Below, in pieces: positions 1 to 34,479 of a stretch of DNA of 34,479 bases. This DNA comes from Ruminococcus flavefaciens (GTDB lineage: Bacteria; Bacillota; Clostridia; Oscillospirales; Ruminococcaceae), in assembly GCA_902766595.1 (NCBI GenBank), contig CACXEJ010000007.1:1-34479 (forward strand), read 5' to 3'. How positions within the stretch are numbered: the stretch's first letter is position 1; each line of letters begins with the position of its first letter. The position numbers and the translations under genes are program-made. The notes beneath the pieces are model-generated. The model was not told where the DNA came from, made no database searches, and saw only the letters and a list, made by a program, of their open reading frames with translations.

Positions 1-1
1 A

Positions 2-346
2 ATGGATGCACTCAAGTTAATCAGCGAATCAAGCATGAAGGAAAATGTTCCGCAGTTCAACGTAGGTGATACCGTAAAGGTTCACGTTCAGATCAAGGAA
101 GGCGACAAGAGCCGTATCCAGATCTTTGAGGGTACTGTAATTGCAAAGAAGCACGGCGGAATCAACGAGACTTTCACTGTAAGACGTGTTGCACACGGTT
201 GCGGTATCGAAAGAGTATTCCCGCTTCACTCTCCTGTTGTTGACAAGGTAGAGGTTGTAAGATGCGGTAAGGTTCGCAGAGCTAAGCTCTACTACCTCAG
301 AGACAGAGTTGGTAAGGCTGCTAAGGTTAAGGAACAGATCCGCTAA
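2..346 (+). CDS. rplS: 50S ribosomal protein L19
   Basis: This is ribosomal protein L19, a component of the large subunit near the 30S-50S interface. At 114 residues it has the usual family length. The family blocks are visible: a central FTVRR segment, the FPLHSP motif, and the C-terminal [10 protein letters not shown] block followed by a basic GKAAK tail. The ATG at base 2 gives a complete N-terminus, although its ribosome site lies outside the window. It heads the group rplS-lepB-rbgA-rnhB, a classic Firmicutes order normally preceded by rimM and trmD. A hairpin and a terminator follow, so L19 can be made in excess over the downstream genes. Confidence 0.97.
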
Positions 347-363
347 CAGGTTGCAGACTGAGC

Positions 364-386
364 TCAGGCAGAGTCTCTCTGCCTGA
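364..386 (+). other. Perfect hairpin downstream of rplS
   Basis: A perfect 10-bp inverted repeat (364-373 with 377-386, loop TCT) sits 18 bases after the rplS stop and just upstream of the terminator. It has no T-tract, so it is more likely a 3' mRNA-stabilising or processing structure than a terminator. Confidence 0.6.
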
Positions 387-403
387 CTCATCTTCTTTCC
401 TCG

Positions 404-425
404 AGGGACGCAAAGTCCCTTTTTT
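404..425 (+). terminator. Intrinsic terminator after rplS
   Basis: A 6-bp stem AGGGAC/GTCCCT (404-409 and 415-420) with loop GCAAA is followed directly by a T run (420-425). The stem is short, so partial read-through into the signal peptidase genes is plausible. Confidence 0.75.
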
Positions 426-502
426 GCTATACTAAGCGAAATGAAACAACGGGCGAAATCAAGCCCTGTATTACATATTCGGAATAAAGCCGGAGGTCAT
501 AT

Positions 503-1276
503 ATGGAAGAAAATAATATGCTCAATGAAACTGAAAAAGAGATCAAGGAAAAACTTTCTCCGGAGCAGTCCGAGAAAACAGAAGCAACATCAGCAGAGAC
601 GGTGAAGGCTGACAAGCCGAAGAAGAAGTATACAAAGAAGACCTTTGTATCGGACGTGCTTGAAATAGCCGAGTCCACCCTCATCACCATATTTGTGATA
701 GTGCTGGTATTCACATATCTTCTCCACCCCGTAAACATCGTCGGTCACTCTATGGAGCCGACTCTCTACGGCAAGGACAGGATATTTATGACAACAGTGT
801 ACTTCGGTATCAAGGACGGAGACATTCTCGTTATCGACAACAATGCCGTATATCTTGTAGATGATTTCGGTGATCCGTATGAAGCCGATCTTTCCTATAA
901 CCCCATTGATGAGTGTATCATCAAGAGAGTAATAGCCTGCGGCGGCGAGGAGATAAACATCGACGACTCCGATCCGAGCAACTGCAAGGTAATGGTAAAC
1001 GGCAAGGAGATAGACGAGCCCTACATCAAGGAGGGCGCAAGAACTCTCGTCGGCTCCGGACCTTTCACCGGAAAATTCCCGTTCACAGTGCCTGAGGGCT
1101 ACTACTTCGTAATGGGAGACAACCGTGAGAATTCCTCAGACAGCCGAAGCGGCTATGTAGGACTCATCAAGAAAGAGCAGATCTACGGAAAAGCAGTTAT
1201 GAGATATTCACCTCTCAAGGAGATGAAGACGCTTTTCAATTCTTATAAGAAGTCGTCTGATGAAAGGTCAAACTAA
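503..1276 (+). CDS. lepB: Type I signal peptidase, first tandem copy
   Basis: This membrane-bound serine/lysine peptidase removes signal peptides from exported proteins. The 257 residues comprise a charged Lys/Glu-rich cytoplasmic tail (about 1-50), one membrane segment (about 58-76), then the S26 catalytic domain. The nucleophile motif GHSMEPTL has Ser83, the general-base motif KRVIACGGE has Lys141, and the GDNRENSSDSR box follows near residue 205. The start is the ATG 7 bases after a GGAGG ribosome site. The charged tail is longer than in typical Firmicutes SipS-type enzymes. The gene lies between rplS and rbgA as in many Firmicutes, and its end overlaps the second signal peptidase by 17 bases, which suggests translational coupling. 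Confidence 0.96.
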   Translation: MEENNMLNETEKEIKEKLSPEQSEKTEATSAETVKADKPKKKYTKKTFVSDVLEIAESTLITIFVIVLVFTYLLHPVNIVGHSMEPTLYGKDRIFMTTVYFGIKDGDILVIDNNAVYLVDDFGDPYEADLSYNPIDECIIKRVIACGGEEINIDDSDPSNCKVMVNGKEIDEPYIKEGARTLVGSGPFTGKFPFTVPEGYYFVMGDNRENSSDSRSGYVGLIKKEQIYGKAVMRYSPLKEMKTLFNSYKKSSDERSN

Positions 1277-1856
1277 ATCAGCTTCTCTTCTCGAAGGGAT
1301 ATTCAGCTTAGCCGAAACAATGATAATTTCGCTGTTTTTGGTGAGTCTGGTATTTGTATTTCTGCTGCGCACTACGACCATAACAGGAAACTCTATGCTG
1401 GATACCCTCGGTGAGGGCGACCGTGTGGTTATGACCGCGTGGTACAGCACTCCCAAGCAGGGCGATATCGTAGTCATCGACGCACAGCACGCAGTTACTA
1501 TGGACGACAGCGGCGAGCTGACAGTCTCAGAGGGAATTGACAGATATATCGTCAAGCGCATAATCGCGACCGCTGGTCAGAAGATAGACTTTAATTTCAG
1601 CAAGGGTATCGTCTATGTGGACGGAAAAGTCTTAGAGGAGCCGTACATAAGCGGACTCACTCATCTTGATGAGGGAGCTTTTACCGGGCACTATCCGCTG
1701 ACTATCCCGGAGGGCTATGTGTTTGTAATGGGCGATAACCGCCGCGACTCTCAGGACAGCCGTTCGTACAGGATAGGTCTTGTGCCTGTGGACGATATAA
1801 AGGGAAAAATGCTGATGAGGGTATACCCGTTCAGAAAATTTGGTCTTATAGACTGA
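1260..1856 (+). CDS. Type I signal peptidase, second tandem copy
   Basis: A second S26 signal peptidase of 198 residues, without the charged tail of the upstream copy. One membrane segment lies at about residues 17-36. The serine box reads NSMLDTL (Ser45), with Asp where the family almost always has Pro. The lysine box is VKRIIATAG (Lys99), and the GDNRRDSQDSR box is intact. All catalytic residues are present, so it is probably active, perhaps with altered substrate choice. The ATG lies inside the end of the upstream gene and I see only a weak ribosome site, so translation is probably coupled. Tandem signal peptidases are known in Firmicutes; the Asp substitution is the odd feature. Confidence 0.93.
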   Translation: MKGQTKSASLLEGIFSLAETMIISLFLVSLVFVFLLRTTTITGNSMLDTLGEGDRVVMTAWYSTPKQGDIVVIDAQHAVTMDDSGELTVSEGIDRYIVKRIIATAGQKIDFNFSKGIVYVDGKVLEEPYISGLTHLDEGAFTGHYPLTIPEGYVFVMGDNRRDSQDSRSYRIGLVPVDDIKGKMLMRVYPFRKFGLID

Positions 1857-1867
1857 CGGAGGTATTT

Positions 1868-2749
1868 GTGGACAATACGGAAATGAAGCAGATACAGTGG
1901 TTCCCCGGTCATATGGCGAAAACACGCCGGATGATAGCGGCAAACCTCAAGCTGGTCGACGCTGTTGTGGAGATAGTAGACGCAAGAGCACCGCTCAGCA
2001 GCCGCAATCCGGAAATGGACAGTATGACCAAGGGCAAGCCGAGACTGGTACTGCTCAATAAGAGTGACCTTGCAGATGACAGGGCAACTCAGATGTGGAT
2101 AAATTATTTCAGGAACAGCGGAGCGGAGGCGCTTCCAGTTGACTGTAAGTCCGGAAAAGGTCTTAAAAACGTTCTCCCGACCGTGCGTACCAAGGTACTG
2201 AAGGAGCTTATGGAAAAGCGCGCACAGCACGGAATGACCGGTGCGGCAGTCAGACTTATGATAGTCGGCATACCCAATGTGGGAAAGTCCTCGCTTATTA
2301 ACAGGTTAGCCGGGACTAAGCGCGCAAAGGTCGAGGATCGTCCCGGTGTCACACGGACAAAGCAGTGGGTGAAGCTCGACAACAACACGGAGCTGCTCGA
2401 TATGCCGGGAGTTCTGTGGCCTAAATTCGAGGATCAGGACGTTGCTGTGAGACTTGCTTTCACAGGCGCGATTAGCGACGATATACTTGATATAGAGACT
2501 CTTGCGATGAAGCTGCTCAGCTACCTTGCAGGGGAATATCCTGCATCGCTCAAAGAGCGCTACAAGCTGGAACTCACCGGTGAGGAGAGGCCGCTCGAGC
2601 TGCTTGAAAATGTAGGCAGAAAGCGCGGTATGATGATATCGGGCGGCGAGATAAATACCGAAAGAGCTGCGATAACCGTACTGGACGAGTTCCGCAGCGG
2701 AAAACTCGGACGCATAACGCTTGAAATGCCGCCGCAGAGGGAGAAATAA
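1868..2749 (+). CDS. rbgA: Ribosome biogenesis GTPase RbgA (YlqF)
   Basis: RbgA is a circularly permuted GTPase needed for late assembly of the 50S subunit. The permuted motif order is visible in the 293-residue product: G4 NKSD (64-67), then G1 GIPNVGKSS (134-142), then G3 DMPG (178-181). The N-terminal WFPGHMAK signature of the family is at 11-18. I chose the GTG start at 1868, 5 bases after GGAGG (1858-1862). An ATG five codons later (1883) would also give a normal family N-terminus. The C-terminal half matches the RNA-binding ANTAR-like region in length only; I see no motif there. The stop codon overlaps the rnhB start as TAATG. Confidence 0.95.
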   Translation: MDNTEMKQIQWFPGHMAKTRRMIAANLKLVDAVVEIVDARAPLSSRNPEMDSMTKGKPRLVLLNKSDLADDRATQMWINYFRNSGAEALPVDCKSGKGLKNVLPTVRTKVLKELMEKRAQHGMTGAAVRLMIVGIPNVGKSSLINRLAGTKRAKVEDRPGVTRTKQWVKLDNNTELLDMPGVLWPKFEDQDVAVRLAFTGAISDDILDIETLAMKLLSYLAGEYPASLKERYKLELTGEERPLELLENVGRKRGMMISGGEINTERAAITVLDEFRSGKLGRITLEMPPQREK

Positions 2750-3372
2750 TGGCAAGGATAGTATTGCACAAGGAGCTCTTCGACTATGACTCGGAGATAA
2801 GGAAAAGCTATCCGGTCGTATGCGGAGTTGACGAAGCAGGACGCGGACCGCTTGCGGGCGATGTTTACGCAGCGGCAGTCGTTCTGAAAGAGGGAACTCT
2901 CATCGACTATCTCAACGACAGCAAGAAGCTCTCGGAGAAGCGCCGCGAGGAGCTTTTCGACGTAATAAAGGAAAAAGCGGAGGCTTACTGCATCGCAACA
3001 GCGTCAGTGCAGGAGATAGACTCCATAAACATACTCAATGCTGCAATGCTCGCAATGAAGCGCGCGGTCGCAGGACTCGTAGTCAAGCCGGACATAGCTC
3101 TTATCGACGGCAACAGGACTCCGGAGCTCGAATGCCGTACACAGTACGTTATAAAGGGCGATGCGAACTCGGCTTCGATAGCGGCGGCATCAGTGCTCGC
3201 AAAGGTAGCGCGTGACCGCTATATGCGCGAGCTTGCGGAGAAGTATCCGCAGTACGCATTTGAGCAGCACAAGGGCTACGGCACCAAGCTGCACTATGAA
3301 ATGCTTGAAAAGTACGGCATATCCGACGTTCACCGCAGAACGTTCCTGAAAAAGCTGTATGACGAGAAGTGA
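2749..3372 (+). CDS. rnhB: Ribonuclease HII
   Basis: RNase HII cleaves the RNA strand of RNA-DNA hybrids and initiates removal of single ribonucleotides from DNA. The 207-residue length is typical. The signature GVDEAGRGPLAG begins at residue 26 and supplies catalytic Asp28 and Glu29. The other two metal ligands are Asp120 (in LIDGN) and Asp138 (in KGDAN). The conserved block SIAAASVLAKVARD follows. Its ATG overlaps the rbgA stop codon, and it overlaps the following YraN-family gene by 14 bases, so all three are probably translated from one message. Confidence 0.96.
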   Translation: MARIVLHKELFDYDSEIRKSYPVVCGVDEAGRGPLAGDVYAAAVVLKEGTLIDYLNDSKKLSEKRREELFDVIKEKAEAYCIATASVQEIDSINILNAAMLAMKRAVAGLVVKPDIALIDGNRTPELECRTQYVIKGDANSASIAAASVLAKVARDRYMRELAEKYPQYAFEQHKGYGTKLHYEMLEKYGISDVHRRTFLKKLYDEK

Positions 3373-3736
3373 GACGGGAAAGCTCGGTGAGGAAAAGGTC
3401 TGCGAATACCTCAAAGGGCTCGGATACACCATAACAGCGAGGAATTTCCGCATAAAGGGCGGAGAGATAGACATAATCGCGGAAAACGGCGACTACCTTG
3501 CATTTGTTGAAGTCAAGTCCCGGAAGCCGGACAGCCTTGTCACGGGCTTCGAGGCAGTGAACAAGCGCAAGCGCGGTCTCATAATAAAAACAGCAGCCGA
3601 ATATTGCTTGAGGCACCCGAATATGCTCCAGCCGAGGTTTGACACGGCACAAGTCATAATCGACGGGGACAGGGTGCTGAGCATTGAATATATTCAAAAT
3701 GCCTATGATACCACAGGCTACAATTTCATATTCTGA
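3359..3736 (+). CDS. UPF0102 / YraN family endonuclease-fold protein
   Basis: A 125-residue member of the UPF0102 (YraN) family, predicted to have a restriction-endonuclease-like fold of unknown cellular role. The GGEIDIIAENGDYLAFVEVKSR region carries the putative nuclease residues Glu36, Asp38, Glu51 and Lys53. The N-terminal GKLGEEKVCEYL helix is also typical. The ATG start overlaps the end of rnhB by 14 bases. An rnhB-yraN neighbourhood is common in bacteria and hints at a role in nucleic acid maintenance, but that is inference from context only. Confidence 0.9.
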   Translation: MTRSETGKLGEEKVCEYLKGLGYTITARNFRIKGGEIDIIAENGDYLAFVEVKSRKPDSLVTGFEAVNKRKRGLIIKTAAEYCLRHPNMLQPRFDTAQVIIDGDRVLSIEYIQNAYDTTGYNFIF

Positions 3737-3747
3737 AGGGTGATTTT

Positions 3748-5241
3748 ATGTTCTACAACAGCACAAGAAACAGCAGTGTCAAGGTAAGCAGCGCTGAGGC
3801 TATAACTCAGGGCATCTCCGCAGAGGGCGGACTTTTCGTACCGGAGACAATACCGGAGCTGTCACTTGAGGAGATAAAGGCAGTCGGCGAGATGAAGTAC
3901 GCTGACAGAGCTGCATATGTGTTCTCAAAGTACCTCACTGATTTCACAGAGGCTGAGATACACTACTGTACTGACAATGCCTACTCAACAAAGAATTTCG
4001 AGACAGAGAGCATCTCTGAGCTTGCACACCTCTTTGACGGCACTTATATGCTCGAGCTCTGGCACGGACCTACTTGTGCTTTCAAGGATATGGCTCTCCA
4101 GATACTTCCTTACTTCCTTACAACATCTGCTAAGAAGATAAACCTCGACAAGAAGATAGTGATACTCGTTGCGACCTCCGGCGATACCGGAAAGGCAGCT
4201 CTCGAGGGCTTCAAGGACGTTGAGGGAACATCTATTATGGTATTCTATCCTGAGGACGGCGTAAGTCCGATGCAGAAGCGTCAGATGAAGACTCAGGAGG
4301 GAAGCAATGTAGGCGTATGTGCTATCAAGGGCAACTTTGATGACTGCCAGAACGGCGTAAAGGCTATCTTCACAGACGACAGCGTTAAGAAGGCACTCGA
4401 TGACAACGGAATGATGTTCTCAAGTGCAAACTCTATCAACTGGGGACGTCTTGTGCCGCAGGTAGTCTACTATGTATCAGCATACGCTGAGCTCGTCAAG
4501 GACGGCGAGATCGAGCTCGGAGACAAGATCAACATCGTAGTTCCGACCGGCAACTTCGGAAACATTCTTGCTGCTTACTACGCAAAGCATATGGGCGTTC
4601 CGGTGAACAAGCTCATCTGCGCTTCAAATATCAACAATGTCCTCACAGACTTCATCAACACCGGCGTTTACGACAGGAACAGAAAATTCTTCGCAACAGT
4701 ATCTCCCTCAATGGACATACTCATTTCCAGCAACCTTGAGAGACTCCTCTACCTTATGACAGGCAGGGACGATGCTCAGATCAGGGAGTGGTTCGGCAAG
4801 CTCGCTTCTAAGGGAAGATATGAGGTAAGTGCTGACGTAAAGGCAAAGCTCGCTGATGAATTCTGTGCAGGCTACTGCGATGACGCTCAGACCAAGGAGA
4901 CTATCCACTCTATCTACGAGAAGTATGGCTACACCTGCGACACTCATACAGCAGTTGCAGTGAAGGTATACAATGACTACAAGGCAGCAACGGGCGATAC
5001 AACAAAGACAGTCATTGCTTCGACAGCAAGCCCCTACAAGTTCAGCGCAGCAGTTCTCGAGGCGCTTGAGGGCAAGGCTTCTGACATTGACGAGTACGAC
5101 AAGGTCGATAAGATCGCAGAGCTCTCCAAGCTCGAGATCCCGGCAGCACTTGCAGATCTCAGAAACAAGCCGGAGCGTTTCAGCGATGTAATAGACAAGG
5201 CAGATCAGAAGGAGTACGTTCTCAGGAAACTGGGCGTATGA
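3748..5241 (+). CDS. thrC: Threonine synthase
   Basis: Threonine synthase converts O-phosphohomoserine to threonine with pyridoxal phosphate. The 497-residue product is the long form of the enzyme. The N-terminus (MFYNSTRNSS, then AITQGISAEGGLFVPE) is typical. The PLP lysine is Lys113 in HGPTCAFKDMALQ, and the phosphate-binding region includes VATSGDTGKAA and PTGNFGN. The gene begins 11 bases after the YraN-family gene with a GAAGGGTGA ribosome site. It ends in an ATGA overlap with the metallophosphoesterase. Its presence downstream of the rplS-rnhB group is not a widely conserved arrangement. Confidence 0.96.
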   Translation: MFYNSTRNSSVKVSSAEAITQGISAEGGLFVPETIPELSLEEIKAVGEMKYADRAAYVFSKYLTDFTEAEIHYCTDNAYSTKNFETESISELAHLFDGTYMLELWHGPTCAFKDMALQILPYFLTTSAKKINLDKKIVILVATSGDTGKAALEGFKDVEGTSIMVFYPEDGVSPMQKRQMKTQEGSNVGVCAIKGNFDDCQNGVKAIFTDDSVKKALDDNGMMFSSANSINWGRLVPQVVYYVSAYAELVKDGEIELGDKINIVVPTGNFGNILAAYYAKHMGVPVNKLICASNINNVLTDFINTGVYDRNRKFFATVSPSMDILISSNLERLLYLMTGRDDAQIREWFGKLASKGRYEVSADVKAKLADEFCAGYCDDAQTKETIHSIYEKYGYTCDTHTAVAVKVYNDYKAATGDTTKTVIASTASPYKFSAAVLEALEGKASDIDEYDKVDKIAELSKLEIPAALADLRNKPERFSDVIDKADQKEYVLRKLGV

Positions 5242-5939
5242 GCCTTTACACGATAGGAGATCTTCACCTGTGCTTCAGTGATCCGTCAAAGACGATGAGC
5301 ATCTTTAACGGCTGGCAGGACTACCAGGAGAGGATAGAGGAAAACTGGCGGAAAATGGTCAAGCCCGATGACACGGTCGTGCTGGCAGGGGACATTTCTT
5401 GGGGAATGTCGCTCCAGCAGGCGCTTCCGGACTTCCGCTTCATAGACGGACTGCCCGGCAGGAAGATAGTTCTCAAGGGCAATCACGATTACTGGTGGAC
5501 GACTATGCGCAAAATGGAGGATTTCCTCGCAAATGAGGGCTTCACGACCATAAGCATACTCCACAACAATCACTATGTCTATGAGAATTACGGCATATGC
5601 GGTACACGCGGCTGGGTAAACGGCACTGACAACAGCAAGGACGTTCAGGACGAAAAGGTCCTGCGCAGGGAAGTGCAGCGCCTTGAGACGTCGATACAGT
5701 CTGCGCTGAAAGCGGAGCTCGAACCGCTCGTGTTTATGCATTATCCGCCGATATTTGCCAATAATTACAACTACGACATACTCGAGGTGCTTTATCGCTA
5801 TAAGATAAAAAAGTGCTACTACGGACATATCCACGGACGTTCGGCGCACGAATTATGTGTTAAGGGAGTGTATGATGACATAGATTTTCACCTTGTAGCT
5901 GGTGATTATCTGCAATTCATTCCCGAAACTGTGCTGTAA
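5238..5939 (+). CDS. Calcineurin-like metallophosphoesterase
   Basis: A 233-residue cytosolic phosphoesterase with the full two-metal motif set: GDLHL (Asp8, His10), GDISWG (Asp52), GNHDYWW (Asn82, His83), then HYPP and GHIHG towards the C-terminus. It resembles the COG1768-type predicted phosphohydrolases, whose substrate is unknown. There is no signal peptide. The ATG overlaps the thrC stop (ATGA), so it is translationally coupled to thrC. No terminator is obvious before the tig promoter. Confidence 0.9.
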   Translation: MSLYTIGDLHLCFSDPSKTMSIFNGWQDYQERIEENWRKMVKPDDTVVLAGDISWGMSLQQALPDFRFIDGLPGRKIVLKGNHDYWWTTMRKMEDFLANEGFTTISILHNNHYVYENYGICGTRGWVNGTDNSKDVQDEKVLRREVQRLETSIQSALKAELEPLVFMHYPPIFANNYNYDILEVLYRYKIKKCYYGHIHGRSAHELCVKGVYDDIDFHLVAGDYLQFIPETVL

Positions 5940-5971
5940 TTTGTTCAATATGTAGAAGTATAAGAATTTAC

Positions 5972-6000
5972 TGGAAAAAATGCTGCAAATGTGGTATAAT
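5972..6000 (+). promoter_or_regulatory. SigA promoter of tig, extended -10
   Basis: TGGAAA (5972-5977), a 17-base spacer, then TATAAT (5995-6000) preceded by a TGG extension. The -35 box is weak but the extended -10 compensates. The same TGGAAA-17-TATAAT form with a TG extension occurs before the decarboxylase operon. Confidence 0.7.
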
Positions 6001-6043
6001 ATTCCAAGTATGTTATATATAATTAATGGAAGGACTTTTCACT

Positions 6044-7354
6044 ATGAGTTTAAAATCATCAAACAAGACAGATGTAAATACTACTGAGTTAGTTATTTCG
6101 ATCGACGCAGCTGCTTTTGAGGCTGCTGTTGAGAAGGAATATCAGCGCCAGAAGAAAAATATCCAGATAAAGGGCTTCAGAAAGGGTAAGGTTTCCCGTA
6201 AGCTCGCAGAGAGAGAGTTCGGTGAGGGCGCATTCTACGAGGGCGCTATCAACTCACTCCTCGGACCTGAGATTGACGCAGCTGTTAAGGAGACAAACCT
6301 TGTTCTCGTTGACAGACCTAACGTAGAAGTAACTTCTATCGACAAGGAAAACGGCGTAGAGCTCAAGGCTGTATGCATCACAAAGCCTGAGATCGAGATC
6401 TCTGACTACAAGGGCATCAAGGCTGCTAAGGTAGTAAGAGAGATCACTGACGAGGATATCGACAAGCAGATCGATATCATCAGAAAGAAGAACGCTCGTA
6501 TCGTTTCCGTTGAGGACAGAGCTGCTCAGATGGACGATGAAGTTACTATCGACTTCGAGGGCTTCTTCGGTGACGAGGCATTTGAAGGCGGTAAGGGCGA
6601 GGATCACCCCCTCCGTCTCGGCAGCGGACAGTTCATTCCCGGTTTTGAGGATCAGATCGTTGGTCACAACATCGGCGATGAGTTCGACGTAGTAGTTACT
6701 TTCCCTGAGGACTACCAGATGGCAGACTACGCAGGCAAGGAAGCTACATTCAAGACAAAGCTCAAGGCTATCAGCTATGAGGAGCTCCCCGAGATCAACG
6801 ATGACCTCATCAAGGACGCTACTGAGTTCGATACAGTTGACGAATACAGAAACGACATCAGAGCTAAGCTCGAGGAAGCAGCAACAACTCAGGCTGATTC
6901 TTCATTCGAGAACGATGTTATGACAGCTATCATCGAGAAGATCGACGCTCCTATCCCGAATTGTATGTATGAGCAGAGAATTGACTCACTTATGCGTTCA
7001 TTCGAGCAGCAGCTCAGATCACAGGGTATGGACCTCAAGCTCTACTTCCAGTACACTGGAATGGATATGGACTCCTTCAGAGAGACATACAGAGACAGAG
7101 CTGAGAAGGAAGTAAAGCTCCGCCTTGCACTCGAGAAGATCGCTGAGCTTGAGAACATCGAGGTAAGCGATGAAGAGATCAACTCCAGCCTTGCAGACCT
7201 CGCAGCAGCAAACAAGGTAGACGTTGAGACAATGAAGAGATTTATCCCTCTTGACGACTATGTAACAGACCTCAAGGTACAGAAGGCTGTTGAGATCGTT
7301 AAGGAGAGCGCAGTTGTTGACAACTCACTTGCTGAGAAGACAGACGCTGAATAA
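6044..7354 (+). CDS. tig: Trigger factor, ribosome-bound chaperone and prolyl isomerase
   Basis: Trigger factor binds ribosomal protein L23 at the exit tunnel and shields nascent chains. The product is 436 residues from the ATG at 6044. The ribosome-docking signature GFRKGKVSRKLAE is near residues 45-57 in the N-terminal domain. The FKBP-type domain follows (FEGFFGDEAFEGG, GSGQFIPGFEDQIVGH), then the helical C-terminal chaperone domain. I prefer the 6044 start because GGAAGGA (6028-6034) is spaced 9 bases before it; an ATG at 6026 overlaps that site and would add six residues. The gene heads the conserved tig-clpP-clpX cluster. Confidence 0.96.
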   Translation: MSLKSSNKTDVNTTELVISIDAAAFEAAVEKEYQRQKKNIQIKGFRKGKVSRKLAEREFGEGAFYEGAINSLLGPEIDAAVKETNLVLVDRPNVEVTSIDKENGVELKAVCITKPEIEISDYKGIKAAKVVREITDEDIDKQIDIIRKKNARIVSVEDRAAQMDDEVTIDFEGFFGDEAFEGGKGEDHPLRLGSGQFIPGFEDQIVGHNIGDEFDVVVTFPEDYQMADYAGKEATFKTKLKAISYEELPEINDDLIKDATEFDTVDEYRNDIRAKLEEAATTQADSSFENDVMTAIIEKIDAPIPNCMYEQRIDSLMRSFEQQLRSQGMDLKLYFQYTGMDMDSFRETYRDRAEKEVKLRLALEKIAELENIEVSDEEINSSLADLAAANKVDVETMKRFIPLDDYVTDLKVQKAVEIVKESAVVDNSLAEKTDAE

Positions 7355-7414
7355 TAAAATAACGGATCAGCCGGCAGTATTCGACATATACCGGCACAGA
7401 TCAAGATAATACAT

Positions 7415-7444
7415 ATTGTCCCACAGCCTAAATTGTGGGACAAT
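7415..7444 (+). promoter_or_regulatory. Perfect 11-bp inverted repeat in the clpP leader
   Basis: ATTGTCCCACA (7415-7425) and its exact complement (7434-7444) flank an 8-base spacer, 26 bases upstream of the clpP ATG. It does not match CIRCE (the HrcA site) or the CtsR direct-repeat operator. It is followed by GGTTTTT, so it may instead be a tig terminator. A weak TTCGAC (7380-7385) and GATAAT (7405-7410) pair with a 19-base spacer lies just upstream, which would place the repeat at the transcript start. Confidence 0.55.
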
Positions 7445-7470
7445 GGTTTTTAAGAAAGGGCGATGAAATT

Positions 7471-8061
7471 ATGAGCAGTTTAGTACCATATGTCGTTGAA
7501 CAGACAAGCCGCGGCGAGCGTTCCTACGATATTTTCTCAAGACTTCTCAATGACAGGATCATTATGCTTTCAGATCAGGTGAACGATGTTACAGCGAGCC
7601 TTGTTGTAGCACAGCTACTCTATCTCGAGAGTCAGGACGCTGAGAAGGATATCTCACTCTACATCAACAGTCCCGGAGGCTCTGTAACAGCCGGTATGGC
7701 GATATATGACACAATGAACTATGTAAAGTGTGACGTATCGACTATCTGTATCGGTATGGCAGCTTCAATGGGTGCTTTCCTGCTTTCATCAGGCGCAAAG
7801 GGCAAGCGTTTCGCGCTCCCGAACAGCGAGATAATGATACACCAGCCCCTTATCGGCGGCGGACTCGGCGGTCAGCAGACCGATATTATGATACACGCTA
7901 AGAACCTCGAGCGTACAAGAGAACGTCTCGAAGCTATCCTCGCTGAAAATACCGGAAAGACACTCGAGCAGATCCATACAGACTGCGAGCGTGATAACTA
8001 TATGATCGCACAGGAAGCAATGGAGTATGGTCTTATAGACAAAGTTATAGCAAAAAGGTAG
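7471..8061 (+). CDS. clpP: ATP-dependent Clp protease proteolytic subunit
   Basis: ClpP forms the tetradecameric serine protease chamber used by ClpX and ClpC. The ATG at 7471 gives 196 residues, the normal length, with an AAAGGG ribosome site 10 bases upstream. The in-frame GTG at 7435 would start within the inverted repeat and add a non-conserved extension. The catalytic triad is visible as Ser99 ([11 protein letters not shown]), His124 (MIHQPLIGG) and Asp175 (ERDNYM). The N-terminal [17 protein letters not shown] block of mature ClpP is intact. It is followed after 9 bases by clpX. Confidence 0.97.
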
Positions 8062-8070
8062 GTTATATAA

Positions 8071-9363
8071 ATGGCTGAATCATTTAAGTCCTGCAGTTTC
8101 TGCGGAAAGGGCGAAAACAGGGTACACAGCATGTTTTCTGCCGGTACTGCGAATATCTGTGATGAATGTGTATGCTACTGCTATGAAATGATCTATGGTC
8201 CCGGGATCGCAAAGGCTCAGAAGAAGGCTGCAAAGAAGGACGGCGACAAGTCGCTCTCCTCTATGAAGCTCCTGAAGCCGCGCGAGATAAAGGAATTCCT
8301 CGATGACTACGTTATCGGTCAGGACGACGCCAAGATCTCGCTTGCAGTTGCGGTCTATAACCACTACAAGCGCATTATGAGTCAGGAGGCTGCCGAGAAG
8401 AACCTCAATGACGATGACGGAGTAGATCTCCAGAAGAGCAACGTTCTGCTCCTCGGACCTACCGGTGTCGGAAAGACTTTCCTCGCACAGACTCTTGCAA
8501 AGCTCCTCAATGTGCCGTTTGCTATCGCTGACGCAACAACGATAACCGAAGCCGGTTATGTCGGCGACGATGTTGAGAACGTCCTGCTTCGTCTCATACA
8601 GGCAGCAGATTTTGACATCAAGGCAGCCGAACGCGGTATCATATACATCGACGAGATAGACAAGATCGCAAGAAAGTCCGAAAATACGTCGCTTACCCGT
8701 GATGTAAGCGGTGAGGGCGTACAGCAGGCACTCCTCAAGATAATCGAGGGAACTGTTTCAAACGTTCCTCCTCAGGGCGGCAGAAAGCACCCCAATCAGG
8801 AAGTGATCCAGATAAACACGAAAAATATCCTGTTTATCTGCGGCGGTGCCTTTGACGGACTCGAGCGCCAGATACAGAAGCGTATCGGCAAGGCTCCGAT
8901 AGGCTTCGGCGGCGATATAAAGGCTCATCACGAGATCAAGGACAACATCTTCAAGAAGGTCATTCCGAAGGATCTCGTAAAATTCGGTATGGTACCGGAA
9001 TTTGTCGGCAGACTTCCGGTAATAACAGTGCTTGACGAGCTTGATGAAGACTCGCTCGTAAAGATACTTACCGAGCCTAAGAATGCGCTCATCAAGCAGT
9101 ACAAGAAGCTCTTTGACTACGACGACATCGAGCTTGAAATAGAGGACGGCGCCCTCGTTGAGATAGCAAAGAAGGCTATTGCACAGAAAACCGGTGCGCG
9201 CGGACTCCGCTCCATACTCGAGGGCATACTGATGAACACAATGTTCACCGTTCCCTCGGACGGCAGCATCGCAAAGGTAACAGTTACCGCTGACTGCGTT
9301 CTCAACGGTACACAGCCTATCCTTATGAACAGAAGGAACAAGGTCGTTACCATAGCGGTATAA
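8071..9363 (+). CDS. clpX: ClpX, ATP-dependent unfoldase of ClpXP
   Basis: ClpX is the AAA+ hexamer that unfolds substrates and feeds them to ClpP. The 430 residues begin with the zinc-binding domain (Cys8, Cys11, Cys30, Cys33). The Walker A motif GPTGVGKT follows (129-136, Lys135), then Walker [12 protein letters not shown] (Asp194, Glu195). The ClpP-docking IGF tripeptide is at about 277-279 (APIGFGGD). The sensor and arginine region near [11 protein letters not shown] completes the AAA+ module. The gene starts 9 bases after clpP and ends at a strong terminator. Confidence 0.97.
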
Positions 9364-9376
9364 TAAGATATGTAAG

Positions 9377-9406
9377 GACTCTGTACAGTGTACAGAGTCT
9401 TTTTTT
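9377..9406 (+). terminator. Intrinsic terminator after clpX
   Basis: An 11-base inverted repeat (9377-9387 with 9389-9399, arms GACTCTGTACA and complement) is followed by a seven-T run (9400-9406). In the folded RNA the central bases form the loop. It marks the end of the tig-clpP-clpX cluster. Confidence 0.93.
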
Positions 9407-9414
9407 ATGCCTTC

Positions 9415-9555
9415 TCAGCAGCCGCAGCCACAGCCGTTGTTGTTGTCGCAGCCGCAGCCGTTATTGCATCCGCAGCCTGAGAAGAGGAGGATGAAGAGGA
9501 GAATGAGAATGATGATCCACCAGCAGTTGTTACCGTCAAAGCAAGAATTACACAT
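9415..9555 (-). CDS. Tiny Cys/Gly/Asn-rich single-pass membrane protein
   Basis: A 46-residue protein whose ATG (9555-9553) follows an AAGGAGTG ribosome site at 7-8 bases spacing, good evidence of translation. It has three parts: an N-terminal hydrophilic stub with Cys2, Cys5 and Cys11; a hydrophobic helix WWIIILILLFILLF (12-25); and a C-terminal tail of GCGC units separated by Asn (Cys28, 30, 34, 36, 42, 44, 46). Ten of 46 residues are Cys. Similar small proteins occur in Clostridia, sometimes in spore formers, but I cannot name a family. A possible metal-binding or surface-crosslinking role is inference. It is divergent from clpC and convergent with clpX. An ORF on the other strand here is a shadow of this repeat. 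Confidence 0.7.
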   Translation of the reverse strand: MCNSCFDGNNCWWIIILILLFILLFSGCGCNNGCGCDNNNGCGCGC

Positions 9556-9670
9556 AAATAAACACTCCTTAAAGCGTAATGTATTTGAAGCGTTTTTCCT
9601 GCGCTTCATAGTACATAGTATGCTTCTGCGAAAAAAGTGTTACAAATTTTGAACGGAGCATCATTTCGAC

Positions 9671-9698
9671 TGTTATCGCAGGAAAAGCGTGGCATAAT
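9671..9698 (+). promoter_or_regulatory. Possible extended -10 promoter of clpC
   Basis: CATAAT (9693-9698) preceded by TGG gives an extended -10 element; the best -35 candidate, TGTTAT (9671-9676), at 16 bases is poor. No CtsR-like heptamer repeat is evident nearby. Confidence 0.4.
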
Positions 9699-9745
9699 AG
9701 AAGGGTACGGCAGGAAATGCCGCATATGGAACAGGAGGAACTGAG

Positions 9746-12088
9746 ATGCTCAACACAGAAAAATTCACAAAGAAGTCGCTCAGGATAATCGACGGAGCAG
9801 TTTCCGCTGCGTCGGAGTTCGGACATACCTACGTCGGGAGTGAACACATACTTCTTGCAATGGCTGACATCGGAACGACTGATGCAGCCGATCTTCTCAT
9901 TGAAAATGGTATCGTATACGATGAGCTTTACCGCGCTGTGACAGAGCTTGTCGGGCAGGGGACGCCGACAGTGCTTGATCAGCGCTACTTCACGACGGCA
10001 ACGAAGCGCATACTCGAGAGATCGTACAATATAGCGTCAGAGGACGGCAGAAAGCAGGCTGCACCGGAGCATATCCTTGCGGCGATACTGAAAGAGCCGT
10101 CGTGCAGCGCCTGTACGGTGATGAAAAAGGTCGGCGGCAACATAGCCGGCGTATGCTCCGGACTGACGATGATAGACTCAGACAGCGTCCGCGCGGAGTT
10201 ATACGACTCGGTGAGACCTAATCCGGCACAGCTGCCTAATCTGCTTCGTTACGGCAAAAATCTGACCGATATATCGCTGCTGCGGAAGCGCGATCCGCTG
10301 ATAGGACGCAAAAACGAGATAGACAGAGTATTGCAGGTGCTTGCGCGCAAGACGAAGAACAACCCCTGTCTGATAGGTGAAGCAGGCGTGGGAAAGACAG
10401 CGATAGTCGAGGGGGTAGCGGAGCTCTTTGTGCGAAATCTCGTGCCGGATCAGCTGAAAAACCGCTTCATCATATCGCTTGATATAGCGTCGCTGCTGTC
10501 GGGAGCAAAGTACCGCGGCGATTTTGAGGAGAGGGTGAAAGCCTGCATAGACGAGGCGGTCAGTGCCGGGAACATTATCCTCTTCATTGACGAGATACAC
10601 ACGATAGTGGGAGCCGGAGCGGCTGAGGGAGCGATAGACGCGGCAAATATTATGAAGCCTCAGCTCGCGCGCGGAGAGCTCCAGATCATCGGTGCCACTA
10701 CCTTTGACGAGTACCGTAAAACTATCGAAAAGGACGCGGCGCTCGAACGGCGCTTTCAGCCTGTCCACATAAACGAGCCGGAGGTCGCTGGCTGTATCGA
10801 GATGATAAAAGGGCTCCGCAGCGGCTATGAGAAGTTCCACGGCGTTAAGATAAGCGACGAGGTGATAGAGCTTGCCGTGAAGATGTCGGTGAGGTATGTT
10901 TCGGAACGCTTCCTGCCGGATAAGGCGATAGATGTGATCGACGAAGCCTGTGCGAGGGCGAAGATAAGGTACAGCAGTCCGGAGAGCAGCACTGGGACGG
11001 AGTACATCGAGCTAAGAAAGAGCGGAAAAAGTCTCCGCGATGTCGGAAATATGATAAAGTGCAGCGAGAAAGCTGTGGTCACGGAAGCGGATATAATGAC
11101 GGTCATTTCGATGAAAACAGGCATACCTCTCAGCCGGATAACCGCCGAGGAAGCGCGGCAGCTCGGTCAGCTCGAACAGCAGCTCTCAGCCCGTGTTGTG
11201 GGACATTCCGCGGCAGTAAGCAAGATATCCGGAGCAATTCTCCGGGCGCGCTCGGGACTTCGTGACAGCACCAGACCAACAGCTTCATTTTTGTTTGCAG
11301 GACCTTCCGGCGTTGGAAAGACTGAGCTTGCGAAAGCGCTTGCGGACTGCATTTTCAGCACGGAGAGCAGCCTTATCAGAGTCGATATGTCGGAGTATAT
11401 GGAGAAGCACTCAGTTTCGAAGCTCATCGGAGCGCCTCCGGGTTACGCCGGCTATGACGATCAGAGTATGACGCTCTGCGAGAAGGTGAGGAGAAATCCC
11501 TACTCGCTCATTCTTTTTGACGAGATAGAAAAAGCCGACATCGACGTGCTGAATATACTTCTCCAGATACTCGATGACGGCATACTGACTGACTCTGCGA
11601 TGCGGCGCCTCAGCTTCCGGAGCTGCATAATCATAATGACATCGAATGTCGGGGCGGAGGAGCTGTGCCGCAGGACGTCAGTCGGCTTTTCAGGGGACTC
11701 AGCTGCTGCCGATGAGGAACGTGTACTGACGAGGATAAGGGAGCACTTCACGCCTGAATTCCTCAACCGCATAGACGAGATAGTAGTATTCAACCGCCTT
11801 GAAAAGGACGATCTTATGCAGATTAGCCGGATAGCGCTTGAAAATCTCAGAAAACGTGCAGCCGGTCTCGGGATAGGGCTGAGCTATTCGCCGGAGGTCG
11901 TTGAGGCAGTTGCCGGGGCGAAGGAGACGGACAAGTACGGAGCGCGTCCGATAAAGAGGCGAGTCACGGAGCTTATCGAAAATGAGCTTGCACAGATGAT
12001 AGTTGAGTCGAGCGTGTCGAGCGGCGAGAAGCTGCGGGTGGAAATGAGTGACGACAGGGTGAGCTTTTCAAAGGGCATCGTGGTATAA
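9746..12088 (+). CDS. clpC: ClpC-like AAA+ unfoldase with short middle domain
   Basis: A two-ring AAA+ unfoldase of 780 residues that would deliver substrates to ClpP. The ATG follows AGGAGG. The N-domain (about 1-150) has the two Clp-N repeats ([20 protein letters not shown]). The first ATPase domain has Walker A GEAGVGKT (211-218), and the second has GPSGVGKT (519-526). VGF at about 646-648 in SVGFSGD matches the ClpP-docking tripeptide. Between the ATPase domains the coiled-coil middle segment is only about 35 residues (roughly 409-443) and lacks the long Glu/Lys/Gln-rich helices of ClpC, so it is closer to ClpA here. The middle domain of ClpC binds adaptors and allows arginine-phosphate control; no mcsA, mcsB or ctsR is adjacent. 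It is monocistronic. Confidence 0.9.
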
Positions 12089-12092
12089 GAAA

Positions 12093-12115
12093 AGCGGTAC
12101 GAAAAGCGTACCGCT
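12093..12115. terminator. Bidirectional hairpin between clpC and the radical SAM gene
   Basis: A 9-bp perfect stem (12093-12101 with 12107-12115, loop AAAAG) lies between the convergent stop codons. The minus-strand transcript continues into TTTCTT, giving a weak U-tract; the plus strand has only ATTT. Its right arm touches the stop codon of the minus-strand gene. Confidence 0.65.
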
Positions 12116-13020
12116 CATTTCAGACCGGACAGATCGAAGTCCGGGACGTATTTATCGGAAGCCGAGGAGCGTTCCTGCGTGAAGCCGTCAAGACCGAGGT
12201 CGGCAGCGCAGCGGATAACGCTGTTGTACTCCATTTTAGTGACGCGGCGTCTGAGCTCTGGGAAGTCATTGCTGATAAAATCAAACGGCGTGTACTGGTT
12301 CATAATGCTGACGAGAACGCTGTCTTTCGGCGTATTTTCAGCTATCCAGCGGAGTATCTCCATTGAGTCGTGACGGTTAGAGGGGAGCACAAGGTGGCGG
12401 ATTATCGTTCCCTTGATGAGACCTCCCTCGGAGTTGAATTTGAGCTTTCCGACCTGCTTCGTCATAGCGAGAACTGCTTCGGAAGCTCTTTCAAAGTAAT
12501 CCGGGGCATTGCAGTACCGCTGCGAAACCTCGGGCGAAAAATACTTTATATCCGGCAGATAGACGTCAATATAGCCGTTCAGCATAGCGATAGTGCCGGG
12601 AAGCTCATAGCCGCCGGAGTTGTACACGACAGGTATGCCGAGCTTGTGACGGACCATATCGAGCGCATCAATGATAAGCGGAACGAAGTGAGTGGGTGTT
12701 ACGAGCTCGATGTTGTCGGCACCCTGATCGCGGAGCCTGAGAAAAACGTCAGCGAGTTCAGCAGCGGAAAGCTCTGTACCGAACAGCTCATTGCTGATCG
12801 TGTTGTTCTGGCAGAAGACACAGTGCAGACTGCAACCGGAAAAAAAGACCGTACCTGCGCCGTTTTTGTAGGAAATGCAGGGCTCCTCCCATTTGTGCAG
12901 GTAAGCCTTAGCCGCGATTAGCCGGTCACCTGCACCGCAGTATCCCTTGCCGGAGGTGCGGTCAGCGCTGCACATTCTCGGGCAGAGTGTGCAGCTTTTG
13001 AATATATGTGAATTATCCAT
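12115..13020 (-). CDS. Radical SAM protein, pyruvate-formate-lyase-activase-like (COG1313 type)
   Basis: A 301-residue radical S-adenosylmethionine protein. The [4Fe-4S] motif is CSLHCVFC (Cys63, Cys67, Cys70). It is preceded by a second cysteine cluster, CTLCPRMC with Cys28, which may hold another Fe-S centre. The overall form (N-terminal Cys cluster, GTVFFSGC, NSGGYE, DVYLPDIKYF) matches the PflX/COG1313 group of uncharacterised activase-like proteins. The start at 13020 is chosen because AAAGGAG lies 6 bases upstream; a longer frame to 13062 would initiate near the -10 box. No glycyl-radical enzyme gene is adjacent, so the target is unknown. Confidence 0.88.
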   Translation of the reverse strand: MDNSHIFKSCTLCPRMCSADRTSGKGYCGAGDRLIAAKAYLHKWEEPCISYKNGAGTVFFSGCSLHCVFCQNNTISNELFGTELSAAELADVFLRLRDQGADNIELVTPTHFVPLIIDALDMVRHKLGIPVVYNSGGYELPGTIAMLNGYIDVYLPDIKYFSPEVSQRYCNAPDYFERASEAVLAMTKQVGKLKFNSEGGLIKGTIIRHLVLPSNRHDSMEILRWIAENTPKDSVLVSIMNQYTPFDFISNDFPELRRRVTKMEYNSVIRCAADLGLDGFTQERSSASDKYVPDFDLSGLK

Positions 13021-13050
13021 ATGAAACTCCTTTGAAAATATACCGATAAG

Positions 13051-13079
13051 ATTATAACACATCTGCCGGGTTTATTCAA
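13051..13079 (-). promoter_or_regulatory. SigA promoter of the radical SAM gene
   Basis: On the minus strand TTGAAT (13079-13074), a 17-base spacer and TATAAT (13056-13051). The -10 hexamer is perfect. It is back-to-back with the esterase promoter about 30 bases away. Confidence 0.85.
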
Positions 13080-13108
13080 GAGCTGCGGCAGAATGTAACG
13101 CTCAATGC

Positions 13109-13137
13109 TTGAAAACTGCTTTGAAATATGTTAGAAT
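13109..13137 (+). promoter_or_regulatory. SigA promoter of the SGNH esterase gene
   Basis: TTGAAA (13109-13114), a 17-base spacer and TAGAAT (13132-13137), 50 bases upstream of the ATG. It is divergent from the radical SAM promoter. Confidence 0.8.
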
Positions 13138-13187
13138 ATAACTGATATTTGCAGACAGTAGGCAGTCTGCGGAAACGGAGGTATCAT

Positions 13188-14216
13188 ATGAAAAACACCA
13201 TAGCAAAGCTCGTTGCGGCAGCGGTCGCGGCAGCCTCTCTCGGAATGGTCCTGCCCTCAGCAGGAGCTGCTGACAGCGGCGAAAAAACAGTGCGGATAAT
13301 GCCGGTCGGCGACTCCATAACCGACGGCTACTGGGAGCAGGGCGGTTACAGGAAGTATCTCAGCTATACCCTTGCTCAGAAGGGCTACACGAACATCGAC
13401 TTTGTAGGACCAAAGGGCTCTGACAGGGAGAGCTTCACCTACAACGGCAAAGAGGTCAACTATGACGGAAATTATGCCGGTTACAGCGGCTATGCCATAC
13501 AGAATATGAACGGTGCCGAGCCGAGGAGCGGTATCCTTGAGACTCTCAGCGCCGGAGATTATATCAAGGAATACTCGCCGGACATAGTTCTGCTCCAGAT
13601 TGGCACGAACGACATTATCAGCTCATATAACGACGGTGCTGCCGAGCGTCTTGAGAACCTGATAAACTACATACTCTCAGAGGGAAGCCCTGACCAAGAG
13701 GTATTTGTCACGACTATTCCCGATATGGACGCAGTTACGGCTGCGGACTGGTTCTGGTCCTACGGCGAGGTTAAGTGGAACAGCACGAAGGAAGAGTTTG
13801 CGGCGATAGTTCAGGGCTATGTGGACACCTACAATGCTTCGGTAGCGGAGCTCGTCAGGAAAATGCAGAGCGAGGGCAAAAATGTCCGCTTCGGTGACAT
13901 AAACAGCGTTCTTGATGCTTCGAGCGACCTTTACGACGGAGTTCACCCGAACGAAGCCGGCTACGAAAAAATGGGACTGTACTGGGCAGAGGTGCTTGAC
14001 GGATATCTCGGTTCACAGAACGTTTCTGAGCCTGCTTCTGGCGAGATCATTGAAAAGGAGTACGAGGTCGCGGATCTTGTTGCACTTGCGTCACATCTTC
14101 TCGGCAGAAGGCAGGAGCGTATAACAGCTGCGAATTTCAGCAAGTATGACCTCACACAAGACGGAAAACTCAATGTCTATGATCTTATTCTTCTGCGCAG
14201 GAAGCTCTTTTCGTGA
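13188..14216 (+). CDS. Secreted SGNH/CE3-like esterase with partial dockerin
   Basis: A 342-residue secreted protein. It has a signal peptide (about 1-27, ending SAGA), an SGNH hydrolase domain (about 34-275) and a dockerin-like tail (about 292-342). The nucleophile block is MPVGDSITDG (Ser43), the third block is IGTND, and the catalytic Asp/His pair is Asp250 and His253 in DGVHPNEAGY. This pattern resembles carbohydrate esterase family 3 acetylxylan esterases. The tail has one clear calcium-loop repeat (YDLTQDGKLNVYDLILLRRKL, from about residue 320); the first repeat keeps its helix (VADLVALASHLLG) but lacks the Asp/Asn loop. The start is the ATG 6 bases after GGAGG (13177-13181). A role in plant-fibre deacetylation, possibly cellulosome-attached, is inference. 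Confidence 0.85.
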   Translation: MKNTIAKLVAAAVAAASLGMVLPSAGAADSGEKTVRIMPVGDSITDGYWEQGGYRKYLSYTLAQKGYTNIDFVGPKGSDRESFTYNGKEVNYDGNYAGYSGYAIQNMNGAEPRSGILETLSAGDYIKEYSPDIVLLQIGTNDIISSYNDGAAERLENLINYILSEGSPDQEVFVTTIPDMDAVTAADWFWSYGEVKWNSTKEEFAAIVQGYVDTYNASVAELVRKMQSEGKNVRFGDINSVLDASSDLYDGVHPNEAGYEKMGLYWAEVLDGYLGSQNVSEPASGEIIEKEYEVADLVALASHLLGRRQERITAANFSKYDLTQDGKLNVYDLILLRRKLFS

Positions 14217-14267
14217 GCTGCTTTTGTGATAATAAGGCGAAAAAAGGCGCGTGAGGGGCTGATCTCC

Positions 14268-14296
14268 TTGACAATCGGGGCAGAAAAGGCTATAAT
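14268..14296 (+). promoter_or_regulatory. Full-consensus SigA promoter of the sortase operon
   Basis: TTGACA (14268-14273), a 17-base spacer, TATAAT (14291-14296): a perfect SigA promoter, 61 bases before the first ATG. It implies strong vegetative expression of the three-gene unit unless a repressor acts. Confidence 0.92.
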
Positions 14297-14357
14297 AATA
14301 AAATGAACTAAAGCATCTGCGCTTATAAACAGCACCCAGACTAATGGAGGTAAAGCG

Positions 14358-15284
14358 ATGTTCAAAAGATATTTAGCATATATAACGGCTGCTGCGGCAA
14401 CAGCTTGTTCGCTGATGACATTCTCTATGAGTGCCGGAGCTACAACAGTCGATGACGTTGCAGAGACAGCAAGGAAGTACGGTTACTCTGAGGAATACAT
14501 AAGGCAGGGTTATGAAAGATATTACGAGGATCCCAATCTTTATACATCAGATGATTTCGATTATGCGATACAAAAACTTGAAGAGGCTGGCAGTCAGCTT
14601 GTGACGACTGCTCCTCAGGATCCGAATGCCTATACTACGACCTCAGACACAACGGTAACGACTGTGCCCGCAAGCGAAGCGCCGGTGACGACTTCGATAG
14701 CGATAGTAACTAACGAAGCCGGTTCAACAGTAACGAGCATAGTGTCTCAGTCACCGGCTGATGTAAACAGCGGCAAGAGCGGAAGCTCAGGTCAGAACGG
14801 CGGACAGTCCTCATCATCAGGCGAGATAACCTACAAAACGAGTGACGGAACGACTTTCACGCGAATGAGCAGAGCAGACTTCATCAAGCTGAGCTATGCA
14901 GATAAAATGGCATACCTCAGAACGTTTACGCCGGAACAGCAGCAGATCATCATAAATGACTTCTCACCCGAGGAGTACAGACAAATGCTGAAGCAGGCTC
15001 CTTCAACAACAAAAATGGACGTTGTTGACGAGCTTTCAAAGGCTGCTGATGTAATGGGTATGAACATAACCGTAAACGAGATAAGCGATGATTCCGTATC
15101 AATAGCTATGCGCAACGATAAGGGTGAGCTCATAGGAGTAGCGACAGCCGGAAACCGTGTGGAGGATACCGGCTATGACAGACGCGGCATCTATGCTGTT
15201 GCAGCCCTGATAGTAACAGCAGCCGGTGCCGGAATGATAATACTAAAAAAGAAATGCTTCGGAAAGGATACGATCGGAGACTGA
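14358..15284 (+). CDS. Secreted Thr/Ser-rich protein with sortase-type C-terminal anchor
   Basis: I do not recognise a named family for this 308-residue protein. It has a signal peptide (about 1-28), a short acidic/Tyr-rich helical region (31-78), and a long low-complexity Thr/Ser/Gly linker (about 82-157). A second globular region follows (158-265). The C-terminus has the layout of a cell-wall sorting signal: VEDTG (268-272), an RR pair, a hydrophobic helix (278-296), then KKKCFGK. The pentapeptide ends in TG like LPXTG but has Val-Glu-Asp in front. It lies one base upstream of a sortase gene, so it is probably that sortase's substrate. The ATG follows GGAGG by 8 bases. Confidence 0.8.
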   Translation: MFKRYLAYITAAAATACSLMTFSMSAGATTVDDVAETARKYGYSEEYIRQGYERYYEDPNLYTSDDFDYAIQKLEEAGSQLVTTAPQDPNAYTTTSDTTVTTVPASEAPVTTSIAIVTNEAGSTVTSIVSQSPADVNSGKSGSSGQNGGQSSSSGEITYKTSDGTTFTRMSRADFIKLSYADKMAYLRTFTPEQQQIIINDFSPEEYRQMLKQAPSTTKMDVVDELSKAADVMGMNITVNEISDDSVSIAMRNDKGELIGVATAGNRVEDTGYDRRGIYAVAALIVTAAGAGMIILKKKCFGKDTIGD

Positions 15285-15285
15285 A

Positions 15286-15975
15286 ATGGCAGAAAAATCA
15301 AAGAAAAGCAGTGCGGTGCTGCATATAGCAACACCGTTCATAGTAGCGGCAATAGCGTTCGGAGGCTTGATGGCGGCAGTGGTAAAACCGTCTGATAAGC
15401 TCAAGGTCTACCTCAACATCGCGTTTATGGACGAATTAAAGACTGATCCCGAGAATGCCTCTTCCGGACTCATAATCCGTGACAATCAGATCAAGGAGGA
15501 ACACAGCGGTGAGACTTCGGATACCGGAGAAGTTATCCGTCCTAAATTCGGAGAGATGTATGCTGTGATAAAGTGCAGCTCATTATCGCTGGACGTTCCG
15601 GTATACTGGGGCAGCGATGTGGAGCTCTTCGAGCGCGGAGCCTGCCAGTCCTCCGGTTCTGTACTTGCAGGTGAAAACGGCAACTCGGTCATCAGTGCCC
15701 ATGAGGACACATACTTCGCGGAACTCAGCAAGTTAAAGGTCGGAGACACGGTAACGATCAACACGAACTACGGCTACTTTACATATAAGGTAAAGGAATG
15801 TGTTACCTTCACAAAGGATAATAACAAATATGTTGTTTCAACCAAGGATAACCGCCTCACTATGTACACCTGCAAAAAGGACGTCCTCGGACGTTCGGAC
15901 GAGCGTATCGGTGTAATATGCGAGCTCATCGAGAAGAAGTTCTATGTCGGAGCGGAAGGGGGCGGTGCTGAATGA
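15286..15975 (+). CDS. Sortase-family cysteine transpeptidase
   Basis: A 229-residue sortase with an N-terminal membrane anchor (about 12-33) and an external catalytic domain. The catalytic set is His139 (VISAHEDTYFAEL), Cys196 (LTMYTCKK) and Arg207 (SDERIGVIC). The HEDTYF and GD..TINTNYGYFTYKV segments resemble class D/E sortases more than SrtA or SrtB. I could not assign the class firmly. An insertion of acidic/polar residues (50-82) precedes the beta-barrel. The gene begins one base after the putative substrate and overlaps the next gene by 4 bases (ATGA), so the three are co-translated. It would join its substrate to the cell wall or to another protein. Confidence 0.88.
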   Translation: MAEKSKKSSAVLHIATPFIVAAIAFGGLMAAVVKPSDKLKVYLNIAFMDELKTDPENASSGLIIRDNQIKEEHSGETSDTGEVIRPKFGEMYAVIKCSSLSLDVPVYWGSDVELFERGACQSSGSVLAGENGNSVISAHEDTYFAELSKLKVGDTVTINTNYGYFTYKVKECVTFTKDNNKYVVSTKDNRLTMYTCKKDVLGRSDERIGVICELIEKKFYVGAEGGGAE

Positions 15976-16874
15976 AGAAGGCAAGTACCTATATCCCGTC
16001 CGTGATTTTATCCGTTCTGCTGGTATTCTGCGTGATAGCAGGTTCAGCGCTGCTCATAGCTGATCTGAACGTTACAGCTTCAAAAACAAAAACATTTTCG
16101 GAGAAGGAAGATCTTGCAGAGAAAGTCCATACCGATCTTGACAAGTATTACAGAAGCAAGGCGAATGCGACCGGAATACCGGCTTCCGTATATATGGACT
16201 GTCTTGACAAGGACTACCTGAACACGGTCATCGGAGCCTATATCGACGCGACTTACGGTGCTCTTGAGAATGACGGCAGATTTAGCGTGGAAGTTCCAAA
16301 GAATACCGCGCTCGAAAACTCGATCGACACCTTTTTCAGCGATTACGCTGACAAGACCGGCTACAAGAAGGACGAAAACTACGAAAAGAAGCTGGCTTCG
16401 ACCAAGGAAAATGCTTACAAGACGATAGGCAGCAGCTGTGATATATTCAAGGTGAATTCGATGAACAGCCACGGTCTGCTCAAAAAGCTCTCGAAGCTGT
16501 ACCGGATAAGATACAAGCTGACCTTTGTGGTCATAGCAGCGACTGTATTATTCATAATCATACTTGCAGTGCTGCACAGAAAAAGGATATACGAGCTGCT
16601 CTACTGGTGCGGCATATCGTCGCTAATAGCCGGAATAATGGGAACTATCCCTTCAGCGTACCTTATAGCAACGAAGTATTACAATGCCTTTTCGATAAAG
16701 CAGCCGCAGGTCTTTGCAGCATATACGAAGTCGCTCTTCGGTCTTACGGAAGCCTTTATGGCATCACAGATAGCGGCGATAGTCATCGGAATTGGTATGC
16801 TCGTAGTGTATGCAGTGTTTTGCGGCAAGGGCAAGAAAGCGTCAGCCGTTCATTCGATAGGCGAAGAAAAATAA
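15972..16874 (+). CDS. Four-pass membrane protein of the sortase operon
   Basis: Unrecognised 300-residue membrane protein. It has an N-terminal membrane segment (10-30), a mostly hydrophilic, probably external region rich in Lys/Asp/Tyr (32-178), then three further membrane helices (about 182-201, 212-234, 264-284) and a short basic tail. No catalytic motif is visible. It overlaps the sortase gene by 4 bases, the last member of the promoter-defined unit. It could present, hold or modify the sorted protein, but that is inference from position only. Confidence 0.75.
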   Translation: MKKASTYIPSVILSVLLVFCVIAGSALLIADLNVTASKTKTFSEKEDLAEKVHTDLDKYYRSKANATGIPASVYMDCLDKDYLNTVIGAYIDATYGALENDGRFSVEVPKNTALENSIDTFFSDYADKTGYKKDENYEKKLASTKENAYKTIGSSCDIFKVNSMNSHGLLKKLSKLYRIRYKLTFVVIAATVLFIIILAVLHRKRIYELLYWCGISSLIAGIMGTIPSAYLIATKYYNAFSIKQPQVFAAYTKSLFGLTEAFMASQIAAIVIGIGMLVVYAVFCGKGKKASAVHSIGEEK

Positions 16875-16898
16875 ATTCAGAATACCGCTCATAAATCA

Positions 16899-16927
16899 TT
16901 GACTATTTAAGAATTAAGTGCTATAAT
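16899..16927 (+). promoter_or_regulatory. SigA promoter of the aquaporin gene
   Basis: TTGACT (16899-16904), a 17-base spacer, TATAAT (16922-16927), 57 bases before the aquaporin ATG. Confidence 0.88.
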
Positions 16928-16984
16928 GAATTAAGTCGGTAATGCCGGCAAACAAATAAATATAAAACAGGAGGCAAAAAACAA

Positions 16985-17707
16985 ATGAATCAGGCATCTA
17001 TCAGAAAGTATGTAGCCGAATTCTTCGGAACATTCACACTTGTGTTCCTCGGCTGCGGAACTGCAATGCTCCTCGGCTGTGACACACCCGGCGGCTACAT
17101 TGCAACAGCACTCGCATTCGGACTCGTTATCGTAGGTATGGCATACTGCGTAGGAAACGTTTCCGGCTGCCACATCAATCCTGCGGTATCACTCGCAGTA
17201 TTCCTCAACGGCGGAATGACTTCCACCGACCTTGCAGGCTATGTTGGTTCACAGTGTGCAGGCTCACTCTTCGGAACAGTAATGCTCAGGATACTCTTTG
17301 CTATCAGAGACCTCGGCGACCAGACTGCTGCTGACGGAAAGAAGTGGGGAATGGGCGCTAACACTCTCGCAGGTGTTGACGACAGCATTCTCGGAGGACT
17401 TATCGTAGAGATAATCCTTACATTCATCTTCGTACTCGTAATTCTCGGTGTAACTTCAAAGAAGGCAAACCACGGTTCCTTCGGCGGACTCATCATCGGT
17501 CTCACACTCACACTGGTACACATCTTCGGTATCGGTATGACAGGAACATCTGTAAATCCTGCAAGAAGCCTCTGGCCGGCAGTATTTGCAATGGGCGACG
17601 CTATCAAGCAGCTCTGGGTGTTCATCGTGGCACCTTTCATCGGAGCATTTATGGCAGCTGTACTGCATAAGTTCCTTGAAGCTGACCTTCCTGCAAACAA
17701 GAAATAA
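16985..17707 (+). CDS. Aquaporin, MIP-family channel
   Basis: A 240-residue six-helix channel with both NPA motifs: HINPAVSL (Asn65) and SVNPARSLWPAVF (Asn191). The selectivity-filter residues read by alignment with AqpZ are Phe45, His179, Thr188 and Arg194, the water-selective set rather than the glycerol-facilitator set. Water transport is therefore the best call, so I would favour an AqpZ-like role over GlpF. A Gly/Lys/Asp-rich loop at 108-133 is longer than in AqpZ. The ATG follows AGGAGG; the gene has its own promoter and terminator and is monocistronic. Confidence 0.93.
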   Translation: MNQASIRKYVAEFFGTFTLVFLGCGTAMLLGCDTPGGYIATALAFGLVIVGMAYCVGNVSGCHINPAVSLAVFLNGGMTSTDLAGYVGSQCAGSLFGTVMLRILFAIRDLGDQTAADGKKWGMGANTLAGVDDSILGGLIVEIILTFIFVLVILGVTSKKANHGSFGGLIIGLTLTLVHIFGIGMTGTSVNPARSLWPAVFAMGDAIKQLWVFIVAPFIGAFMAAVLHKFLEADLPANKK

Positions 17708-17715
17708 TGGATCTG

Positions 17716-17743
17716 ACGCACCTGAATTTCAGGTGCGTTTTTT
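17716..17743 (+). terminator. Intrinsic terminator after the aquaporin gene
   Basis: Inverted repeat ACGCACCTGAA (17716-17726) with its complement (17728-17738), followed by a six-T run ending at 17743. Confidence 0.93.
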
Positions 17744-17805
17744 ATAGTCCGCAGCATTAAGTCGGAATGGCAGCTGCTGTAATTTGTCTGTTTGCATAAG
17801 TCTTT

Positions 17806-17832
17806 GTAGGGGACGGCGTCCTCGACGTCCCG
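17806..17832. repeat. Possible interspersed GC-rich palindromic element
   Basis: A nested palindrome, GGGACG (17810-17815) pairing with CGTCCC (17826-17831), containing GACGGCGTC and GACGTC, in an otherwise AT-rich spacer. It lacks a T-tract and is not attached to a gene end. Its form resembles the dispersed GTAGGGGACG-type repeats I recall from related genomes; only one copy is visible here. Confidence 0.4.
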
Positions 17833-17895
17833 CTTGAGAATTTGACAGTCCGACTGCACCTCAAAAAAATTTTTGGATTTTTTTCAAAAAAGGTA

Positions 17896-17924
17896 TTGAC
17901 AAATCGAAAAAGAGGTGCTATAAT
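17896..17924 (+). promoter_or_regulatory. Full-consensus promoter of tRNA-Pro
   Basis: TTGACA (17896-17901), a 17-base spacer, TATAAT (17919-17924), 31 bases before the tRNA. The upstream A/T tracts (17863-17893) could act as an UP element. Confidence 0.93.
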
Positions 17925-17955
17925 ATATATCGTTGACTGCGATGGTTAAAGTCGT

Positions 17956-18031
17956 CTGGGTGTGGCGCAGTTGGTAGCGCGCTACCTTGGGGTGGTAGAG
18001 GCCGTGGGTTCAAGTCCCGTCACTCAGACCA
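17956..18031 (+). tRNA. tRNA-Pro (anticodon GGG)
   Basis: A complete cloverleaf of 76 bases. The acceptor stem is CTGGGTG with CACTCAG (one G-U pair). The D-stem is GCGC/GCGC, and the anticodon stem is CTACC/GGTAG with loop TTGGGGT, giving anticodon GGG for proline CCC. The T-arm GTGGG-TTCAAGT-CCCGT has two wobble pairs. The CCA end is encoded (18029-18031). Confidence 0.95.
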
Positions 18032-18054
18032 GTATGCAGCCAGCATACCCCATA

Positions 18055-18085
18055 AGCTCCGGTGCAATAGTGCCGGAGTTTTTTT
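18055..18085 (+). terminator. Intrinsic terminator after tRNA-Pro
   Basis: An 11-base stem with three G-U pairs (18055-18065 and 18070-18080, core CTCCGG/CCGGAG, loop AATA) is followed by a T run to 18085. It closes the tRNA unit before the ABC exporter genes. Confidence 0.88.
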
Positions 18086-18120
18086 ATTGTAAACAACCGT
18101 GTTTTCGTGATCGGAGAAAA

Positions 18121-19854
18121 ATGAAAAGACTGCTCAAATATTTGAAAAACTACAAAAAGGAACTCGTCTTCGGACCGTTCTTCAAGCTGCTCGAAGCTAT
18201 ATTCGAGCTTATGGTGCCGATGGTAATGGCAAAGATGATAGACAAGGGCATTGCCGGAAACGACAGCGCCTATATATTCAGAATGACCGGACTGATAGTT
18301 CTGCTCGGAGTGTGCGGACTGGGCTTTGCTCTGACCTGCCAGTATCTCGCGGCAAGGTGCGCTTACGGCTTCGGGACTGAGCTGAGGGAAGCACTGTTCA
18401 GCCACATAAACAAGCTCTCGTACAGCGGCATCGACCGGATAGGTACGTCCTCTCTGGTGAACCGCCTTACGAACGACACTATGACAGTGCAGAACGGCGT
18501 GAATATGTTCATACGCCTTGCGGTGAGAGCACCGTTCCTCGTTATCGGAGCGGCGGCGATGGCTGTGATGATCGACGTTAAGCTCTCACTGGTATTCTTT
18601 GTGGCAGCACCGCTCATTTCGTTTGTGATCTTCGTCATAATGCGAAAGACCGTTCCTATGTATAAGCGCACTCAGAAAAACCTCGACCGTGCCGCAATGC
18701 TCACGCGTGAAAATCTTGAGGGAACGAGAGTTATCCGGGCATTTTCACGTCAGCAGGAGGAGATAGACGAATTCCGCGAAGCCGTTGATGATATAGCTGA
18801 CAGCTCAATAGCGGTCGGCAAGATCTCCGCGATACTCAATCCGGTCGCATTTATGGTGATGAACCTCGGTATCGCAGCTATAATCTGGTTTGGAGGAGTC
18901 CGGATAGACGGCGGCAGTCTGACTCAGGGCGAACTCACGGCTTTCACGAACTATATGACGCAGATACTGCTTGCACTGGTCGTTCTTGCAAATCTCATCG
19001 TGATATTCACCAAAGCGTTCGCAGCAGCAGCGCGTATCAACGAGATATTCGACATAGCTCCGGAGCAGAGCGGCGACGTTGAGCCTGCCGGAGCAGCAGA
19101 CAGCCGTTTTATCGAGTTCCGCGGCGTTTCGTTCACATATGAGACTGCCGGCGACGCCTCCGTCAAGGACGTAACGTTCTCGATTGGCAGGGGACAGACT
19201 CTCGGCATCATCGGAGCTACCGGCAGCGGCAAGACAACCCTCGCCAACCTTATCCCGTGCTATTACAGAGCGACTGAGGGCGAGGTGAAAGTCGGCGGCG
19301 TCAGCGTGAACGACTGGGAGCTTGAAGCTCTCCGGCATACAGTAGGATATGTTCCGCAGAGAGCCGTGCTGTTCTCAGGAACTATCCGCGACAATATGAA
19401 GTGGCGCAAACCGTCTGCGACCGATGAAGAAATAAATGCAGCGCTCAGGACTGCACAGGCGTGGGAGTTCGTATCGAAGCTGCCAAAGGGACTTGATACG
19501 GTCGTATCGCAGGGCGGCAAGAACTTCTCCGGCGGTCAGAAGCAGCGTCTTTCAATAGCGAGAGCACTTGTCGGCAGACCGGATATACTGATACTTGACG
19601 ACTCGACCAGCGCACTTGACTACGCAACGGATCTTGCTTTCAGAAAAGCTCTCAGGAGCGACTTGTCCGGAATGACAGTCGTTATGATCTCGCAGCGGAC
19701 GACCTCTCTTATGGAGGCGGATCGTATAATCGTTATGGACGAGGGAGAGGCTGCCGGTATCGGAACTCACAGCGAGCTTGTTGAGAACTGCTCCGTATAC
19801 CGCGAGATCTTCCTTTCGCAGATGAACAGCAGGGAGGGCGAGACAAATGTTTAA
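18121..19854 (+). CDS. ABC exporter half-transporter with degenerate ATP site
   Basis: A 577-residue fusion of a six-helix exporter domain (about 1-320) and an ATPase domain. Walker A is GATGSGKT (Lys371), the signature FSGGQ is intact (469-473), and Walker B ends Asp493-Asp494 (LILDDSTSALD) where an active subunit has Asp-Glu. The switch residue is Gln525 (ISQRTTS) instead of His. These two changes mark the degenerate-site subunit of heterodimeric exporters such as TM287/288 or BmrCD. I use the ATG at 18121 after GGAG; an upstream frame extension runs through the tRNA and is spurious. It overlaps the partner gene by 8 bases. Substrate unknown. Confidence 0.93.
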   Translation: MKRLLKYLKNYKKELVFGPFFKLLEAIFELMVPMVMAKMIDKGIAGNDSAYIFRMTGLIVLLGVCGLGFALTCQYLAARCAYGFGTELREALFSHINKLSYSGIDRIGTSSLVNRLTNDTMTVQNGVNMFIRLAVRAPFLVIGAAAMAVMIDVKLSLVFFVAAPLISFVIFVIMRKTVPMYKRTQKNLDRAAMLTRENLEGTRVIRAFSRQQEEIDEFREAVDDIADSSIAVGKISAILNPVAFMVMNLGIAAIIWFGGVRIDGGSLTQGELTAFTNYMTQILLALVVLANLIVIFTKAFAAAARINEIFDIAPEQSGDVEPAGAADSRFIEFRGVSFTYETAGDASVKDVTFSIGRGQTLGIIGATGSGKTTLANLIPCYYRATEGEVKVGGVSVNDWELEALRHTVGYVPQRAVLFSGTIRDNMKWRKPSATDEEINAALRTAQAWEFVSKLPKGLDTVVSQGGKNFSGGQKQRLSIARALVGRPDILILDDSTSALDYATDLAFRKALRSDLSGMTVVMISQRTTSLMEADRIIVMDEGEAAGIGTHSELVENCSVYREIFLSQMNSREGETNV

Positions 19855-21586
19855 GACTCTGAAGAGGGTGTTCTCGTATGCCCGTCCCTACATCGGATAT
19901 TTTGTATTTACGGTCATATTTGCCGTGCTGGGAGTATCGCTCTCGCTGGCAGTGCCGGTATTTATCGGAGAGGCGGTTGACTGCTGTATCGGCAGCGGGA
20001 ATGTTGATTTTGACGAGCTGAAAAAGATAGTCATTGAGCTTGCAGCGATAGTTGCAGCGAGTACGCTTTTCCAGTGGCTGATGAGTCTCTGCACCAATAA
20101 GCTGTCCTTCCTGACTGTGCGTGATCTTCGTGCGGACGTGTTCAACAAGCTCGAGCGTGTCCCGATAAAGTACATCGACGGGCGCACAAAGGGTGAACTC
20201 ACAAGCCGCGTCATAAACGACATCGAGATAGTCTCGGACGGACTTTTGCAGGGCTTCACGCAGTTTTTCAGCGGCATCATAACGATAATCGGAACGCTCA
20301 TATTTATGATGACGATCAATTACAGGATAGCGCTTGTGGTCGTACTGATGACACCGCTCTCATTCATAGCCGCTTCCTGCATAACCAAGGCGGCACACGA
20401 CTCCTATATGAAGCAGTCGAAGCTGCGCGGCGATATGGTCGGACTTGCCGAGGAATGTGCCGGCAATCAGAAGCTTGTCAAGGCGTTCGTTTACGGAGAC
20501 AAAGCCGAGGAACGCTTTGCTGAGATAAACCGGGAGTACGGAAAGGTAGGACTCAAGGCGACATTTTTCAGTTCGATGACCAATCCGACCACACGTTTTG
20601 TAAACGGACTCATCTATGCTGCGGTAGGCGTAATGGGCTCCCTCGGAGCTATCGGCTATTCCTCTTTCATCGGAAAGATGTCGGTCGGAAAACTGTCGAG
20701 CTTCCTTGCATACTCCAACCAGTACACGAAGCCTTTCAACGAGATCTCGGGAGTATTTGCCGAGCTTCAGAATGCAGTTGCGTCAGCCGGAAGAGTATTT
20801 GATCTGCTTGACGAGGAGGAGGTTCCGGACGACTCCGGCAAGGATGAGCTGACCGATTGCAGCGGAGAACTGAGCTTCAGGAACGTTTGCTTCTCATACA
20901 GACCTGATGTGAAGCTGATACAGGATTTCAGCCTTGATGTCAGGGCAGGCGAAAGGGTAGCGATAGTCGGACCAACGGGCTGCGGAAAATCCACGATTAT
21001 CAATCTTCTGCTTCGCTTTTACGATATTGACAGCGGAAAGATAGAGATAGCCGGTCACGATATAAGCGGCATCACAAGGGACAGTCTCCGCCGCTGCTTC
21101 GGAATGGTATTGCAGGAGACGTGGGTGTTCACCGGTACGGTAGCCGAGAACATCGCCTACGGAGCTCCGGAAGCCAGCCGTGAGCAGATAATCGCTGCGG
21201 CAAAGGCGGTACACGCCCACGGCTTCATAAAGAGACTGCCTGACGGATACGACACGGTCATCAGCGAAAGCAGCGGACTCTCACAGGGACAAAAGCAGCT
21301 CATATGTATCGCAAGGATAATGCTTATGGATCCGCCGATACTCATTCTCGACGAAGCAACGAGCTCCATCGACCTCCGCACAGAGCAGAGGGTACAGAGG
21401 GCGTTCGCAAAACTTATGGAGGGCAGAACGAGCTTCGTTATCGCCCACAGACTGTCTACGATCAAGAACTGCGATGTGATACTCGTAATGAAGCAGGGCA
21501 ACATCGTCGAACAGGGCAGCCACGAGGAACTGATGAAGCAGAACGGCTTCTATTCGGAGCTCTACAACAGCCAGTTTGCATCATAA
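19847..21586 (+). CDS. ABC exporter half-transporter, catalytic partner
   Basis: A 579-residue exporter half-transporter, partner of the upstream gene. Walker A is GPTGCGKS (375-382), Walker B is LILDEATSSID (Asp502, Glu503), and the switch His534 (VIAHRLSTI) is present. Its own signature reads LSQGQ (478-482) rather than LSGGQ. In heterodimeric exporters this altered signature faces the Walker motifs of the degenerate subunit, which fits the pair exactly. The membrane domain covers about residues 1-325. Such pairs export drugs, lipids or peptides; nothing here fixes the substrate. Confidence 0.94.
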   Translation: MFKTLKRVFSYARPYIGYFVFTVIFAVLGVSLSLAVPVFIGEAVDCCIGSGNVDFDELKKIVIELAAIVAASTLFQWLMSLCTNKLSFLTVRDLRADVFNKLERVPIKYIDGRTKGELTSRVINDIEIVSDGLLQGFTQFFSGIITIIGTLIFMMTINYRIALVVVLMTPLSFIAASCITKAAHDSYMKQSKLRGDMVGLAEECAGNQKLVKAFVYGDKAEERFAEINREYGKVGLKATFFSSMTNPTTRFVNGLIYAAVGVMGSLGAIGYSSFIGKMSVGKLSSFLAYSNQYTKPFNEISGVFAELQNAVASAGRVFDLLDEEEVPDDSGKDELTDCSGELSFRNVCFSYRPDVKLIQDFSLDVRAGERVAIVGPTGCGKSTIINLLLRFYDIDSGKIEIAGHDISGITRDSLRRCFGMVLQETWVFTGTVAENIAYGAPEASREQIIAAAKAVHAHGFIKRLPDGYDTVISESSGLSQGQKQLICIARIMLMDPPILILDEATSSIDLRTEQRVQRAFAKLMEGRTSFVIAHRLSTIKNCDVILVMKQGNIVEQGSHEELMKQNGFYSELYNSQFAS

Positions 21587-21592
21587 AGTACA

Positions 21593-21625
21593 AGGCACGT
21601 CTCGGAGAGGGACGTGCCTGTTTTT
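21593..21625 (+). terminator. Intrinsic terminator after the ABC exporter
   Basis: A 9-bp stem AGGCACGTC (21593-21601) with GACGTGCCT (21611-21619), a 9-base loop, then TGTTTTT. It slightly overlaps the stop codon of the convergent yunB-like gene. Confidence 0.88.
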
Positions 21626-22277
21626 ATAGTGGACCGAAGGCGTACCTGCTGATCTCCGGAACGCTGCCGACGATGACGTTTTCAGCGAGCAGAAACTCGA
21701 ACCTGACCTCGGTATCGAACGAGTAGAGCGGCACAGATGAATGGAGCTCCGCTGTTACGACAGCTGATATGCGGTGACAGGTCTGATTGATACCGGCACC
21801 GGTGAGTTCACTTTTCAGCTCGACCTTTGCGGAACCGGAAGGGCATATCCTTAACTTTATCTTCGGACCTTTTCCCACGAGCATATATGAGCCTGTCAGT
21901 GAACCGAGAGCGATGCGTTCTGTCCGTGCATTGGAGGTGCTCAGTGCCCTGTTGATTTTTATAGTCAGCTCGGACTGTACCTTGTTGATGCTGTACGGAA
22001 CTGACTCCACAGCCACGGCTCTGCCGTTTTCGTCGTAGAGAACAGCAGCGAAGTCACTGTAAGTGAATTTGTTTTCGTCGAGGTAATCTGCTACCGCCGT
22101 GCCGATGAGCTCATTTGCTGAAGCCGAGGCGAAGTGCTCAGCCTGCATAGCAGCGACCGGGCGGAGAGCCTTGTCTGTGCGTCTCAGAGCTATACCGAGC
22201 AGGACGAGTATGACTGCAAATACAGCAGCGCCGAAGAGCGTTCTGCCGGAGTATCTGCGATGCCTGCGCCTTTTCAT
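21624..22277 (-). CDS. yunB: YunB-family sporulation protein
   Basis: A 217-residue membrane-anchored protein matching YunB, a mother-cell (SigE) sporulation protein of Bacillus and Clostridia with unknown biochemistry. It starts with a basic MKRRRHRRYSG stub and one membrane helix (about 13-31). The conserved core includes LGSLTGSYMLVGKGPKIKL, then GAGINQTCHRI and the VTAELHSSVPL strand. The start has no strong ribosome site, but the upstream gene ends only 6 bases away, so coupling is likely. Its presence suggests that the organism keeps at least part of a sporulation programme. Confidence 0.85.
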   Translation of the reverse strand: MKRRRHRRYSGRTLFGAAVFAVILVLLGIALRRTDKALRPVAAMQAEHFASASANELIGTAVADYLDENKFTYSDFAAVLYDENGRAVAVESVPYSINKVQSELTIKINRALSTSNARTERIALGSLTGSYMLVGKGPKIKLRICPSGSAKVELKSELTGAGINQTCHRISAVVTAELHSSVPLYSFDTEVRFEFLLAENVIVGSVPEISRYAFGPL

Positions 22278-22283
22278 AGGCTA

Positions 22284-23015
22284 TCAGCTCAGGCTGTCGT
22301 TATTGCAGCAGCAGGAGTCGGAGCTGTCGGTCAGAGCGGTAGGTGAGAACTCATCTTCAGGGAACTTGAGCTTTTCAAAGACCTCGCAGGGCGAGTCTGA
22401 GTCGATATTGCATTCCTTTCTGGGGATAGTGTAATCGAGAGTCGGAACTAATACCGTAACAGGTCTTGTGAGCTCAACTACCGAGAACAGACCGAGAGTC
22501 ACGAAAACGCTTCTTTCGGACTGTTCCTGATCGCCGCAGTCCTGTGAGCAGCCTATGCGCGCGTTGAGTGCGATAGGTTCGAGAACTGAGACAATGGCAG
22601 TCGGGAGATTATTGTCGGTATCCTCCACAGTAACATCGGGATCGTCGGTGCTCCTGAATGTGCGGACAGATGACTCGCTGCCGTAGAGGATACAGTTCTT
22701 GCTTGCGTAAGCCGTACCGCTGAACACGGTCGGTGTGCATCTTGAGGTCTCATAGCCGAGTATCTCAAGAGTGAAGGTGTAAGTGATGTCTATCGAGTAG
22801 AAGCCTCTGTTGAACGGGATAGGCTCGACGTTGACGCAGACGTTTTCTACCGTAGCTGCGCGGCTGCGGACGATATTGATATTATCCGGGAGAGTGCCTT
22901 CGTCGAGAGTAACCAGAAGATCGCTGAAACAATCCTTATCGCTGCAGCTGTCGTAGACGCGGTCTGTCTTTACAGGAACTGCGTCGGACTGCTGTCTGTA
23001 AATATTATCATTCAT
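22284..23015 (-). CDS. Conserved clostridial Cys-rich protein upstream of yunB
   Basis: A 243-residue protein without signal peptide or membrane helix. It opens with NDNIYRQQSDAVPVKTDRVY followed by DSCSDKDCFSDL, has a VNVEPIPFNRGFYSIDITYTF block near residues 60-80, and ends in a DSCCCNND tail. I recall similar proteins as conserved hypothetical, possibly spore-associated, in Clostridia but cannot name a family. A good ribosome site (GGAGG) precedes the ATG. It is immediately followed by the YunB-like gene in the same direction, which suggests sporulation-time expression. A TATAAT (23068-23063 on the minus strand) lies upstream without a good SigA -35 box. Confidence 0.75.
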   Translation of the reverse strand: MNDNIYRQQSDAVPVKTDRVYDSCSDKDCFSDLLVTLDEGTLPDNINIVRSRAATVENVCVNVEPIPFNRGFYSIDITYTFTLEILGYETSRCTPTVFSGTAYASKNCILYGSESSVRTFRSTDDPDVTVEDTDNNLPTAIVSVLEPIALNARIGCSQDCGDQEQSERSVFVTLGLFSVVELTRPVTVLVPTLDYTIPRKECNIDSDSPCEVFEKLKFPEDEFSPTALTDSSDSCCCNNDSLS

Positions 23016-23101
23016 AGTGTTCCTCCTGTGAGTAGATTATGCAGAAACTGCATTCCAATGACATTATATTCACACGCAGAACGATTTGTGACACTATCCT
23101 A

Positions 23102-23130
23102 TGGACAAAATATGTAATTTGTGATAAAAT
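23102..23130 (+). promoter_or_regulatory. SigA promoter of the GTPase-NYN fusion gene
   Basis: TGGACA (23102-23107), a 17-base spacer, TAAAAT (23125-23130), 45 bases before the ATG. I see no leader peptide or attenuator of the kind found before tet(M). Confidence 0.7.
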
Positions 23131-23175
23131 TAAAGTTGCTATGAATTGAACGTTTCAGACAGGAGAGCGGATTAT

Positions 23176-25740
23176 ATGAAAACGATAACTGTCGGGATAA
23201 CGGCGCACGTTGATTCCGGAAAGACAACTCTCGCGGAGGCGATGCTATACAAGACCGGTCAGATAAGGAAGCTCGGCAGGGTAGACAGCGGAAGCTCCGC
23301 ACTTGATACGGATAATATCGAGCGCGGCAGAGGAATAACCATATTCGCTCATCAGGCGGAGCTCACTGCCGGCGATACGCGGATAATGCTGCTCGATACG
23401 CCCGGACACGTTGATTTTTCGGCTGAAACTGAGCGCACGATGCGTGTACTTGACTACGCCGTGCTTGTCATAAGCGGAACTGACGGCGTTCAGAGCCATA
23501 CGGCAACATTGTGGAAGCTGCTCCGGCAGTATGAAGTGCCGGTATTCATATTCGTGAATAAAATGGATCTTATCGGTGCGGACAGGAGTGCTGTGCTGAA
23601 GGATCTTCGGAGCAGGCTCTCGGACAGCTGCTGCGATTTTTCAGGAACTGACGGCGAGATATGCGAAAACTGCGCTACTGCCTGCGAGGATATGATGAAT
23701 ACCTACCTTGCGGACGGTACACTTTCCGATGCCGATATAGCGAAAGCTATAAGTCAGCGGAGGGTATTCCCATGCTGCTTTGGTTCTGCGCTGAAAACTG
23801 ACGGCGTTGAGGAATTTCTGCACATTCTTGACAGGTTTACCGCTGAGCCCGAGCGGAAGCCGGAGTTCGGCGCTGTGGTGTACAAGATCTCCTACGATCC
23901 GAAGGGAACACGCCTTGCGCATATGAAGATAACCGGCGGAATTCTCCGTATGCGGGACGAGCTCTCATATACCGGTCAGGACGGCGAGTCTGAGACCTGC
24001 AAAGTCAGCTCGATACGCTTTTACTCCGGGGAAAAGTTCCGGACAGCCGATACAGCTTCAGCCGGGGAGGTCTGTGCTGTGACGGGACTTACCGGCACTT
24101 ATGCCGGACAGGGACTCGGCTGTGAGAACGACTCCGGCAGAGCGTTCCTCGAAGCAGTTATGACCTATCGTATCGTCCTGCCGCCGGATAAGAACGTCTA
24201 TGAGGCGCTTGGTGATATGCGCAGGCTTGAGGACGAGGATCCTCAGCTGCATATCGTCTGGAACGAGCAGCTCCGCGAGATACATATCCAGCTTATGGGA
24301 ACGGTACAGCTTGAAGTCCTGACGCAGCGCATTGAGGAGAAGTTCGGGTATAAGGTCAGCTTTGAGAACGGAGCTGTGACCTACCGCGAAACGATACGCG
24401 AAAAGGTCGAGGGCGTCGGACACTATGAACCCCTCCGGCATTATGCAGAGGTACATCTGCTGCTTGAACCTCTTGAGCGCGGCAGCGGACTTGTCTTTGA
24501 GACAGCGTGCTCCGAGGATGAGCTCGACCGCAACTGGCAGCGTCTTATCCTCACCCACCTTGCAGAAAAAACTCACATCGGAGCGCTTACCGGCTCACCA
24601 ATAACCGATATGAAGATAACGCTTGCTTCCGGTAAGGCTCACCTCAAGCATACAGAGGGCGGCGACTTCCGGCAGGCTACTTACAGAGCAGTCCGTCAGG
24701 GACTGCGGAGCGCGGAGAGCGTTCTGCTCGAGCCGTACTATGATTTTGAGCTTGAAGTGCCTGCACAGTCAGTCGGAAGAGCTCTTGCTGATCTCCAGCA
24801 TATGTCTGCCGAGACCGAGCCGCCGCAGAGCATAGGCGAAATGTCGGTTGTGACCGGAAGTGCTCCGGTATCTGCGCTGAACGGCTATCAGGCAGAGGTC
24901 ATCAGCTATACAAGGGGACAGGGAAGACTGTCCTGCACGTTTGGCGGTTACAGGGAGTGTGCAGACGCAGAAAAGGTGGCAGCGGAGATAGCTTACGACT
25001 GCGACTCTGACATTGAAAACTCAGCCGACTCCATATTCTGCTCGCACGGAGCCGGATATGTAGTCAAGTGGAACGAAGTTACGGAGCATATGCACCTGCC
25101 GTCCTGTCTTGAAAAGCAGGCAGAACCGGAGGAAATCTCACCTGAGAGGGTGAGGCGTTTTGTGGAACGTGCCGCCTCTGACGAGGAGCTTATGGCGATA
25201 TTCGAGCGAACCTACGGAAAGCTGAACAAGGATCCGCGCAGGGCGTTCAAAAAGACTAAGGCGGTCGCAGTAGATCACGGACCGGTAAGCCTGCCCGACT
25301 ATGAGGGACCTGAATATCTTCTTGTAGACGGCTACAATATAATATTCGCGTGGGAGGAGCTCAAGAAGATCGCGGAAGAAAACCTTGACGCAGCCCGTGC
25401 CGAGCTTGTGAAGATGATGTGCAGCTATCAGGGCTGTACCGGCTATGAGCTGATACTGGTCTTTGACGCATACAAGGTCAAAGGCAGGGACAGGGACGTC
25501 GAGCGGTACTATAATATCAGCATAGTTTACACAAAGGAGAAGGAGACTGCCGATACCTATATCGAGCGAGTGAGCCACGAGCTTTCAAAGAAGCACAGAG
25601 TTCGTGTGGCAACCTCTGACGGTGCCGAGCAGCTGATAATACTCGGAAACGGTGCGATGCGCATTTCGGCGGAGGAGCTGCGGCAGAGGTACAAGGCTGC
25701 GGAAAAGGCTCTCAGCGAATACATCAGCAATGTCAACTGA
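23176..25740 (+). CDS. TetM/EF-G-like ribosomal GTPase fused to YacP/Rae1-type NYN nuclease
   Basis: An 854-residue two-part protein. Residues 1 to about 640 form a translational GTPase of the ribosomal-protection (TetM/EF-G) type: G1 AHVDSGKTT (10-18), G2 in RGRGITI, G3 DTPGH (74-78), G4 NKMD (128-131), then domains II-V, including LLEPYYDFELEVP. Residues about 700-854 match YacP/Rae1, the NYN/PIN endonuclease that cuts mRNA in the ribosomal A site. The block LLVDGYNIIFAW has Asp718 and Asn721, LVFDAYKVKG has Asp764, ETADTYIE has Asp793, and VATSDGAEQ has Asp815. All acidic residues expected for catalysis are kept. The ATG follows AGGAG by 10 bases. The fusion suggests a GTPase that docks a nuclease in the A site (inference). 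Tetracycline protection is not implied. Confidence 0.9.
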   Translation: MKTITVGITAHVDSGKTTLAEAMLYKTGQIRKLGRVDSGSSALDTDNIERGRGITIFAHQAELTAGDTRIMLLDTPGHVDFSAETERTMRVLDYAVLVISGTDGVQSHTATLWKLLRQYEVPVFIFVNKMDLIGADRSAVLKDLRSRLSDSCCDFSGTDGEICENCATACEDMMNTYLADGTLSDADIAKAISQRRVFPCCFGSALKTDGVEEFLHILDRFTAEPERKPEFGAVVYKISYDPKGTRLAHMKITGGILRMRDELSYTGQDGESETCKVSSIRFYSGEKFRTADTASAGEVCAVTGLTGTYAGQGLGCENDSGRAFLEAVMTYRIVLPPDKNVYEALGDMRRLEDEDPQLHIVWNEQLREIHIQLMGTVQLEVLTQRIEEKFGYKVSFENGAVTYRETIREKVEGVGHYEPLRHYAEVHLLLEPLERGSGLVFETACSEDELDRNWQRLILTHLAEKTHIGALTGSPITDMKITLASGKAHLKHTEGGDFRQATYRAVRQGLRSAESVLLEPYYDFELEVPAQSVGRALADLQHMSAETEPPQSIGEMSVVTGSAPVSALNGYQAEVISYTRGQGRLSCTFGGYRECADAEKVAAEIAYDCDSDIENSADSIFCSHGAGYVVKWNEVTEHMHLPSCLEKQAEPEEISPERVRRFVERAASDEELMAIFERTYGKLNKDPRRAFKKTKAVAVDHGPVSLPDYEGPEYLLVDGYNIIFAWEELKKIAEENLDAARAELVKMMCSYQGCTGYELILVFDAYKVKGRDRDVERYYNISIVYTKEKETADTYIERVSHELSKKHRVRVATSDGAEQLIILGNGAMRISAEELRQRYKAAEKALSEYISNVN

Positions 25741-25751
25741 ATATTTCTATC

Positions 25752-25785
25752 AGTCCGGAACGGCTTTGCAGCTGCTCCGGATTTT
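25752..25785 (+). terminator. Intrinsic terminator after the GTPase-NYN gene
   Basis: A 14-base stem with two G-U pairs and one mismatch (25752-25765 with 25770-25783, loop TTGC), followed by TTTT. It separates this gene from the decarboxylase operon. Confidence 0.75.
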
Positions 25786-25854
25786 GTTATTTCAGACCGG
25801 AATATGAGTTAACTGAAAAAAATAAAAAAATCTGAAATTTTTTTCGGAAAAGTA

Positions 25855-25883
25855 TGGAAATTTTATTTTGAATATGTTATAAT
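25855..25883 (+). promoter_or_regulatory. Extended -10 promoter of the decarboxylase operon
   Basis: TGGAAA (25855-25860), a 17-base spacer, TATAAT (25878-25883) with a TG extension. It leaves a leader of about 110 bases before the first ATG. Confidence 0.72.
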
Positions 25884-25924
25884 AAATTTGATTGGGTTAT
25901 TTGCAATGGCGCAAACAGCCTTGT

Positions 25925-25957
25925 CTGTTCTGACAATATTATAATAAGAACAGTTCT
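25925..25957 (+). promoter_or_regulatory. Overlapping inverted repeats in the decarboxylase leader
   Basis: CTGTTCT (25925-25931) pairs with AGAACAG (25947-25953) across 15 bases, and AGAAC (25947-25951) alternatively pairs with GTTCT (25953-25957). The two structures are mutually exclusive. A second TATAAT (25940-25945) sits inside. This could be an operator or an RNA switch; no known riboswitch consensus is recognised. Confidence 0.35.
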
Positions 25958-26001
25958 AAATATTATTCTGCTTTGCAGATCTATAATCAGGAGGATCGTA
26001 T

Positions 26002-27399
26002 ATGAAAAAAGTGCAACTGACAGAAACCGTTCTGCGTGATGCTAACCAGTCTCTGATGGCAACACGTCTGCCCTATAAGGATTATGAGGGTATCCTTGCC
26101 GATATGGACAAGGCAGGCTACTATTCTATCGAGTGCTGGGGCGGAGCAACGTTTGACTCATGTCTCCGTTATCTCGGTGAGGATCCGTGGGAGAGACTCC
26201 GCAACCTCAGAAAGAACCTTCCCAACACACGTCTCCAGATGCTTCTGAGAGGTCAGAACCTTCTCGGCTATAAGCATTACCACGACGATGTTGTAGAGAA
26301 GTTCATCGAGCTCTCTATCAAGAACGGTATAGATGTTATCCGTATCTTTGACGCGCTCAACGACTTCAGAAATATCGAGACAGCTCTCAACGCTACAAAG
26401 AAGTATGCAACAAAGAGAACTATCGCTTCAGGCTGTATCTCATACACACAGAGCCCTGTGCATACAGTTGACAAGTACATAGAGATGTGCAAGGAGCTCA
26501 AGAGAATGGGCTTTGACACTATCTGCCTCAAGGATATGGCAGGAACGATGTCCCCCTACGAGGCTGAGCACCTCATCAAGGGCATCAAGGACGCTATCGG
26601 CGATATGACTCTCATTCTCCATACACACTGCACAACAGGTATGGCATATATGACTCTCACAAAGGCGATCGAGTCAGGCATCGACGTTATCGACACAGCT
26701 ACCTCCTGCTTCTCAGGCGGTACTTCACAGCCCGCTACCGAGACAATGTACTACGCATTCAAGCAGTACGGCATCGACTGCGGACTCAATGAGGACATCA
26801 TCAACAAGGTCAACGGCTTCTTCAAGCCCGTAAAGCAGAAGTACATCGACAACGGTCAGCTCAACCCCAAGAGCCTTGCAACAGACGCTCAGGCTCTCGT
26901 ATACAAGGTACCGGGCGGTATGCTTTCAAATATGATCGCAAACCTCACAGATATGCACGCGATGGACAAGTTTGACGCTGCACTCGCTGAGATCCCGAAG
27001 GTAAGAGCAGATCTCGGCTATCCTCCGCTTGTAACTCCTCTTTCACAGATGGTAGGAAATCAGGCTGTAACAAACGTTCTTGTCGGCGAGCGCTACAAGA
27101 ACATCTCCAAGGAAGTAAAGAACTACATCAAGGGCGAATATGGTATCGCACCTGCACCGATCAACGCAGAGCTCAGCAAGAAGGTACTCGGCGACGCACA
27201 GCCTGTTGACTGCCGCGACGAGGATAAGAAGCGTACAGGTGAAGAGTTCAAGGCAGCCAAGGAAGCCCTCGGCGACCTCTGCCGCTGCGAGGAAGATGTA
27301 ATGAGCTACATCTGCTACCCTGACCAGACTATCAACTTCCTCAAGAACCGCAAGGCTCAGGAAGAGAACGAAGCCGTTTACACCATCGAAGAGATGTAA
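26002..27399 (+). CDS. oadA: Oxaloacetate decarboxylase alpha subunit, carboxyltransferase only
   Basis: Carboxyltransferase that moves the carboxyl group of oxaloacetate to biotin. The 465 residues hold the TIM-barrel metal site: Asp13 (LRDANQS), the carbamylated-lysine candidate Lys177 (LKDMAG), His207 and His209 (LHTHCTTG). The conserved block YKVPGGMLSNM is also present. Unlike the approximately 590-residue classical OadA there is no C-terminal biotin domain; biotin is carried by the separate 132-residue protein two genes downstream. A pyruvate carboxylase B-type role is possible from this domain alone, but the downstream Na+ pump subunit supports a membrane decarboxylase. Confidence 0.92.
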   Translation: MKKVQLTETVLRDANQSLMATRLPYKDYEGILADMDKAGYYSIECWGGATFDSCLRYLGEDPWERLRNLRKNLPNTRLQMLLRGQNLLGYKHYHDDVVEKFIELSIKNGIDVIRIFDALNDFRNIETALNATKKYATKRTIASGCISYTQSPVHTVDKYIEMCKELKRMGFDTICLKDMAGTMSPYEAEHLIKGIKDAIGDMTLILHTHCTTGMAYMTLTKAIESGIDVIDTATSCFSGGTSQPATETMYYAFKQYGIDCGLNEDIINKVNGFFKPVKQKYIDNGQLNPKSLATDAQALVYKVPGGMLSNMIANLTDMHAMDKFDAALAEIPKVRADLGYPPLVTPLSQMVGNQAVTNVLVGERYKNISKEVKNYIKGEYGIAPAPINAELSKKVLGDAQPVDCRDEDKKRTGEEFKAAKEALGDLCRCEEDVMSYICYPDQTINFLKNRKAQEENEAVYTIEEM

Positions 27400-27411
27400 G
27401 GAGGCAGAAGT

Positions 27412-27816
27412 ATGGTTGATATTACAACGCTGGCTGCGACCGAGGCAGTTACTGAGGCTGCAACCGAGAAAGGCGACAAGCTGAGTATCGGAGAGGCTGC
27501 TGTTACTGCGATATTCGGCTATTCAGTCGTATTTGCAGGACTTCTTGTGCTTATGATAGTGCTCTACTGCACAGGCGCATATTTCAAGTCCAAGGAAGCA
27601 AAGCAGAAGGCAGACTCCGCAGCAGAAAAGACTGCTGCACCCGCAGCTGCTCCCGCACCGGCAGCAGCTCAGAAGCTCGCTCCCGGCTCCGCAGGTCATG
27701 TAAAGCTGTTCGATGTACCCGATAAGGAAGCAGCTATGATAATGGCAATAGTAGCGGACAAAATGCAGAAGCCCCTTAACGAGCTTCACTTTATTTCCAT
27801 CAAGGAGGTCAAATAA
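27412..27816 (+). CDS. oadG: Small membrane subunit of the decarboxylase (OadG-like)
   Basis: A 134-residue protein with one membrane helix (about 31-57) preceded by a short external N-terminus and followed by an Ala/Pro/Lys linker (64-95). The C-terminal DKEAAMIMAIVADKM helix segment is typical of gamma/delta subunits of Na+-translocating decarboxylases, which hold the carboxyltransferase and the beta subunit together. The call rests on size, layout and position between the alpha and biotin-carrier genes; sequence identity in this family is low. It starts 12 bases after oadA with GGAGG. Confidence 0.78.
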   Translation: MVDITTLAATEAVTEAATEKGDKLSIGEAAVTAIFGYSVVFAGLLVLMIVLYCTGAYFKSKEAKQKADSAAEKTAAPAAAPAPAAAQKLAPGSAGHVKLFDVPDKEAAMIMAIVADKMQKPLNELHFISIKEVK

Positions 27817-27818
27817 CA

Positions 27819-28217
27819 ATGAAGTATAAAGTTACTCTTAACGGTAAGACATATGAAGTTGAGGTAGAGCAGGGAAAGGCAGTCCTTCTTGACGAGTACG
27901 AAGCTCTTGCACCTGCACCGGCAGCTCCTGCTGCTGCACCCGCAGCCGCAGCTCCGGCAGCAGCTCCTGCACCGGCAGCCGCTGCACCTGTAAACCTTGC
28001 AGCAGGCGAGACTGTTGAAGCTCCTATGCCCGGAAACATCATCCGTGTTGACGTAAAGCAGGGAGATACAGTAAAGGCTGGACAGATCCTCGTAATTCTC
28101 GAAGCAATGAAAATGGAAAATGAGATCGTATCACCCAAGGACGGCACAGTTGCTCAGGTAGTAACGAGCAAGGGCTCAGTAGTAGATACAGGCGCACCTC
28201 TTGTAGTTATTGCGTAA
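27819..28217 (+). CDS. Biotin carboxyl carrier subunit of the decarboxylase
   Basis: A 132-residue carrier. An N-terminal strand region (1-28) leads to an Ala/Pro linker (29-60) and a lipoyl/biotinyl domain. The biotinylation motif is EAMKMEN with Lys98, and MPGNIIRVDVKQGDTV is the usual first half of the domain. It is equivalent to GcdC/MmdC-type separate carriers and shuttles the carboxyl group from the carboxyltransferase to the membrane beta subunit. It begins 2 bases after the previous stop codon. The antisense Ala/Gly-rich frame over the linker is a shadow. Confidence 0.93.
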   Translation: MKYKVTLNGKTYEVEVEQGKAVLLDEYEALAPAPAAPAAAPAAAAPAAAPAPAAAAPVNLAAGETVEAPMPGNIIRVDVKQGDTVKAGQILVILEAMKMENEIVSPKDGTVAQVVTSKGSVVDTGAPLVVIA

Positions 28218-28229
28218 GGAGGCTGTCGT

Positions 28230-29447
28230 ATGGATGTTATTGAGACCTTAAAGACCTTATGGAACGATTCGGGATTTCAGAGCTTTTTCGTGGACGGCGG
28301 CTGGAAAAACCTCATAATGATCGCTGTATCCTGTCTGCTCCTCTATCTCGGTATCGTCAAGAAATTTGAACCGCTTCTTCTCGTAGGAATAGCGTTCGGA
28401 TGTCTCCTCGTAAACCTTTCATATTTTGGTCCCGGTTCGAGCGATGCGCTCTATCACCTCGACCTCTGGGACAACTTCCTTGATCCCGAGCACGAGAATT
28501 ATCACAGCTACGGCGCAATAATGAGTCACGGCGGACTTCTCGATATACTTTACATCGGCGTAAAGGCTGGTATCTACCCGTCACTTATCTTTATGGGTGT
28601 TGGTGCGATGACCGATTTCGGACCGCTTATCTCAAACCCCAAGAGCCTTATCCTCGGTGCGGCAGCTCAGATGGGCGTATTCCTCGCTTTCTTCGGAGCT
28701 ATCTGTCTCGGATTTACCGGACAGGAAGCTGCATCTATCGGAATTATCGGCGGTGCTGACGGACCTACCGCTATCTTCCTTACAACAAGACTCGCTCCTC
28801 ATCTTCTCGGAGCTATCGCTATCGCAGCTTACTCATATATGGCACTTATCCCGATGATACAGCCGCCTATTATGAGAGCACTCACAACTGAGAAGGAGCG
28901 TCAGGTAAAGATGGAGCAGTCCAGAACTGTTTCCAAGACAGAGAAGATCATCTTCCCGATAATCGTAGCAATGTTCGTTATCCTGCTTCTCCCCTCAACA
29001 GCACCGCTCGTAGGCTGCCTTATGCTCGGCAACCTCTGGAGAGAGTGCGGCGTGACAGAGAGACTTTCCGACACAGTACAGAATGCTCTTATGAATATCG
29101 TAACAGTATTCCTCGGAATTTCAGTCGGAGCAACAACAGCTGCTTCACGTTTCCTTTCACTTGAGACTATCAAGATAGTAGCTCTCGGACTTGCAGCTTT
29201 CTGCTTCTCTACAGTCGGCGGACTTCTCGTCGGCAAGCTGATGTATAAGCTGTCGGGCGGAAAGATCAATCCGCTCATTGGTTCAGCCGGTGTATCGGCA
29301 GTACCTATGGCAGCTCGTGTATCGCAGATGGAAGGTCAGAAGGCAAACCCGAAGAACTTCCTGCTTATGCACGCTATGGGACCGAACGTAGCCGGAGTTA
29401 TCGGCTCTGCTATCGCAGCTGGTTTCCTGCTTGCAGTATTCAAGTAA
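28230..29447 (+). CDS. oadB: Na+-translocating decarboxylase beta subunit
   Basis: A 405-residue polytopic membrane protein that decarboxylates carboxybiotin and pumps Na+ out. The family signature GIIGGADGPTAIFLTTRL (about 170-187) contains the conserved Asp proposed for Na+ transfer. A second conserved block, SAGVSAVPMAARVSQ, is near the C-terminus, and LIPMIQPPIMR follows the first. Sequence alone does not distinguish an oxaloacetate, glutaconyl-CoA or methylmalonyl-CoA pump, but the OadA-type carboxyltransferase upstream indicates oxaloacetate. It would couple central-carbon decarboxylation to a sodium gradient. It ends the operon. Confidence 0.94.
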   Translation: MDVIETLKTLWNDSGFQSFFVDGGWKNLIMIAVSCLLLYLGIVKKFEPLLLVGIAFGCLLVNLSYFGPGSSDALYHLDLWDNFLDPEHENYHSYGAIMSHGGLLDILYIGVKAGIYPSLIFMGVGAMTDFGPLISNPKSLILGAAAQMGVFLAFFGAICLGFTGQEAASIGIIGGADGPTAIFLTTRLAPHLLGAIAIAAYSYMALIPMIQPPIMRALTTEKERQVKMEQSRTVSKTEKIIFPIIVAMFVILLLPSTAPLVGCLMLGNLWRECGVTERLSDTVQNALMNIVTVFLGISVGATTAASRFLSLETIKIVALGLAAFCFSTVGGLLVGKLMYKLSGGKINPLIGSAGVSAVPMAARVSQMEGQKANPKNFLLMHAMGPNVAGVIGSAIAAGFLLAVFK

Positions 29448-29455
29448 TATACACT

Positions 29456-29489
29456 ATCGCCTGTGCCTTATGGCACAGGCGATTATTTT
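29456..29489 (+). terminator. Intrinsic terminator after oadB
   Basis: A perfect 12-bp stem (29456-29467 with 29472-29483, loop TTAT) followed by TATTTT. The stem is strong, the T-tract interrupted by one A. Confidence 0.85.
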
Positions 29490-29620
29490 ATACATTGAGC
29501 ATAATAGTACATATGCACGATAAGCGAAAACTGCCTGCACACTGAATGGAGTGAAAACGATTGTGTACATCAGGGACGGTTGCTGTTCATTAATAATTCT
29601 CAAATAGATACTATTATCAA
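29490..29620. other. Gene-free spacer, nothing recognised
   Basis: This is the first part of a gene-free stretch running from 29448 to 30077. I see no ORF with a ribosome site, repeat or hairpin of note in these bases. The remainder holds the ncRNA unit and the promoter of the first carboxypeptidase gene. Confidence 0.5.
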
Positions 29621-29649
29621 TTGCGGAAAGACGGCGAATAGTGTATAAT
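29621..29649 (+). promoter_or_regulatory. Promoter of the orphan transcript
   Basis: TTGCGG (29621-29626), a 17-base spacer, TATAAT (29644-29649). No ORF with a ribosome site follows before the terminator at 29918-29949. Confidence 0.72.
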
Positions 29650-29655
29650 TTAAGA

Positions 29656-29950
29656 GAACCAAAGGGTTCAGCCGGGATAGGCACCGGTATATAAGGTGGA
29701 TTAGGAAAGATCCTTGATGCTTATTGTAAGGATCTGCTTTTGGGCAGCAGTATCCGGCGGAAACAGTAAGTATTCAAGCAGCAATTCGGAACGGTGTGGA
29801 TGACCGGTTCGGACGACTGCCGTTCAGGCGGCACGGGAATGGTTCTAAGGTGTCACTAAGACATACAGGACAAATTAATAACTCTCTGTTCTGCTGAAAG
29901 GCAGACTATTCAGTAAGACCGACTGCTTGATATAGTGCAGCCGGTTTTTC
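29656..29950 (+). ncRNA. Candidate structured non-coding RNA, about 295 nt
   Basis: A transcription unit bounded by a SigA-type promoter and a terminator, with no supported ORF and dense potential hairpins. Examples are GAACC/GGTTC (29656-29669), CACC/GGTG (29682-29698), an 8-bp AGATCCTT/AAGGATCT stem (29708-29735), CTGC/GCAG (29735-29748), TGCCG/CGGCA (29818-29833) and TCTGC/GCAGA (29890-29905). GCCGG near 29671 can pair with CCGGC near 29753 to enclose several hairpins. It lacks the signatures I know for RNase P RNA, tmRNA, SRP RNA, T-box or c-di-AMP riboswitches. The next gene has its own promoter, so this appears to be an independent RNA. Confidence 0.6.
29918..29949 (+). terminator. Terminator of the orphan transcript
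   Basis: Stem 29918-29926 with 29937-29945 (ACCG and CTGC pairings around one A-C mismatch) with a 10-base loop, then TTTTT (29945-29949). Confidence 0.72.
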
Positions 29951-30018
29951 TGTTGATTGTAAGAAATAACAAAATATGGTGCCTGAGTTTGTGCAATTCG
30001 CAGAATTTGAATTTTGTG

Positions 30019-30047
30019 TTGACTTTAGGGTGTTATTGTATTATAAT
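30019..30047 (+). promoter_or_regulatory. SigA promoter of the first carboxypeptidase gene
   Basis: TTGACT (30019-30024), a 17-base spacer, TATAAT (30042-30047), about 30 bases before the ATG. Confidence 0.88.
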
Positions 30048-30077
30048 GTTAAATAGAGATAAAAATTGAGGTGTAGA

Positions 30078-31151
30078 ATGAACAAAAAAGGAAGGAAACA
30101 AGCAGTTACAACACGCTGTTTTATGTTCGGCGCAGCTGTACTCCTTTTAGTTCTTATAGTTTTTGGTGTTATGCTTGCTTTTTCATCGTGTAAAAATAAA
30201 GAGAACGATGAAACTGCCGCACCGTCTGAGGCAATCACTCTTGCACAGACAACTGCGGAAGCACAGGCGGATACTACAAACGCATCTGAGACTCAAAAAG
30301 GATCGGCGGCGTCTTTTGTCGTTTATCCAGAAAGAACAAAAGAAACTGTCAAATTCAGCGATGAATTTGACGCACAAAACGCTCTGCTGATATGCTGTGA
30401 CGATGACAAGATCATAGCCGGCAGAAAAGAAAATGAAAAAATGTATCCTGCGTCACTCACAAAAGTTATGACGCTGATCGTTGCAGTGGAAAACTGCAAG
30501 GATCTTTCAGAGACCGTTACAATTACGGAAGATATGGTAGACCCGATGTTAGAGCTTGATGCTTCAATGGCAGGATTTCAGCCCGGAGATACGTTCGCGC
30601 TGGAGGATGTGCTCTACGGAATGATCCTGAATTCCGGTGCAGACGCTGCGTTGGCAGCAGCCAAGCACATAGCAGGTTCCGAAGAAGCATTTGTTGACCT
30701 TATGAATCGTAAGACGACTGAACTCGGATTGAAAAATACTCACTTTACTAATGTAGTCGGACTCCATCACAAGGAGAACTACTCAACTGCCGAAGATATG
30801 GCGCTTATCCTTCAATATGCCATTAAGGACGCCAGATGCAGACAGTTTCTTGAGAAGGTAGAGTATACAACTCATACGACTGAGGTCCATCCGGAAGGAT
30901 TAACGTTTGCCAGTACGCTCTTCAGCAGGATGTACGGTGATGAAATGCCCGGCGTTAAGATACGCGGCGGCAAGACAGGCTATACTGATGAGGCAGGAAA
31001 CTGCATAGAGACCTATGCGGAGATCAACAAAAAGACATATATCCTCGTGTTATGCGGGGCAAAAACAAATTGGAACAACATATACGATACATTAAGTGCA
31101 TACAGCATTTACTGCGCGGGAGGTTCTAAATATGAGCCGCCGCAGCCTTGA
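30078..31151 (+). CDS. D-Ala-D-Ala carboxypeptidase, S11 / DacF-like, probably active
   Basis: A 357-residue membrane-anchored penicillin-binding-protein-type carboxypeptidase that would trim the terminal D-Ala of peptidoglycan stem peptides. It has a basic N-terminus, a membrane helix (about 15-36) and an Ala/Thr-rich spacer (40-80), then the S11 domain. The nucleophile motif PASLTK is intact (Ser126, Lys129) and so is GGKTGYTDEAG (Lys299-Gly301). The middle SxN motif reads SGA (186-188), lacking the Asn, so activity may be altered. The ATG at 30078 follows GAGGTG; an in-frame TTG at 30066 has no better site. It is the only one of the three neighbouring peptidase-fold proteins with the catalytic dyad. 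Confidence 0.9.
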   Translation: MNKKGRKQAVTTRCFMFGAAVLLLVLIVFGVMLAFSSCKNKENDETAAPSEAITLAQTTAEAQADTTNASETQKGSAASFVVYPERTKETVKFSDEFDAQNALLICCDDDKIIAGRKENEKMYPASLTKVMTLIVAVENCKDLSETVTITEDMVDPMLELDASMAGFQPGDTFALEDVLYGMILNSGADAALAAAKHIAGSEEAFVDLMNRKTTELGLKNTHFTNVVGLHHKENYSTAEDMALILQYAIKDARCRQFLEKVEYTTHTTEVHPEGLTFASTLFSRMYGDEMPGVKIRGGKTGYTDEAGNCIETYAEINKKTYILVLCGAKTNWNNIYDTLSAYSIYCAGGSKYEPPQP

Positions 31152-31175
31152 CTATGCGTATAAGGGGCATACTAT
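31148..31175 (+). promoter_or_regulatory. Possible promoter of the M15B-like gene
   Basis: TTGACT (31148-31153), a 16-base spacer, TACTAT (31170-31175), starting within the previous stop codon. A GGCAT/ATGCC hairpin (31166-31178) overlaps it and could be a weak terminator instead. Confidence 0.35.
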
Positions 31176-31255
31176 GCCTGTTTAAAAAATAAAAAAAAGA
31201 TAAAAATACGGGGTTATCCCGACAATGTGTAAACAAAAAATCGGAGGATATAAAA

Positions 31256-32218
31256 ATGGCTAAGAAACGCCTCAGACCGGGCAGAGTCGTACTCGCTATG
31301 GGTATGATAGTCGGAATGGGCTTTGTTCTTGACAGTGCCAGACGTGACCTGTTCAAGCCAAATTCCAATCTGGTCGTAAGCGGTAATTTTAAATCCGGCT
31401 CGGCTCAGTATGTCGAAGGAGCAACTGCAAGCCGCCAGGAGCTCGGAAACGAGATCCAGACTGCAACTGCTTTCACAGGAGTGCAGAATCTTGGATATTC
31501 AGAACTGAGCATTCCGTCATCACGCCTTTCAGCAGGTGCGCTCACAATAGTAGACGAGCATCACCCTGCCGGTGAGGTAAGAATGTCTGGTATGGTCAGC
31601 CTTAATGATGTGAAGAATGATTTTTATACTCTAATGTCCACAGAGATAATGCTTGATCAGGACGCTGCAGAAGCCTGGAACAAGCTCATGGAGGACTATA
31701 ATAAGACAACCGGACTTTCAGACTTCATTATTTACGGAACAAATAATACATATACAGGAGACGGTTCCTTATGTCCGCAGACTTTCCTTGAGTCATCAAT
31801 GGGAAACTGCGTTGATGTTGCGCTCAACGGCTATGGCTCAGTAATAAGCTATGACGGAGCGGACACCGAGGGATGGGTATTGCAGAACTGTGCAAAATAT
31901 GGATTTATAGTCAGATATCCTCAGGGTAAAGAGGCTAAGACCTCCCATGAATACTGCCCGTGGCATCTGCGCTATGTTGGTAATGTCCACGCTGCTGTAA
32001 TGGCAGAAAAAGGGCTGTGTCTGGAGGAATACCTTGACTTTTTAAAGAGCTATTCATTTGAAAATGCCTTTACCTACAACTTAAACGGGGTTAATTATGA
32101 GATTTACAGCGTAGCTTCGCAGGGCGATTCTACGCCGGTGAGAGTACCGGTTTCCGGTGATTATACTATTTCCGGGAATAATTCGGACAGGTACATAATA
32201 ACTGCTGTTAAAAAATAA
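31256..32218 (+). CDS. M15B (VanY-like) peptidase homologue lacking key active-site residues
   Basis: A 320-residue protein with a basic N-terminus and one probable membrane segment (about 10-26). The region about 115-262 aligns with M15B D,D-carboxypeptidases: AKYGFIVRYPQGKEAK, PWHLRYVG and LEEYL are unmistakable. In active enzymes the zinc His and Asp sit in SEHxTGxAVD and the catalytic Glu in EPWH. Here the segment is ESSMGNCVDV, so the His is Ser180 while Asp187 remains, and EPWH has become CPWH (Cys234, His237). Two essential residues are therefore lost, and it is probably a pseudoenzyme, or uses Cys in another way. The last 40 residues form a separate small domain. The ribosome site is GGAGG. 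Confidence 0.82.
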   Translation: MAKKRLRPGRVVLAMGMIVGMGFVLDSARRDLFKPNSNLVVSGNFKSGSAQYVEGATASRQELGNEIQTATAFTGVQNLGYSELSIPSSRLSAGALTIVDEHHPAGEVRMSGMVSLNDVKNDFYTLMSTEIMLDQDAAEAWNKLMEDYNKTTGLSDFIIYGTNNTYTGDGSLCPQTFLESSMGNCVDVALNGYGSVISYDGADTEGWVLQNCAKYGFIVRYPQGKEAKTSHEYCPWHLRYVGNVHAAVMAEKGLCLEEYLDFLKSYSFENAFTYNLNGVNYEIYSVASQGDSTPVRVPVSGDYTISGNNSDRYIITAVKK

Positions 32219-32247
32219 TGATTTAATGGCTTAACTTACGAATATTC

Positions 32248-32276
32248 AGGAGCAGCATGCGCAGCTGCTCCTTTTT
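32248..32276 (+). terminator. Intrinsic terminator after the M15B-like gene
   Basis: A 9-bp stem AGGAGCAGC (32248-32256) with its complement (32264-32272), 7-base loop, then TTTTT. Confidence 0.92.
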
Positions 32277-32329
32277 GTATTGTGTATAGATCTGCATTTT
32301 ACGGCATATATTGTCGTGAGGTGATAGCT

Positions 32330-33472
32330 TTGAAGCGTGGGTTTCTAACTTTTCTTTTGTGCGCAGTTGCTGCGGCTGCCTTTTTTTCGGCATTATCGGC
32401 AGGCAAAAAGAATGAGGAGGTCATAGTTGATTATTCTTACGTTCTTGTAGAGTCCGAAACTGGTGCTGTTCTTGCTGAAAACAACGGCAGACAGCCGCGT
32501 TCCGCCGGTTATCTCAACAAACTGATGACGCTGCTGCTCATAGCTGAGGACATAGAGACAGGGAAATTCCGCCTTACTGACGAGCTAACGGCTTCTGAGA
32601 GCGTCCTCGGCACAAAAGGCTCGGTAGTTTGGCTCCAGCATGGCGATAAAATGACAGTCGAGGAATTGCTCAAGAGTGTTATCATCGGCAATGCAAACGA
32701 TGCTGTGACTGTTCTTGCAGAAGCCTCGGAGCAGACTCTCGACAAGTTCGTTATGCGTATGAACACTCGTGCTTTCGACCTTGGTTTGCGTTGCACTTCC
32801 TTTTATTCACCTTATGGGTACGATAATGAACAGGAGATAACTACTGCTGCAGATATGGCTGTAATATGCTCCGAGCTGTCAAAATACGAGCAGCTTACGC
32901 CATATTTCAAGACGTGGCGCGACTTTGTAAAGGACGGCACGGTCGAGCTTGTCAGTGAAAACCAGCTTACGCGGACGTATCCCCAGCATATAGGCTTCAA
33001 GGCTTCACACAGCGAGCTTTCCGGATATTGTGCTGCTGAGTGCGGCAAGTCTGAAAACGGAACGAAGTACATTTCGGTAGTATTGGGGGCTCCGGACGCC
33101 GAAACAGCTCAGAACAAGGCGAAGGAGCTGTGCAGAAAGGGCTTCAGCGAGTATAAGGTCACTGCAACGATGTTCCCGGACGAGATGCTGCTGCCCATAA
33201 AGGTCAGAAACGGCAGGGATATAGCTGTACCGATCAGGCTTAGGTCGCAGAGCTCGGTCGTAGTACCGCGCGGGGCAGGTGACCTCCGCACTGTTACAGT
33301 TCTGCCAAAATTTGTAACGGCTCCGGTGAAGAATGGGCAGGTAATAGGGACTGCTGCTTTCTTCAACGGAAAGACTCTTGTGTATGAGTCCGACATTATT
33401 ACCGACGGCTCGGTCAGTCCGCTTGATTATTCGTATATTTTCAGGGAAATGCTGTTGAATATAGTGGAGTAA
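32330..33472 (+). CDS. S11 carboxypeptidase-like protein with all three motifs degenerate
   Basis: A 380-residue exported protein with the full fold of an S11 D-Ala-D-Ala carboxypeptidase (catalytic-like domain about 33-270, C-terminal beta domain about 275-355). The SxxK nucleophile motif reads YLNK (Tyr61, Lys64) followed by the expected LMT. The SxN motif reads NAN (121-123) before the conserved DA. The KTG motif reads KAS (224-226) followed by HSELSGYC where active enzymes have YTDEAGYC. It should not acylate. I chose the TTG start because GAGGTGAT (32318-32325) precedes it and a signal peptide (about 1-24) then starts at residue 1; a GTG at 32282 would add 16 poorly placed residues. A terminator separates it from the previous gene. 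Confidence 0.85.
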   Translation: MKRGFLTFLLCAVAAAAFFSALSAGKKNEEVIVDYSYVLVESETGAVLAENNGRQPRSAGYLNKLMTLLLIAEDIETGKFRLTDELTASESVLGTKGSVVWLQHGDKMTVEELLKSVIIGNANDAVTVLAEASEQTLDKFVMRMNTRAFDLGLRCTSFYSPYGYDNEQEITTAADMAVICSELSKYEQLTPYFKTWRDFVKDGTVELVSENQLTRTYPQHIGFKASHSELSGYCAAECGKSENGTKYISVVLGAPDAETAQNKAKELCRKGFSEYKVTATMFPDEMLLPIKVRNGRDIAVPIRLRSQSSVVVPRGAGDLRTVTVLPKFVTAPVKNGQVIGTAAFFNGKTLVYESDIITDGSVSPLDYSYIFREMLLNIVE

Positions 33473-33527
33473 ATCGGCTGATATTTGTAGAGATTACACA
33501 AAAGTGCAAATTATGCCCCAAAGGGAC

Positions 33528-33556
33528 TTGAAAAAATCTTAAAAATATAGTATCAT
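33528..33556 (+). promoter_or_regulatory. SigA promoter of pgi
   Basis: TTGAAA (33528-33533), a 17-base spacer, TATCAT (33551-33556), 57 bases before the ATG. Confidence 0.72.
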
Positions 33557-33613
33557 AAAGATGGTAAATTATATTTGTACGGCAATGCTGTGCATACTGG
33601 AGGTAATTTTTCA

Positions 33614-34479
33614 ATGTCATTAAAACTTAACACAAAATACCTGAAGGACTACATAAATGCAGATGAGCTTGCAGGTATAAAGTCTCAGGTAGAGGCTGCT
33701 GCTGACTCTCTTCACAAGAAGAACGGTCTCGGAAATGACTTCCTCGGCTGGGTAGAGCTTCCTACTAACTATGATAAGGAAGAGTTTGCACGCATCAAGG
33801 CTGCTGCAGAAAAGATAAAGAAGAATTCGGATATACTCATCGTTATAGGTATCGGTGGTTCATATCTCGGCGCAAGAGCTGCTATCGAGTTCCTCAAGTC
33901 GCCTCTTTACAACAACATCAAGAAGGATACTCCTGACATCTACTATGTCGGAAATTCTATAAATCCTGCTTACCTCAACGAGATCATCGCTCTCTGTGAG
34001 GGTAAGGATTTCTCTGTAAACGTTATCTCTAAGTCCGGTACAACTACCGAGCCCGCTCTTGCTTTCCGCATCTTCAAGAAGATGGTAGAGGACAAGTACG
34101 GCAAGGATGGTGCTAAGGAGAGAATTTTTGCCACAACTGACAAGGCAAGAGGAACTCTCAAGAGCCTTTCCGATACAGAGGGCTACGAGACATTCGTTAT
34201 CCCGGACGACGTTGGAGGACGTTTCTCTGTTCTCACAGCTGTTGGTCTGCTTCCTATTGCTGTTGCAGGCTGCGACATCGACGCTCTTATGAAGGGCGCT
34301 GCAAAGGCACAGGCTGATTTCTGCGCTGATTTCGATAACAATGACTGCTATAAGTACGCTGCACTCAGAAATATCCTTTATAGAAAGGGCAAGTCGGTTG
34401 AGATGCTCGTTTCCTACGATCCGAGCTTCGTAATGATGTCTGAGTGGTACAAGCAGCTCTTCGGCGAGAGCGAAGGCAA
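33614..34479 (+). CDS. pgi: Glucose-6-phosphate isomerase, 5' part, cut by window end
   Basis: Phosphoglucose isomerase interconverts glucose-6-phosphate and fructose-6-phosphate in glycolysis. About 288 residues are present before the window edge; the full family length in Firmicutes is about 450. The sugar-phosphate-binding motif [15 protein letters not shown] and the [12 protein letters not shown] block are both intact, and [16 protein letters not shown] follows. The ATG is 10 bases after GGAGG (33599-33603). It has its own promoter and is transcribed away from the carboxypeptidase-like gene. The reading frame is open to the last base. Confidence 0.95.

Follow-up and report, generated by a model that had tools for sequence, protein, structure and literature searches.

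A Rae1-type NYN domain fused to a translational GTPase in Ruminococcus flavefaciens and related bacteria

The window analysed here, a stretch of 34,479 nucleotides from Ruminococcus flavefaciens (contig CACXEJ010000007.1 of assembly GCA_902766595.1), encodes a single polypeptide in which a translational GTPase is followed by an NYN domain of the YacP/Rae1 type. Rae1 attacks mRNA in the ribosomal A site, according to the relevant passages of PMC12320835, and TetM is described in its part of PMC7456112 as binding the A site with the tip of its domain IV. Reported targets of Rae1 include yrzI/S1025 and bmrCD (PMC10632193). The locus raises the question of what the two parts do together. The architecture is already in print, since Atkinson 2015 (PMC4342817) described, in the section concerned, 'Tet' proteins that carry an NYN domain like that of YacP in ten clostridial species; these have the same two-part architecture, and the protein of the window fits the description. 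The treatment of the fusion in that section consists of two sentences and a pointer, with a guess at resistance or RNase function and no experiments. A search of titles and abstracts in the open-licence literature returned neither a further paper linking the GTPase with an NYN domain nor an experimental study of a GTPase-driven nuclease fusion. What is new here is the probable replacement of Rae1, the single clade of the fused NYN domains and the separation of the GTPase from TetM.

The fusion gene (23176..25740, + strand, 854 aa) was delimited from its open reading frame, from Pfam matches and from the same fusion read in relatives. The frame, whose stop ends at 25740 on the + strand, could start at TTG 23146 or at ATG 23176. 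The 854 aa form is preferred because a ribosome-binding site read directly from the sequence, AGGAGAG (23161..23167, +), precedes ATG 23176 by 8 nt. The initial annotation also gave the gene its own promoter. A site of the consensus type, TGGACA-17-TAAAAT with a TG before the -10 element, is present at 23102..23130 (+) as a consensus match only, and a single such match is weak evidence since the scanned stretch held 8 promoter-like matches against 2.9 expected in shuffled sequences. A leader starting from this site would be approximately 40 nt long and would leave no room for an attenuator of the tet(M) type, which needs a longer one.

The fusion itself is confirmed. The same colinear arrangement was read in 39 fetched relatives. 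Within a sample of 295 genomes of the order, NYN_YacP was found in 101, and in 99 of these it lies beside the GTPase; in the two exceptions (G107 and G215) the stretch stops at contig ends. An artefact of sequencing or assembly joining two genes was rejected on the basis of this adjacency. The GTPase family was found in 113 genomes of the same sample (E up to 1e-40), including 14 in which it occurs without the NYN domain, none of them with any NYN match. The presence of unfused GTPases in genomes that lack NYN implies that the GTPase has a job of its own. Tabulation in a second sample, of 398 genomes of the phylum, gave 30 with the GTPase, 23 of them fused as judged by open-frame length. A stand-alone yacP was also looked for in the window's own genome (82% complete), where the single NYN match is the fusion. 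Among the named relatives, drawn from the 80 best of 591 confirmed stretches that are not necessarily all fused, are Ruminococcus flavefaciens FD-1 (73%), Intestinimonas butyriciproducens, Anaerovorax odorimutans and Lachnospiraceae. Full-length matches were also found in plasmid records of Monoglobus pectinilyticus and Agathobacter rectalis. Two 'phage' records with a full-length match are unverified faecal scaffolds that carry no annotation, and do not count as evidence of carriage by phages.

The GTPase part has domains I to V in the same order as TetM and TetO, over approximately 600 aligned residues. The G domain (residues 1-221, 23176..23838) matches Pfam GTP_EFTU at residues 2-221 (E 1.2e-50) and is followed by domain II (residues 231-308, 23866..24099; EF-G_D2), domain III (residues 348-397, 24217..24366; EFG_III), domain IV (residues 400-513, 24373..24714; EFG_IV, 3.4e-19) and domain V (residues 516-597, 24721..24966; EFG_C, 1.4e-17), all on the + strand. 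The P-loop AHVDSGKTT, DTPGH and NKMD are intact. Residues D13, K16, T17, T18, H78, K129 and D131 are invariant in all 66 family members compared and N128 is kept in 63 of the 66. The GTPase part matched TetO (E 2e-73), TetM and EF-G. The AlphaFold2 model (44 sequences; mean pLDDT 81.5, pTM 0.60) has an EF-G-like body, and the 50 Foldseek matches listed for the whole model are all EF-G, EF-2 or EF-G-like proteins.

Domain V is followed by a family-specific C-terminal extension (residues 598-643, 24967..25104, +) defined by alignment and model and carrying a SIFCSHGAG..W motif. A motif like SVFCxHGAG is common to most fused and unfused members, and the extension stands where TetM has a C-terminal segment of its own. 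In the AlphaFold2 model it reaches about residue 638. The junction was placed near residue 643 because the unfused proteins end just after the extension. The linker beyond it (residues 644-712, 25105..25311, +) is mostly of low model confidence, which extends across much of residues 647-706 around a helix at residues 656-680 that holds DEELMAIFERTYG. As a PDB query, extension and linker together gave a best E of 0.35. In comparisons with four Ruminococcus relatives, whose synonymous sites are saturated or nearly so, dN was 0.37-0.52 for the linker, 0.16-0.24 for the GTPase and 0.13-0.17 for the NYN domain, the linker values being approximately 1.9 to 3.1 times those of either domain.

The NYN_YacP/Rae1-type domain occupies residues 713-854 (25312..25737, +). 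A profile search of the C-terminal region matched PF05991 at residues 715-850 well over the cut-off (E 2.3e-48, 164.8 bits against 24.6), and the PDB search matched Bacillus subtilis YacP/Rae1 5MQ9 (E 2.8e-27, 136 residues aligned). By sequence this is the same domain as in Rae1/YacP of B. subtilis (PDB 5MQ8, 5MQ9), with the same catalytic residues, and it is mostly well predicted in the AlphaFold2 model. The complete domain with D718, N721, D764, D793 and D815 described in the initial annotation is thus present, and all five residues are invariant in 44/44 fused proteins and 26/26 stand-alone YacPs. Decay of the NYN domain was rejected on account of these invariant active-site residues and its low dN.

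The B. subtilis Rae1 is a stand-alone protein of 170 aa with a C-terminal WRR, whereas the fusion lacks WRR. This tripeptide was found near the C-terminus of 16/26 stand-alone but 0/44 fused proteins; it is not universal, as the other 10 stand-alone proteins are also without it. Its second R is R166 in B. subtilis Rae1, and according to the relevant part of PMC6613710 the substitution R166P was selected in a set of rae1 mutations regarded there as abolishing function, so that the loss of WRR fits a GTPase that has taken over targeting. Residues E790, R829 and E834 (numbering of the window's protein) are each conserved in 100% of the 26 stand-alone proteins, compared to 61%, 64% and 45%, respectively, in the fused ones. 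We read the missing WRR and the relaxation of E790, R829 and E834 as docking elements that may have become unnecessary once the GTPase carried the NYN domain. These changes could equally mean a changed target or a changed docking mode.

The distribution of the NYN domain argues for replacement of a separate gene. In the phylum sample a NYN_YacP match was found in 208 of the 398 genomes (205 over the curated cut-off, 3 below) and was absent from 190, which implies that the function is dispensable. Exactly one NYN match was present in each of the 23 genomes with a fusion, against at least one in 185 of the 375 others (3 below cut-off); the hypergeometric probability for this contrast, 3e-7, makes it look stronger than it is, since related genomes are not independent. 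Two NYN matches each were found in G516 and G619, both of which fall outside the 30 GTPase-bearing genomes of that sample. The 26 stand-alone proteins, taken as the 30 best-scoring loci of the phylum sample minus 4 that were fused, are not a random draw and include two that are identical; in all 26 loci the gene order is rlmB-yacP-sigH, whereas the fusion is located elsewhere. The rlmB loci were fetched from 20 genomes, of which 18 have the fusion and 2 lack NYN, and searched for yacP by tblastn (E 1e-8). Near rlmB, yacP was not matched in any of the 18 fused genomes. In G527, G636, G675, G448, G297, G417 and G435, which make up 7 of the 18, rlmB and sigH adjoin each other; no sigH match was found near rlmB in the other 11, so the emptied slot was seen in 7 only.

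A tree of the NYN domains placed all 44 fused sequences in one clade, split from the 26 stand-alone YacPs (100/100). The single clade, the single NYN match per fused genome and the emptied rlmB-sigH slot together suggest that the fusion probably replaced the separate Rae1 gene of this lineage. The yacP gene would then have left its slot between rlmB and sigH and would probably survive as the C-terminal domain of the GTPase.

Set A1 comprised 37 of 40 fusions, and set A3 the window together with 43 of the 80 named loci. The GTPase tree (70 rows) was computed without L237, which scored as L238 did, and without the split L250 (G275, 4200-6817, - strand), in which the NYN domain starts on the GTPase frame and the remainder lies in an overlapping frame, by frameshift or assembly error. 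The fused state requires 4 changes on this tree, at least 3 of them forced by starred branches. Two unfused loci, L233 and L241, and an unfused protein of Ligilactobacillus salivarius are nested among fused rows under a 98/95 branch, those of L241 and L. salivarius on long branches and poorly resolved in their placement. The pattern fits one gain of the NYN domain and three losses, one for each of these unfused proteins. Several independent fusions were rejected, given this fit and the single clade of the fused NYNs. Fused rows from outside the order (L094 and L279) stand among rows of the order, which suggests lateral transfer.

The L. salivarius protein, a 'translation factor GTPase' of plasmid pMP118 in strain UCC118, is 48% identical to the fusion over residues 1-640 and has a similar tip and extension, but lacks both the linker and the NYN domain. 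Secondary loss of NYN is probable here because the protein lies inside the fused clade, though its place there is poorly resolved. Its unfused gene (L281, 3986-5920) is located on the megaplasmid beside rpsN and is annotated as a TetM/TetW/TetO/TetS resistance protein.

The reading that we favour, with a probability of about 0.55, is that the fusion is the Rae1 of this lineage, a putative ribosome-dependent mRNA endonuclease that has moved onto the C-terminus of a translational GTPase. Ribosome binding, cutting in the A site, the order of the steps and the biological purpose are parts of this reading that we infer. In its GTP form the GTPase would bind ribosomes whose A site is empty or blocked, and the tethered NYN domain would thereby be brought to the ribosome. 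GTP hydrolysis would be followed by exit of domain IV from the A site. Carried by its flexible linker, the NYN domain could then enter and cut the A-site mRNA, after which decay or rescue could follow. A role in rescue or quality control is plausible. The initial annotation proposed that the protein could use GTP to dock on ribosomes and cut their mRNA; domain IV and NYN would both need the A site and could not share it, and a sequential form of that proposal is therefore favoured. The linker of approximately 70 residues, most of which the model predicts with low confidence, likewise suggests sequential action.

A more specific version, which we hold only tentatively, is that of an A-site nuclease clocked by GTP and serving as the Rae1 of many gut Clostridia. 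Here a translational GTPase of its own class would sense an A site that stays unfilled, a dedicated tip of domain IV would clear or probe it, and the tethered Rae1 domain would cut the mRNA, so that rescue or decay of stalled messages would be made dependent on GTP hydrolysis. If true, mRNA quality control in many gut Clostridia would depend on a nuclease driven by a GTPase, and the recruitment of Rae1 to particular ribosomes would become testable in one protein.

Alternatively, the GTPase and the NYN domain may act separately, with the fusion fixing only their co-expression or stoichiometry. This speculation would agree with the persistence of unfused GTPases in genomes without NYN, with the apparent NYN losses within the fused clade and with the fast variation of the linker. 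We nevertheless consider it doubtful. Both genes were found unfused in one genome in 4 of the 7 phylum-sample genomes with an unfused GTPase (and in 0/14 in the order), and in those 4 they lie at a distance from each other or on separate contigs, which gives no sign of an operon precursor. Loss of WRR from every fused protein also speaks against independent action, as does the linker motif I[FY]ExTYG, which is kept in 21/23 aligned rows of the order, although in only 2/17 other rows.

A second alternative is the one raised in the section of PMC4342817 on these proteins, antibiotic protection, in which a Tet-type protein gained an RNase domain and RNA cutting serves drug resistance. The domain order is that of TetM and TetO, NCBI names some relatives as TetM/TetW/TetO/TetS family proteins, and the best NCBIfam model for the fusion protein is tet_protect. 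Its score of 413.8 bits misses the curated cut-off of 775 (NF012153), however, as does the EF-G model TIGR00484 with 300.5 against 659.4 bits; of the 25 models listed out of 37, no full-length one is over its cut-off, and the sole model to pass is that of the general small_GTP domain. The GTPase is 29-32% identical to the products of genes annotated Tet(W), Tet(M) and Tet(O), and in the GTPase tree the references annotated as TetM, TetO and TetW are set off by a starred 99/92 branch together with an arm 3.7 long. Since this tree has long branches and a midpoint root, only the separation from TetM/O/W is claimed from it.

The tip loop of domain IV (residues 487-499, KAHLKHTEGGDFR, 24634..24672, +) is family-specific in the alignment. 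L490-K491-H492 takes the place of the SPV tip of TetM loop III, with K491 standing at P509; a K at position 491 is found in 39/44 fused and 18/22 unfused proteins, and the strict string HxKHTEGGDFR in 29/40 aligned fusions. H489 aligns with H584 of EF-G (Met counted), which we take to be a histidine important in translocation. The loop is equal in length to that of TetM. The tip of TetM loop III, Pro509, reaches the tetracycline site, as stated in the relevant part of PMC7456112, and the passage on loop III in PMC4750697 reports the TetM triple mutant S508A P509A V510A as active. Given a loop of TetM length and an active triple mutant, the tip sequence by itself does not settle the matter against ribosome protection.

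Compared to TetM and TetO, the fusion thus has a separate clade, another tip loop, another C-terminal extension in place of the TetM segment, and the NYN domain. By sequence, the GTPase is a family of translational GTPases separate from both EF-G and TetM, and the initial assignment to the TetM type did not hold in the strict sense. The NYN-bearing members, present in 101/295 genomes of the order, mostly look like a conserved rather than a sporadic gene, and among the neighbouring genes, which were clustered but not annotated, no cluster recurred at more than 14 of the 114 loci. Taken together, these observations make antibiotic protection unlikely. This would also bear on surveys of resistance genes: the annotation of some relatives places them in the TetM/TetW/TetO/TetS family, whereas the protein of the window misses the cut-off and lies outside the TetM clade.

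Cutting of other ribosome-linked RNA, rRNA or tRNA, which Anantharaman and Aravind 2006 (cited in the relevant part of PMC4342817) first suggested for the YacP-like domain, appears improbable, as Rae1, the closest studied relative, is reported in its section of PMC12320835 to act on A-site mRNA.

Returning to the fusion as the Rae1 of this lineage, a single-gene system is probable, because no conserved partner gene was found in the 114 loci within four open reading frames; the largest cluster was at mixed positions, and many loci reach contig ends. In the window, a gene for a 243 aa protein (22284-23015, - strand) is divergent from the fusion and matched neither Pfam nor NCBIfam at the thresholds applied; it adjoins a YunB-type sporulation gene (21624-22277). 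At locus L247, a more distant GTPase-like open reading frame (6187-8085, - strand, 632 aa) lies directly upstream of an unfused family member. The fusion gene of the window is followed by genes of the sodium-pump decarboxylase type (26002-29447; alpha, gamma, biotin carrier and beta), the first of which is likewise the next gene in the Ruminococcus relatives L134, L135 and L136, but at none of the remaining loci among the 114 compared.
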